From: Pisolithus tinctorius
Lineage: Eukaryota > Basidiomycota > Agaricomycetes > Boletales > Pisolithaceae
Length of the DNA stretch: 64,000 bases
Direction of reading: 5' to 3'
Assembly: GCA_024663395.1 (NCBI GenBank)
Contig: JANFAH010000013.1
Span: 992,001-1,056,000, forward strand
Each line of letters starts with the position of its first letter. Positions within the stretch are counted from its first letter, which is position 1. Below the pieces are notes generated by a model that had not been told where the DNA came from, ran no database searches, and saw only the letters and a list, made by a program, of their open reading frames with translations. A program made the translations under genes and the position numbers. Positions 1 through 64,000 of the stretch are shown one piece after another.

Positions 1-2098
1 AACAATATAAAGGGTTAGTCCCACTTGCAATGATACACATACATCTGCAAGCATGTTGTGGAGCATAGCTAGCTCATGGTTTGGCCGTAATATCTTGCTT
101 TGAACCCAAATGCCATAAAGGTGTGTCTTCACCAAACCTGAGCACTGAAGGTAAGCTTCACCTTTTAAGAGGATCAGGACTAACCTAGAAACAGATTATG
201 CATCAGATCTATGACAATTTGGTGTACCAAATTGAAGTATGGGAGGCATGAAAGTTGAGAATATCGGGTGGCAAACTCTTTGATGAAATTCTTCTGTGCA
301 GGCAGGCTCATGAGATTGCGATATTCATCACCTAAATGACACTGCTCCACATTGGTCCAAGGGTGGAAAGCTGTTAAGTTTGCAGTGAGCTAAGTGTAGC
401 AAGTGTGAGACATAAATACATACCTCCTTTCTGAAAGGCAGTTACCTTACCCTTGTCCACTGTAGATATCCAGCATTCTGTACAATAATAAGTGTGCAAG
501 TGGGATGCAAACCCTCCTATCTTGTGTGCAGCAGGCTTGTCACACACAACTGCCACAAGTACCACACAAATGAGTTGCCCTATGATAGATGAGTAGATAC
601 ATGCATGAAAGAACACAAACATACCTTCGGGTTGAGATTCAGTCAGCACTTTGATGCCATGTTTCCAAAGCCAGAGTAAATTGGAGATGATGGGCTGAAG
701 GTAGCACTGTACCTTGTCAGGTGACTGTTCTTTGGGGCCTGGCATGATGCTTGTACACATTAAATTGGCTGTCCAATATCTGTGAAGAAGGTCCAAATGG
801 TCTGAATGGGAAAGACATGATTATATACTTACCTGTACTCTGGGGGCAGATTACAGATCGAGAATGAAGTGGGAGTCGACGAATGAGATGGTGTGATGTT
901 ACTCCAAATGTATGAAAACCTGCAATGATGTAGTTTCAGTTGCAATGTGACGAGGGAGAGCATACCAGTCTACTCCTAGGTTTACACCCAGGCAAAGCTT
1001 GCTGTTCGGGCCATGATGTTCATCCACACTGTTTGAAAAGAACAACTTGCCATCTGGGCCCTTCAGTTTTGTGCAGCAAAAGTCACCATTGAATATGTCC
1101 GTATACATGCCAGACATGCAAGGCTTGGCTCGCCACTGCTCGAGAGTGGCCTCAATGCCAGGGATCTTGAGGATGGACACAATCTGCTCAGAGAGGGGGA
1201 GGTAAGGGTATTTGACAACTAGTGTCTTCAATGCACGAGTGTTACCCTGCATAGTCTGCCATGGGAGGAAAAGATCAATGTGGCAGGACGTGCAGGTGTC
1301 ATGACAAAGTGGTGATGTGGCCAGAGGGTATACATCGTTACAGATCGGACAGACTGGTAAGGTGTAGACAGGTTTATTGACTCCGAGAAGGTGATGTCCG
1401 GACTGCAGGGTAGCAAATGGGGTGGAAGCAGATGGATTAAGAAACAGCAGAAGAAGTGTGAGAATTGCCAGTAGTGCATTACAGGCAATGCGCGGGAGGT
1501 GGAATTGGAGATGGAGCCAAGATACAACAGCGTGGATGACCGCGACATGCTCTGGGATGTCAGCAAGGCCCAGGTTGTCTAACCATACCTCTTCGTCAAC
1601 AAGGAATGGATTGGGGTTGTCTTCATCGCCTAGGCAGCAGGGAACCACATCTGATACCTCTCCTTCAACAGGGCCCTCAGTTTTGTCAGGATAGGACCAG
1701 GATTTGTCAGCATAGGAGAGATCATTGTGAACAAGTGGTGGGGCATCATCTAAGGTATCGCTCTCCCCATGAACTTCTTCTGCCATTTGTTGGAAGTAGC
1801 ATTCAAATTCACATTGCTCTGGATCAGGAAGAAGATGGTGAGCATCAAAAGAAGTGAGAGGGTGAGCGCCAGCCATTGTCCTTGCATTGTACTCTTGGAA
1901 GTAGTCAACAGCAGAAAGCAGGGCCCCAGGGCTATGGAAGTTCAGTCCCAGATTTGGCAGCACACTGCCAAAGCTCAGAATGTCAAGGTCCTCGCCAGTG
2001 AGAGTACCGTTGTCGAGCATTTCTTGTTCAACAGCACTGGTCAAAGTATGTGGTGGGTCAGGGAAAGTGACATCAGGTGAGAGGGGGAGAGCCGGCAT
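1..2098 (-). CDS. Tnp2-like (CACTA-type) transposase, 3' part outside the window
   Basis: The product would be a DNA transposase that cuts and inserts a CACTA-like element. The first exon (2098 to about 905) has an acidic N-terminus, a CPICN zinc-binding pair with a second Cys/His cluster around residues 250-275, and the GPDGKLFFSN...LGVNLGVDW block typical of fungal Tnp2 proteins. After an intron the second exon (about 800-420) carries MPGPKEQ and the CDKPAAHKIGGF...CTECWIS block. A third exon (about 370-187) ends in the hallmark DLMHNLFLG. A fourth follows after an intron with acceptor near 140 (LVKTHLYGIWVQ) and runs off the left edge. Donors and acceptors fit GT-AG. The start at 2098 is the first Met of the open frame; an upstream exon is possible. 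No stop was seen in the exons, so the gene may be intact as far as visible. Family assignment is from motif memory; the element's terminal repeats were not found. Confidence 0.82.
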
Positions 2099-2523
2099 GC
2101 ATATAGGGTATGGAAATAGTCATGAGATGGGCCCTGCATCTTTAATGGCTGAACAGATGACCCTATGCCCTGATACATGCAGCTGTGAAATCTGCGATGC
2201 TTTCATCCTTGCATGAAGGTCATGTCACATATGGGCAGCGGCTGTATGCACAGGCACTAGTGCTCCATTACACCCGAAGGACTTGCAGTTGCATTGCTGG
2301 AATCCCATTGGAGGCACATTCTTAATGGATAGAGCATGAGGCCTTGAGGGGGTAGCAGGCGGACATGCATGAAGGTTAATGATCATGTGAACATTATATT
2401 AGTTCCAAAAAAAGACAAGTACTACTTGTGAAAGCATTTAGTGGGAGGGGTGGGGGTACTAGCTTCAGAAAATATGGGCATGTGACATCTTTTATTATTT
2501 TCCTGCCCAGCAATAAGTTCCTC
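2099..2523. other. no gene seen
   Basis: This is the spacer between the Tnp2-like transposase start and the next minus-strand exons. I see no convincing coding exon. It may be the transposase promoter or part of the CACTA element. Confidence 0.4.
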
Positions 2524-3623
2524 TCAAATTTGGGCCCATCTTTCCTGAATAATGATGAGTACATGACAACAGAAATGATGAAGTTTACTTACACACAATA
2601 GTTGCATACTCACTGTATCAAACATCTCCAATCCAGCAAAACTATCTGGGGTAAAAGTACACCTAATGGAGGGGCCAGAAACCTGTGCAGGAAGAGACAA
2701 GACTGGTATTTGCAAAGTAGTTTTCTAGAAAGAGTTGTCAATACTGAGAAAAAGAACAGTTCATGAGTCACCACTTACCTTGACAGCTGCAGTTGGGGTC
2801 CCCTCCACACTTTCAGGCTCAGTTTCACTATTATCAACAACAGGGATGAGAGGCCCGATAGGCAGGGCAGTACCGCCCACAGTGTTTGTCTGGTCTTTGT
2901 TGGTAGGTGGGAGGTGGTCTGGAATACATCCAAACAGTCCTTGCATGGCAGGAAGTGGCTCAACATTGACAAGTAGAGGATCCTATGTAACACCATCAGT
3001 GAGGAAATGAATTACGTGATGACTTACTACTGAGATGGCTGATACATGGGCATCTGCAGACTCCAACTTAACCCCACTAATACCAATGTTAGTATCATAG
3101 TTGCCAACGCATGCTTGAGTTGCATGAAACGTATCATTGCCAAGCTCTGGTGACATCATCATTAGGGAGATTTCTATGGTCTGGTATATGGCCATGAGTG
3201 AATATACATGAACAGTAATTAGTTATACATACCACAGGGCCTTGGGAGTCTGGCTCAAAAGAGAGCATAACATTTTGGATGCTAGTTGGGACATGAAGTC
3301 AAAGGACATGTGGCCTATGTTTGGTGACTGTCAGGGGGCCAACAAACTCAATTTTGTTGGCTTGTGAGGTTGGAACCACCTGGTTAGCATCAATATGGAA
3401 CTTTTGGAGGTGAGCAAATAGGTTGGAGGACTCGAGTACCACATACCTTGGGTTGGTTCATGGTGTACATGGTGAACTGGTGGACTTGGAGACCAAGGAA
3501 ATTTTTTGCAAAGTCCATTATTTTTTCTGAGGGGCACAAGGGTGGCAAGAGCCACTCTTCTGATGGTATTATAGTTGGACTATAGCCGATAGAGTCAAGC
3601 ATAGTTGGCATCAGGAATAGCAT
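2524..3623 (-). pseudogene. unrecognised multi-exon gene, probably broken
   Basis: A chain of short minus-strand exons is separated by clear donor sites: AAG|GTATGT near 3445, GTG|GTATGT near 3232, GTAAGT near 3025, AAG|GTAAGT near 2779 and GTGTAAG near 2594. The first exon starts at the Met at 3623 and has a hydrophobic and acidic reading. The next reads through KIEFVGPLTVTKHRPHVL and then meets a TGA, after which the same frame continues protein-like, so the copy is probably inactivated. A later exon is rich in Pro, Thr and Glu. I do not recognise the family. Its position directly upstream of the Tnp2-like transposase, on the same strand, suggests a second gene of the same element or an older neighbour; this is inference. 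Confidence 0.4.
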
Positions 3624-3824
3624 CGTGCGAGAGGTCAGGTTATTGGCGTATTGCCTATATTCGGATATTGCCCACATCGGATTATTTGGATATGTTACTC
3701 AAAAATCGTTGAGTCAGACTTTACTCAGACTATTGGCTATATCTTACAAAAAAAAATCGAGGTCGGATTATCTACATTTGGAGATTCTGGTTATGCCCCC
3801 TGCTAAAATTTCGTTTCCGCAGTG

Positions 3825-5290
3825 ACTGAAAACATTCTCAAAAATCTGCCCAACCAAAGAGAAAGTGAGAAGCGTATTACGGAACAAAAATAACACCTGC
3901 CTAATTTGGCAAGTCACATCTCGGGAATAAAACAAGGGTTTTCCGCGGAGAACGGTTGAAACGTTCGCAACTGAAACCCACCAACGTACACTCTGAAGTA
4001 CCCTGTGCAATATATAAATGGTTTGTACTAGTTAGGTTCAATATTGGGCTTGAATCTGATCTCTAGTTTGGGTGGGAAGAATGTTTCATTTGGTGGCCCA
4101 CACTCAAGTCCTGATCCAAATCCATCCTTGACTTCACGAAGTAGATATATTGGTGAAGGTCTAGGTACTCGCGCAAGGTTACATATTCTCCTTCGAAATG
4201 CCTTCCAGAGGCCACAATATTTACGACGTCGGAAATCGTTTTCCAAGGTAGGGATTCCAGGCCCTTGAATCATGATGCCCATCAGTGGTTTCACATGAAG
4301 GTCAGTGCCGCGTCAGGTCATCCACGTCCCGGTGCAATGTGCTTGTATTCTTGCGATCACAGAGAATCCCTGTATTCCGACATCGATAACTATCCTTTGG
4401 GTTGTTCAAACAGGCGCGACAAAAGTCTGCCCCGACGAAGAACAGCCAGCACCTCTAGGTTTTAATAACAGTTATAGTCGCAGGCGAAGCACCGTCAAGC
4501 CAGATGGGCAAGGTTGTTTACGTCAGGATGGATCGCTGCAGGGGAAAGGATGCTCCAACCGTTGGGGCGATCCATCAGAGTAAAAACGAACGTCATGGGG
4601 CAAACTCACCAACTACATCCATTCCGAAAACACGTATCTTGCATTGATCCATGTACCGGAAAAGTATGGAGGATTTTTTTTTTCAGGCTTGCAGGTACTC
4701 CATCGTCTGAAATAATTCCCCACAGTCCTATCCAATACCTATGCCAAGGCTTACAGTTGAAAATCCACCGACGTGGACAGCACCTACAGGCGTCTGATAA
4801 ATAGGAAACCAGTAAGTGCCAGAATGAAACCGTCTGGCCCAGTGTCGTATAGTAACAACGACGCCTGAGGAGAGATAGGAACAGTCCCCATGTACTGATT
4901 TCGGATCACAGAATAAATCTCGTGGATGGATCAATTCGAGTATGATGGTTTTGGGTTGCCAGACTCCGTGTCCCCATGGACATCACTTGCCGGACCTCAA
5001 CCCGATCGAAGAAGCCTTCTACAAGATCAAAAGTTGGATACACTACCACTCTTAACCTATGATATGCTAAATTTTCCCATTGATAAGTCGTAACAGCCAA
5101 GGATGGACAGCGATACCAAGGGATATGTCCAACTGTCTTCCCCGAATGTCTCGAGACCACTCTTCACCGCGGTCAGCTTCGGAATCCTCCAGTGACCAAA
5201 AGGAAAACCGTCCGGTTACGAGACTAGCGTACCCATGCTACAGGGTCCCAGTCCCTAACCCGTACCCATACAAGTTCTGACTACCCAGTT
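3825..5290 (-). repeat. segmental repeat U, copy 1
   Basis: This stretch is a diverged copy of 10310-11585 and 14380-15600. Shared landmarks in order are the AATTTGGCAAGTGACCTC-like block followed by AACAAGGGTTTTCCGCGGAG, the block around GACGTCGGAGATCGTTTTCC, the CCGAAAACACGT/CATGTACC block and a membrane-segment-like stretch on the minus strand at 4735-4870. On the minus strand 4028-4294 reads as an uninterrupted 88-codon frame rich in Arg and Pro that is partly conserved in copy 3, hinting that the segment was once coding. It is shorter than copies 2 and 3 and lies downstream of eIF4G-like copy A. Confidence 0.7.
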
Positions 5291-5362
5291 TGATCCTGTT
5301 TCAAAACATACAATTGTGTGTCACATTACTAGTACAATGAATACAGGGCAATCATTCGAAGT

Positions 5363-7819
5363 CTATACACCACACCAGCGTGATATAGCATCACGCAACT
5401 GTGCGATCTCACCACGAAGGAGCCCAATAGCATTAACATCCTCGAGTGAAGTAAACCGAAGGGTATGACTGGATATGAAACCGTTTAATCGAAGCTTTAT
5501 TTGTAACTCATCTGATAATTCATACTTCGCACAGAATTCGAAGAGAGAGAGGCGTGGTCCAAGGTTTGCCTGTTGAACCGCAGATAATAGCATTGGTTCC
5601 ACTGGCATATATGTGTTCGTAGGTGCTGGCACAGGAGGTGGTTGCGCCGTGGGTACTTCTGGGGCAGAACGGCCCTGACGCACATGAACAAGGTCATCGA
5701 CATTAAGGTTGACAGTAACGGGCATTGAGCTTGTAACAACGTCCGTTGCCCCGACCTCGCGCTTCTCGCCACACGTGCTGCACAAACGACAGCCGCCCAT
5801 CGGCTGTCCACTGGATCCACCTTGGCTAGGATTTCGCGTGAATGTCGGACGGCTGAGCAAAGAAGCAGGGTCATCGCCAACAGACACTGGGCGTGGGCTT
5901 TCAGACATCAGGGAAGGTTGCTCGCAGGGGAGCTTGCTATCGGTGGTATCGGCAAGCGTAGTAGGCACAACAACCGCATTGTGAGGTTGCCACTTCCAGT
6001 CACGAAGTTCGATGACATCCTATTGAAGCAGTCAAGTATTAGTTGGTAAACGATGAAAAACAAGCAATGACGGTACTACCTGAAGGATCAACTGCATACG
6101 AGGACTAATGTTGGGGCTCTTGCAGAGCTCCCGCATCCTCTGGAAATACACGTCCATATGTGCACGTGCCTTGGGAACATCCAGAAGTTGGCCAACAGCC
6201 TTCAACAGCTGACACAAGCTCTCGATCTCTTCTTCCTCGGGGTGATCCATATTAAGCAGCTTCTTGACAGATTCGTGTATGATACATTCAGTGAGCATCT
6301 CCAGCTTGAACAACTTGCCGATGAACTTGATGAGACCGAGACTCTGCCGCTTCGCTTTCTGAGCCGTGAAATACTCGTCGGAGTAGGGCTCGCTCTCGTC
6401 GCCCTTCTTCTTGCCGGCTGCTTTGACTGGTTCGTCGTTACTGGCTTTGGCTGCCGCCGCACGAGCCGTGGCTTCCTTGGCAACCCAATTACACTCAAAG
6501 TCTTCTTGACACCGATTAAGCAGATATTTGCGGAAGAGCTGACCGCCTGCAATAGGTGTCCCGTCGGTGCTCTTAACGCCATCACTTTGGACTTTGGGAC
6601 TGATCGTTTCCATCATCTTGCAGCAGAGTCGGGCATAAATCTCGCTGCAGTCGGCCTCGTCAGTAGCCTTCTCGACAACGAGCCTGATGACCTGAATGAG
6701 GGTCCGTCCATCCTTTTCGTTCTCCGACTTGTTAGCCCATGCAACGATCTGGTCAGATATCGAGTCCAAGTTCGCCACAGTGAGCTTGTTGAGGAGTGAT
6801 TTAACTTTCCGGTCCACAACCTCGGGAGTATCCACGCCAGCAGCACCTTTACATTGGGCACCGCTGGGTCTCCAGCGGGTGGCGGATATCTCAGGAGCGA
6901 CAGGCTCAAACGCAGGTGCTAGCTGGCAAAATCCTCGACTTTGCTGTGCCAACCCGACCGTGCTGGCTTTCATATCGAGAGGACCCGGCCGACGTCTAGC
7001 AAATTCGAAAGTGTCGATCCGCAGAGACTCTTCCTGGCATCTGGCATTATTACTAGCACCCTTTACATGGGACTCGAATATCTCTCCGTTCTCCATCGCC
7101 TCATCCTCTTCAACTTCCAATGTTTCTTGTGTCGGGCACTCAACTATGTCGCATTGCTTCCGAGTCTCTGCCTCGGTCTCCTTTTGTCGTTGCCGTTTGG
7201 CCTCCTTCTCGCGTTTCCACTTAGCCCATTCGCTCTCGGTGCGCACAGATGTTGATCGAAGGCTTGTTATTAGAGAAGGCGGGGATATCGAAACAGCAGG
7301 TGGCTGAGGGCTGGGCTTCTTGGATGACTCAAGTTCAATCCCCATCCCGTCTTCACCTTTAATGGCAATCTTGGGGGATCGAGGGGCCGCCAGAAAGAAT
7401 GTAGTATTGGGGCTATGACCGCCAGGAGCAGTGGATGTGGATGGCATCGGGGGGCCACCGGGGCCTGACATCGACCGTGACTGCGGACCAGCGAACAGTT
7501 CGGCAACATCAAAAGCGGACTTTGTACTGGCGGAATTGGTAGACGAAGACGTCGTGGCGGCTAATGATGTGGACAAGGTAGAGTTAGAACCAGACGCTGG
7601 AGCCGTTGGCGATGTCGTTGCGGACGGTACCGCTGTCAGGCTGGCTGGTGCTGATGTCGGTGATGATATTGATAGAGCTGTCGCTGCGGGTCGCGATGAA
7701 GGCTTAGACGGGCTGGCGGACAGACCTGAAACGGGAGTTTTTCCATTTATGATATTTGATGTCGTAGTTGTCGTTACAGTCAGAGAGCCAAAAGTCTTGA
7801 AACTTCTGTGTCTAACCAC
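5363..7819 (-). CDS. eIF4G-like protein, copy A: MIF4G domain with a SAM-like tail
   Basis: Two exons, 7819-6080 and 6019-5363, are joined by a 60-nt GTAGTA...ATAG intron and give about 798 residues. The N-terminal 240 residues are Ser/Thr/Pro rich with a charged stretch near residues 195-230 (SEWAKWKREKEAKRQRQKE). Residues about 335-580 form the MIF4G domain (KVKSLLNKLT, GQLFRKYLLNRCQEDFE, AHMDVYFQRMRELCKSPN), the HEAT-like fold by which eIF4G binds eIF4A and RNA in cap-dependent initiation. After the intron the conserved DVIELR...KW...PTTLA boundary is kept, but then the protein departs from eIF4G. There is no MA3 domain. It ends in a SAM-like domain (about residues 735-798, LSLFEFCAKYELSDELQIKL onward). 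The usual eIF4E-binding N-terminus is missing. It may be an expressed paralogue or a fusion relic; no stop interrupts it. Confidence 0.72.
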
Positions 7820-7942
7820 TGGGGTCGCGGTATGCGAAGACGAAACAGGAACAGAGGCATCATCTATTGAGCCAAAGTTTAAGGACGATCCTGTAATGCA
7901 GACTAGGTCTAGGTGGTTGTTGGACGAAAAGGACGACGTTGA

Positions 7943-9680
7943 TCACGCACCCTGTCTGACGGAACGCACATTATTCCGCGGGAGGCTGACGCCTTTCATC
8001 ACCTCAGCAATGCGCTTCATCCTCTCCTCGTCCTTGTCTATTCCGGCCCCCTCCAACATGATCGCCATGTGGTCGAATGCCCTGGGGGTGTCAATAATAA
8101 TGTCCTCTAGTAGCTTCGCCGTGAGCATGAATCCAGCTTCAAAAGCATCTGGCGAGCACTCGTGCTGTGATGCAGGACGAGAGAAGAAGTCAGCGACCAA
8201 GCGAGCATCAGCTTCCTTGCTTTCCAGAGCTGATGAAACGAGCTTGGCAACCAGGCGGAATCGATGCTCTTCCGTGAGAGCTGTAAAGTATGCATCCGCC
8301 TCTTCAAGGCTACGGACAGCAAAGAATTCCTTAACGTCCTCATCAATCTTCTTCTGTGCATCTTTTTCGGACATCTGGGCTGCAGGTGCTGCCTCGGGTT
8401 TTTCCGCCGACGAAGGCGACGGAGCTTCACCTCGTGCGGGGATCGTGCGGGGTAGGAGTTGAAGCTTCTTACGCTGTGGGGTAGCCTCTGGTTTGTCCAC
8501 GTTCGTACTAGGCTTCTGGCTAGGGGCTCGGCTTGGCGGTAAACGACGGATACAGACCACTTCGTGCACTGAGGCAAACGTAGTAGTTGCATTAACAGCA
8601 CCACGAGGTTGCCATTTCCTGTCACGGAGTTCGATTACATCCTATTGAAACGGGAAAGTATTAGTTGCAGACCGGACGATGACAAACAAGCAAGGATGAT
8701 CCTACCTGAAGCATGAATCGGATACGAGGACGAACGTTGGGGCTCTTGCAGAGCTCCCTCATCTTCTGGAAGTACAAGGTCATATGTACACGTGTCATGG
8801 GAACATCCAAAAATTGGCCAGCAGTTCTCAACAACTGACACAAGTTCTCGATGTTTTCTTCCTCAGGGTTCTCCATATTACCAAGTAGCTTCTTGATACA
8901 TTTGTGCATGATACGTTCAGAGAGCATCTGAAGCTTGAATAACTCGCCGATGAACTTGATAAGACCGAGACCTTGACGTTTCGCTTTCTGAACTACGTAG
9001 TCCTCGTTGTAGAGCTCGCCCTCGTTGGCTGCCTTGATTGCTTCGTCGTCACTGGCTTTGGTTGCTGTACGAGCTGTGGCTCCCTTGACAACCCAACCAC
9101 GCTCAAAGTCATCTTGACACCGACTGAGAAGGTACTTCCGGAAGAGCTGACCACCTGTAATAGGTTTCCCGTCGGTGCTCTTAATGCCATCACTTTGAAC
9201 TTTGGGACTGATCGTTTCCATCATCTTGGAGCAGAGTCGAGCATACATCTCGCTGCGGTCGGCATCGTCAATAGCCTTCTCGTAAACGAGCCTGATGACC
9301 TGAATGAGAGTCCGTCCATCCTTTTCGTTCTCCGACTTGTTGGCCCATGCAATAATTTGGTCAGAAATCGTGTAGAAATTCTCCGTAGTGAGCTTGTTGA
9401 GGAGTGATTTAACTTTCCAGGCCACAACCTCAGGTGTATCCACGTCGATAGCACCTTCACGTTGGGCACTGCTGGGGACCCAGCGGTTGGCAGACATCTC
9501 AAGAGGAGCAACGGGCTCGAGCGCAGGTCGCCGCGAGGGGCGATTGGGCGAAGAAGACAGTGGAGGAAGTCCACCGAGTGAGAGTCTTAGTGACGCTACG
9601 ACCCAGCTTTGTGCAACTTCCAGCCGAACAAAACCCACCGGACCCCAGACACCTCGCATACACATGTCCTCAATTGACAT
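7943..9680 (-). CDS. eIF4G-like protein, copy B: MIF4G plus MA3, internally deleted
   Basis: Two exons, 9680-8706 and 8641-7943, are separated by a 64-nt intron at the same place as in copies A and C, giving about 557 residues. The MIF4G domain spans about residues 80-325. The second exon starts DVIELRDRKWQPRGAVN and carries an MA3 domain (EKDAQKKIDEDVKEFFAVRS, then alpha-helical repeats). Compared with copy C, about 90 residues of linker between the VHEA motif and PSQKPST are missing; the break lies inside what is an intron in copy C, so the deletion removed the acceptor and the following exon start. The first about 45 residues do not resemble eIF4G and probably come from flanking DNA. The coding end is only 123 bp from the start of copy A. 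Confidence 0.68.
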
Positions 9681-9689
9681 ACTCGCTCA

Positions 9690-11585
9690 GCCAGTTGTGT
9701 TGCTCAAAACAGCGATTGAGAGCGCCCTCACGCCGTCTGACGTCATCTCGTCCTAGGTCGAATCAAATACCAGTGATCCATCAACGTCAGTGGTGTCAGC
9801 AGTACCATGAAGCCTGCAAGGCACATGGAAATGAACTCCCCTGCTCTCAAATAGAGGTCGCACCTCTCGGGTCGCCGCATCGACCTGTGTCAACGACGTA
9901 AGTAACATGCCGATGTCGGCACCTAATGGCTGCACTACGACGCTGCCAGCCACGTCGTGCGGTCTGTGACTCCGACACAGATGCTCAGATGAATGGATGA
10001 TCCCGGAGTCGACAGAGACTCAATGAATAGCTACCAGGTCGGATGTACTGTGGTAGAAGGTTTACTTCATAGGGTGTAAACCTCGTGAGAGACTCCGATG
10101 TAGCGGCAAGGGCGGTGAAAGAAGCAGGCTCGAGGAAGAGATCTGAATTCTAAGGACTAGGGAAAAGAATAAAGTCTTCTTATCTGTTGAAAGGGAGTTA
10201 CTACCCTCAAGGTTGTGACTGAACACTTACATAGAGCCATTTGCCGCGAAGACCCCCTAGGGCTGACAAGACATGGGTATGGTAGTCTCACCGCGCATGT
10301 TCGACAGCGTAATCGGACTGAAAGCGTGCTCGAAAATCTGCCCAACAAAGGAAAAGTGAAAAGCAGACGGAAGAGCGGAAGAGCGGAAGACGAAAACAAC
10401 ACCTGCCTAAATTGGCAAGTGACCTCATCGCGGAAATAACACAAGGGTTCTCCGCGGAGGACGGTTCAAAGTTTCGCAACTGGGACCCACCAACGTACAC
10501 TCTGAAACATCCTGTGCAATATATCACTAGTTAGTTTCAAAGGCTTGAACCTGATTTGCAGCTTGCCTGGGAATAACGTTTCAGTTGGCGGCGGACACTC
10601 AAGTCCTTATCCAAATACATCTTTGACGTCACAAGGTAGACATATTAATGAAGGTTTGGGTACTCGCGCAAGGTTACATATTCCCCTTCAAAATGCCTTT
10701 TAGAGGTCACAGTATTTATGACGTCGGAGATCGTTTTCCAGGTCAGGAGTCCTACATAGGCCCCTGATGCCCTTCAGCGGTTTCACCTGAAGGTCGGTGC
10801 CATAAATGGTGGAACTCTTCAAGTTGGGTTATCCATGTCGCGGTGCGACATTCTTGTCTTCTTGCGATCACAAAGAATGCCTGTGTTCCTGCACTGATAA
10901 ACTTCCTTTCGTTTGTTCACACGGGTGGGGCAAAGACGTATCCCAACGAAGAACAGGTAGCACCTCTAGGTTTCAGTAACAGTCATGGCCGCGGGTAAAC
11001 GGCAATGCAATAACTGGAGGGAGTGCGCAGTGTTATTTGGGTCAACCGTAATGAATGTAGACAGATACAGCAGGGAAAACACCGTCTAGCCGGATGGGTA
11101 AGCAGCCACGTCCGTTCGGAAAACACGTCGCTTGCATCGACCATGTACCAGAAACAGAAAGGTGCGTGGGAAGCCAGTGAATGCCATAATGAAACCCACC
11201 GCTATCTGGCACGGCATCGTACGTTAAGTAACAACGCTTGGGGAGAGGAACACGAGCTAATTCCCATGTTTTGATTTATCTTTTGATCACATAATAAAAC
11301 TAATGGTTTCCCGTGGATGGACAGATTCGAGTATGATATTCTCGGGCGAGAGTTGGGTAGCCGTGTCTGGTGTACTGCTAAGCTGTGGCTTATGCTGTGA
11401 AAAAAACTAGGACAACGAATGATAGGGAGGAAAAGCCACGCGATGTACAAGACAGATATCATCATGTGTTACAGAAACCAGGTCACTCGCGAACAGAGAC
11501 TAAGATTCATCAGAAAAACGATGCGAGCGACAGATGGAAACAAAGTAATATACATATGAAGATGGAAGCACAACTGAGGATGTAA
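9690..11585 (-). repeat. segmental repeat U, copy 2
   Basis: This segment is homologous along its length to 13810-15600 and in part to 3825-5290. It contains a minus-strand frame at 9753-9953 (GSVVVQPLGADI, TREVRPL...VHF...CRL) matched in copy 3 at 13818-14228, the CWADFRARFQSDYAVEHA reading near 10290-10340 matched at 14380-14420, and the distal block around 11100-11270. Frames are interrupted by stops, so it is probably decayed coding sequence of the same membrane-protein gene seen best upstream of copy 3. No intact gene is seen. Confidence 0.7.
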
Positions 11586-11630
11586 GTAAAATCCCCAAGG
11601 AAGTAAACGAAATATGTGTCGATGAAGTGT

Positions 11631-13676
11631 TCATGACGAGACGAGCTGAAGTAACCTATCACCACCGTCCATCACCTTCTCAGCAATTCGCTTCATCCTC
11701 TGTTCGTCCTTGTCCATTCCAGCCCCTTTCAACATGATCGCCATGTACTCGAACGCCTTGGGGGCGTCAATGGCAATGTCATCTAGTCGCTCAGCCATGG
11801 GCATGAATCCAGCTTCGAAAGCATCTAGCGAGCACTCGTGTTGTGAAGCAGGACGAGAGAAGAAGTCAACGACCAAGCGAGCATCAGCTTCCTTGCCTTC
11901 CAGTGCTGAAGAAACGAGCTTGTCAACCAGTCGGAATCGATGCTCTTCTGGGAGGGCTGTAAAGTATGCGTCCGCCTCTTCAAGGTTGCGGACAGCGAAG
12001 AATTCCTTAACGTCCTCATCAATCTTCTTCTGCGCATCTTTTTCTGACATCTGGGCTGCAGGTGCTGCCCCGGGTTCTTCCTCTGACGAGGACGACGAAG
12101 TTTCACCAAGGGCGGAGATCGTGCGGGGTAGGAGTTGAAGCTTCTTACGCTGTGGAATAGGTCTCGATTTGTCCAAGTCCGTACTAGGCTTCTGGCTAGG
12201 TGGTCGGCTCGGTTTAGGTTCCATGGCAAGCTCGGGGTTCTGACTGAGCATCAAGAACATGTTAGAGCGCGAGTAGGTGCGTGTTGTTGACTCGCGCTTG
12301 ATATCCTTTTTGCCAGCGAAAACACTGCTCGGACCCATGACCATCGGAGCGGCCTTGCTGATCTTGCCAAAATGCGGAAGTTCGCCTGCTTTGGTTGGGG
12401 GTCTAGGTCGCGAGCCTCCAGCCATTGCACAACCGTCAGGAGAGGGCTCAGCGTTGCGCTCGGCACCTCGTTTCGAATCACCTCCAGACATGCTCAATTG
12501 CCGCTGGAACGCCTGGGTTTCTTGGGCAGCCTTTTCCTTCGCGGCCTAGACCATATCCTTGAGCATCTCGCGCAACGATGAACAATGGGTACAAACCGCT
12601 TCGTGCACTGCGGCAAGCGTAGTAGGCGCATTAACCGCGTTACGAGGTTGCCATTTCCGATTACGGAGTTCAATCACATCCTAATGAAACAGCCAAATAT
12701 TAGTTGGTGAACGATGAGAAGCAAACATCGACAATCCCACCTGAAGCATGAACTGCATACGAGGACTAACGTTCGGGTTCTTGCAGAGCTCGCTCATCCT
12801 CTGAAAGTACACGTCCATATGTGCACGCGCCTTGGGAACATCCAAGAGTTGGCCAATAGTTTTGAACAGCTGACACAAACTCTCGATCTCTTCCTCCTCG
12901 GGGTTCTCCACATTACCAAGCAGCTTCTTCACACATTCGTGCATGATACGTTCAGTGAGAATTTGAACCTTGAACAACTCGCCAATGAACTTGATAAGAC
13001 CGAGACTCTGACGTTTCGCTTGCTGAGTCACGTAGTCCTCATCAGAGTAGAGCTCGCCCTCGCCGGCTGACTTGATAGTTTCTTCATCACTGGCTTCGAC
13101 TGCCGCTGCACGAGCCGTGGCTTTCATGCCAACCCAACCACGCTCAAAGTCTTCTTGACACTGATTGAGAAGGTGTTTGCGGAAGAGTAGTCCACCTGTA
13201 ATGGGTTCCCTGTCAGTGCTCTTAATGCCATCATCTTGAAGCTTGGGACTGATCGTTTCCATCATCTTGCGACAGAGCCGGGCATACATCTCGCTGCGGT
13301 CAGCATCGTCAACAGCCTTCTCGTAAACGATCCTGATAACCTGTATGAGGGTCCGTCCATCCTTTTCGTTCTCTGACTTATTGGCCCATGCAACAATTTG
13401 GTCAGAGATAGAGTCGAAGTTCTCCATAGTGAGCTTGTTGAGGAGTGATTTAACATTCCGGTCCACAACCTCAGGAGTAGGCACGTAGATGGTGCCTTTA
13501 CGTTCGCCACTGCTAGGGACCAAGCGGTTGGCAGACATCTCAAGAAGAGAAATGGGTTCAAGTGCAGGTCGTTGAAAGTGGCGATTTGGGCGAAGAAGAC
13601 AGTGAAGGAGGATCACCGAGGGAGAGTCCCGGTACTTGACACTGCCTCGTGCAACTTGCAGCCAAATAAAACCCAT
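11631..13676 (-). CDS. eIF4G-like protein, copy C: MIF4G plus MA3, best preserved
   Basis: Three exons are proposed: 13676-12741, 12680-12597 and 12545-11631, about 644 residues. The MIF4G domain occupies roughly residues 75-312 (KSLLNKLTMENFDSISDQIV onward). A 51-nt segment that would introduce an in-frame TAG has GTTTGT and TCTAG ends, so I read it as an intron; removing it restores the fungal eIF4G linker VHEA-AAKEKAAQE and the later phosphorylatable Ser/Arg region (KRESTTRTYSRSNMF). An MA3 domain, a second eIF4A-interacting HEAT domain, covers about residues 500-640. It lacks the long N-terminal half of eIF4G (PABP and eIF4E binding), so it is either a 5'-truncated duplicate or uses upstream exons I could not find. 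The start Met is uncertain. Confidence 0.75.
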
Positions 13677-13689
13677 GGGACCCCAGACA

Positions 13690-15620
13690 CCTCATACATT
13701 ATCATGATGCCTGGGTGGACAGTCCTACAGGTCCTCAATTGACACACTCGCTCAGCCAATTGTGTTGCTCAAGTCAACGATTGAGAGCGCCCTCACGCCG
13801 TTTGACGTCATCTCGTCCTATGTCGAATCAAATTCCAATGGTCCATTAGCGTCGGTGAAATCAGTATTACCATCAAGCCTGCAAGACACACAGAAATGAA
13901 CTGCCCTGCTCTCAGGTAGAGGCCGCACCTCTCTGGTCGCTGCATTGACTTGCGCCAACAGCATGGATGACACGTCGATGTCGGCACCCAATGGCTGCAC
14001 CACAACGCTGCCAGCCACGTCGTGCAGTCTGCTCCGACTATACGCATGCTCAAGCGAATGGACGCTCTCGGAGTCGACCGAAACTGAGCGAACAGTTACT
14101 GCTGGTGGTAGAAGGTCAAACTTAATAGACTGTAAGCCTGGTAAGAGACAGAGATGTGGCGATGAGGGTAGTGAGGCAACGGACTCGGGGAAAAGTTCAG
14201 AATTCTGAGGACGAGGTAAAATAAACAAAGTCTTCTTTATCTGTTGGAAGGGCGATGCTTGTGAACTCGATTCAAGGTGCGACTGGACACCTACATATAG
14301 CCATCTGCCGCGAAGACGTACATCGCCCTAGGGCTGACAAGACATGGGTAGGGAGGTCGTTCCACACATGTTGGACAGCGTAATCAGACTGAAAACGTGT
14401 TCGAAAATCTGCCCAACAAAGGGAAAGCGAATGGCGGACGGAAGAACAGAAGACGAAAAACACACCTGCCTAAATTGGCAAGTCGGCTCGGAAACAAAAC
14501 TAGGGTTTTCCACGGAGGACTGTTTCAGACCATTGGAACAAGGACCCATGAACGCACACTCTGCAATGTCCTGTGCAATTTATCAATGGTTTTTACTAGA
14601 TAGTTTCAATGGCTTGAATCTAATCTGCAGTTTGCGTTGGAACAACGTTTCAGTCGGCGGCGCGCGTTCAAGTCCTGATCCAAATCCATCTTTGACGTCA
14701 CGAGGTGGATGTATTAATGAAGGTCTAGCCTGTACTCGCGCAAGGTTCCACATTCTCCTTCGAAATGACTTTCAGAGGTCACAGTATCCCCGACGCCGGA
14801 GATCGTTTTCCAAGCCAAGAGTCCAAGGCCCTTGGATCATGATGCCCATCAGTGGTCTCTCAAAGCCCATAACTGGTGGAACTCTTCAAGTTGGGTTATC
14901 CACGGCGCAGTGCGACATGCTTGTATTCTGGTGTTCAGTAGCAGCTCTAGGTTTTGCTAACAGTCGTGGTCTCAGGTACATGATAATGCAACACGGGAGG
15001 AGTTCGAGGTTGGGCAGTGCCCTTTGAAACTATTGCGGTGAAAGTGATCTAGGTCAACTGAAAAGCACTCCATGTGGACCAATACAATAGGTAAAACAAG
15101 GTCAAGCCGGATAGGCAAGTGTGATTTACGTGAGGATGGATCGTTGCAAAGGAAGGTGTGCTCCAGCCGTCGTAAGGTAGATACGAATGTCACAGAGAAA
15201 GCTCACCAAGCCAGTGATGAATGTCCGTTCGGAAAACACTATTGCACATGTACCAGAAACAAAAAGGAAGACTCTTACGTTAGGAAGGTACTCAACCGTC
15301 TATGAAGTAATTGCCCAGAGTCCTGTACCAAGGCCTATGCCAAGGCACACAGTTGAGAATCCTCCCACTTGGACGGAGAATCCTGCCCAGGAATATGATA
15401 GGAAACCAGTGAGTGCCAGAATGAAACCCATCGCCGTCTGGCACAGCGTCGTGTAGTAACAATGCTTGAGGAGAGATAGGGGTGGAGGAGAGGAGCGCGA
15501 GCCGATTCCCATGTTTTGATTTGGCCTTAGACTACGGAATACAAGCAACGCTCCCTCCCGTGGACGGATCGATTCGAGTATGATTTTCTTGGGTGAAGGT
15601 TGGGCACTCAGATTCCAGGC
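13690..15620 (-). repeat. segmental repeat U, copy 3
   Basis: This is the third and longest copy of the segment, in the same relation to eIF4G-like copy C as copy 2 is to copy B. The minus-strand reading at 14228-13818 is open for 136 codons and includes the GSVVVQPLGADI motif also present in copy 2. The block at 14590-14830 reads as a nearly open Arg-rich frame, as in copy 1. Its far end merges with the membrane-protein exons at 15300-16063. The three copies differ by many substitutions and small indels, so the amplification is not recent. Confidence 0.7.
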
Positions 15621-16263
15621 CCCCAATGAATTCGTTTTGCGACTGCTAATTCCGGGATGAACGTCCTCGGGAGATGCATCTACGATCCTGTAACGAATAA
15701 GCGCAAACGATGCAATATATGCGGTTATGGCTGAGGCGTGCAAATGAGCTTTTGAGTTCCAAGGTAAGCGAGGAGCCGCTCACCGGCGCACAAGTGAAAC
15801 ACTAAAGCCCCAGAAAGACATGCATGTACAACTTGCTGAGTAGTTTGACTAGTATTTCGTGACAGACTGCTTTCGGCAGCTGTCAAAGAGAACATCTGTG
15901 AGTCCATAGACACGAGGAAAGTGGTCTTGGAAAACATCAACGGGGAGAAAGAGTGTATATTTGATGTATACCCACGACAACAGTGAGGGTTTGTAATCTA
16001 AGCATCCAAGCAGATAATAGTTCGGAATTGGTATTTGCATCTTCCTCGATGTCAATCCTCAAAGGCAACGGGGTGCCCTGGGCCGTTGTTACAGTTGCGT
16101 CTTCAGTGATCCGTCCATCTATAGAATAGGGGTGTCGATGGCAAAGATGAGCGTCAGCAATGAAACGTACATGGGATATTACAAGTGCGTTCCGGCTGTT
16201 CCATGTCACTGGGTCTTCCCGCAGTGTCAGATACGGGAAGGTCAAATCTCTCATGATTTCCAC
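15300..16263 (-). CDS. unrecognised membrane protein, exons tentative
   Basis: Minus-strand exons read as a membrane protein. A start near 16263 gives a soluble stretch. Near 15840-15725 a hydrophobic helix reads ACLSGALVFHLCAGERLLAY. From 15743 the frame stays open for 147 codons, with one helix near its start (SAITAYIASFALIRYRI) and two more at its end (LCQTAMGFILALTGFLSYSW and GFSTVCLGIGLGTGLWAI). Weak copies of the last part occur at 4735-4870 and near 11180-11260 in the other U repeats, so the gene is the parent of, or a member of, the amplified segment. I do not recognise the family. Exon joins were not settled, and the gene may be broken. Confidence 0.4.
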
Positions 16264-17670
16264 CAGCTGCTGGTGGTTTTACACGGCAAAACGACCCACG
16301 GCGTGAGTTGGACGACGCGCTCCGGATAACTGGCATACCTGGAATGCGGTCAACCGCACACTTACCAGAGAGGCTTTATACGCATCACCGACTTCCCTCG
16401 CAAAGCTGAACTCGCAAGCAATCCAGAGCTTCACGTTTTAGCTGAGGAGGCCATCGGCATCGTTAATGGCGCGAGGCTACACCTTTGCAGTCCTGCTCGC
16501 GGTTTGTGCTACATCACGTGACCACTGGAGACTCCAACATGATGCTGGACACCAACGGCTTGGGTTCTTCGCTGAGGTTCTCTGTTTGGGATGCTTTCGA
16601 CTACATTGACAGGTAAGTCCATCGGCTCCGAGGTGACATTTTACTTGATGCAAACCGTCGTATCAATCGTACTTTCATGTCGACACGAGGTCCTCGGACG
16701 CTCGTGGATGATTACGCTCCTGCACCACAGCGGGAGTCGAATCTTCTCTCTGATCTCCTCCCTTTTCTCTCTCTCTTTTCTTCCACAATTATTCATCAAG
16801 CTGAAAAGGCTGCCCGCAGAATTTACGTGAACTTGGTACAAACATTGAGCGGATGACAACCCTGAAGAAATCATGAAGTCTGGGTTCAGGAGGACGCATA
16901 TCTCTGCACGCTAATCACTGGCAAGTAACCACGTGTCCACGTGGACATCCTGTGACCTGGGTCTACGCACTACCGTCTCGTGGGGCACCCGCGAACGCAT
17001 GTACGACCGCAGGCTCTGTACCCATAATAACTGAACCCGTGTCAATCTTGAAGCTATCCTGCCTCTCTTCTGTGCGACGAGTGAATCGCGTGCGTTCCAC
17101 CTCGTGGCCTCTGGGATGCTGATATTCCAGTGTAAAATCGTTTGATTCGTCCTTGGAAGGGGAAGCAGTGCTGATTGTGTGCGATCTGCATCATGGCGCC
17201 TGATGTCACTTAGGGTCACGGAACGGGTCAATAACGAGTTCCGTCAACGAACTCAACTTGTAACATACTAGCCAGTAGCGTCGGTGCCGATAAGTATCCC
17301 CCAAAAACATGATATTACGTTGTTCCTACACATCCTAATACTCATATCTGGTGCGCTCGATGCTATGTACGCAGGAGGAGTTCGTATTTTTATAGTTCAG
17401 TGTGTGTGCCCAGCACCCCAGAGCTGCCATCACTGAGCTAACCGGATGTGTGAACTACTGGAGGAGCAGCGAGCAGTGCACGCCTCTGACACGAGGCACA
17501 AACTGGCAAGTGGCTGGCAGGCGCCGCATGTTTAACCGGACCGTGGCACTTAGCCCTTATAAATTGGTTGACGAACGCGGTCTATACCGCAATACCCATC
17601 CTTCGACGACTGTCAACGCTTGGTTTCTCTCTCTCTTTCTCTCTCATTCAAGCAGCTTCAGCCAGAACTA
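16264..17670. other. intergenic, no gene seen
   Basis: No open frame here looks coding on either strand. The stretch has pyrimidine runs at about 16738-16790 and again at 17629-17650, the latter just upstream of the next gene's start, where fungal core promoters often have CT-rich tracts. A TATA-like TTATAAATTGG lies near 17557. Confidence 0.5.
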
Positions 17671-18576
17671 TGATGGATATCGAAATGACATCACCCATTG
17701 GGCCCGTCATCGCTACGGGCTACGAAGAGACTCGCCGGCTCGAGTTCCCTGTAAGTATTCTTAAATGATCTGGGAGATTCCAATCAAACCAACGGTATTT
17801 TCAGGGATATGCATCTGAGGTAGATTTGTGTAACCTCCTGCAATCGATGTCCTTGTCCAAACGGAAGACCAAGGTAAGCTGCTGGCCAGGGTCAAACTTG
17901 TCCACTATCGGATGGTAGACGATGATGTTGCTCACACTCCCTGGAGAAAGGATCTCGAGGGGCCAATAACGGCAACGGCACCCTCTGTCCCGTATGCCTT
18001 GCAAGGTGTAAACGCGCTCGATGCAAACACGGAGGACTTGGCTTATCTCGTACGTGGTAGCATTAATTGAATGCCCTCGTTCCTGGGTCTGGGTCGTCGA
18101 TACTTACCCGCGTTTTCTTGCCTCCCCTTCAGTCCGACGCGTCGGAATCGTCAAGCTCAAAGTGCAGCTCATGCAACGACCCACACCCTACAACCGATCA
18201 CTCACGAACAACAATAGTCACCACCACTACCACCACCGTGATCCCAGCTTCCCCACTCCCAGCATGCCACTTCCTCCAATCCATTCTCGCTTCCCTCGCC
18301 CCCGAGTCCCCCGTGCTCTCTCCGTGCCCTTACCCATACCCCGTTGCATCGACGGCTTTCCAGACGACGGACGGCGCGTATCTGGACACGATTCTCATCC
18401 ATCGGAGTCTCCACAGTGCGTTCCCTCCGGGCCACAAAGGGTGCGCCGTGGCTCTACAGGAGATCGCGCGGGCTCTTGAACTGCGTGCCTGGCAGGCCGG
18501 TCGGGACTCGGACGCTGAGGCTGCTATGGCGTTGCGTCATGAAGCGGTCATGACAGCATCATCTTATCCTGGTTGA
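17671..18576 (+). CDS. unrecognised small protein, frame conflict in the middle
   Basis: A CT-rich promoter precedes the Met at 17671 (MMDIEMTSPIGPVIATGYEE). A clean intron follows (17752-17804, GTAAGT...TTTCAG) and then an exon beginning GYASEVDLCNLLQ. Past about 17850 the frame that looks coding is a different one, reading LLARVKLVHYRMVDDDV and ending DANTEDLAYL before a GTACGT...CTTCAG intron (about 18052-18132). The last exon has a CSSCND cysteine cluster, a Thr-rich stretch and a helical tail (GCAVALQEIARALELRAWQA), with stop at 18574-18576. The change of frame near 17850 means a 1-nt indel (pseudogene or sequence error) or a splice I cannot see. I do not recognise the family; it may act in the nucleus or cytosol, as no signal peptide or membrane helix is present. 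Confidence 0.5.
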
Positions 18577-19005
18577 TACGATACTTTCTTTTTTTTTTTT
18601 CAAGTTTCACGGGGACTTCTTTTCAGATGACCGAACATTAATGTCCGGAACACTAGTGTATCGTTGATCTGCACTCCTTACACGCTTGTAGATGACAAGC
18701 GCTGCTGGCCAGCGCTGGTAACATTTTTGGACCGGTACCATCACACTACCGACGATGTCACTTACAGCAGAGTAGATGTCGCAATGCGATTTAATGGATC
18801 AGACTACTAAGACATGCTGAGATAATGTGCAAACATCCGAGAGCTCTAGTCAGAGGAGACATACATTTATGTCTCGGTAGTGTTGTGTGGGCGGGAAGCC
18901 AACCGCTTCATATCGCTTGCTATTCCCACTTCCTTTAGTAGGAACTCCGCCAGAGTCATCTATACGGTTTTTCGATGTGCGCGAGCAACGTAACGGCACC
19001 ACCCA
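18577..19005. other. intergenic between convergent genes
   Basis: This is the shared 3' region of the plus-strand small gene and minus-strand rpc17. A T-rich run at about 18587-18600 sits just after the upstream stop and could serve 3'-end formation. I see no gene in it. Confidence 0.5.
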
Positions 19006-19836
19006 CTACTCTCCGTTATCCTCCATGTCCAGATCGCCCTCAACACCCACACCCTCTCCAAAATCATCAAACTCGATGTCATCATGCTCCCACCGCTCTT
19101 CTTCCTCCGCGTATACCTCGACATGTTCCGCCACAATGGATTCTGATAGTACTGTCTCGCGCGTGTGCGCGGGAGGAGGACCGTTCGTGCCACTATGACC
19201 ACCCTGGAGCGATTTCGAAACGACCGAAAGGATCTGGTTCATCCGATCGCCCAAGCGATCCTCCAGTTCCTCGACGATCTACATATACCGGTGCTTGAGC
19301 TCACACATCGACGACGTCAGTCAAGATCTTTTTTAAAAAAAAACTTACCACGTAGAGTTCCACCGCTTCCGTCGGCGCGAGATTGACCACTTGAAGTTTC
19401 TCCGCCTTCGTCAGACCGAACGGTGCGAGGTCCTTGACGAGCTGAGTGACCCCAGCTTCGCACTGTTGCCGCATAGGCTGGTATTCCGCAGACAGGTATT
19501 GGATAGCCTTGGGTAGTATAGTAGTTAATTCAGAAGTGACCACTGCTACGAAAGCCAGGAAAATCATTTGTGAAAACTGTACACATACCTCAAGTTCCAC
19601 CGTCCTCAAATTCTCGGACACTTCTTCGATATGCGAGTCCAAGGTCGGTTTCCCGCCTGCATCTTCCTCTTTCTTGGTACGGACTGCGGCTTTCGTTCGT
19701 GCGACGTGTTTAGCATCGAGCTCGCGTAGGAGTGTTAGGACTTCAAAGTTGGACAGAAGGGCTGTTCGTGAGTTGATGACCTGCAACGATCATGTGTCCG
19801 TCGTCCTTAATAATTAGATGCTTTTCGTACCTCCAT
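19006..19836 (-). CDS. RPC17: RNA polymerase III subunit Rpc17/RPC9
   Basis: Rpc17 forms, with Rpc25, the stalk of RNA polymerase III that contacts initiation factor TFIIIB and makes tRNA and 5S rRNA synthesis possible. Four exons give 209 residues: 19836-19831 (Met-Glu only), 19780-19589, 19507-19349 and 19278-19006, with introns of 50, 81 and 70 nt, all GT-AG and all phase 0. The N-terminal block VINSRTALLSNFEVLTLLRE, the central LAPFGLTKAEKLQVVNLAPT and the following ELYV-IVEELEDRL are the family signatures of the HRDC-like RPC9/CGRP-RCP fold. The C-terminal 50 residues are very acidic (HDDIEFDDFGEG), as in other fungal Rpc17. The two-codon first exon is decided by the match of ME-VINSR to relatives. 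Length fits the family. Single-copy housekeeping gene. Confidence 0.9.
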
Positions 19837-20187
19837 GCCATACCATTTAGTGCTTGGACTTGCTCACCACTCAGTACATGCACACTGCCGGGCAGAATGA
19901 CGGCGATGAAGTTGTATTGACAGGAGCTCAACTGAGTGACCTTTTAGGCTGTCACGTGGGTGTGCACTCGGAGAAGATTTCCTGTGGGAATTGCTGGGAA
20001 GTATCCTCGTCAGAGCCACGCGTGGCACGAGAACTCCAAGAAACAGAAGCACAAGACAGGGCTAACACTCGAAAAAGTATATGATCGATAGATAGCATTG
20101 TCAAGACTATAGTACATGAACACATGGAGTACAGCCAACTGGGCGCAGTCACGAAAGACTAATTAGATGCGGACATATATCCTGGCT
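19837..20187. other. intergenic, rpc17 promoter and subtilase 3' end
   Basis: I see no gene here. It must hold the rpc17 promoter (minus strand) and the 3' end of the protease gene on the same strand. Confidence 0.5.
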
Positions 20188-21840
20188 CTAATACGATGTG
20201 GCGTTGTTGAAGATGAGCTTGTTGGGGCTTTGATCACCAACGTCATTGATAAGGCCTTTGGATGACAGCTCAAGGAGTGCCTGCTTGAGGGCCTTGGGTG
20301 AGAGGATGGTAACATCACCCGAAGGAAGAGGCGCGAGGAACTGGGGCGGCGGGAGGAAGGCCACGATCCAGCGAGGAAGCGCCATGTACGCAATGGAGTA
20401 TATCGAAGCATACCGGTCGTTCCATTCTGAGGGTTCAGCAGCGTCCAAGAAGGTTGGGTTGAATGTTGCGGAGGGATATATCGAGAGCAAGTACGCCATG
20501 AGGCCGCAAGTATGGGGAGAAGCCATGGAGGTACCCGACAAAGTAGCAATCGCATGACGGCTGCCCTTATAGGTAGACAGGATGTTGAGACCTTTGACAG
20601 ACGTTAGCCGGCGCAAGGAGCAGCTAGTAAACATGGACTGACCAGGAGCAAACACATCCACACATTTGCCGTAGTTTGAGAAGTAGGCCCTTTCATCACC
20701 GAGAGTGGAAGCACCGACGGTAACTGCTTTCTCGGCACCGGCGGGAGAGTATTTGCAAGCGTCGCGATCGTCATTACCTTACTAGGATGTTAATAAATCG
20801 ATCTCGCGTAGTTAACAGTTGCATACCGGCGGCGACAGCAAAGTGAATACCCTGGTCGACAGCCCTGTTCACTGCGATTTCCAAACCGTTCGATTTACCA
20901 CCTCCAAGACTCATATTTGCGACGGAACCCTTGTGCTTGCTCTTTCCAGTTGCAGCACGTTCGGCACGCGCTTCCTTGGCCTTCTCGAGAGCTGACTTGC
21001 GCGCCCATTCTACTCCAGCAATGACGTCGGACATGGAGCCGCTGCCGTTTGAGCCAAGAACCTTGACTGCGATCACTCGTGCTTTCTTAGCAACGCCATA
21101 CTTGTCAGAAGCGATAGTGCCAGCGCAGTGAGTACCGTGGCCGTTCTCATCAGAGTCCGTATCGTCGCGAACCACGGTGTATCCCCAGGCTGCGCGGTCT
21201 CCGAACTCTTCGTGCTGGACGTTGATACCGGTGTCGATAATATAGGCGTCTACGCCCTCTCCTGCCACGTCATCGTAGACGTACTTTGTGAAAGTCGAGA
21301 AAGTCAACTTGGGTCGATGGCTTATCCGCGCAAGACCCTGTCGTAATGCACCCGAGTGAGCGGATGGACGAATTCTAGAGTTGGGAAACGTACCCAGGGA
21401 GAGCCCTTCTGTTCGATGATAGTCTCGTTGAAGTATGTCGCGCGGACGACCTGGTCCTTCTCAACGAAGTCAACCTCAGGCATCCTGCGGATTTGTTCTA
21501 CGACGCCCTCTGTGAACTCGCCTGCGTATCCCTTGAGTCCGCCGTCATAGATATGACGGAGACCGTCAGCCACCGAGTCCCCGAGGAGGGAGTCCGAGGC
21601 ATGAGCCATCTGCAAGAAGTTGAGATGGTTGTCCATCAACGCGGGGGACACGTCCTCCTTCAGCACGATGATATAGGAGTTGTCGATCGTGCCGTGGGGG
21701 TGGTCTTCGACGTGGAGGGGTGCGACGGACAGGTGGGTCCGTGGGGGTGCATGATAAGGTGATGTGGAGAGAGGACTTGCGAAAGCGAGGGGTGCGAGGG
21801 GCACCGCCAGCGATAGCCAGACAGCAACAAAGCGGGACAT
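20188..21840 (-). CDS. subtilisin-like serine protease, cerevisin/vacuolar protease B type
   Basis: Secretory-pathway endopeptidase of family S8A (proteinase K group). Four exons (21840-21394, 21337-20827, 20777-20643, 20591-20188) give 498 residues, with GT-AG introns of 49-56 nt. An N-terminal signal peptide (VAVWLSLAVPLAPLAFASPL) is followed by an I9 propeptide (SYIIVLKEDVSP to about residue 140). The catalytic Asp is in AYIIDTGINV, the His in NGHGTHCAGTIA and the Ser in LSGTSMASPHTCG. The oxyanion Asn falls in VAAG-NDDRDACKYSPAGA, created by joining exons 2 and 3. All three catalytic residues are present, so it should be active. Fungal relatives act in the vacuole in protein turnover and autophagy. 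Its start lies 384 bp from the divergently transcribed SulP gene. The C-terminal about 70 residues extend beyond the catalytic core, as in vacuolar protease B homologues. Confidence 0.92.
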
Positions 21841-22224
21841 GGCAGGCGGGTGGAGGGAGACGCAAGTCAAGCCAGGCCACCGTATTTGAACCGTCCGGGG
21901 AACTGTTTGGTGCTGTTTGTCTCTGGTGGCTCTGCCCTTAATATGGAAGGCTCTTCCTGGCTGGAATCCAAGTCACTTATCGCCTTATCGCACGCAATAG
22001 TGTATGTTCTGATTCGGAGCGTCCGCGTGATGTTCCAAGATAAATACCGCAACATTAATGCTGCGCAGGGGCTGGTGCTCCATTCCACGCCCTCAGCCGT
22101 GTTCGAAGCGGCGTTCGGGCGGCGGAATTGACCGTCTCACGTGACCGCGGGGTGTGATTCCGATTGGCTGATCGAGAGCTCTGTTCGTGGTTCGCAGTCG
22201 GCGCAACAGTCCAGCAAAGTTAAG
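21841..22224. promoter_or_regulatory. divergent promoter region of subtilase and SulP transporter
   Basis: These 384 bp separate two genes read in opposite directions, so both promoters must lie here. I see no strong TATA box and no open frame. A CACGTG-like half (TCACGTGACC at 22138-22147) contains an E-box/CACGTG core, which in fungi can bind bHLH factors including the Cbf1-type regulator of sulfur genes; a link to the sulfate-transporter-like gene is only suggestive. Confidence 0.45.
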
Positions 22225-25140
22225 ATGAGTGACGAGCGTGAGGACACGAGTCGGCGGTTCCCTGGTCTGTCCACCACATCCTCCTTTGTATCCTTGTCGG
22301 GCATGGTTGCCCTTCGCGATGACGACGAAACCACTCCCCTCGTCAACCACCCGGAGTCAGACATCGAGGCTGGTCCTGCGCGCTACGGCACGAGAAACGA
22401 CGACCTCTCGGAAACTACTAGTATGTCTCCATCTCTCCACACCCCACTACGTCACGACATGGTCATGCTATCCAGACACCCTCCCATCGTCGTCCAAGCG
22501 CAACTCCAAGTTTGCAAGAAGAGTAAGATACTATGTCCCGTCCACGGCTTGGATACCCGACTATTCGCTGTCCTAGTGCGTGTCTCTTTCGCGCGCGCTG
22601 TGTCCGTTCCCTCACTTCACTCATTCCAGTCTCGGAGGCGACTTGCTCGCTGGCATGTCCATCGCAGCGATGTTAATACCGCTCTCAGTCAGTTATGGAA
22701 CATCCCTCGCAAAACTTACCCCCACTGCTGGGCTGGTACGTCTGTCCTACGGCATGTCCTGCTCCCTACTGAACCGCCGTCACGTGCCAGTTTGCTGCGT
22801 CCATACCCCCACTCATGTACAGCTTACTTGGCGGATCACGTCAGCTAAACGTGGCACCAGAAGCCGCTCTGTCCTTGCTTGTAGGACAGGCGGTTACGGA
22901 ATACCGCCACAATAACCCCAACGAGGATCCGGATCACATAGGCGTCTCGGTCGCCACCGCAATAGGGCTACAGGTATCCCATGTCCACTCTCGACCAGGA
23001 CAATCTCGTGTTAACAATATGTCTCTAGGTTGGCTTGTTCGCTTCTTTTCTAGGTTTTTTCCGTCTTGGTTTTCTCGATGTCGTTCTCAGCCGTGCTCTC
23101 CTCCGAGGCTTCGTCACTGCAATTGCTTTGGTAATTGCCGTGTAAGTCAACCCGTTATTTACCATCTATCGTCATCCTAAGTCCCTGACCGTCGCACAGC
23201 GAGCAACTGGTTCCCATGTTTGGGCTAACAGCCCTGGAAAACACACTTCAGCCAGAGTCAACGCTGGACAAGATCATCTTCCTGATGGAGTACATATGGC
23301 CAGATGCCCATAAACTGACGACCATCGTCAGCTTCGGCATGTTGGCAGCCTTGATATTCTTCCGCGCATTCAAAAATTATTTCAAGAATACGTGGTGGAT
23401 CTATCGTCTTCCTGAAGTCCTCATTGCCGTCGTTTTGGCCACCGGTACGTTTTTTTCTTCAATGATCTTGCAGGATGATTGTGTTGACGTAGTGGATACA
23501 TAAGTTCTTTCCAAGCAGTTGCGGTGGGACGAAGAGGGAGTCGCCATCCTCGGCGATGTGTCCGTTCAGACTGGCTCTTATTTCTTCAAGTTCCCTCTGC
23601 GGAAATCCACGCATCCTTTCATTCGGGGAACGACATCCATTGCTATGTAGGATCTTCATGATGACCTTCGTAATACTCGGCAGCTTATTATATTTTTCTA
23701 GCTTGATTACCATTTTGGGGTACCTGGATAGTATCGTCGCTGCTAAACAGAGCGGCGACCGCTACGGATACCCGATTAGTCCTAACCGGGAGCTGGTCGC
23801 TCTTGGTGCCGCCAATCTCTTCGGTTCATTTGTCCCTGGTACTCTACCAGCTTTTGGCTCGATCGTCAGGTTTGTCCTCCATATGAATTCTACTCTAGGA
23901 ACTTTGCTTACTTGGGCATATGTCTCAGGACTCGGATCAATGGCGAGATCGGTGCGAGGTCACAACTCTCTTCATTGTTCGCAGCCGCCATCGTTCTCCT
24001 TGCGACGTTCTTCCTCTTGCCTGCGTTGTATTTCCTTCCCAAATGCGTCCTTGCGTCGATGTACGAACCTTTCGCAATGATACTATGCGGTTGAAATGTG
24101 CTGACTCTCGTCGTATAGTATCTGTCTCTTCGTGGTAACGCTCTTCTCGGAGTTGCCACACGACCTAATTTACTATTACAAGTTCGTCCATGTCTTCTAC
24201 TCCTGCTTCCTTCCAAAGGTGCTTATATGGTATGATTACACTCCCCAGCATTGGAGCCTGGACAGATCTCGCGATGATGTTTATCACGTTCTTCCTTTCG
24301 GTCATCTGGAACATCGAGATTGGCTTAGTCGTCAGCTTGATTATATCCCTGTTACTCGTCATCCGTCGTTCCTCCAAGACGCGCATGACCATCCTCGTAT
24401 GTTTTCTTTCTCACCGCACGCCACATCTACTTTGCCTGAGCTGTTTGGGTTTTAGGGACGGATTCCAGGAACGGATCAGTGGAGACCGGTGACGGACAAT
24501 CCAGAGGCGGAAGACGTTCCGGGAGCACTCATCGTGCGGATCCGAGAAAGCCTTGATTTTGGTGCGCGAGTCCATATACATTGCGCATGTCCAATTCGCT
24601 ACTTACACCTTACCTTCCACAAGCAAACACCTCTCAACTTAAAGGCAAGTCTTGGTCTTTTACCGAAAGATAATATTAATTTTGACCGTGCGTTCCGTTC
24701 CAACTCCCACAGTCCGCCTGCGCCGATTCGAGTTGTACGGCGTGGAACCAGCTCATCCCTCGGATGAACCTCGGAGACAGGCCCCTCGAGTCCTCGTCTT
24801 CCACATGGCAGATGTCGAGACTTGCGATGCTTCGTGCGTCACGTTCATTTACGTAAACCGCATGATCATCGCTAATCGGATTATATACACATGTACAGGG
24901 CAGTACAAATCTTCCATGAATTGCTCGAGAACTACAAGGCAAGCGTCCTGCATGCTTCCAAATGTTCTGTCCAGTACTCACCCGTTAGTGTTGCAGAGCC
25001 GCGGCATCCGCTTGTTCGTCACGCATCTCCGCCCTAATATTCGCGAGATGTTCGAAAACGCTGGTATTGTGGCCATGTTGGGTGCCGATGCTTTCTATGA
25101 TACCCTCGGGGAAGCGATGGCCAAGGTAGAAGGCAGGTAA
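22225..25140 (+). CDS. SulP family anion (sulfate) transporter with STAS domain
   Basis: Plasma or vacuolar membrane anion transporter of the SLC26/SulP family. The gene has about a dozen exons with short introns; the first ends at the A of SETT-N and joins TLPSSSKRNSKFARR. The transporter core begins WIPDYSLSYLGGDLLAGMSI, the family's first helix region, followed by YSLLGGSRQLNVAPEAALSL, which contains the SulP anion-binding signature. The next blocks are the VVLSRALLRGFVTAIALVIAV helix, IIGYLDSIVAAKQ-like and SPNRELVALGAANLFGSFVP. The last exons form a STAS domain (RVLVFHMADVETCDASAV...LFVTHLRPNIREMFENAGIV). The N-terminal 70 residues are acidic and soluble. No stop breaks the exons I could follow. 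Substrate is inferred from family; related fungal proteins move sulfate, but some carry other anions. Stop at 25138-25140. Confidence 0.85.
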
Positions 25141-25344
25141 ATGAATGGGAGATGACGCAACGATTTTTCTTTTTCTTTCCTTTTTCCCCCTCCTTTTACG
25201 ATTTGATGATCAGTTGTCGGTTTATGGCTTGGACGCGTGGGGGTGAAGCCGTACCATGGCACGAGGAATGGATATCTTGACGGTTACTGGGTTTACATAT
25301 ACATACATCATCTATGCTGTCGCTGCGCACATCGTTTGTCATGA

Positions 25345-25600
25345 CTTTACTAATCGGTATGTATCGACGGGAGCTAGCCTCCCTCTTGTTTGAACTATAG
25401 AGCGGTATATACGTATGCTTCACATTGAAGATTGGAACGCAAGGATTTTATAAAATACCGCCCCCCTTCCTCGACTTCTGATAACAGCAATAAGCCCTCA
25501 TGGCCTTTGGACTAGTCCGAGTCGTCCTGCGTTCATGCCGGCCAAAGGATGCTGTCAGTCCAATAAGTTGAACAATCTCAACCGCGAATTACACACTTGA
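25345..25600 (+). repeat. dispersed repeat R, complete copy
   Basis: This stretch of about 256 bp matches 27290-27445 followed by 28345-28440, at roughly 80-85 percent by eye. Landmarks are TCGACGGGAGCTAGCCTCCC, GAAGATTGGAACGCAAGGATTTTA, TCCTCGACTTCTGATAACAG, GGCCTTTGGACTAGTCCGAG and GTTGAACAATCTCAACCGCG. Here the two halves are contiguous, so this is the undisturbed arrangement. It is probably an old mobile-element or duplicated 3'-flank fragment; I saw no terminal repeats. Confidence 0.7.
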
Positions 25601-25971
25601 GCGGGAATATTTGGCATCCTGACGGTATGTTGAAGGCAAGGGCGAACATTGGGCGAACACAATATGGTTCGCTTCGAAAAGACGCAACCCACCCCTCCGT
25701 CCTCGAGGGCCCCCTTGACTGACAACTTCCTGTCCTCAACTTGCCCAGCTCGGCACCCATAACCCCCAGAAGTAGATGTCCATACGTTGAGTTTGAGTGA
25801 TCGATTACAGGATTCTAGCCAATGCACTGTAGGGTACACATATGATCGGACCCTGCAGTCACGGAATTAAATAAGGTATCAACAGGAGTCACCACTGAGT
25901 GCCGAACCGTCGTTGACGGTTTGCAAGCCATTACTACATCGTGTCAAGTCTATCATTATGGTACAGCGAGA
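25601..25971. other. no gene seen
   Basis: This is the 3' flank of the membrane-protein gene. A 94-codon minus-strand frame at 25555-25839 overlaps repeat R and has no recognisable features. Confidence 0.4.
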
Positions 25972-26990
25972 CTAGTGGACTGACATTAACTCGGCGAGCT
26001 TCCACACATAAGCATATGCGGCCACAGTCAGCATCAATAGGTGCATCATCATCAACACCCGTATGAAGGCTTCGCCACCAAGTGAGGCATACCCACTCTC
26101 CCCCGTAAGGAGTAACTCTACCACGGACACCAACCACACGAACATCGGCGACCCCATGAACCCAGCGACAGCCAAAAGCTTGAAAGTGCGCGTATGGATC
26201 TCCTACAATTATCAGTTATCAGCAACATGATCAGCAACAATAATAAGGTAAATATAGCATGCTTACTGTAACGATTTGAGGCCGCAGCCGCTGGGCAGAC
26301 TCAAGAACCATAGCGAAGCTAATGCTGCCCATAACACACAACAGAGCACATGAAACAGCAACCATGAGGCAAAACAATACAAGCACCACTCTTGGGGACT
26401 CGAGTCTGCCGAAGCTAGACAGAATAAGCATTCTGCATTTGTGTAGGTGTAAGTTAAGGATATAGATCAGGATGTCGAACATACGCATTCAAGACAGTGG
26501 TGCAATTAACAACGCGCATCGCGCGGGTGATCAACCTCTGTTTGAGAGCGTTCCACTCCGTTTTATCTTCATCTTCTAAGATCTCAAAAAATCTTCCAAG
26601 TGAAGGTGCGCCGATGATGACGAAGGACAAGCCTAGACACACGGTTGGTTACAGCGTAGATCATCAGGAAGATAGAATCGCACCACGCAGAAAACACTGA
26701 GGGGTACTTTCACTTGGATTCACGAAGGGCGTGTCGGGGGCTGCCTCAATGTCCTTCTCGGACATGGCAGTGGCCCGCCCCATTCCCTCCACGAAATAAA
26801 GTGAATTTTTCTGAACAGATGAATTCGGCGTTGTGGAGAAAATGGATTTATCGCTGACCTACCTCGATAGACGCGCTGCACGAGAGCGTTCGCGTCAGTA
26901 TGCGTCGACAGGGGTAGCCTGCCGTACTCACTTAATTAATGACATTGTTGTGAAGGCAACCAACACGGTATAAACAAGTGCAAACCACGG
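25972..26990 (-). CDS. small multi-pass membrane protein, unrecognised
   Basis: Exons can be chained on the minus strand with good splice sites. An N-terminal helix (TPWFALVYTVLVAFTTMSLI, about 26985-26930) is followed by a tiny exon (CGCGTCTATCGAG, about 26885-26870), then NSLYFVEGMGR leading into MSEKDIEAAPDTPF. An intron with GTACCC donor leads to FVIIGAPSLGRFFEILEDED. GTATGT...GCAG then joins MLILSSFGRLESPRVVLVLF and GTAAGC...GTAG joins the last exon, with helices GFMGSPMFVWLVSVVELLL and VLMMMHLLMLTVAAYAYVW. It totals about 230-250 residues with four to five helices and an acidic loop. The true start is uncertain, either further upstream or at the Met of MSLIN. The topology resembles fungus-specific small membrane proteins; I cannot name a function. 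Confidence 0.6.
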
Positions 26991-27289
26991 GGTTTTATAC
27001 ACGAACCTAAACACACGTGACCGTTCACCAGTGACCTTTCTTTAGCTGCCAGATCACGTGCTTCTGGCTCGTGTACAAAATCCTGTAGTACGGCAGGTTA
27101 CCCCTATCGACTTGATGCGGACTTTCGTGCAGCACGTCTGTTCAGGTACTTGCAATACAGTCGGGCTCGAATTCACAACACTGAGTGTGTCCATTCAGAA
27201 TTCGACAAACCACTACAATGCCAGAGAAGTGTACAGAGGAACCTTCCGATATACCCCTCGTGAATTCGAGCACTAAGTCTGAAGATTCC

Positions 27290-27445
27290 TCTAATCGGTA
27301 TATATCGACAGGAGCTAGCCTCCCCCTTGCTTGACCTATAGAATGGTATATGCATATGCTTCGCCTCGAGGATTGGAATGCAAGGATTTTACAAAATACC
27401 ACCCCCCTTCCTCGATTTCTGATAACAGTAATAAGCCCACATGAT
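27290..27445 (+). repeat. dispersed repeat R, left half of split copy
   Basis: This matches the first about 155 bp of the complete copy at 25345, ending at the CCCACATG that corresponds to CCCTCATG there. The sequence then leaves the match and resumes it at 28345. Confidence 0.65.
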
Positions 27446-28344
27446 AAGTACACTATCATCCACATATTACCGCAACTAAGATTCAAAAAAATAACTCCTG
27501 AAGTGCACGACATACTTGGTGAAGAACTGACACATGGCAAGGTTTCCAACCTGTATCAGGGACTTTATCAGCATCTAACCCTTGTCCACTGATCACTCAC
27601 ACGACACGGAGAACCCACTTCACTTAAACCCCACATAGGCTGGACGGCGCTGTGGATATCAGCTGGTAGGTGCTAGAGAGGTGTGTCCCCGTAACTACAT
27701 GACTGTTCGCATCACATTGCTTTTCAAGAGATGAACAAGGTCAAACGGTCTTCGAAGAGGAGGCCGGGTTAGCATGAACTGGCAGGCGATATAAAAGAAA
27801 CCTACGCATATATGATGCTTACTGATACAGTATCCCGCTAGCTGAAAATCAGCTTTGGCGATCACCCTGGTCATGTGTTGACATCAAAGCTTGACAGTCG
27901 CATCTGGGAATAAAAAATCGAGGTGATCAGAGAGATGGGTGAGATGGTGCATCCTTGGAGTACAATGCTTTTCTGTGTTATGACTGACAGGTATGTGGAT
28001 GAAATAACGTCTACTCACCATCTCATAAATATTGGTGTGCCAAGTTTCATGAACATGACGTAGGTTGAGCTTCTCTGAACCATGTGACATCTGGACACAC
28101 TAGGAACGATGAAGGAAAAAGGAAACGCAAGGATGATGCTCACCAACTTGCACCATTGCTGACGAACATGCATAGTCCGAACAAACATCTTGGGCTGTGC
28201 ACGATCATCAGCAGATTGTGTCGGTGAGGTGCACTATCGCATGTACATACCTGCCAATGAGTATATGCGGGCGCATCTACTACCATGACCTTTTCACCAA
28301 GACGGTCCGGTGGCTAGTTGAAACCTGCTTCAATGCATGTAATA
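27446..28344. mobile_element. about 0.9-kb insertion splitting repeat R
   Basis: Relative to the intact copy at 25345-25600, these about 900 bp are extra. Left edge CCCACATG|ATAAGTACAC, right edge CATGTAATACTT|GGCCTTTG. Both edges carry CATG nearby and an AAGTA/TACTT pair in inverted orientation, too short to call terminal repeats. No coding capacity is seen. It may be a non-autonomous element; alternatively the complete copy arose by deletion. Confidence 0.4.
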
Positions 28345-28440
28345 CTTGGCCTTTGAACTAGTCTGAATCATCTGCATTCGTGCAAGCCAAAGATGCTGTC
28401 AGCCCAATGAGTTGAACAATTTCAACTGTGAATTACATAT
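28345..28440 (+). repeat. dispersed repeat R, right half of split copy
   Basis: It matches the last about 95 bp of the copy at 25345-25600 (GGCCTTTGAACTAGTCTGAA to CAACTGTGAATTACA). Confidence 0.65.
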
Positions 28441-28734
28441 TTGTGGTGGAATATTTAGCAGCATCACTGTTAAAGGCAATTGCAATCATTCATCACGCAT
28501 TGTCAACCTTTGCTGCCAACCTATATAATGGCATTGTATTCCCAGAAAAGGCTATAATCCCTACAATTATTAGACGATACTTTGTAGAACATTACAAACC
28601 CAGGCCCTCACGCCAATGTGAAGAATTCTGCAACTTTGTAGAAATCCACCACAAAACAGTGGACATGGGCAAGCAGTGCAGATTGGCGTAGTTTGCAGTA
28701 AATTTAACTGATCGACAGTCATGGGTATTGATCG

Positions 28735-29100
28735 CTATGGCAGTATTGACTGAGCTGACTTGGCATTTTGATGCTGCCACTGCATGTTGATAACATGAGA
28801 ATGATCTCCCATTGTGTGGCAAATTTACCAGATGTTAGGAATGGAGACGCATTGGTCACTCTGGCAGTACCAACTGAGCTGACCCAGCATTTTGATGCCA
28901 CTGCTGCACATTGATAATATTGGAATGATCTTCCCTTGTGCAGCAAATTAACTAGATGTAGAATATGCACGCAACATAGCAATATTGACTAAGCCGACTG
29001 TGTTTTGACGCTGCCACCACATGTTGACAATATCGGAATGATCTTCCCCCTGCACAGCAAATTTACTAGATGTTAGAATATGCATACAATGGAGATACAT
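28735..29100 (+). repeat. three-unit tandem repeat, 113-123 bp units
   Basis: Three diverged units follow each other. Anchors are the TGTTGATAACATGAGAATGAT-type block near 28787, 28910 and 29023, and the GCAAATTTACTAGATGTTAGAA-type block near 28822, 28945 and 29059. Spacing is about 123 and 113 bp. The units are not coding. Confidence 0.75.
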
Positions 29101-29348
29101 TCACCAATAGTAAATTCAGATGCGTGCATGATAGAGCAGAAGGTAACATATGGCATATGGCAGTTATCACTATTAGTACAGTTTCCATCTTTAGAAATAA
29201 ACTAAGGACCATCCACTCCAGGGCTATTTCCTAGCTGCTCGCCACCCTCTCAGAGTTGAGGCAACTGATTTCTTTTCAGTTGCCTGCGGACAGTATGTGG
29301 ATGCATTCATGTGGCCAAAAACCGACCTACCAAGCATTAGTCTGCATT
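29101..29348. other. no gene seen
   Basis: This short AT-rich spacer lies between the tandem repeat and the 3' end of the DUF6698 gene. I see nothing coding. Confidence 0.4.
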
Positions 29349-30758
29349 TCATGTGCAGGTCGAAGCCACGCACCAGTTCCACCAAAACAGAAGTTCAGTG
29401 GTTTCTGCCTTCACCTCAACAGTGTGACAATCTTCGAAGAAAGAAACTATGTTATGGTAGAATGCTTCATAGTTAAAGTCATCGTCAATGATTCGCCATG
29501 AGTTGCAGCTTGACAGAGCAAACTGCAGCTTAACATTCAGTCAGTCACCTTCTGCAAAACATTTTGACGAGCGATTCACTTGCCTGTACTGCAGTATATG
29601 CGATTGCACAAGGACAGACGGACTTCATTCCAATAAGGGATGCTATGTGGGCATGACTGCATTTATCATTGGGACCCTTCCAACGCGTCGGTGGTGGTTC
29701 AGAGGTTGATGCCCGGGCTTCATTGTCCATGTTGTCAGGCACAGTGTTGAAGTCCGTCGAACTGGGGGATGTAAAAATATGTTTGAACGCCTGTAGGAAT
29801 GTTAAGTTCCAGTTCGAAGGACAAGGAATGTCTTGCCTTTACTAAGAGCGAGTTCTTGAAAAGTCCCTTCATAGGATTTTGGGGATCATAAAGCTCGTTC
29901 TTGTAAAGAAAGCAAGGCCAACTGTCAGTGGTCACAAGGTAATCCGGATGAAAGTCACGAATGTTTGCTCTATCCCTGCAACCAATGAGTGAGCGCAGCA
30001 TCATTGGAATGAGCAGACATGCCTGGGATCAGACCAATTGTAGTCCACTGGACAGATCAACTGGCCAGTTGCATTGTGATAGAAACCATGCCCAGTTTTG
30101 CTTCATGGCTCGAGTGCTGGCTCTGGGGTTGGCCAACTGGCCATAAGCCATCCCACAACAGCCGTCTTTAGTCCAGCAGCATCATCACTGTGTGCACCAT
30201 CTGCCCCTTTGTTGAGCTTGGTAAATGGTCAGCCAACAATTTGCGAAGATGGGAGGGACGTGCACAGATTTCATGATCTGTCTTACTTCATAGTCTTCTG
30301 ACTCAGCCATGAGGTCCATCTTCAACGATGGAATCCATCGTAATAATTCTTGGTAGCTGCGGTACAAGCGGTCTTCCCTGAATGATGCATCAGTACATCA
30401 TAACAAGCTTTAGGATACCCGCCAGTTACTCTTCTGAATGTTCAATCACATCATCTGAGTCATCCTGTTCAATGCAGGCACGGCGGTCTGCTTCATTGAC
30501 AAGGTCCTCGATGTGGTCATTGACTGAAACAACCCATCTAATCACACGCCCAAGACTGAGGTACTTATTATAGCGCCTAAGTACATAATGATAATGGCTC
30601 ATGAAAACGAGTTGCGTTGAACGGAATAGGGAATGCACCCACATTTTAGGGCTAGATGATTGAACACCATGCAGCTCGTGGTTTTCTTCTTCCAGGCTGT
30701 TGATGCGATGCTTAAGAGCACTGATAGAAAAAGCGATATTATCATCGGGCATGACCAT
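29349..30758 (-). CDS. DUF6698 family protein (agaricomycete repeat-associated)
   Basis: This family of unknown function is widespread and multi-copy in Agaricomycetes. The start at 30758 gives MVMPDDNIAFSISALKHRIN, then a coiled coil (SLEEENHEL). A charged stretch (NDHIEDLVNEADRRA) is followed by SYQELLRWIPSLKMDLMAES, then GADGAHSDDAAGLKTAVVGW. The family core follows: QLICPVDYNWSDP, IRDFHPDYLVTTDSWPCFLY, GLFKNSLLVK, IASLIGMKSVCPCAIAY, then QFALSSCNSWRIIDDDFNYE and FYHNIVSFFE. The stop is at 29349-29351. Several introns are needed (for instance about 30270-30225, 29830-29775 and 29545-29510). One join near 30420 was not resolved and could hide a frame break. The function is unknown; such genes often lie among transposons, as here. 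Confidence 0.7.
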
Positions 30759-30864
30759 GTCTTCGGAGGCAGGGTTGCAAGATGCTGACCTTCAGTATCA
30801 AAATGCAAGCCATTCTTAACTATCTGATTGATTTCGCTGTGGGGCAACTGCATTTCAAGGGGTG

Positions 30865-31200
30865 TCAAGAACTCCACTGGCATTGTGGCGACTCATCATC
30901 AAGGAGCACTAACCAGAATGCAAATTGTCAATGGAATGGTGACATACATCATACATACCAATCATGTATTGCAAACAGCACCATGGTCAGTCCATGAACT
31001 CTGTTGGCACTGCAGTGACTTGTCATTGTAGAGCACTGACCACAAACAGAAACAACAGAAAGGTAAAAGATGGTCAGATGCAGTGTCAGCTTACATCGGG
31101 GTACATATGTCAGGTAGTGCCAATGATGGACTCCAATTTGGAGTCACTCCATGAACTCTGCCAGCCCTGTGGTAACTTGTCATCATAGAGCCTACCAAGA
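30865..31200 (+). repeat. three-unit diverged tandem repeat
   Basis: Units share an AACTC(C/T)-(A/G)-rich block, then GCATTGTGGCGACT-like sequence, a (T/C)TGTCAT(T/C) block and AGAGCACTGACC-like ends at about 30902, 31030 and 31187. The third unit is the most changed. It is not coding. Confidence 0.6.
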
Positions 31201-31304
31201 AGACTGAAATCAGCTTTACATCATGATAACACCAGAAGGATAAAAGATGGTAAGATGGTTGATGAATGACATGGCATGTACTAGTACCATAAGTCGTTAC
31301 AGAC

Positions 31305-31571
31305 ATGCCACTGCAGCCTCAGACCAAGCATGCGTCAATCTTGGTTGATTATGAAATCACAACTTCCCTGCCCATTCTATATCCATCATTGGAAGACTTC
31401 CTAGCAGAACTTGACTGTACCGAGCTGCACTGGCACTGGTCAGCACAATTCCTCATTCCACTGAGAAGAATGGGTGTGATGGCTCTGGATGACATGGACT
31501 TGGTTACGCCAGAGAGTCTTCACGTATTGTTTGGACTACCACCTATTCTGATCATGGACCTCTTTGTGTGA
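31305..31571 (+). CDS. unrecognised ORF with compact helical tail
   Basis: This 88-codon open frame has a hydrophobic/charged pattern (PSLEDFLAELDCTELHW, RRMGVMALDDMDLVTPES) that looks like a small SAM-like or helical domain. It may be one exon of a larger plus-strand gene with the ORFs at 32655-33140. I do not recognise it; it could be a relic. Confidence 0.3.
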   Translation: MPLQPQTKHASILVDYEITTSLPILYPSLEDFLAELDCTELHWHWSAQFLIPLRRMGVMALDDMDLVTPESLHVLFGLPPILIMDLFV

Positions 31572-32366
31572 GTCCAGGATGTCATCCAGTCCGCCCCACA
31601 CTGTAGTTGCGATGCTGCTCAGCATCAACGCTAACCAAGTTGGTACGTACATTCAAAGAGATTCAGGTTGCTTCTACCCACTGAGACTTTGACATATCAG
31701 CCACTTGCCCAATGACCCTGTTTCAAGGGACGAGTTATTACTAGTATTTGACTCAGAGTCAGGATGTCCAGTTTGTACTAGTACTTGTCAGTGATTTCAA
31801 GTTGCCTGTGAAACCCTGGCTGCTTTAAGTTTTGTACTACAGTACATTCAGTGGTGGTTATTATTTGTTAAAATGCTCACCGTTGTCCGAGTTGCGACTG
31901 CCATGGCATCACTGATTGAATGCAATTGGTGGTTACTGATAACTTCAAGTTGCGACTACTAGGGTAGTAGGACTCGGAGACTCCCGACAGTTCAAGTGCC
32001 GCAGCACACCCTAGTAGTCACTACTTCAAGTTGTAAGCCGCTACTGGTTACACTTCCAACATTGAACCAATTCCCCCATCCGTCCCACATAGGTGTGTTC
32101 TCGTGGTTTCCATTGCATGGGACCCAGTCGAGTGCTGACAGTTTCAACTCCGAGTCTTCAATTGAACTTCTCCCCCAAACCGAGTCAAACTGTGCCAACC
32201 TTGTGCTCAAATGATCGATTTTGCCAAGGTCCTGGACCTCGACTTTGTCAACGGCATGCTGTGTTGGAGATATATTCTCCCCTGTGTTCTGCTCACTTTG
32301 GTGCGATGTTTGGGTGCTTACATAATCACCTTAGAGCGCACATTTTACAGTAGTTTATTCACTGTT
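31572..32366. other. no gene seen
   Basis: AT-rich DNA with short imperfect repeats such as ACTAGTATTTGACTC/CTAGTACTTGTCAG near 31740-31795 and TTCAAGTTGC near 31796, 31944 and 32025. There is no convincing exon. Confidence 0.4.
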
Positions 32367-32395
32367 CCCTCAGTAGCTTGTTGCACTACTGAGGG
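32367..32395 (+). repeat. perfect 10-bp hairpin
   Basis: CCCTCAGTAG and CTACTGAGGG form a perfect inverted repeat around the loop CTTGTTGCA. A second version lies 99 bp downstream. Confidence 0.8.
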
Positions 32396-32465
32396 TAAGC
32401 TCACTTTCACTACCAGTATTATACTTACTGATATCCTGTAGATACCTACAGGTTGGTCTAATACA

Positions 32466-32488
32466 TCAGTAGCTTGTTGCACTACTGA
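32466..32488 (+). repeat. second copy of the hairpin, 7-bp stem
   Basis: TCAGTAG and CTACTGA pair around the same CTTGTTGCA loop. The unit is a direct repeat of the hairpin at 32367. Confidence 0.75.
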
Positions 32489-32654
32489 GGATACCTACAG
32501 CATCCTTCAATATGCTGCTCTCCACGTATCTGCTGGAACCTCGCAACTTGAAACTGTGCACATGGTTAATAGCCACACTCACCTGAATCATCGATGGATG
32601 TCCCATTAATCGACTCTTGGACTTGCTACAAACCATCCAAGATGGCGTCAGTAT

Positions 32655-33140
32655 TTGGGTTGCAGACGATCACAGCGTCTTCTCAGAAGACGAATAAATC
32701 TATGGTGTGTTGCCCTTGTATCAAACAGCCTTGCTGAGCCTCAAGGACCTTCCTGGAGATATAGATGTGCTAACTACTCTGTCACCTTTCGTGGGCGAGG
32801 TGAAGTGTTGCTAATCTCCAAAGAGGCATCTAGGGACTTCTGGATTTCCTCCTTTGCTGATTGCGATGGGCCTGAAGAAGGGTGGCCCGAAGACATCTGA
32901 GCTTGTCTCCGATACTGTGGTCTCTTGTCAGATGACATCCCAGAAGACCTCTCCAGTGAACTGTCAGAGCCACCACATTCAAATGCCATTGTATGCACAT
33001 ACCCTGATTCTGGCACATCTTCGAGCAGGGCAATGTCACTGTTGCATGATGATGGATCGACATGTACTATGGTGCATACAGAATCCGAGTTCGACTCTGA
33101 ATCCGAAGTTGATTCTGATGACTTACCTATCATCAGTTGA
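32655..33140 (+). CDS. unrecognised acidic ORFs, possibly one gene
   Basis: Two plus-strand frames, 32655-32900 (ends FADCDGPEEGWPEDI) and 32925-33140 (LSSELSEPPHSNAIVC to an acidic SESEVDSDDLP tail), lie in the same direction and could be joined by a short intron near 32900. The Ser/Asp/Glu-rich character resembles a disordered protein. A 149-codon minus-strand frame covers the same place and is judged an antisense shadow. No family is recognised. Confidence 0.3.
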
Positions 33141-33422
33141 CTCAGACCCATGTTGTTCATGCACTTCGGAGATCTGGGTGGCTCGGTCAAGTGCTCAGGT
33201 CTTACCCCTGTGCAGGTCTGCACAGTACCAGCACTGTCTACACCCCAGAGTCGTATCAGTCACTTATTCTTCACCTGCCTGCCCAAACACTTCCCATTCC
33301 TCTGACTGCCCCTTTGACCCTGAAGTGTACACCCTTAGGATAAAGTCTTCTTCCTATCAGCCAAATCCAGCCTTGGGTCAAGTCTGAGTACGGCTTCTCC
33401 TCTCCTCGGAAAATGTCAGGCA

Positions 33423-33788
33423 TTGGAAGAATCATTATATGAAGGTACACCGAAAAAGGGCCAAATGATATCTCTGGCAACAACCTTCATCCATTTGTCC
33501 GTCGTTTTTCCATCTTCGTCTGAAAGCAACTTGGAAGAAGAAATGGCCGCCAAAGCTAGCCTCTTCGCTCCTCTCGGAAAGAAGCGACCCTGCCACAATG
33601 ACGCTTCACATACTGAGTTGTCTCAAGAAAGTCCTGCTAGTCGGAAGTGCAAATGTTCTTGCCTCATTTTTGACGCCATTGTTGTTCCTCTGCTTGTTGA
33701 TGTGCACTGTCAGTGGCAGTTGCAAAGACATGCAAGTGCTGAAGATGCTGTGGCGACCCCGGTGAGCCCTCCTCTTCTCCATCGTGGA
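33423..33788 (+). pseudogene. host ORF, 5' part, interrupted by Gypsy-1
   Basis: This frame starts at the Met at 33423 (MEESLYEGTPKKGQ) and has an acidic then basic stretch and a KCKCSC cysteine cluster. It runs open into the Gypsy-1 LTR at 33789. The last codons read LLHRG. Beyond the far LTR the same frame resumes at 60973 for 37 codons to a TGA, so the transposon split one ORF. The protein family is not recognised; upstream exons may exist at 32655-33343. Confidence 0.55.
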
Positions 33789-34169
33789 TGTTATGATACG
33801 TACTCTTTTCCTTTCTCATCTTATCTAATCTTTTCATCTTGTCTTATCTCTTGATCTCGGTCCGACCTCCGGCCTAGACCTCGCCTCGCCTTCACCGTGC
33901 TTTCCCCTTCTAGTACGTTCCGCTCCACTATGGTATCATTATGACATCACTATGATGTCATGGACCTCGTGTATGCCTCACCGTTGCCTCATGTACTTTA
34001 GTATAAATGCCCTTGCTCAATCACCCAACTAGCTCTAAGCTAGTTCATTTGGGTCTACGAGTCCTAAATCCACCTGCTTCTAAACTGCCTCCTCTTCCTT
34101 CTTTCTGTTCTTTTCTGTTGGTTCTCAGTGCGAGCCTACAACAAACCCTGTTGTTTAGGTCTCGTCACA
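33789..34169 (+). repeat. Gypsy-1 5' LTR
   Basis: 381 bp, TG...CA ends, with a TATA-like AGTATAAATGCCC near 34010 and a palindromic CTAGCTCTAAGCTAG block near 34030. The same features are in the 3' copy. I did not recognise a tRNA primer site in the bases just inside it. Confidence 0.92.
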
Positions 34170-34469
34170 CTTGAACTAGCTTCTTACCGTTGTACCCTCG
34201 CACCATCCATCACCATTTCTCGCTTCCTCCATGAAGGCTCGTGGGTGTACTCACCAAGTCCCCCAGCCTCAGAACCTGATCCTAACCTCTTCGTCCCATA
34301 CATCCCCAAGTGTCATTCACTCACTCCGCTCTTTGATCACAGCCTCTACTCCCTTCCACCACCCCCCTCTTACCCCTTTTCTGTCGAATCCATCTTTCCC
34401 TGCTTGCTCCCTGCTGAACCACAGCAACCCCGTTACAACCTCCGCCCCCGTCAAACGTTAAAACATCCA

Positions 34470-35535
34470 GATCGCTATGGAAGGCATCCAGGACCAGCTC
34501 ACCGAGCTCCGCAACACCCTCAACGCTCTTTGAGATAAAAACTACAGGCTAAGCAACGAGCTAAGAAATGCTCAAGGGACGATCGCGACCATCGAGGATC
34601 AGTGTAATCAGTGGAATGCCCTCCCTGCAGATGTGATTCAGAGAAGAATAGAAGTAATGGCTGACCCGGGCCAGTATGCCAGTGATTGTGCTAAGTTCTC
34701 CGAATGGTGGGTGAAGATGAAGGTATGGGTTGCGCAGAATAGGACTGCCCTGCCAACTGCCCAAGATAAATGTACCGTGGTATGGTCTTGCATGACAGGC
34801 CCTGTAGCTGGAAGGTTCGCTCAGGCCAAGTTCTCGCTCGCCATCGTCACCGGAGTATGGCCTGATATGGCCGAAATGATCAAAGACATTGATAGGTTCT
34901 TTGCCCCACAAACAGACGTTGAATGGGCAAAAGCACAGATGCGCACAATGCGCCAAGGGAACTCTCGGTATGAGGAGTTCTATGCGAAGTTTGAGTCCCT
35001 AAAGGTTCAGGGATGAGTCACTGATGAAACCGCCGGCTTCCTTCTGGAGAATGCCGTCCATCCCGCCATTGTTAAAGACGCCCTAAGGAGAGGATACACC
35101 CAGGGCAACTACCTTCAAATGACAGTCACGTTCCGGGAAGCCACTCTTGCCAGAGATCGTTTTAAGCTCCTGTATAATCACTACCCTGACGAACCTGCTC
35201 CCCGTACCTCCTACAACCGCCCCTTGTACTCTCCCCGTTTCACCCCTACTGGAACTCAACCCGGTCATGGCGCCCCTATGGAGATAGGCGCTGCTCGGTT
35301 CCCTCCTCACCCTGTCCCCTCTCATATCAAGTGCTTCGACTGCCAGGGAAACCACTACAAACGTGATTGTCCCTGTGCCAAGGGAAAGGGTCCCGCTAAA
35401 CCCAACATACAGGAGGTAACACAAGAGGCACAGGAGACTGCCCTCCGCCAAATGTTGTTTGAAGAGATGCAGGCCTTCTTTTACGATAAGCAGATCAATG
35501 AGATGAAGAGCCAGGGAAAAGAGTTCGGCCAGTAG
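34470..35535 (+). pseudogene. Gypsy-1 gag, two in-frame stops
   Basis: The Gag frame opens near 34476 (MEGIQDQLTELRNTL) and should encode the capsid and nucleocapsid that package element RNA. It is interrupted by TGA at 34531-34533 and again at 35014-35016. Both stops fit a CGA-to-TGA (CpG to TpG) change. The capsid-like helices lie at 34633-35010 (FSEWWVKMKVWVAQN, WPDMAEMIKDIDRFF, YEEFYAKFESLKVQG). A CCHC knuckle, CFDCQGNHYKRDC, is encoded at 35335-35373. Stop at 35533-35535. The frame between stops is otherwise open, so loss of function is by point change rather than decay. Confidence 0.85.
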
Positions 35536-35657
35536 AGGATCGGGTCTCCGCTGGCTACATTTATAATAAGTTTTCTGTCTTAGGCGTTGACAATTTCTCT
35601 ACCGAGCAGGATATATTTAACTCGGAGACTACTGTACCATCTGAAGAGGCGACCCCA

Positions 35658-36430
35658 GTGGGCATGGCTGCAGATGTAAAACTATCGGTGCTTAATTCCT
35701 CTTGCGATAAAAAAAATATGCCTACCCAGAAAACAAAAGAAACCCCAAAAATAAGGATGGCAGATCCAAAGGCCAAGTTGGAGTTAGAGATGGTGTTAGA
35801 AGGACGAGAAAGAAAGTGGAACATAAAAGCACTAGTGGATTCAGGGGCCAATGATACCTTCTTGGATAAAAGGTGGGCTGATGAAAATGACATTCCCCTA
35901 ATCAAGCTTGGTCGACCTGTTGCTGTCCTCAATGTCGATGGAACCCCTAATGTGGCTGGTAACATCACACATGTCGCCTCCCTTGTCATGAACTATCAAG
36001 GACATCGAGAGTCAGTCTGGGCGCAGGTCACCACACTCGGCACGCACCCCCTCATACTTGGCTACACCTGGCTACGAAAACACAACCTGGAGGTGTGTTG
36101 GGAGACCAAACAGGTGAAGTTGTCCCGTTGTCCCTGCGAGTGCCATGATCTCGCCCCAAGGACAAGGGCAGAAAGAATAGCTGAAGAGCAAGAAGCACAG
36201 GACATGGAGTACCTCTACCTGAAGCTTCATTCCACCAGAGTTTGGGTGGGCACTACTGAAGAGCTTGTCCCAGAGGAGTATCACCAGTACCTAAAGGTGT
36301 TCTCAAAGGAAGAGTCGGAAAGGATGCCGCTTCGAAAACCCTGGGATCATGCCATCGACCTTAAAGAAACCTTCACTCCCAGACACGGTCATCTCATCCT
36401 GCTCTCTGTAGAGGAACAAAAGGAGGTATC
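35658..36430 (+). pseudogene. Gypsy-1 pol, protease part, cut by Gypsy-2
   Basis: The aspartic protease has its active-site motif in KALVDSGANDTF (about codons 57-68 of this frame) followed by LGRPVAVLNVDG and the LILGYTWLRKHN flap/end motif. It would cleave Gag and Pol. After it the frame enters the connection to RT (LKVFSKEESERMP) and reaches EEQKEV, where the Gypsy-2 LTR begins at 36431. The protein resumes at 44540 as LDFLEDQL. The 5-mer GTATC before and GTATT after Gypsy-2 is its target duplication with one difference. Confidence 0.88.
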
Positions 36431-37102
36431 TGTTATGCCAATGACTCGTATCGCATCACAAATCGAGTGCAATGTAGCACAAGCACGTGACAGCACGAGA
36501 AGTGACGCATAATTTAACTTCACTAGCGGCGGAACACTAGTCTTGGCCAACCGAAGTCGTACTGGCGAGTCCTTGTTGGTACAGCACGCAGAGCTAAGGG
36601 TGGTTGCAAAGTAGATTTCGAATGAGGGACTGGTACGATACATGCAGGTTTATATACGTATGTAAAGTACCTGTAGTCAAACATTTGAATACAAGTATAG
36701 TCGCTCACCCGAGTCCCAAAGCAGAGGGCGCAGGGGCAACCCTGCTGCGGACGGGAGAACTCAGGGGTGAGCAAGCACAGGTAAGGAGGGACTAACTGCG
36801 TATACAAGTCAGCTGGTGGAGCGTTCACCCAGGGTGAACGCGTCACGTGACTGCGTGGATCAGGGCCACCAGCGGATCATGGAGGGAAGGGGAACGGACG
36901 CAATGTCCGGATATAGTACAATGCGGGGTAGACAGGGGTCTACCAAGAAAGGAAACTGATGATGTAAAGAAACGTACAGAACGCAAGTCCAACTGCGTAG
37001 ACAGTGGCTTGCAAGTAGATGGAACGCCTATAGAGGCGGGATGAGGTGCGAACGGGTTACATAAACGTCTGGAAGGGGAAACAATGTGAGCGCAGCGTAA
37101 CA
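36431..37102 (-). repeat. Gypsy-2 3' LTR
   Basis: 672 bp, downstream LTR in element orientation. Its copy at 43868-44539 differs at a few percent of sites, mostly transitions by eye. Ends TGTTATGCC...GCGTAACA on the plus strand. Confidence 0.92.
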
Positions 37103-37177
37103 TCACCCCCCCCTCAAGGCCTGAGGTCCTCCGAAGGCGGGTAAAGGCCCTGTTGGGCCCAGGAGCAGATCTCGGCA

Positions 37178-38578
37178 TTAGTTGCCACCGCAAGCTGGGC
37201 AGTCAGCTGACCAATGTCCAAGGCATGAACATCGGTAGCAGGCGAACTGGTGGAGGGGATGCTGCCAATCGATGGGAACGAGCCCACCAAGTTCTCTCTT
37301 GCTGAGGGCAGAGATAGGTACAGGGACGAAGGGAGTTGCTGGTAGAGCTCTTGATGTCTGAGAAGTGTAGAAGAGGGCTCTTCCAGCAGCATCACCTCGG
37401 GCCTGGGTAAAGAAGTCGAGCCAGTTGCAGGGGGATCCATTGAAGGGGACGGATGCAAGCGCGTCTGCGACGGCCTGGAAGTGCTCTCTACCCTGGCCCG
37501 GTACAACCTTCTCCCAGCAATCGTGACACCTCGGTTCGACATCTCTGACAGCCTCTCCACTTCCTCCGGATCCAGGTTGTGCCGTCCCTTGGTGACTGGC
37601 TTCTTCTTCCATGACCTTCCATGCTTCTTCTCGGTGAGGGTCCTCAGGTAGGCTCGATCTTCCAGGCGCTGCTTGACTCACCGGAGGGAGGAGCCCACGG
37701 ACCACGACGTCGAGGGGGGTTCTGTTGAGGAAGGTGCAAAAGGAGGAGATAAGGGACGGTCTGTAGTCCTCATGGATGATCTTCACGACAGCTTCTTGTG
37801 TTTTAAGCGTCTCCTGGAGGATGGCGGAGTTGGCCCTGTCGACACTTTCGTATGTGTGCGCCTCGAAGCTTCCTTCCGTGGTCACTACCTGGTCGTGCAC
37901 GCGCTTCCTGATTACTTCTGAGCTTCTGAAGATCTTAGACAGCACCCGTAGATGCTCGTGACGTTCTCCTGCTCTCCAGCCATGTGATTCCCAGCGCTCG
38001 AAGTCATTAAGCAGCCGCATGTAACCGAGGAAGACACTTGCCTCAGGAGCCACCCATCTAGCAGTGGAGGGGGCTGCGGGCATGACTGCTGGGGCTGAGA
38101 GGTCGGCCGGTGTGACAGATGGTGCTGGAGCGGATGCACCAGCACGAAGTGCTGGGGAGGGGGACTTGTAACCAGCTTGGGAGAGTGGAGGGGTGTTACA
38201 GGATCGGAAAGAGGCGTCATAACGAGGCTCAGGTGGTCCTGAGTGAGCCTTGGACTTTCCCTTGCAGGCGTCCTTGTGAGCTCTCTGCGAAGAGGGGACC
38301 GAGCAGATGACTGGGTATGGGTACGGGCGGCCGGTGGAGGCGACAGAGTCGTGAAGGGGTTGGTAGGCACCCGCATGTGAGGAGTGGGCGGATACCATGG
38401 GGGATGGGGACCATAGCGCTCCATGGGGGCATACCGGTGGTTCTGAGAGGCGAGGAGGGGTACTGGCATTGTGATGGAAGTAGGGACGGGAAGGGTCATA
38501 GGGTTCGTCGATGTCGGCATGGAAGTCATTGTTGAAGTAGTCGGAGCCGGGGTTCTCAGTGTTGGGGGTGTAGGACAT
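37178..38578 (-). CDS. Gypsy-2 ORF3: zinc-knuckle protein downstream of pol
   Basis: This intact 466-codon frame starts 7 bases after the pol stop (pol ends at 38585) and runs toward the 3' LTR. The first 160 residues are rich in Pro, Ser and Tyr and look disordered. Residues about 170-300 are helical and charged (FLGYMRLLNDFERWESHGWR, then an STYESVDRANSAIL-like region). Residues near 350-460 include PCNWLDFFTQARGDAAGRAL and end in a CCHC knuckle, CYRCSCLGHWSADC. Standard Ty3/Gypsy elements stop after integrase, so this is an extra gene. The knuckle suggests nucleic-acid binding, but the fold is unknown. It has no stops, unlike gag, which argues it is maintained or the element is young. Confidence 0.8.
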   Translation of the reverse strand: MSYTPNTENPGSDYFNNDFHADIDEPYDPSRPYFHHNASTPPRLSEPPVCPHGALWSPSPMVSAHSSHAGAYQPLHDSVASTGRPYPYPVICSVPSSQRAHKDACKGKSKAHSGPPEPRYDASFRSCNTPPLSQAGYKSPSPALRAGASAPAPSVTPADLSAPAVMPAAPSTARWVAPEASVFLGYMRLLNDFERWESHGWRAGERHEHLRVLSKIFRSSEVIRKRVHDQVVTTEGSFEAHTYESVDRANSAILQETLKTQEAVVKIIHEDYRPSLISSFCTFLNRTPLDVVVRGLLPPVSQAAPGRSSLPEDPHREEAWKVMEEEASHQGTAQPGSGGSGEAVRDVEPRCHDCWEKVVPGQGREHFQAVADALASVPFNGSPCNWLDFFTQARGDAAGRALFYTSQTSRALPATPFVPVPISALSKRELGGLVPIDWQHPLHQFACYRCSCLGHWSADCPACGGN

Positions 38579-38584
38579 GGCAGT

Positions 38585-41500
38585 TCAGAGGTTGTGAACG
38601 CGCTTGTGCTCCCCGAGCACCTCTGGGGCATTTATAAGGTTTTCCTCGCTCTCCCAGCTATTCTGGGAGTGCGGGTAACCGAGCCATTTGACGAGGTAGA
38701 GGTATTTTGGCTGCGAGGTTACACTGGGTCCTTTAGACGATGACTTGACCTTGTGTGCACATTTGTGCTTGAGTACGGCCTCGACCTCCCATTCGTTCTC
38801 GTCTCCTACCAGTTCTGGTGGAGGCAGGGGTTGTGCCAGGCCATATTCGCGTGTTTCAATGAAAGGAGTAAGTTTTGATGCATGGAACACGGGGTGTATT
38901 CGCCAACTAGGGGGTAGCTGCAGCTTGTAGTTAACCGGGCTGATCCGTTTGGAAATTACAAATGGGCCGTGGCGCCATGGTGCAAGCTTCTTTGACGGAA
39001 CTTCCCTCTTTAGGTCAGACATGTCGAGCCACACCTTATCTCCTATGGCGAACTCCATATAGGTCCCTTTTGATCTTGATTTCATCAGCTCCTGTGCTTC
39101 TTTATGAGCGATTATCATGGCATCCCGATTGGTGGCCAGCTGCTCAAGTCGATCTCCTGCTAATGACTCCTGCGGGGGTTGTCCCGTAGGATAGGGAGTG
39201 GGGTCGAATCTGTACATGAGTGAATATGGCGTTTGGTTGTGAGACGAGTGCACACGCGAATTATGCACCATTTGAGCATCAGGGAGCTTGACATGCCAGT
39301 TGTGGGGGTCCGTGTCCGCGTACATCCGGAGGTAGGTGCTGACCTCCTGATTGACACGTTCAGCCTTGCTGTTGGTCTGCGGGTGGTATGCGGTGGAGGC
39401 CTTCAACTCTACTCCAAGGGCTCGGTAGAGGTCCCGAGTAAAAGCGGAGACAAATTGAGGACCGCGGTCCGAGATGACAGCTTCGGGGACCCCCCAGTGA
39501 GGGTAAACATAGGCATGGTAGAGGTCTGCGACTCCAACACTATCCACGGTTTTAGTCGTTAGCAAGAAGAACGCACCCTTGGTGAGCCCCTGGTCTATGA
39601 TGGTGAGGATGGAGTCGTATCTTCCTCCAGACAGGGGGAGATCTGTAACCAGATCCATCGAGATCTGCTTGAACGGGAAGGGGTTCTTGGCTACGTCATG
39701 CGGGGTAACCGGTGGGGTCGTTGGATGGGTATTGACCTTATTCGCCTGGCAAGAGGGGCATCCTTTGCAGTAGTTGCGGATGGACTGGTACATTCCAGGC
39801 CACCACATGTATTTGTTCATCTTCTTCATCATTGCTTTCACTCCAGGGTGTCCAAACACAGGGAGGTTGTGGTACTGCCGGAGGACATCTTGGCGAACCG
39901 GTTCTGGTACGAAGATCCTCCTTCCCTTCCTCCTGACTCCGTCAGACCCTTCTGTTGTTTCTGGAACCAAGAGGGACGAGGATGCTTTCTTTACCTCCTG
40001 ATACAGGTCGGCATTTAGCTGGAAGACTCGTCCTTTACCTTTCTGAACCTTTGGAGCTTCCTCAGGCGGGCGTTCAGTAGGGCTTGGTTCCTTGAAAGAG
40101 ACCTTCCGGACAGGTTTGACAGCCTCTGATGGGGTGGGGATGGTCCGGTCAACTTTAAAAAGTGAAACAACAGGGGGTCTCACCCCCCCTTCAAGCCAAA
40201 CGGCCTTCGGAAGTAGGGTAGAGATGGTAGAGGGCTCGGTGTTGAAGTCCAAGCAGCGGGAAAGGGTGTTGGCGGCAGAATTCTTGGTTCCTGCGATGTG
40301 GATGAACAGGAGCAGGTACTCCTGGAGTGTGGCCTGCCAACGGGCTTGCCGAGCAGTAAGCTTCTGCGGCTGCGAGTAATACGTTATGTTCTGGTGGTCA
40401 GTGTAAACCCTAGTCGGTTCCAGGGGTGAGAGAAGATAGGGGCGCCATTGCTTGAGGGCGTGCATCACTGCTAGCATCTCCAGGTTGTAGACCTGGTAGT
40501 TCTGCTCTGCTCTGGTAAGCGACTGAGACATATACGCACACGGGTGAAGCAACCCCGAGTCATCAGCCTGTGACAGGACAGCACCAGTGCCAAGCTTCGA
40601 GGCATCGGTGTGCAAGACGAAGGGCCTCCGGAGGTCCGGAAGCCGCAACACCGGCTTGGACGAGAGGGCCTTCTTCAGTGCTTCGAAGGTGGAGGCCTGT
40701 TCTGGGCCCCAAGTCCACTTGGCGTTCTTTTTCAACAGGTCATGCAGCGGGCAGGCCGTCTGCGAAAAGCCAGAAATGAACTGTTGGTAGAATTTGCAGA
40801 AACCAAGGAAAGAGCGGAGTTCCTTCAGGGTTGTCAGAGCGGGCCAAGTTTTGATGGCTTCGATCTTAATCTCCAATGGTTCGTACTGACCCTGGCAGAT
40901 CACGAACCCTAAGAACTCTATTTCCTCCGCTTCGAAGGTACACTTCTTGAGCTTGAGGCGGAGATGCTCTCTCACGGCGATTTGCAGGAAGCAGCAGACT
41001 GCGGAATGCAGTCCTTCCTTTGTCTTTGAATGCATGGTGACATCATCCATAAAGATGACAGCCTTTCTCTCGTTCTTGAGTTCTCCGAACATGTGGTCCA
41101 TATACCTCTGAAAGGTCAGCGGTGAGTTGCACTGCCCGAAGAACATTACCATCGGTTCGAAGAGTCCTCTGGGGGTGATGAAAGCCCCCTTCCACTCATC
41201 ACCCTCTTTTACCCTAATGTTAGTGAACCCCCAGCAGATGTCAAACTTGGCGAAGTAACGGGAGCCAGCGAGTTTGTCCAACAGGGTTTTCATGTCGGGG
41301 AGGGGGTATGAGTCGACCACGGTGTGAGAGTTCAGGTACCGATAATCCTGGATGAGTCTTCTTTTTCCATCTTTCTTTCCTACGAAAAAGACAGGGGCTG
41401 CCTGCGAAGATTTCGAGGGGCGAATCTTTCCACAATTGAGGTTCTCATCGATGAACTCGTCGAGAGCCTTGAGTTCGTCGAGCGACAGCGGGTAGATAGC

Positions 41501-42130
41501 TCCCTTCTTTGGCTGGAAGCCTGGCTTCAGTCGAATTTCGTGCTCAAGGAAACCTCGGTGAGGCAGAAGCAGGATTTCTTCTTCTGAGAAGACTACTGAG
41601 AAATCTCGATATTCCAGGGGTAATTCCACTTCTGCCTGTATGTGCGAGGCTTCGAGTTTCGTAGAGATGGAGGTGCAGTTTATTTTGACGGTCCTGGCGA
41701 AGTTGGTTCCGCAAACACGGTTCTTCTTGTCGAGGCCATGGTCAAGTTCCCCCCATCCGATCAGTTTTCTTGTTGTCCAACTGATTATGGGGTTGTGCTC
41801 TTTGAGCCAAGGCATGCCGAGGAGTAGGGACTCCCAATTTCTGAGCTTGAGGACATATGCGTGGATGCGCATCGTTCTTCCCCAGATCTTGACTCTGAAA
41901 GAGGCGATATGGGTCACCCAGTCTCTGGTCTTGCCTTTGTAGCTTCTTGACTCCCATGGTCTCGCGATTTTCCGTGTCGGGATGTCATATTTTTCGACTA
42001 CTGCGGGATCGATGATGTTTGTTTCGGCACCCAAGTCGAGGATGGTTCGGACGGTAGTGTTTTCGCGATTGACGAGGTAAGCGAAACCAGCGATAGAAGT
42101 AATTGACATATCTTGCTCATAGTCATACAC
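38585..42130 (-). CDS. Gypsy-2 Pol polyprotein, intact, with chromodomain
   Basis: 1181 residues. The protease active-site region reads TILDLGAETNIID, where most relatives have DSGA or DTGA, so proteolytic activity is doubtful. RT follows, with RLIQDYRYLN, a PLPDMKTLLDKL block and the catalytic FMDDV. The RNase H start is FVLHTDASKLGTGAVL. The integrase has the HHCC zinc domain (HNLPVFGHPGVKAM... CPSCQANK) and catalytic residues in SMDLVTDLP, VISDRGPQF and KAERVNQ. A chromodomain lies at the C-terminus (YLYLVKWLGYPHSQNSWE), which can guide insertion to marked chromatin. No stop interrupts the frame. The start at 42130 is the first Met of the frame; translation may instead follow from gag. Confidence 0.93.
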   Translation of the reverse strand: MYDYEQDMSITSIAGFAYLVNRENTTVRTILDLGAETNIIDPAVVEKYDIPTRKIARPWESRSYKGKTRDWVTHIASFRVKIWGRTMRIHAYVLKLRNWESLLLGMPWLKEHNPIISWTTRKLIGWGELDHGLDKKNRVCGTNFARTVKINCTSISTKLEASHIQAEVELPLEYRDFSVVFSEEEILLLPHRGFLEHEIRLKPGFQPKKGAIYPLSLDELKALDEFIDENLNCGKIRPSKSSQAAPVFFVGKKDGKRRLIQDYRYLNSHTVVDSYPLPDMKTLLDKLAGSRYFAKFDICWGFTNIRVKEGDEWKGAFITPRGLFEPMVMFFGQCNSPLTFQRYMDHMFGELKNERKAVIFMDDVTMHSKTKEGLHSAVCCFLQIAVREHLRLKLKKCTFEAEEIEFLGFVICQGQYEPLEIKIEAIKTWPALTTLKELRSFLGFCKFYQQFISGFSQTACPLHDLLKKNAKWTWGPEQASTFEALKKALSSKPVLRLPDLRRPFVLHTDASKLGTGAVLSQADDSGLLHPCAYMSQSLTRAEQNYQVYNLEMLAVMHALKQWRPYLLSPLEPTRVYTDHQNITYYSQPQKLTARQARWQATLQEYLLLFIHIAGTKNSAANTLSRCLDFNTEPSTISTLLPKAVWLEGGVRPPVVSLFKVDRTIPTPSEAVKPVRKVSFKEPSPTERPPEEAPKVQKGKGRVFQLNADLYQEVKKASSSLLVPETTEGSDGVRRKGRRIFVPEPVRQDVLRQYHNLPVFGHPGVKAMMKKMNKYMWWPGMYQSIRNYCKGCPSCQANKVNTHPTTPPVTPHDVAKNPFPFKQISMDLVTDLPLSGGRYDSILTIIDQGLTKGAFFLLTTKTVDSVGVADLYHAYVYPHWGVPEAVISDRGPQFVSAFTRDLYRALGVELKASTAYHPQTNSKAERVNQEVSTYLRMYADTDPHNWHVKLPDAQMVHNSRVHSSHNQTPYSLMYRFDPTPYPTGQPPQESLAGDRLEQLATNRDAMIIAHKEAQELMKSRSKGTYMEFAIGDKVWLDMSDLKREVPSKKLAPWRHGPFVISKRISPVNYKLQLPPSWRIHPVFHASKLTPFIETREYGLAQPLPPPELVGDENEWEVEAVLKHKCAHKVKSSSKGPSVTSQPKYLYLVKWLGYPHSQNSWESEENLINAPEVLGEHKRVHNL

Positions 42131-42207
42131 TTTCTCGGTTCCTATCTTAACCTCTACTTTTCACAGTACTATGGGCTCTCTTCCTGACGCTACACCAGTG
42201 GAGCCCT

Positions 42208-43711
42208 TCAAAAATCCGGTTGACCTTTCGGTCCCCTGTCATCTGTGGGTTCGTCATTCTCCCCACAGAAGTTGTCAGTTGGTTCTGAATCTTCCTCCTC
42301 TTCGGAATTCTTGTCGAGTTCCTCAAGCATTGCCAGGATGCGAGTGTGGAACTTTTGGGCTGAGGAAGACTTACTGTTTGTTGCAGACGAGGGGCACTTA
42401 GACTTTATGTGCCCTGTCTTACCGCATCCAAAACAGGTAGGAGCTTCGCTCTGTGATCGGACCTTGGACTTCCAATCGACATCCATGGCGTAAGGGTCTT
42501 GGTATGGAAGCTTCAGAGACGAAGGGGATTTTGATCTGTGCGAACCTTGTTCTTGCTTCCAAAGATAGGAGTGATCCTGGAAGGTAGCCTTCCCGGAGAA
42601 GACCTTGAGAGTAGCCATCGCTGCGCAGGCCACTGTTGCCTGGCGGATCCAATCCTCTACAGTGTTGGGCTTTGGCCCTGACATGAGGATCCACTTGTTG
42701 ACTTCCTCGTTGAGTCCCTTTCCGAAGAACACCGCGGTGGTTGTGTCGCAGGTGGAAATTTGGGCTTTGTTGAGGCAGTTGCGGAAATTGGCGATGTACT
42801 CGTCGAGGGAGCGGTCTCCCTGACAGATAGATCAGCGCGGTAGCTTTGGCATCTCCTACTTGGAAGGTTTCTTTTAATCTTGTGACAAACTCGTCCCAGC
42901 CATCAAAGATCTTGAGGTCTCCAAGAGCTGTGGTGTTTTCATTGATGTAGGCCTCGGCGAAGGCGCGGGCTGACCTGCTGCCCATGTAGGACAGGGTAAA
43001 CACGATCTTGGACTGGTCCTCGTAGTAGACATGGTCGTTGGTGGCGAGGTAGAGCTTGACGCTGCTCAACCAGGCGGAGAAGTCCTGGTGTGCCCCATTG
43101 TATGAGAAGGGTTTGTTCAGGCCAATTTCTTTCAGTCTGCCTCCCTTAGAGTCGTGTTCCTTTCCTTTCTCCTCGGAACCTTGGGAGGGGCCTTTAGGCC
43201 TTACCACATCTCTTCCAAAAAGGGACTTGTAGAATTCAGCGGCCATTTCGGGGGTTACCCTAGTCTGGCCGGCAAAGGGATCCTGGATGTTAAGTCCAGA
43301 AGCTTGATGCGCAAGTTCTTCTGCCATCTGGTTGGCTGAAGTAGTAGGAAGGTATATGTCGGTTGATGAAGAAGCTGTAGTAGTAGCGGGGTCCGCTGGT
43401 CCGGCTGTCCCGACTTGAGTTTCAATATCCAGACTCGAAGGTCTCGGTTCTCAGTAAGAAGTAAAGTTTACTGGTGAGGTTGATTCTGCTGCTTGCCCGA
43501 GTTGGGGCCTTACTGGCGGGTCTTCAAGACCTATACGAGGGTTTGGTGTTTGAACAGAGGGATGGCGAATAAGTGGCCTCGCTTGGAGGACCTCTTTTCC
43601 TTTACGAGACAGTATGGGAGGTTTGAACGAAGAGGCTGCTGATGGAGGCCTCTTACTTCCTTCTTCTTGGTGGTGCGAAGACACATTGACGAAGTGGAAG
43701 GTTAGTGCCAA
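42208..43711 (-). pseudogene. Gypsy-2 gag, one stop and one frameshift
   Basis: Gag begins at the Met at 43711 and meets a TGA at 43453-43451 (minus strand), after which the same frame continues and includes MAEELAHQASGLNIQ and the capsid-like HQDFSAWLSSVKLYLATN. Near 42822 the protein-like frame shifts by one base: the reading ALIYL continues sensibly as QGDRSLDEYIANFRN only if one T is removed. The remainder (to 42208) carries a CCHC knuckle, CFGCGKTGHIKSKC, and an acidic tail. Both lesions would block full-length Gag, though a programmed shift at the second site is conceivable. Confidence 0.82.
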
Positions 43712-43867
43712 AGGTTAGGGGCTAGCTCACTGATGTTAAACCAGTGGTTCCTGTTAGAGTGGTGGGAGGTGGTCGTTTTGCAGGCTATTTTGCCTAGCAA
43801 GGATTCCAGACCACAGGTATCCGAAGGTAATCTGGGCTTTGATGTGTCCAGGTGATTCGAAATCTTC

Positions 43868-44539
43868 TGTTATGCCGACAGCTCATATCGCATCACGAAT
43901 CGAGTGTGATGTAGCACAAGCACGTGACAGCGCGAGAAGTGACACGTAATTTAACTTCACTAGCAGCGGAACACTAGTCTTGGCCAACCGAAGTCGTACT
44001 GGCGAGTCCTTGTTGGTACAGCGTGCAGAGCTAAGGGTGGTTGCAAAGTAGATTTCGAATGAGGGACTGGTACAATACATGTGGGTTTATATATGTATGT
44101 AAAGTACCTGTAGTCAAACATTTGAATACAAGTATAGTCGCTCACCCGAGTCCCAAAGCAGAGGGCGCAGGGGCAACCCTGCTGTGGATGGGAGAACTCA
44201 GGGGTGAGCGAGCACAGGTAAGGAGGGACTAACCATGTATATGAGTCAGCTGGTGGAGCGTTCACCTGGGGTGAACATGTCACGTGACCGCATGGATCAG
44301 GGCCACCAGCGGATCACGGAGGGAAGGGGAACGGACGCAATGTCCAGATATAGTACAACGCGGGGTAGACAGGGGTCTACCAAGAAAGGAAACTGATGAT
44401 GTAAAGAAACGTACAGAACGCAAGTCCAACTGTGTAGACAGCGGCTTGCGAGTAGATGGAATGCCTATAGAGGCAGGACAAGGCGCGAACAGGTTACGTA
44501 AATGTCTGGAAGGGGAAACAATGTGAGTGCAGCGTAACA
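43868..44539 (-). repeat. Gypsy-2 5' LTR
   Basis: 672 bp, upstream LTR in element orientation, TG...CA ends. The sequence just inside does not show a primer site I recognise. Confidence 0.92.
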
Positions 44540-45742
44540 GTATTGGACTTCCTTGAGGATCAACTACGTAAAGGCTACATCCGTCCCTCGAAGTCACCAC
44601 AAACCTCGCTGGTATTCTTTGTGCCAAAGAAAGATGGGAAGAAATGTATGGTTCAGGACTACCACTACCTCAACGAACATACAGTCAAGAATGTGTACCC
44701 TCTCCCTCCTATCTCCCAGCTCGTGGACAAACTCAAGGGTTGTAAACTCTTCACCAGGATGGACCTCCGATGGGGGTACAACAACGTCCGTGTCAAGGAA
44801 GGAGATGAATGGAAAGCCGCCTTTGTTACTCATAAGGGCGCTTACGAACCACTGGTCATGTACTTTGGCCTCTGCAACTCGCCATCTACCTTCCAAAACA
44901 TGATGAATGACATCTTCGGTGACATGGAGGACGTCCTTGTGGTCTATATCGACGACCTGATGATCTTCACGAAGACGGATGATGAAAAGGAGCATGACAG
45001 GATAGTCCTGGAGGTACTAAGAAGGTTGGAGGAGAATGACCTGTTCATCAAACCAGAAAAGTGCTTCTTCAAGCAGAAGCAGGTGGAGTTCCTGGGAATG
45101 GTGGTTGGATCCGAGGGGGTCAGCATGGACAAGAGCAAGGTCAAGGCCATAACCGAGTGGCCAGTCCCTACAAAGGTCCGCTCGGTACGAGCCTTCTTGG
45201 GCTTGGCGAATTTTTACCAGCGCTTCATCAAAGATTTTGCACAGATCGCCCGTCCACTCAATGACCTCACAAGAAAAGACCAACTCTGGACTTGGGGCCC
45301 TCGGGAACAACAAGCTTTTGATGCCCAGAAGGTCGCCTTCACCACCGCTCCTGTGTTAGCTTTCCCGGATCAGGATAGAGAATTCCGCTTGGAAACGGAT
45401 GCATCGGACTTTGCCACTGGAGCCGTGCTCTCTGTGAAGTGTGAAGACAACCTCTGGCGACCTGTTGCCTTTTATTCCCATTCCATGTCCCCTCCTGAAC
45501 AGAACTACCAGGTCTTCGACAAGGAAATGCTGGCCATAATTCGTGCTCTGGAAATGTGGCGACATTATCTCGAGGCCACCCCTTATCAGTTTGAAATCTG
45601 GACTGACCATGCAAATCTCCAGTATTTCATGAAGGCGCAAAATCTGGATCATCGCCAGGCACGCTGGGCCCAGTATCTCTCTCAGTTCAACTACAAGCTG
45701 GTGTACAAACCCGGCTCTTCAATGGCTAAGGCTGATGCCCTT
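44540..45742 (+). pseudogene. Gypsy-1 pol, RT and RNase H part
   Basis: This is the continuation of Gypsy-1 pol after Gypsy-2. RT motifs are FFVPKKDGKKCMVQDYHYLN, FTRMDLRWGYNNVRV, LCNSPSTFQ and the catalytic YIDDL (44945-44956), followed by the thumb (FLGLANFYQRFIKDF). RNase H begins FRLETDASDFATGAVL and continues to KPGSSMAKADAL, where the solo LTR breaks it at 45743. The next Gypsy-1 codons are at 58989 (SRRED). This part has no internal stop. Confidence 0.9.
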
Positions 45743-46456
45743 TGTCATGACTGTGCGATCGTCATAGGTCTTTACTCACTCCGCAACCTTTTCCGTTGGT
45801 CATTCGCTCACTCCGCACCAACTCCGCCCACCTTCTATCGTCTACGAACCATCTCCGCTCTGACTGCTGTCGGACTTGTGTCTCTCTCCTACCGGACTGA
45901 GCGGTCCGTTCTCTGAGGAGTCATGTGACTACCTTCACAGTCAGGTACTCCGCAGCGCGCTCACCGCATGGTCCAGCATCTGGACTATTTCCTTTTCTAG
46001 ATGTTCTGTGTTACCCATTCGTATGTCCTCCGTCTACCCTTCATTCGTCGTCCAGGAAGTTTTACTTGAAAATTTATGAGTCTCTGTATGTCAGTTCCAA
46101 TTCCAGTTACTGTACCTCCATAGCAGTATAAAAGCATGTACTGTACTCCGCTGTTCTTCAGTACGAATATCAACTTAGTTCCTACTCCCTCTGATTCTGT
46201 CTTCTGCCTGTCGGAGTTATCTCCGACTCTCCGTCTGTACTCTCCCTCTGAAATACGAGGGCTGAGATCATGCAAGGGGGTAGTGCACAAGCTAAACCTG
46301 ACGCCCTCACTCCGCTCTGCCTTTGTCTCGGCGGTCTTCGTTCCTGCCAACACTCCGCTAGTCGGAGTTCTGTCCCTGTGTGTTGGACTTGCTTCCGGAC
46401 CCTCCTCTAGACCTTATTAAGCGTCGGAGTTGGTCGGAGTAGGCCTGGACTTGACA
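45743..46456 (+). repeat. solo LTR of a third retroelement
   Basis: 714 bp with TGTCATGACTG...CTTGACA ends, flanked by an exact CCCTT duplication (45738-45742 and 46457-46461). It contains a TATA box (AGTATAAAAGCATG near 46124) and many CTCCG/CGGAG motifs. No coding part or second LTR is present, so it is what recombination between two LTRs leaves behind. It broke Gypsy-1 between RNase H and integrase. Orientation is not determined beyond the TATA direction. Confidence 0.85.
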
Positions 46457-46462
46457 CCCTTT

Positions 46463-47069
46463 CACCTGTGATTCCCACCCTGCCAATCTTATTAGAGGTG
46501 ATAATAATGCATGTGACACCCTCTTAATAGAGGGAAAATACTATACTTTCTGCCTCCTTCAATATCTCTTCAATAATAATTGTACTTAGTGTGTAGTACT
46601 CCAGTAGCCCGGAGGAAATAGTACTCTATTTATGCCGTCTGATGTCGGTGGCAATGGCCACCCCCCCCCCCCCCACGCCCCCTTGCGCTCGTTGCCGATG
46701 TCAGCTGACATCGGTGGCAGTTGCCACCCTCCCGTGCTCGCTGTTGCCCACGATGAGCTCGTATTTTGTGTATATCTCCCCCAATTGTGTACCAATTTGC
46801 CTCGGACTTTCTTTACCTTACTCAGGAACACATGACCGTTCTATTTGTTACCGGCTACTGCCAAACAGCGATGTCGGAAAGCGCTACCCTGCACGTGATG
46901 TATTTGTAATGTTGTTGTTGTATTTATAGTTTTATGATGTCAGCAGTTGTCGGTGACAGCTGCCGCCCCTCACGCCCCCTTGTGCTCGTTGTTACCCATG
47001 ACGAGCTCGTGTTTTGCACATATCTCCCTCAACTGTGCACCTATTAGCATCGCATTTTCTTTACCTTAC
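46463..47069 (+). repeat. KDZ left terminal inverted repeat
   Basis: It is the inverse of 58372-58980. It contains a C14 run near 46663 and a perfect 20-bp palindrome, CCGATGTCAG/CTGACATCGG (46695-46714). Two versions of a GCTCGTTG...CGAGCTCGT...TATCTCCC block lie at about 46738-46770 and 46983-47025, so the repeat is itself built of subrepeats. Confidence 0.9.
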
Positions 47070-47156
47070 TTGGGAGCACATGACGGTACTCATACTTAAT
47101 ATCCCCTGCGGAGGTTGATGATTTTACGCTCGAAATTTATCTACGGAAAAACTAAG

Positions 47157-50100
47157 TCAAGTAGTACTTTCGTAAATAGTAGCATCAAGGACCTCCAGCA
47201 CCATATGCGAAGTCTCCTCCTTCTCCTCCTCCTCCTCTTCCTCCTCCTCCAGATTCTCCTGAGTGTCTATATCGTCGGAATCCATCAACTGAGAGCAAAC
47301 AGTGTTGATTAACAAGGGCGGTATGATGACATGCGGCTTAGAGGCACTTTCACCAGGGCCCGTTCGCATGCTCTCGCCGAAAGAGAGAGAGCCCTTGTAG
47401 CTGGGCAGCTTGGTGATGTCGTGCAGGCACTTGAGGTGTTGGGAGGTGAAGCGACTGTGTATCGAGCAGTAATGAGCTATCTGATGAGCTAATGGGGGGT
47501 GGAGAGCTCGCGCCTGCTGCTCGCTCTCATCCAGGAAGTGCTCCTCGTCTCTCAAGTACATCAATAGCCTACGGGCTTCGACCTCTAGGCGTTCGATCTC
47601 CTCTCGAGCACGCAACAACTTGAAGTAATGGTCCATTGCGCTACGTCCAGCTGGTGTCGCCCATGGTCACTGTGACACGTCTTGCTGGGCATCTCGAAGG
47701 AGGTCGAATTCAGCGATAAAGGCATATTCAACTACCTCGTCCCACTTGAGAATGTGATGGGGGGGATCCATGGCACGTGCAGCAGTATTATATTGTTCGA
47801 GTGCTATGCAAATTGCACTGGAGCGCACTTGCAGCGCCTTCGCAATGTGCTTCCGCATCTTGTATCCTGTAGCTGTGGTGAGCACCGATGACCAATGTGA
47901 AATGATATGGACCAATCACTCACCGGTACCCGCACGGTTCATTTTCGAGAGCTCGAATATCCGCATGACGACAAGGGCTTCTAAATGGTCCAGCGCACGC
48001 TGGAAAGTCCTCTTTGTGACAAGACGTGCAGCATCGTGCCATTCGGGTCGCTCGGTGTCACACACCAAAGGTGTTGTGGACATGGTTACAGCTGACTCTG
48101 CCTAACTCGTTGACGAGTTGCGCACAATGCCCAAGCATGCAGATGAAGACTAAAGGCCTCATGTGTAGAAAGACTGTTGGACATGAACAGTCATCCTTCA
48201 CACAAGAACGAGTCGTCAGTGCTAAAGAGAAAAGAGCAAGCGAGTTAAGCGCGCATTAAAAGTTTTTAGCGCCCGTGTACGGCATTCCGGTTTTCGTCGT
48301 ATCTCCGCCGTTTCCAAAGATATCAACTCGGTTCACATACTCGCTTAAAGTGCTCAGCCCCACGATTCTTCCTTCCAAATTTGGAGAGGATCCTCGCACC
48401 CTACGCATTTCTACAGCACTCCATCCATCAGACACTCATTTCGCAAAGTCCATCAATCATGGCCACCTCTTCGTCAGTCATCTTGCTTGTCTCATTTGCC
48501 AGAGACAATGGCTATGTATATCTGCCAGGCATTCCCACCAGCTTCCGTCCTGAAGCCCCCTGGTTCATCCCGTCATTGTCAGCCCCATCCCGTCCCATGC
48601 AGCTTGGTCAGCGTGTTCTCCTTGTCAGTATGACTTCCAGAAGGACGTCCTTTGGTCGCCTCAGGTCTGTCACTCGGTTAGAAAGGTCTTATGTGGTCGT
48701 TTCAGTCTCCCCTCTTGATGAAGCATATGGATCGTTCCTCCCTGCTCCCTGCACCGTCTTTATTCCAGTCTCGTCCATCGTTCTTCCTGCATTGCGACAG
48801 CTGCAGTATAATCTACTGTCCTCCAGCCTCCCTAATCGCATTCATGACGAGTATGACATGCATCTTGCCTTCTTACTGCAAGATCCAGCAGAAGACGTCC
48901 CCCCTTCTCCTCCTCCTCCATCAGAACCCCATCCATGAAGTTTTTGTTAACTTCGCTGAGAGGATGGAAGGGTGGGAGACGCGATCGCGTATGCTCTCAT
49001 TGCCCCACAGACCCCCAATGCCCTAGCCCCCTTTGACACCTGACTCATGCCCTTCAATTCTGGAATTAATACTTCCCTATCTGGAAACACCGTCCATCTG
49101 TCATGCCATCTTTGGATCTAGAGATGTCTCCGCCGAGATCTAACTTGCATCGCCACCCCCTAATGTGATATCAGTGCGCTTACTCAGTTTCTGACTCCAT
49201 TTGACTCATTCTGTGATATTTTGACTATCCTTGACTCGTTCATTGCCAATACTTACCAATCTTCTTTGCTTGCTTACTTTTCATTTCTCGCTTACTCATC
49301 ATGATTACTCAGTCCTTACTCATTACTTACCAAGTGTTTGTGCCTTGTTTGTCACAAGCTGTGCTCCCCCCTCAGTATATAAACCCCCATGTACTTAGCT
49401 ACCGAGAATCAATCAAGAATCAATCAGGAAGCAATTCAGAAGTCATCCAGCAGTCAGTCCAGTGCCTATCTCGTCGTCGACAGTTGAGGCTCCACGAAGG
49501 GGTCTATCTGTCATCATTCATATACTTGGTAGTTGAGGCTCATTCGGAAGAGTCTATCTGCCTCCATCATTTCATCTGAAGCTTTATCCTCACACTTAGT
49601 CAGCAAGTTTGCTTAGTCACCCATCCACTCCTGCGTAACTCATCATCGACTTGCGCCAGGAGCATATTTTATCAAAAGTCCATTACCCCCAAGTACTTTC
49701 AGCTGAACACCTTCACTCTGTTCAGCATCCCCTTCCCAATCATTGTCCATTCGTCTTCTCCTGCGTAACTCGTCAATGACTTGCGCCAGGAGCACCTCCA
49801 CTTGAAGTCTCCCCCCACATCAGGTTTCTCTGCCCTCCAGGTTCCGCGGAGGTAAACCACCACTCGCTTGTATTTGTCTTTGGTGTTGGATTTGTTTGGT
49901 TTATACCAGCTTTCCACACTTTGACTCACATCAGGCGTCCAACGGCTGTCAATGTTGAGCTTACTCTCGAGATCCTGGACAATATGAAGATCCTTGTTGT
50001 ACATTTCTATGGCATGCTGGCGAGCTGTCTCCACCTTCCGAGTCTTGCGCGTGTACGTAGCATAGTCCTTCGGGTCGGAAGGTGTTGTGACATCCCATAG

Positions 50101-52511
50101 CACAGATTTCAAGTCTAGATCCTTCCTAAGGGGAATTAACTTTAGCAACCAGCGGTGTTATGAGAACTTACTTGCTCGCTTCAAGGTTCACCAACGCCCG
50201 CCAGTACTCCATCTGTAAGGTCTCATTTAGAGGTTCCATCTCAAGCCCTTCTAAATAGTTTCACTCCTCCTGAAGCCACGTAGTGAACTCGGTGTCAGCG
50301 GTGACCCCAAGTTCACGTTTGAGCGACGGCAACACGAATTCACAGTCCTGTATGATTGATAGTGCTTGCTTATAGTTGCTATATATGAAGTTCGCTATAC
50401 ACACGACTGTTAGAGGACAGTATGGGGGAACATGAAATGCATACTCACATATACTCGCATATACTTCATATGCATCATTATGGGAAAAATACGCATTGAT
50501 TGCTTGCTGACGATGGAAAGCACTCGCATAGCATAATGAGGATGCGAGCGCGTTAGACTTGGAGAACGTCCTCTCACATGTTTCGAGGTCTTCGAGGCCC
50601 AGTCCTTCGGTATAGACCGTCAGGTGAGAAAGTTGACACAATCGCCGGTGAGCATGACCATGAAACGCTGGGACCAGGCAGGTATGTCGATTCTGCTCGA
50701 CGTCCTTGCCAATAACGCTCTTTGCAAGGGTGGTGGAGAACTGACACCCGATGTCGTATCCACCTCCGAGATCGGCCCCGAATACCTTCATCAGCCTCGA
50801 CACAATGGCAATTGGATATTTGGCGCTGTGATTTGAATTTATCGTTAATTCTGCTGTAACGAGAGATACACTCACAGTTCTCTGCTCTGTACCATGTCAG
50901 CAATGAGCAATGACATCCCATGCCGGAAAATGGCCAGGAATATCCCAGTCTCGTCATAGACTCCCCATGTCTGTTTCGTCTTCTGCTCATCCATGTTCTT
51001 CCAATGACTGGCGCATGGATTCTCATCTCCTGTCTGACCAACTTTGCATGAAGATGACTACGAGAGAATTCAAACTCGAACTTACCTCGATATCCTTGCT
51101 TGTACTTTGAATGGGAGCACTTTGGGCAAAAGAATCAACGAATTCACGAGAGAGGTAGTGTGTCATTGGTACCTTTTGAGTTGTAGGCAGCTCGTGTGAG
51201 TCTTCATCTTCTGCAATGCGACGGAGTATACGCTTCAAGGAATCGTTACCGTCCATAGCATATAGGATCTTGAACTTGAGACGGGGCTCATCTTTCAACT
51301 CGTAGGTGCACGCAGGACATGCATGCTGCAAGCGCCAGTTGTTAGATGTCCTAGACAATGCTTCCATAACGAGGGCTTCCACTCTGTTTAAGATGTTGAG
51401 GTAGAGATCGAGCGTGATGGAGAACTGACGGGATAAGTAGTGCCGGAATGCGACCTGTTGTGTATCAGTAGACTGCCAGATCCAAGACGAACTACTTACA
51501 CCTTGTAAATCACAGATGGTCTTGACAAAGGCCTGAATGGAGAAATGCAGACTACGGAGGCGAGCAACACAGTATAGTTCGAGAGCATTGATCATGATAG
51601 CCACGGAAGGTCTGATTGGGGAGCACGGCATGAATCCTTGCCTCACGAGTGCGGAGGCGATGTAAGAGTCGTCTGCACTGATTACAAGATTCACTTTCTC
51701 AGCGCCTAAATGGTTGCCATCAGTAACACCCTTCGCACAGAACTATAATGGCCCACGAAACATGTCTACCACATGCACTCTCCAAGTTCCAGCGCTCGAT
51801 CCATTGCCCAGGTCCTCAGCCTCCACCCTCTCCGCAAAATGGCCCCTAGCTGGCATCGAGGCTTGAGCATGGTTCCATTCCAGGTAAGAGCGAGTGAGTG
51901 CGGGCATTTGCAAATCGAATGCCTGACTGCGTCGAATAATTCGATCTCAGCGTGTGCGATGATCAACGTGCTTTGTGCGCTTTTCTGACCTGCGGGGTAC
52001 ATACTCAGTTAGAATGATTTTCGAGTAAGTTCATGTTCTTACCCTGCTTCAAAATCCGAATACATATCTCTTATCAAGTCGCTCAGCTCCCCGCCCGTGT
52101 TGCTAATCTCCAGAATGTGAGTACCGTCCAACACACCATCAAGAACGGCCTCCTCACAATCCTCCCAGCTATCCGAGTTATCAATATATATCTCTGTCCT
52201 TTAGCTTGACCGTTATACCTATGCAACGCTTGCATGTTGGCCAGCGCCTCCGGCGTCACCTCTTCATCAGGGTAAGTTCCTTGTACTCTTCCGGGTGGGA
52301 ATCACAGGTGATACTCACTGCCAATTCTCTCTGCCTGGTCATTTTGGGCTTCTGCTGCCTTCGCTGCAAGTGTCTTCTGGTTGTAAACCGTATGCGTAAG
52401 CCGAGTGCGCGCGACTCCTTGCGACCCTGCTGAGCGGACTTCTTGCACTAGACCAAGGGAAAGGCGAGTTCTATTTCTTGGCTGCTTCGTCCGTAATTTC
52501 CCTGGGCTCAT
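47157..52511 (-). CDS. KDZ transposase, multi-exon, with a large insertion near the 3' end
   Basis: The start at 52511 gives a basic N-terminus (MSPGKLRTKQPRNRTRLSLG). Later exons carry EAVLDGVLDGTHILEISNTG (about 52170-52110) and, at 51694-51060, ASALVRQGFMPCSPIRPSVA, the zinc-binding HACPACTYELKDEP and DGNDSLKRILRRI. The catalytic region follows: GVYDETGIFLAIFRHG (about 50965-50920), GGGYDIGCQF (50770-50741) and GLGLEDLETCERTFSKSNAL, the likely D-D-E. Then come WLQEE (50270) and AIEMYNKDLHIVQDLESKL, ending RWTPD before a GTGAGT donor at 49935. The protein resumes at about 48062 (RPEWHDAARLVTKRTFQRAL), reads FELSKMNRAGT-GYKMRKHIAKALQ and ends with REEIERLEVEARRLL and a poly-Glu tail, stop at 47157. 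All blocks are those of CxC-type KDZ transposases. Activity depends on splicing out the 1.87-kb gap. Confidence 0.85.
48063..49935. mobile_element. 1.87-kb insertion or giant intron inside the transposase gene
   Basis: Ordinary introns in this window are about 50-80 nt, but here 1,873 bp separate two adjoining parts of the transposase. The interval holds a plus-strand ORF (48459-48938), an LTR-like stretch with TATATAAACCCC at 49374-49388, two direct copies of a 37-bp block (CTCCTGCGTAACTC to GCGCCAGGAGCA) at 49628-49663 and 49757-49793, and a two-unit repeat with GTTGAGGCTC at 49486 and 49532. This looks like another mobile element that landed in an intron. Its exact ends were not found. Confidence 0.5.
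48459..48938 (+). CDS. unrecognised ORF nested in the transposase gene
   Basis: A 160-codon frame from the Met at 48459 (MATSSSVILLVSFARDNGYV) to 48938, opposite in strand to the transposase. It is beta-strand-like and Ser/Pro rich, with TSFGRLRSVTRLERSYVVVS in the middle and a PPSPPPPSEP tail. I do not recognise it. A second frame overlapping its end (LNFAERMEGW-like reading near 48947-49026) suggests the ORF may continue through an intron or frame change. It could be the gene of the inserted element. Confidence 0.4.
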   Translation: MATSSSVILLVSFARDNGYVYLPGIPTSFRPEAPWFIPSLSAPSRPMQLGQRVLLVSMTSRRTSFGRLRSVTRLERSYVVVSVSPLDEAYGSFLPAPCTVFIPVSSIVLPALRQLQYNLLSSSLPNRIHDEYDMHLAFLLQDPAEDVPPSPPPPSEPHP

Positions 52512-52645
52512 CGTTTGTTCACGACGTGTTTCCTGCTCCTACATAAGCTTGACATTTACCACGTGATCGTATCATATACCTGACAGCTTATTAACCTCCT
52601 TGTTCCAATACCTCTGGCACGCTGTTCCATCAGCTTGATAACTTG
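52512..52645. promoter_or_regulatory. divergent promoter between KDZ transposase and cargo gene 1
   Basis: Only 134 bp separate the two start codons, which point away from each other, so both promoters must overlap here. It includes a CACGTG (52560-52565, ACCACGTGATCG). Divergence at this spacing suggests joint control. Confidence 0.5.
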
Positions 52646-53497
52646 ATGAGCGAAGAGTCCCGCTCACACTCTGGCCTATCCTGTCGCTATTCCTCTAGCG
52701 CGCTTCATGAGTTGCTAGAGTCAATGCAGCTCTCAGGTAATTAATATTTTTCTATCTGCCATGGTGATTGCTACTAACTATGTATTGCCTACAGATATCA
52801 ACTGCGACACGGTCACTTGGACTTGGACGACGACAGAAGCGTCTATAACATTTTCATGCATTCCCCAGACACCGCGTACACCACAGATCCGGACGCTGTC
52901 ACACATACTACAGGCATCGCCCAGGTCAAGGATGCCTGTGTCGACGGTTTCCTCCCGCTTGGTGACTAGCCCATCATCCACTCCTAAATCTCGTCGCTCG
53001 CCCAAGTCAACTCCCCCCACCCAACAGCCGGCACCGGCCCTGAGTAGTCCCCCGCCTACAGCTCCATGCCCTGTGCCGGTTTTTCCTCTCCACTTTCCTG
53101 GGCCCCATCCATCGACATTTCTGCCTCCTGACACCATGGACGGTATTGATGGCTACTATGTCATCACAGTAGGACAGGAAGTTGGCATTTTTTTTCAATG
53201 GTCAGTTCCGCTTTCAGATAATATTTATCTATACAGCTAACAATCAGAAGGCTGGCGGTTCAGGCGCGTGTCACCGGCGTGCCTGACAATAGTCATAAGA
53301 GGTTCAAGACGTTTGCCGCAGCACTGCAAGCTTATACTACCAACTACAACGAAGGATTGGTGTATGCGACTCCAGTTCCTAATGGCCCATTTTGGCCCAA
53401 GTCTTTAGATGATATCCTCGGTCATATGGAGCCTTCTTCCACGGCCTGTAGTTCTGACGAGCTGTGGTCCCAAGTAGCTAAAGCTGAATTACTGTAG
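52646..53497 (+). CDS. KDZ cargo 1: protein with RNase H1 N-terminal (viroplasmin-like) domain
   Basis: Exon 1 is 52646-52736, from MSEESRSHSGLSCRYSSSA to the start of an intron (GTAATT...CTACAG). Exon 2 starts at 52795 and reads DINCDTVTWTWTTTEAS, then a long Ser/Pro/Thr linker. A GTCAGT intron (about 53200-53248) joins YYVITVGQEVGIFFQW to LAVQARVTGVPD and RFKTFAAALQAYTTNYN. The last part, about 60 residues, is the fold shared by RNase H1 N-termini and the caulimovirus viroplasmin protein, which binds RNA/DNA hybrids or dsRNA. No RNase H catalytic domain follows. The protein may bind nucleic acid for the transposon; this is inference. Stop at 53495-53497. Confidence 0.65.
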
Positions 53498-53754
53498 ATA
53501 AATCGTGTCAATGCAATTATGTGATACACCTCCATCCAGTGAGAGGACCCCTTCATAGCTTACAACCTGGTCTTGAGTTGAAATGGAAGTGGCCAGTAAT
53601 TCGTCGTCAGTGGTTACTTGTATACATTGTGCAAGTTGCTAGGTGGTATATCCTTTGAGTATTGCTAAAGACTCCTACTCGTGATATGTACTAGCATATG
53701 TAGGTATTCTGTTATAGATGTAGTGTGTACACGCTCCGGATGAAGGTATGTACA

Positions 53755-54060
53755 TAGATTGGCAGTCGCGAGACTCACAAAATATGGTGTTCACTATGGT
53801 GTTCGCTATGACGCGCTGGCTCTCCATCGCATTCTCGAGACACTAACGTTAAGCCAGGTGCATGCCGGGCACTTATCAAGTTAGAATATACATGTAGTAC
53901 TGAGATCTCAGGGTTATCTGCGCTCAATAGAGGCATATGGATCGCAAGGCTTACAAAACATGGCATTCGCTATAGTGTTCGCTATGGAAATGTTCGGATT
54001 TCCATTTTGTTCTCGAGGCACCACATATTATAACTGCTTCTACATACTGGCATGCGATGG
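53755..54060 (+). repeat. two-unit tandem repeat inside the KDZ element
   Basis: Two diverged units share GCGAGACTCACAAAATATGG-type and GTTCGCTATG-type blocks at about 53766-53850 and 53942-54025, about 177 bp apart. They lie between cargo genes 1 and 2 and are not coding. Confidence 0.6.
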
Positions 54061-54096
54061 CAGGATCGTGGGCACAGAAATATATCATATTTGAAT

Positions 54097-54520
54097 CTAC
54101 GTATCAGCATGTAGTAGCAACATCTCAAAGAACTTCACTTCCGAAGCTACATTAACACACATGTCATAGAAACTTCCTAACGAGGTGGAAGGCACTTCCA
54201 TCTGCGCACCATGAGAAATCCTACGAAGGCGGGATAAAATCTCCTTTCCTTCCTCGATATGGACCCTCATTCCTGCCCAGAAGCGACTGAGCGCTGCAGG
54301 ATCAGACTTCGAGCATACAGATTCCTTCAAGATCTCCAACTTGTCTGGCCATCGGTCTTCTGGCTGCCAGTCCACACACCATAGCTCTATAGCATGCCTG
54401 ATGGGAGCAAGAGTTTCCACCGACGGAGCAGCAGTATGCTTGATGGGAGCAAGAGTTTCTGCCGACACAGCAGTCTGCCGAGAGCACTTTGATGATTCTC
54501 GCTGCCTATAACATCAGATC
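54097..54520 (-). CDS. KDZ cargo 2: unrecognised small protein
   Basis: The 123-codon frame ending at 54097 reads WCVDWQPEDRWPDKLEILKE, LSRFWAGMRVHIEEGKEILS and FYDMCVNVASEVKFFEMLLL, a helical pattern. Its N-terminus contains a duplicated peptide (ETLAPIKHTAAPSV/ETLAPIRHAI) from a direct DNA repeat of about 40 bp (54398-54465). An acceptor TTATAG near 54512 and a further coding-like bit at 54535-54575 suggest at least one upstream exon. It is not a family I know. It could help transposition or be a captured host gene. Confidence 0.45.
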
Positions 54521-54899
54521 AGCGGCACCTCATTCAAAGTTGCGAGGAACGCCTACTGGAGTCTTGTCCTACAAACCACGCAGTACGTTTTATTGGGTCA
54601 AAAATTGTTGGTACTTGCCCTGTACTTACCTTGCAACTCGGAGGCATGCCTTTTCATTCTGTGCCTTGCGGACCCTGTGTAATAGCATCAGAGAGCCAAC
54701 TGCGTGGATGGGTGATTATACGTACCCAGGCTTTGAGAACCAACGTTGAGTAGCAAGCCACTGACGATCACTACGGTCTGACTGCGAGCATTTAGCCTTG
54801 GATGGTTTCTTCTTCACTGTCAATATTTAGCCATGCTTCGAAAGGGCAAGTCAGTTTGTATAAAAGACTTACTCGAAGCATGCAGTGATTGACAGACTT

Positions 54900-55976
54900 T
54901 GGATAAGCCAACTACGCTACTTAGTTCCTGACTTAGCTCAGGTATAAACATATGTAAATACCTCGTGGTAACGGAGGGCACGGGCACCCGCACTCAACCC
55001 CTATTTTCTAAATGAAATATTGTAAGCTTCTTGAAAACACTACACGTACACAGCGGGAATTAAGTGTTTGGACCAGCCATGCTCTATATGTCTGTACGCT
55101 GAACGTGCAATACACGTTTATCAGTTTTATGGGTACAGTCAAATACCCGTCTTCCTCTCGTTTCCACCCACCTGCTAACGATATGCTGCAAGCGTTGGAA
55201 TCGGCTCCATGAAATTCTTTGTTGTCTCAATCATGGTGCGTCGCAACTGTCATTGTGACTGAGCATAGTTGACATGTGTATTTGAATGCTTACTATTGCC
55301 CATAGGTATTCAGCAAATTTCGCGCTAATTTCTCTGAGCTGATGCTCGTGCTATGACTCGACGCATTCCTGCTGGGTAGAGGCACTCTTGCTTGGTATCC
55401 CGGTGGGTCTAACTGTCGCTGATCTATCCCGAGCGTAGTTGTGGCGTGTACCATGTAGCTGGTGCGAGACCACCACACCACTCAAAGGTCATATAGAGTA
55501 TGGATATTGGACGTTCTTGGTAAGTAACTCGTCGACGGTACGACAGTGATGAACCATACGTTGTAGTTCCAGGTACCCTATACTGTGCATTGTCCACTGG
55601 TAGAACCCTATCTCACCACCACACACACGTGATGCGATATGGTGCGGCGTGATCGCGTGTCACGGTGTTGCGTGCCTCCGTTCCACAAAATTATCTGAAG
55701 GTACTATCTGTTGTCTGGTTTTGGTGTGGCAACATGGCTTACAACTGAGACTCTAGGTGCCCCGAACGTATGGTGTTGTCGGCTGCGTCCATGTGATTCA
55801 AATGCAAGGTGTGCGCGACGTCAATCAATAAATATTGTGTTGTGCCGATGTCACGGTGATATTGGACTTTCGAGTGGCATGAATGATCAACACATATCCT
55901 GCCAGCGTGAAAATATTCTGGTGTGTCAGTGTCTTCCTCTCAGACCTCTCCCCTCCGCTCTCATAGTACTGTTAGT
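54900..55976. other. KDZ interior without a recognised gene
   Basis: Two short frames (55012-55212 plus and 55711-55980 plus) have no protein-like composition. The stretch ends in the promoter of cargo gene 3. Confidence 0.4.
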
Positions 55977-58112
55977 ATGAACCACGCTGGCGATGATTCT
56001 CAACCATCTGATATGGCTCCGTCTAATCCTATTTCATTTCTTGATATGCTCAACAGCGAAGATAACCCCCTCACCGGCCTTAGTTATGGTAATATATATT
56101 TTGCTTCCGTTGAATTTTTCGCTCAACTGCATGAGCCCAGCAGGTGCATCCGCTCGTAACGAGACAACCGCGTTAATCCCTGCGAATAATTTGTCAGTCA
56201 CATACTTCCATCCATATCATAGACGGTGTCCCTGACCTTACCTCAGCGTGTCTTCAACATATAGACCGTCGTTCGGCCTGCCTGCCGCCAACATTCCACC
56301 AGTCAATTACACTTGGCCAACCTCCAGTCTACCCAGTGGCCTGGACGCTACCTCGGTTTGGCCAGTCTCTTCACTCAACGAGCTGCAGACTGCTGAGGCA
56401 AGTTCATGCGCAAGCAATGTACCCGCCGGTCACCTCAGTGGCCTGGTCACTACCTCGGCTTGGCCGGCCTCTTCACTCAACAGGCTACAGAACGCAGAGG
56501 TAAGGTCGAGCTCAATCGACATGTCAACTGCTGGTCAATTCAGTGGCCTGGGTACTGCCTTGACTTGGACTTCCTCCTCCCCCAACAGACTACAGAGCGA
56601 CAAGCGCACAATCAACCCTGTCACAAGCTTTGTCGAGAATGTGAAATCCTCAGCAAATAGTTCCTCCTGGCGTGCTCGGAATCCTGTCCAACCTATCAAA
56701 GCACGGGCGCCGTGCCTCCTTTCGACTGCCGAGAAATCCTCTCGCTCATTAACGAAGGAGGACAAGGCCAAGCGAGCGAAGGAACTCCATGATGCACTCG
56801 AGAGTTTCCTCCACTCTCAGAACGCGAAGCTTGAAGCCATTGCCACAGCCAACAATGTTACTTTTGACCACATCAAGGGCCTCATCAACACGAAGACCAA
56901 CTATCACCACAGCCGCCGTGCCATGCTACAGAATGCCCTGGTCCACACCAAATCACTCGAAGTCAATACAGGTAAGTATACTTGACTGTACCATTATACA
57001 AGTGCTAACAAGCAAGTCCAGATCGCCCTGTTGGAGAGAAGCTACCCATGGCGCAACTTCAAGAGTTGGTCAAGGTCGATTTAGAGGCGCATCCGCTCTC
57101 ACAAAGTGAAGAAGAACTACTCATCGAGAAACTTCAAGAATATCGCGAGCTCAAGACACGTGGCACCCGCATGAACAACACTGCGACGGCACGCGATCTC
57201 AATTACACAGTAGATAGGATCACCAAGGAGGTATGTCACACTTTACTTATGAACTTCTTCGTGGTAAGGATGATCCACAGCTCGAAAACCTTCGTGACCG
57301 AACTGGCATATATGCCACATTATTTGTCACACGTGGCCATGTCAATGACACCATCCAGTCCACATGGACCGTGACCGACAACTCAGCAGACTTCTGGCAG
57401 GACGTAATCCAACAGCCAGTTGCTGACATCGCGCGCAAGTATGAGCAGTGGGCATGTACTCAGGGTCAAAGTAAGTTCATTCAGCGTTAGGTGACAGCTG
57501 CTCAACCATAGGCCCAGATATTGTGGAGTGCGATAACCTTGCGAGCATCAGGAAACAAGTAACCAAGACGATTTTGGATGGTCTCAGTGGGTGCCTCGGA
57601 GCAGTGTTTTCCATAAAACTGCACTAAACATCGCCACAGGACAAGCCACAAACAAGAGGAACATCGTAATGAATTATCTCAATTATGAGTGCAGTATAAT
57701 CCTGGCATATGGTGTCAAGCTGGTTGGCTGGCCTACCGACGTCAAGTTTGTTAATCCATCAAGTATCGGCGTTATATCCGAGGTGATCAGACTACGAGAC
57801 ACACTCCGCTCCGGTGCATGCTTTTGGAAAAAGCTTTCGAAGCGCGAGCGACAGGAATTTTCGGTGCAGTGGGAGAGCCAAGTCACCGCAGGTGAGGCAG
57901 TGCTTAAACCACGCAAGAAAAGAGCGGATGCAGGTGTATCGCGCAAGCGCAAGGTACCCAGTGGTGCAGAGCTGTCTGCAGACAAGGAGAACAGGTCAGA
58001 GGGCCCACCCAGAAAGAGGTCGCGTGGATCATGCAAGAGAACACTCCCGAAAAGCGTTGAATTCATTCAAGACATGGATGATGATGATAACGAGGAAGAC
58101 CTGGACGATTAG
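55977..58112 (+). CDS. KDZ cargo 3: large basic coiled-coil-like protein
   Basis: Starts MNHAGDDSQPSDMAPSNP at 55977 and needs several short introns (GGTAATAT near 56088, GGTAAGTA near 56970, GTATGTC near 57230, CAAAGTAAGT near 57466). The N-terminal third has three 34-36-residue repeats with the pattern SGL-x-(T/A)-x-x-x-W-x-x-SS-x-N-x-LQ (56326-56620). A helical charged region follows (DKAKRAKELHDALESFLHSQ and EEELLIEKLQEYRELKTRGT). The core then reads RTGIYATLFVTRGHVNDTIQ, FWQDVIQQPVADIARKYEQW and, after another intron, MNYLNYECSIILAYGVKLVG. The tail is lysine/arginine rich (KPRKKRADAGVSRKRK) and ends in an acidic run. I recall this type of protein as recurrent in agaricomycete genomes near such transposons, with no known function. 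Confidence 0.6.
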
Positions 58113-58371
58113 CTTGCGTACTCTTGCTAATACATAATGTGTCGAGAGTTGTTATACATACAAGAAATCTGTTAACAGTAATGTATAATGTGTTGTGGAC
58201 ACTGGACAACAGTGAGCTCGCTGTAGGCAACAGCGAGCATGGGTGGAGCATCCGCTGTCAGTGCATTGCCGTTGACTGCCGATGTCAGACATAAATAGAT
58301 ACATTATGATAATTATAAATACTAGCAAGTGATGGTAATGGTACTATTCATTGCCGCTGGGCCACCTGCAT

Positions 58372-58980
58372 GTAAGGTAAAGAAAATGCGACACTAATAG
58401 GTGCACAGTCGAGGGAGATATGTGCAAAACACGAGCTCGTCGTTGGTAACAACGAGCGTGAGGGGGCGCAAGGGGCAGCAGCTGTCACCGACAACCGCTG
58501 ATGTCATAAAACTATAAATACAACAACAACATTACAAATACATCACGTGCAGGGTAGCACTTTCCGACATCGCTGAAAATTTGGCGGTAGCCGGTAACAA
58601 ATAGAACGGTCACGTGTTCCTGAGTAAGGTAAAGAAAGTCCGAGGCAAATTGGTACACAATTGGGGGAGATATACACAAAATACGAGCTCGCCGTGGGCA
58701 ACAGCGAGCGTGGGAGGGCGGCAACTGCCACTGACGTCAGCCGATGTCGGCAACGAGCGCGAGGGGGCGTGGGGGGGGGGGGTGGCCATTGCCACCGACA
58801 TCAGATGGCATAAATAGAGTACTATTTCCTCCAGGCTACTGGAGTACTACACACTAAGTACAATTATTATTGAAGAGATATTGAAGGAGGCAGAAAGTAT
58901 AGTATTTTCCCTCTATTAAGAGGGTGTCACACGCATTATTATCACCTCTAATAAGATTGGCAGGGTGGGAATCACAGGTG
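58372..58980 (-). repeat. KDZ right terminal inverted repeat
   Basis: It is the inverse of 46463-47069 and carries the same palindrome, degraded on this side, and the same G/C run (58767-58777). It ends GGGAATCACAGGTG at 58980, followed by the CACCCTTT duplication. Confidence 0.9.
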
Positions 58981-58988
58981 CACCCTTT

Positions 58989-60575
58989 CTAGAAGAGAGG
59001 ATCACGAACCAAGAGGGTCAGACAACCAGGGGGTTACGTTACTCGATCCCTCTAGAGTGGCAACTACCTTGGTGGTAGGGGAGGATGCTGATCTCGTTCT
59101 TGCTCTGAAGTCCGCCTCCTCGGTAACTCCACAACCAGAGGGTTCTGTCCTTAAGGAAGGGCTGTATGTCTGTCAAGGAAAGGTTTATGTCCCACCCACT
59201 GTCAGGGTTCATTGTCTTGAGAAGCATCATGACATCCCACTTGCCGGACATCCTGGATGGAAGAAGACTCTGGAGCTCGTCTCCTGCAACTATATTTGGC
59301 CTGGAATGACCACCACTGTTAGAGACTATGTCTCGGTGTGTCACCACTGCCAAATGGCTAAAAGTTCTAGAACTCCTCCTGCAGGAAAGCTCCTTCCAAA
59401 TCCTGTCCCAGAACGTCCCTGGACTGACATCTCGGTCAACTTCATGGAGTTACCAGAAGCACAGGGCTTCGATAACGTCATGGTGGTGATAGACAGGTTT
59501 TCGAAGGAGGTGGTCTTTGCCCCCACTACCAAGGAGGTTTCCTCACTCCAAACCGCAGAGCTCTTCCGTGATCATGTGTGGACCCAGCATGGGTTACCTT
59601 CCTCAGTCATTTCCAACCGTGGACCCCAGTTCGCTAGCACCTTCACTGCCGAGCTTTGCAAAATGCTTGGGGTCAAACCCAAGCTCTCCACTGCCTTCCA
59701 TCCTCAGACAGACGGCCAGACAGAACGTCTTAACCAGGATCTGCAGCAGTATCTCCGCCTCTTTGTCAACGACTGACAGGATTCTTGGCCTTCTTGGCTC
59801 AAGGTTGCCCAGTTCTCCTATAATAACAAACGGCAGGAGTCCACTGGTAGGAGTCCCTTCTTGGTCACTCGTTCCTACACCCTCCAGATGGGTGTGGAAC
59901 CCTTTCTCTCCAAGGCAGAGGCAGCCACAGATCATGCTGTCGACCTTGCTAAAGTCTTGGAGGACACAAAGAAGGCTTTGGATAAAGCTGCGGAACGGAT
60001 GAAGCTGTCTACAGACACATCTCGCTCCGACGCCCCCTCCTACTCAGTTGGCGACATGGTTTGGCTGGAGACCTCCCGCATCTCTCTCTGGCCGCCCTTC
60101 CAGGAAACTCACAGAACGATGGATTGGCCCTTACAGGGTTGTTTCACTCAAACCCAATGCGGTAGAGTTAAAACTTCCCAAAACCCTCAAAATCCATCCA
60201 GTTGTTAATGTTTCTTGGGTCAAGCCATACAAGGGCCCTTTGGAAGGACAGACTGTCACTTGCCCTGGACCGGTGGTGGGACATGAAGGTGACGAGGAGT
60301 TCGAGGTGGACTATGTCGCTGATTCTCGCCTGAAAAGGAGCAGGCTTGAGTACCTTGTCCATTGGAGGGGATACCATGATGAGGATCGCACCTGGGAACC
60401 TGAATCCGCCTTAAAATCTGCCCCTGGTGCTGTCAGGGACTTCCACCGTCATAATCCTTCTGCCCCTCGAAAACTCCGAGGCATGGACTCTTCCCTCTTC
60501 TCCTCACTCTTCAAACCCCTAGAAAACTTTACCGATACCATCCCTACCTTCAATCGCCTGGAAGTCGATTTCTAA
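58989..60575 (+). pseudogene. Gypsy-1 pol, integrase and chromodomain part
   Basis: The frame resumes from RNase H with SRREDHEPRGSDNQG. The integrase zinc domain is HCLEKHHDIPLAGHPG...CHHCQMAK. Both catalytic aspartates appear as Asn: VNFMELP (59438-59440) where VDF is expected and SNRGPQF (59615-59617) where SDRGPQF is expected; the Glu in TERLNQ is kept. A TGA at 59774-59776 interrupts ND-QDSWPSWL. Near 60080 a CTCTCTCT run has gained or lost a base, moving the reading to RPSRKLTERWIGPYRVVSL. The C-terminal chromodomain (LEYLVHWRGYHDEDRTWEPE) and the stop at 60573-60575 follow. All of this shows an element without working integrase. Confidence 0.88.
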
Positions 60576-60586
60576 GGAGGGGATGG
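60576..60586 (+). other. Gypsy-1 polypurine tract
   Basis: AGGAGGGGATG lies directly before the 3' LTR start TGTTACG, the usual place for the plus-strand primer. Confidence 0.75.
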
Positions 60587-60967
60587 TGTTACGATACGTA
60601 CTCTTTTCCTTTCTCATCTTATCTAATCTTTTCATCTTGTCTTATCTCTTGATCTCGGTCCGACCTCCAGCCTAGACCTCACCTCACCTTCACCATGCTT
60701 TCCCCTTCTAGTATGTTCCACTCCACTATGGTATCATTATGACATCACTATGATGTCATGGACCTCGTGTATGCCTCACCATTGCCTCATGTACTTTAGT
60801 ATAAATGCCCTTGCTCAATCACCCAACTAGCTCTAAGCTAGTTCATTTGGGTCTACGAGTCCTAAATCCGCCTGCTTCTAAACCGCCTCCTCTTCCTTCT
60901 TTCTGTTCTTTTCTGTTGGTTCTCAGTGCGAGCCTACAACAAACCCTGTTGTTTAGGTCTCGTCACA
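60587..60967 (+). repeat. Gypsy-1 3' LTR
   Basis: 381 bp, same length and ends as 33789-34169. Differences seen are mostly C/T and G/A at CpG or TpG sites. Confidence 0.92.
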
Positions 60968-60972
60968 GCGGA

Positions 60973-61083
60973 CTGTCACTGCCACACTTTCGAGATTCCG
61001 ATGGTGATACTCTTCCACAGGCTAAAAGAGTGGAGCGATTGAGACATTTGGAGGATGCAGAATTGTCTGATATGTCTCTGTGA
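60973..61083 (+). pseudogene. host ORF, 3' part, after Gypsy-1
   Basis: After the GCGGA half of the duplication the frame reads LSLPHFRDSDGDTLPQAKRV and ends at a TGA (61081-61083). It continues the frame of 33423-33788. A GTAAGTG donor near 61130 suggests that further exons once existed. Confidence 0.55.
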
Positions 61084-61448
61084 TCCCTCCTGCAGGCACT
61101 CGAAGACATCGTCATAGCAGGAAGTGGTAAGTGAATATTAACATTTTGGCCCTATCATTTGAACTAATTTCCCCTTCAGACGATTCCATTATCCTGCCAG
61201 CTGGCTCGCAACCTGAACAGCCAAGCTCGAACCACGATCCATGTATAGGCCAAGTTTCCCCTCGACATCAGATCTAGCTTCCCCTGCCCCTTGCTGCCAG
61301 CTCGGCTTTGACTATGACTTCTCAAGTGATGGTTTCTCCTCCAGCCCTTCAAGGGATCTTATTGTACACTGCCAGCAATGCTATTCATGAGTACCTGGGG
61401 CAATCCTAACTATTATGTATATTGTACAAATTCAGTCAAAAATTACAT
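61084..61448. other. possible further exons of the split host gene
   Basis: An ALEDIVIAGSG-like reading ends at a GTAAGTG near 61130, and DDSIILPAGSQPEQPSS follows a CTTCAG acceptor near 61179. It then reaches a stop. No clear gene beyond this. Confidence 0.3.
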
Positions 61449-62130
61449 TTAGATCATGTGAGAAACCCTCCAATTAATGAGATTCATTGCCTCCTCAGAC
61501 TCCTGGGTATAACGAGGAAGTGGCTGGAATCCAAGAGGTAAGAAGCTTGGGACATTAGCTGGCACTAGGCCAGCTGGAGTGGGTCCTTGGAGGTGTGGAG
61601 AGTAGTAACCACCCAGCTGAACTTGATGGGTGACATCAAAGGTCCAATCTGATATGTGATGCATCTTGAGACCTTTTATGGTACTTTGGAGTTTACCAGG
61701 AGGTTGTATCCACAATAGGGACAACATGGCCCAGTATGTGTCAATAGCATCAGTGTGCAGGCAAACCCAATCAGAGTATTGGACTCAGTGAAATCCACTC
61801 TGCTGCAACACATATGCTAATTCATTATATGTTGCTCCTGTAATTGTCTAAATAGTAGAAGCATGGTCTGAGAGTTTCAGAACTCACCACGATAGGAGTT
61901 CCAACCTGCTGGCAGGTTATCTTCTGTTTTTTGAGTGTAGATATCATAAGAGATTCCATATGAACCTGGTGGTTGGTCCAAGGGTGTAAGATAGGTAGCA
62001 ATGGGGATCAGGGGACCTTCCTGGTTATCCATCATTGACCTGAACAGATTCCACCCATTCCTATTTATCCTCTAGTCTGGGGTGGCTTGGGGCTTCCACT
62101 CTGCCAACCTAACACTTGTGGTTGGATAAT
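61449..62130 (-). CDS. unrecognised minus-strand gene, at least two exons
   Basis: The last exon is open from about 61727 to the stop at 61449. It reads MLSLLWIQPPGKLQSTIKGL, VQLGGYYSPHLQGPTPAGLV and SFLPLGFQPLPRYTQESEE. An upstream exon near 62040-61890 reads DNQEGPLIPIATYLTPLDQP and DNLPAGWNSYRG before a donor. The style (Pro, Gly, Tyr, aromatic) resembles uncharacterised basidiomycete proteins that lie among transposons. No function can be given; one frame break between the exons was not excluded. Confidence 0.4.
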
Positions 62131-62199
62131 CAATTCTGATTCTCATGGGGCCAAACTGAATTGCCACACTGCTGTGATGCTCAAATCAGTATGGGATCT

Positions 62200-62720
62200 G
62201 TGGCACTGGTGGCACCACCAATATTATAGTACAGATCTGCAGATGCTCCACTGCACCTGACAACCAATTGCCAGTGGAGCATAACTCTGCTGATGCATAC
62301 CCTATCTGAGATTGCTGATGAGGCACTGCCCTGTAGTCAGCAAATGTGTTGGTGGCATATTATAGTACAGATCCATGGATGCTCCACTGCACCTGACAAC
62401 CAATTGCCAGTGGAGTGTAACTCCACTGATGTATCCTATCTGAGATCACTGATGAGATACTGCCCTAGTCAGCAAATGTGCTGGTGGCACCACCAATATT
62501 ATAGTACAAATCCACAGATGCTCCACTGCACCTGACAACCAATTGCCAGTGGAGTGTAACTCCACTGATGAGACACTGCCCTGTAGTCAGCAAATGTGCT
62601 GGTGGCAATATTATAGTACAGACCCACAGATGCTCCACTGTACCTGACAACCAATTGCCAGTGGAGCATAACTTCACTGATGTACCCCTATCTGAGATTG
62701 CTGATGAGGCACTGCCCCGT
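62200..62720 (+). repeat. four-unit tandem repeat, 111-138 bp units
   Basis: Anchored by GATGCTCCACTG(C/T)ACC at about 62240, 62378, 62516 and 62627. Within each unit CTCCACTG and CAGTGGAG are inverted around CACCTGACAACCAATTGC, so each unit can fold as a hairpin. Other shared blocks are TATTATAGTACAGATC and GTAGTCAGCAAATGTG. Units are about 90 percent alike. Confidence 0.8.
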
Positions 62721-62770
62721 AGTCGGCAAAGTCCAACCTCCAACTTCCTTGTGCCACTATAAGGTGGTGG

Positions 62771-63193
62771 GTGATTACACAATTTCCCACAGGTTCCATG
62801 CCTCGTATGATGTCCAACCATATCAGGCCCTACTGCACCATGTCTACACCTTGCCTGGCCAACATGCCTCATCATCCAGCTAACATGCTTCAATTACCAC
62901 ACCGCCTGGCCAGTGTGCCCCTTTCCCTCACTGGTACCACTGACATTGACATTGACGAGATGGCCACCCAGACTCTTGTATATATGGACACACTTGAAGA
63001 CCATGCGTCTGTCGTTCATTGCCACCCCCAACGTACAAGTGTCTATCAACAAATCTTGGATCAAGGACAGGCACTTCCTCCGCAAAGCAAATTCCCATCG
63101 CTTGACAACGAAGGGCAGAAACGGTTACGCAAGAGGATGGAGGATATCATTCAGCGTCCTGCCTCTACAATTGAGGAGTACATATCATGTTGA
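62771..63193 (+). CDS. unrecognised ORF
   Basis: A 140-codon frame with a Pro/His/Met-rich beginning, then GTTDIDIDEMATQTLVYMDT and a basic end (NEGQKRLRKRMEDIIQ). It may begin at an internal Met. Two further plus-strand exons could follow (63215-63345, TDDEILAISRSALLR, and 63412-63670, CLRPADIFYHVHAIKASLEG), joined by introns with GTAAATT and GTATGC donors. No family is recognised and the right edge cuts the region. Confidence 0.35.
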   Translation: MITQFPTGSMPRMMSNHIRPYCTMSTPCLANMPHHPANMLQLPHRLASVPLSLTGTTDIDIDEMATQTLVYMDTLEDHASVVHCHPQRTSVYQQILDQGQALPPQSKFPSLDNEGQKRLRKRMEDIIQRPASTIEEYISC

Positions 63194-63735
63194 TTTCTGG
63201 ATTGTGTGCTATGACTGATGACGAAATTCTAGCCATCTCCAGATCTGCTTTGCTGCGAACACTTTACTTCTATTGCAGCACAATATTCTCAGCCACCTCC
63301 CATTTCCTAAGTCTCGTGAGATTGAGGGAAGGATTAACAAACTTAGGTAAATTTCTCTTTGGATACTTATGCATGATGTCATGATGGTATAATAGGGCTG
63401 AACAAAGGCGCATGAAGTATCCAGGAAAAGCTGTTCAATTTCATCCTCTTGTACCAAGGCCCCCACTGATGTTTGAAAGACCACGATTTGAAGCTTCCCA
63501 GTGTCGTATCACGAAGGATTCTGCACATTCTTTACTCAACTTCCCGTCTCTCCCCAAAATCATTGGCCAGCAATTCTGCCTCAGACCTGCTGATATTTTC
63601 TACCATGTTCATGCTATCAAGGCGTCTTTGGAAGGATACCAGTTTGCCATCCAGTATGAAAACATCAGGTATGCATTGACCAACCTGCCGTTGTTGCTCT
63701 ACTCACACCGCATGCCAGAGACCCCGATCGTGTAA

Positions 63736-64000
63736 GTCTAGAGGAGTTAGGCCGGATGCTACAGAATAGCGATCTTATACAATGAGTGGTCACCCTGGTG
63801 CTGCACCTCATATTCATGACATGTGGTATGTCCTCTATACTACTACTCATAGCACACAACTTGGTTATCAGTATTACGGTACTAGTGAGTTGACTGTAGT
63901 TTACAGTTGCCAGTGTATGACCGACATCATTGTGTAGCAACTAAGTTCGAAGCTCGAAGTCAGAGTTACCACTCATGATAAAGAGACTGGATTCAGTGAG
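63736..64000. other. no gene seen, window edge
   Basis: I see no convincing exon on either strand in this tail. Confidence 0.4.

Follow-up and report, generated by a model that had tools for sequence, protein, structure and literature searches.

A multigene KDZ transposon family in Pisolithus tinctorius with an apparently constant set of three accessory genes

The window, a stretch of 64,000 bp from the 92.5-Mb genome of Pisolithus tinctorius, contains a KDZ element with the termini CACCTGTGATTCCCACCC...GGGTGGGAATCACAGGTG, which encloses the transposase gene T and three further genes, B, C and D (Table 1). Its inverted repeats are identical in 576 of 614 aligned columns (93.8%), in good agreement with the well-matched ends of about 608 bp noted in a preliminary description of the locus. 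Within the left repeat, two subrepeats of 137 bp lie 248 bp apart and are 75% alike. The element is flanked on both sides by the exact 8-bp sequence CACCCTTT, as had also been noted before, and it lies at the junction between an LTR (45743-46456 by reading, ending in ..TTGACA) and a Ty3/gypsy pol gene. An empty site lacking both the LTR and the element was not present among 40 scored of 1291 candidates, and pol copies were substituted for empty sites in judging the duplication. At the insertion point, all four other pol copies that were fetched read GATGCCCTTTCTAG, and the CA in the right-hand copy of CACCCTTT is therefore best explained by copying of the LTR end. The 8-bp target duplication of the window element is genuine.

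Table 1. Features of the KDZ element in the window (positions are those of the window)
Feature	Position	Strand	Remarks
Target duplication, left copy	46455..46462	.	8 bp, CACCCTTT; exact; LTR end and gypsy pol
KDZ element	46463-58980		~12.5 kb
Left terminal inverted repeat	46463..47072	+	610 bp
Gene T, KDZ transposase	47157..52511	-	Pfam PF18758
Gene T, exons 1-5	52511-52319, 52261-52219, 52168-52043, 51989-51757, 51705-51500	-	
Gene T, exons 6-9	51454-51086, 51033-50876, 50825-50449, 50394-50172	-	
Gene T, exon 10	50125-49931 + 48055-47924	-	split by insertion
Gene T, exon 11	47866-47157	-	
Nested LTR sequence in T	48056..49930	.	TG..CA; 1875 bp by reading
Internal copy of terminal tip	52293..52310	-	CACCTGTGATTCCCACCC, 18 bp; T intron 1
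Gene B	52646..53497	+	247 aa; exons 52646-52736, 52795-53200, 53251-53497
Gene C	54097..54951	-	207 aa as modelled; exons 54951-54873, 54816-54726, 54674-54630, 54505-54097
Gene D	55977..58112	+	615 aa; seven exons
Gene D, exons 1-4	55977-56088, 56144-56225, 56265-56971, 57022-57230	+	first two junctions tentative
Gene D, exons 5-7	57281-57470, 57512-57586, 57640-58112	+	
Right terminal inverted repeat	58369..58980	-	612 bp
Target duplication, right copy	58981..58988	.	CACCCTTT; exact match to left

In sister copies, gene T has 11 exons and encodes 986 aa. Nine of its ten introns were tabulated across eight copies and are all GT-AG, except for one 5′ splice site with a 2-base loss in one copy; the tenth intron was placed after this tabulation. 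The Pfam KDZ profile matched a window exon with an E-value of 9.1e-47 and a spliced sister-copy protein with 2.8e-76 (256 bits, cut-off 26.6), which bears out the earlier assignment to KDZ. Candidate stretches, picked by eye, for a catalytic D-D-E-type triad of an RNase H fold (YAMD.NDSLK, GYDI[GR]C and TCER) are present in seven of eight copies, the eighth being frameshifted, and in a second family described below. The CxC cysteine cluster is optional in the KDZ superfamily, and in T it stayed below the Pfam cut-off, with only partial matches to CxC1 (E 0.019, 15.6 bits versus 26.9) and CxC3 (E 0.047).

The T gene of the window copy is broken by premature stops and by the nested LTR, which is flanked by an imperfect 4-bp duplication and is missing from all seven sister copies. 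Genome matches to its first 505 bp (40 scored of 1782 candidates) included several pairs on the same strand, spaced by about 9.6 kb. Since the window copy has this nested insertion, the typical length of the element is 10.4-10.7 kb rather than 12.5 kb. The segment 47157-48055 had been a candidate for a separate cargo gene, but it is the 3′ part of T, uninterrupted in sister copies. Being without its own transposase, the window copy could move only with enzyme from another copy. The internal tip in T intron 1 has its first 17 bases identical in all eight copies. Read-through of the in-frame stop at this tip was rejected, as the stop lies inside a 57-nt intron with conserved GT-AG borders, and inspection by eye of the tip and end matches led us to dismiss the tip as the mark of a smaller mobile unit. 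In the second family an intron occupies the same position; no internal tip was seen there by eye or found by a tip scan of the element.

Gene B encodes a Ser/Pro-rich protein with an RNase H1 N-terminal (Cauli_VI) domain (PF01693, 2.2e-9 in a sister copy), and a profile of its relatives, which are present in other genera, matched the yeast RNase H1 N-domain 1qhk in the PDB (E 1.3e-4). An RNase H1-type hybrid-binding domain in a DNA transposon raises the question of a role for RNA or R-loops in its life cycle. The protein encoded by gene C is small and partly basic; the public model P0063 has 211 aa and includes a further 12-nt exon (54568-54557). The D protein consists of a low-complexity N-terminal part, a conserved core and a tail that is basic and then acidic. 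Searches of C and of D against PDB, Pfam and NCBIfam gave scattered weak matches only, and neither a fold nor an enzyme domain was recognised. D had 62 database matches, chiefly from Boletales and Agaricales, and defines a protein family whose named relatives are annotated as hypothetical or uncharacterized; the element is a likely home of this family and suggests a function that can be tested. Pleurotus proteins were absent from the database matches of B and D. Melanogaster broomeanus has one B and one D relative with consecutive tags (80958 and 80959) on contigs equal at 65,382 bases, the only hint of B-D adjacency outside the P. tinctorius genome.

The exact end motif occurs 52 times genome-wide (reversed control, 0), and 37 end matches were scored, so that the search for further copies with these ends proposed in the preliminary description was positive. 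Eleven sister copies were fetched whole or in part; seven clean full-length copies of 10.4-10.7 kb were aligned and four were left out. Identity among the eight copies is 89-98%; selection by clean exact-tip spacing biases this set to young copies. All seven sister copies have perfect 8-bp duplications, and the inverted repeats across the eight copies measure 592-612 bp and are 89-99% alike. All eight carry T(-), B(+), C(-) and D(+), some of these genes being damaged; the three extra genes previously noted on both strands are real. The frame of T is open in four copies, that of B in eight, that of C in six and that of D in three, the window copy included, but no copy has all four frames open. 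The recent activity suggested earlier is thus supported in part, for the past spread of the family rather than for any present-day copy.

Genome-wide, the four genes were found together at 22 loci in a single order and orientation, and at all 11 partial loci, which have two or three of them, the arrangement was colinear with T-B-C-D; four further single-gene groups are uninformative for gene order. Because matches were grouped over distances of up to 25 kb, interrupted copies are included. This count drew on 32 of 34 T matches, after removal of two further pieces of one locus, on a single B match for each locus (33 of 62), on every one of the 28 C matches and, with three C-terminal fragments omitted, on 29 of 32 D matches. 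A separate scoring of proximity within 10 kb was based on all 32 D matches, 28 C and 33 B matches, and 32 of 34 T matches. Here 11 of the 32 D matches lay without T and 11 of the 32 T matches without D, mostly in interrupted or fragmentary copies. The proposed linkage of cargo genes to the transposase was therefore borne out in the same genome, and B, C and D look like a constant accessory gene set rather than random cargo. No description of this gene set was found in the literature searched.

Supporting this idea, T, B, C and D recur in identical order and orientation in a second KDZ family, with 26-65% protein identity over the matched pieces (26% over 102 aa for C), while blastn gave no match when the DNA of a family-2 copy was compared with that of the window element. 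Reversed-protein controls for the family-2 matches of T, B, C and D gave nothing at E 0.01. This family has its own tip, CACCTGATACTCCC, and an 8-bp duplication, ACGGAGAA, in the one delimited copy of two fetched. Which cargo genes are constant had been left undecided; B, C and D are all common to the window family and this diverged family. In a tree of 15 KDZ rows from this genome, comprising 11 of 20 fetched stretches and four family rows, with long branches flagged, both families were placed together, on the same side of a branch supported at 100/99. Within this genome, this supports the distinct KDZ subfamily envisaged before.

For the analysis of selection, plain dN/dS over seven copies, the most diverged copy being excluded, gave 0.40 for T, 0.67 for B, 0.95 for C and 0.41 for D. 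Because CpG decay dominates, this measure is weak, and it was replaced by counts in which changes common to two or more copies were scored as nonsynonymous (N) or synonymous (S) with CpG transitions separated (expected N/S 2.6-2.8). Shared non-CpG changes numbered 26 N and 33 S in T, one shared non-CpG stop omitted (P 1.6e-6; 1.3e-5 with a stronger transition bias), 13 N and 16 S in D (P 8e-4; 0.002) and 7 N and 8 S in B (P 0.03; 0.049). This shows that T and D, and weakly also B, are under purifying selection; in C such selection was not detected among the copies (4 N and 1 S). CpG transitions looked neutral in all four genes, and private non-CpG changes displayed no constraint (15 N and 1 S in T). 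Of the private C>T/G>A changes of the window copy, 45 of 46 are at CpG, the pattern expected of methylated targets.

We consider it probable (roughly 0.8) that the window element belongs to a multigene KDZ family of the cut-and-paste type in which B, C and D would have accessory roles. T would cut at the tips CACCTG..CAGGTG and insert with an 8-bp stagger. In other multigene DNA transposons, second proteins bind subterminal repeats and help to build the transposition complex; by analogy, D, with its basic tail and nuclear-looking character, and probably C could bind the subterminal repeats and aid assembly of this complex. The hybrid-binding domain of B might link the complex to element transcripts or R-loops, or protect these. 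As the four-gene layout has been kept between two families that lack DNA similarity, transposition or survival of the lineage probably needs more than the transposase.

Conceivably, B, C and D could be passengers that were caught once by the common ancestor of both families and have no role in transposition. The lack of detectable purifying selection on C and the neutral-looking CpG and private changes would fit this, and a fungal Helitron offers a precedent for genes described as captured (PMC4289320). However, all four genes persist where DNA similarity is gone, shared changes are constrained in T, D and, weakly, B, and order and orientation are the same across 22 loci, which makes mere passengers unlikely. 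Plain KDZ ends flanking unrelated host genes at a single site would be in line with published KDZ elements, which, in the accessible parts of their descriptions, carry beside the transposase only a cysteine cluster and, at the most, a TET/JBP gene. This explanation is refuted by the second family and by the seven sister copies, whose gene content matches and whose duplications are perfect, and we give it practically no weight.

Alternatively, B, C and D might form an anti-silencing module in place of the possible TET/JBP role of other KDZ elements, for which the accessible text of Kojima 2025 (PMC12730594) proposes an escape role of transposon-borne TET/JBP. The CpG bias of the private changes would agree with this, and among 150 listed TET/JBP matches none lies within 10 kb of the 32 T loci, as compared to 13 of 120 listed KDZ matches outside both families, of which more exist; this contrast is weak, and family copies are not independent. 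In addition, the copies still decay by CpG changes and searches of B, C and D revealed no enzyme domain, so that we regard such a module as doubtful. Similarly tentative is the idea of a mushroom KDZ lineage whose fixed three-gene set would shield or reactivate methylated copies and also serve the transposition complex, as TET/JBP may do elsewhere. If true, the "captured genes" reported from other mushroom transposons might in fact be nested elements of this lineage that have been misinterpreted. Returning to the favoured multigene family with accessory genes, the extra genes of KDZ elements, TET/JBP apart, are little described in the accessible portions of the literature searched, though KDZ matches are numerous in this genome (160 counted).

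The plant multigene transposons MuDR and En/Spm combine a transposase with accessory proteins and long repetitive ends; they belong to other transposase superfamilies, and the likeness to the Pisolithus element is a functional analogy with no claim of sequence relation. The capD-capE-capF block of a Pleurotus ostreatus Helitron was published as captured genes, and B, C and D were compared with it by description only, from the accessible text (PMC4289320). Fish and nematode Zisupton elements also have a multi-exon KDZ transposase and inverted ends, but their accounts, as far as accessible, concern transposase genes only and leave B, C and D unmentioned; in nematodes, duplications were not detected (PMC9297572), whereas 8-bp duplications are stated for Zisupton by Kojima 2025 (PMC12730594, accessible text). 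With its 8-bp duplication and terminal inverted repeats, the Pisolithus element has features of the Zisupton/Dileera type. TET-positive Kyakuja and Zisupton elements of Agaricomycetes likewise join a KDZ transposase to a regular extra gene, and Kyakuja termini are CA..TG as in the Pisolithus element; their extra gene, however, is a TET/JBP dioxygenase, with no listed TET/JBP match near the Pisolithus loci, and the two Laccaria Kyakuja families in the accessible text show duplications of 7 bp and lack inverted repeats, in contrast to the 8 bp and 610-bp repeats observed here (Kojima 2025, PMC12730594). The KDZ1-3 elements of Cryptococcus neoformans, of about 9-11 kb with inverted ends of 139-241 bp, were caught moving, with duplications of 8 bp for KDZ1 and 4-8 bp for KDZ2 and KDZ3 (PMC12810828, accessible text). 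They share the KDZ transposase, inverted ends and, for KDZ1, the 8-bp duplication with the Pisolithus element; going by their description, which in its accessible parts names only a transposase with KDZ and CxC1, they are set apart from it by its 610-bp ends, its CxC match below the cut-off and the genes B, C and D that it carries (PMC12810828).

The element starts with CACCTGTGATTCCCACCC, finishes with the inverse of CACCTGTGATTCCCACCC, and is flanked on both sides by exact copies of CACCCTTT. This bore out the 8-bp target duplication and the long inverted ends of the preliminary description, the latter measuring 610 and 612 bp with 576 of 614 aligned columns identical. The left inverted end also holds a perfect 20-bp palindrome, CCGATGTCAGCTGACATCGG. 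The insertion lies in an interrupted gypsy pol gene, whose left part ends with ..GGCTGATGCCCTT. The order of events can be read as insertion of an LTR into pol, followed by insertion of the KDZ element at the right edge of this LTR. Of the eight bases in the KDZ target duplication, two are the LTR's last and six come from pol. All four other pol copies that we fetched have GATGCCCTTTCTAG; the best explanation for the CA in the duplication on the right is therefore that the LTR was its source. A second LTR sequence of ∼1.87 kb landed within the transposase gene after the KDZ insertion. When its first 505 bases were searched against the genome, 40 matches were scored among 1782 candidates, which marks a very abundant family, and several same-strand pairs lay ∼9.6 kb apart, as the LTRs of full elements would.

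Features of the element and its surroundings (T, transposase gene; B, C and D, accessory genes)
Feature	Position	Strand	Product or size	Remarks
KDZ element	46463-58980
End of left part of pol	45742
LTR in pol	45743-46456			limits by reading; 5-bp duplication CCCTT
Palindrome	46695-46714		20 bp
Nested LTR	48056-49930		∼1.87 kb
Open frame in nested LTR	48461-48938		∼159 codons	unusual for an LTR
Internal tip copy	52293-52310	-	18 bp	intron 1 of T
T		-	11 exons, 986 aa	10 introns, nine tabulated
B		+	247 aa	PF01693 (RNase H1 N-terminal domain), 2.2e-9
C		-	207 or 211 aa	no known family matched
D		+	615 aa	no known family matched

The proposed check for further copies with the same ends was run on 92.5 Mb of genome in 221 contigs. 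The 14-base tip had 52 exact occurrences (reversed control, 0), and 37 end matches were scored. Seven clean full-length sister copies measured 10,396-10,686 bp end to end; all seven carried perfect 8-bp duplications and lacked the nested LTR. Together with the window copy, they were 89.0-97.9% identical in pairwise comparisons. The duplications and the copies show that the element was mobile in the past.

Gene models were built on the window sequence and tested against the eight aligned copies. The three extra gene candidates on both strands that had been described proved to be B, C and D. T scored 256 bits against Pfam KDZ (cut-off 26.6) and 15.6 bits against CxC1, under the cut-off of 26.9. 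Its nine tabulated introns were GT-AG in every copy, except where a single copy lacks 2 bases at one 5′ splice site. Intron 1 contains a copy of the terminal tip in right-end orientation, 8 bases past the 5′ splice site. Its first 17 bases were invariant in all eight family 1 copies. The tip copy was looked for and not seen in the intron of the diverged family 2 described below. This internal tip could be an operator for transposase self-control or a spare end. Among the eight copies, the frame was open in four for T, eight for B, six for C and three for D. In the window copy, B, C and D are open and T is broken by premature stops plus the LTR; other copies, elsewhere in the genome, have T open.

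When the genome was searched with one T exon, a second set of matches, for the most part 55-65% identical, came up besides the family 1 copies; a D exon recovered this second set at 34-38%. One copy of this family 2, C61, spans 10,979 bp; its tip is CACCTGATACTCCCAC, and it has an exact duplication of 8 bp, ACGGAGAA. For another, C2, no right boundary was found, and blastn gave no match to the window element. At the protein level, C61 holds all four genes with their order kept, at identities of 29-65% for T (in pieces), 31-48% for B, 26% (102 aa) and 65% (17 aa) for C, and 31-36% for D; reversed-protein controls gave nothing at E 0.01. Genome-wide, T-B+C-D+ recurs in the same order and orientation at 22 loci, some interrupted. 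There were 15 other groups, 11 with two or three genes, all colinear, and four with a single gene. A T match lay within 10 kb of 21/32 D, 26/33 B and 22/28 C places, and one or more of the remaining three genes within 10 kb of 26/32, 32/33 and 28/28, respectively. For this genome, the 22 loci and the 11 colinear partial groups support the extra genes as a constant part of the element, linked to the KDZ transposase, a question that the preliminary description had raised. Many other KDZ matches occur in the genome (160 counted, fewer listed). A tree was built from 15 KDZ rows, all drawn from the P. tinctorius genome, and long branches were flagged. In it, families 1 and 2, with four rows in all, lay on one side of a 100/99 branch.

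Private changes, present in one copy only, were mainly C-to-T at CpG in seven of the eight copies (20/28 up to 49/58). In the window copy, 45 of 55 were at CpG, as were 45 of the 46 C>T/G>A changes; in the most diverged copy, 271 of 574 were CpG C-to-T. Such a pattern may be the trace that methylation-driven decay leaves. The family 1 transitions constitute a methylation-decay or RIP-like CpG signature in a basidiomycete. For the selection test, CpG transitions were set apart and changes common to at least two copies were counted. Amino-acid changes were depleted in T (26 versus 33 silent; expected ratio 2.78; P 1.6e-6), D (13 versus 16; P 8e-4) and B (7 versus 8; P 0.03) and not in C (4 versus 1; P 0.79), with P values that are rough because the copies are related. 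A stronger transition bias gave P = 1.3e-5, 0.002, 0.049 and 0.83, respectively. CpG transitions looked neutral in all four genes, and private non-CpG changes were unconstrained (T, 15 versus 1), as for copies decaying after landing. T and D are under constraint, and B weakly so. C is still recognizable across families 1 and 2, and constraint over a longer time is therefore needed.

D had 62 database matches, two unnamed and the rest called hypothetical or uncharacterized. Those with names come mainly from Boletales (Pisolithus, Suillus, Melanogaster, Hydnomerulius and Hygrophoropsis among them) and Agaricales (including Laccaria and Mycena), with one from Piloderma. Of the 20 matches to B, three are unnamed and the other 17 are all from Boletales; C had seven, all P. 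tinctorius. The B matches include no P. tinctorius protein, yet many genome loci hold B, so the public annotation of this species seems to lack the gene. A B relative and a D relative of Melanogaster broomeanus carry consecutive tags, on contigs of equal length, a hint of linkage beyond Pisolithus. A profile of B relatives matched the RNase H1 N-domains of yeast (1qhk, 1.3e-4) and human (3bsu, 0.12).

The element combines a KDZ transposase with accessory genes in a fixed four-gene set. We consider a multigene cut-and-paste KDZ transposon family with B, C and D as accessory genes probable, at roughly four in five; this confidence is reduced because none of the eight copies has all four frames open. 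T would cut and paste at the tips, D and C may be DNA-binding or complex-forming helpers on the long repetitive ends, and B may act via an RNA/DNA hybrid or dsRNA. The accessory genes might counteract silencing: TET/JBP matches lay within 10 kb of 0/32 T loci versus 13/120 other listed KDZ matches, a suggestive, weak contrast. Most of the 150 listed TET/JBP domain matches lie away from listed KDZ matches.

By its transposase, the multigene element belongs to KDZ. It resembles Zisupton/Dileera in 8-bp duplications and inverted ends, the two features on which the likeness rests, and differs from Kyakuja, described with 7-bp duplications and no inverted repeats (Kojima 2025, PMC12730594). In the literature searched, mostly open-access main texts and not including the founding paper of 2014, no KDZ element with B, C or D was found described. 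For the Pleurotus ostreatus Helitron helpo1.3, a copy longer by 10.7 kb has been published (PMC4289320). It has a capD-capE-capF block regarded as captured, with a PF01693 gene, a gene for a putative transposase of RNase H fold, and complementary repeats on its flanks. Compared by description, and because of its size, PF01693 gene, putative transposase and flanking repeats, this block fits a nested KDZ element of the type found in the window.
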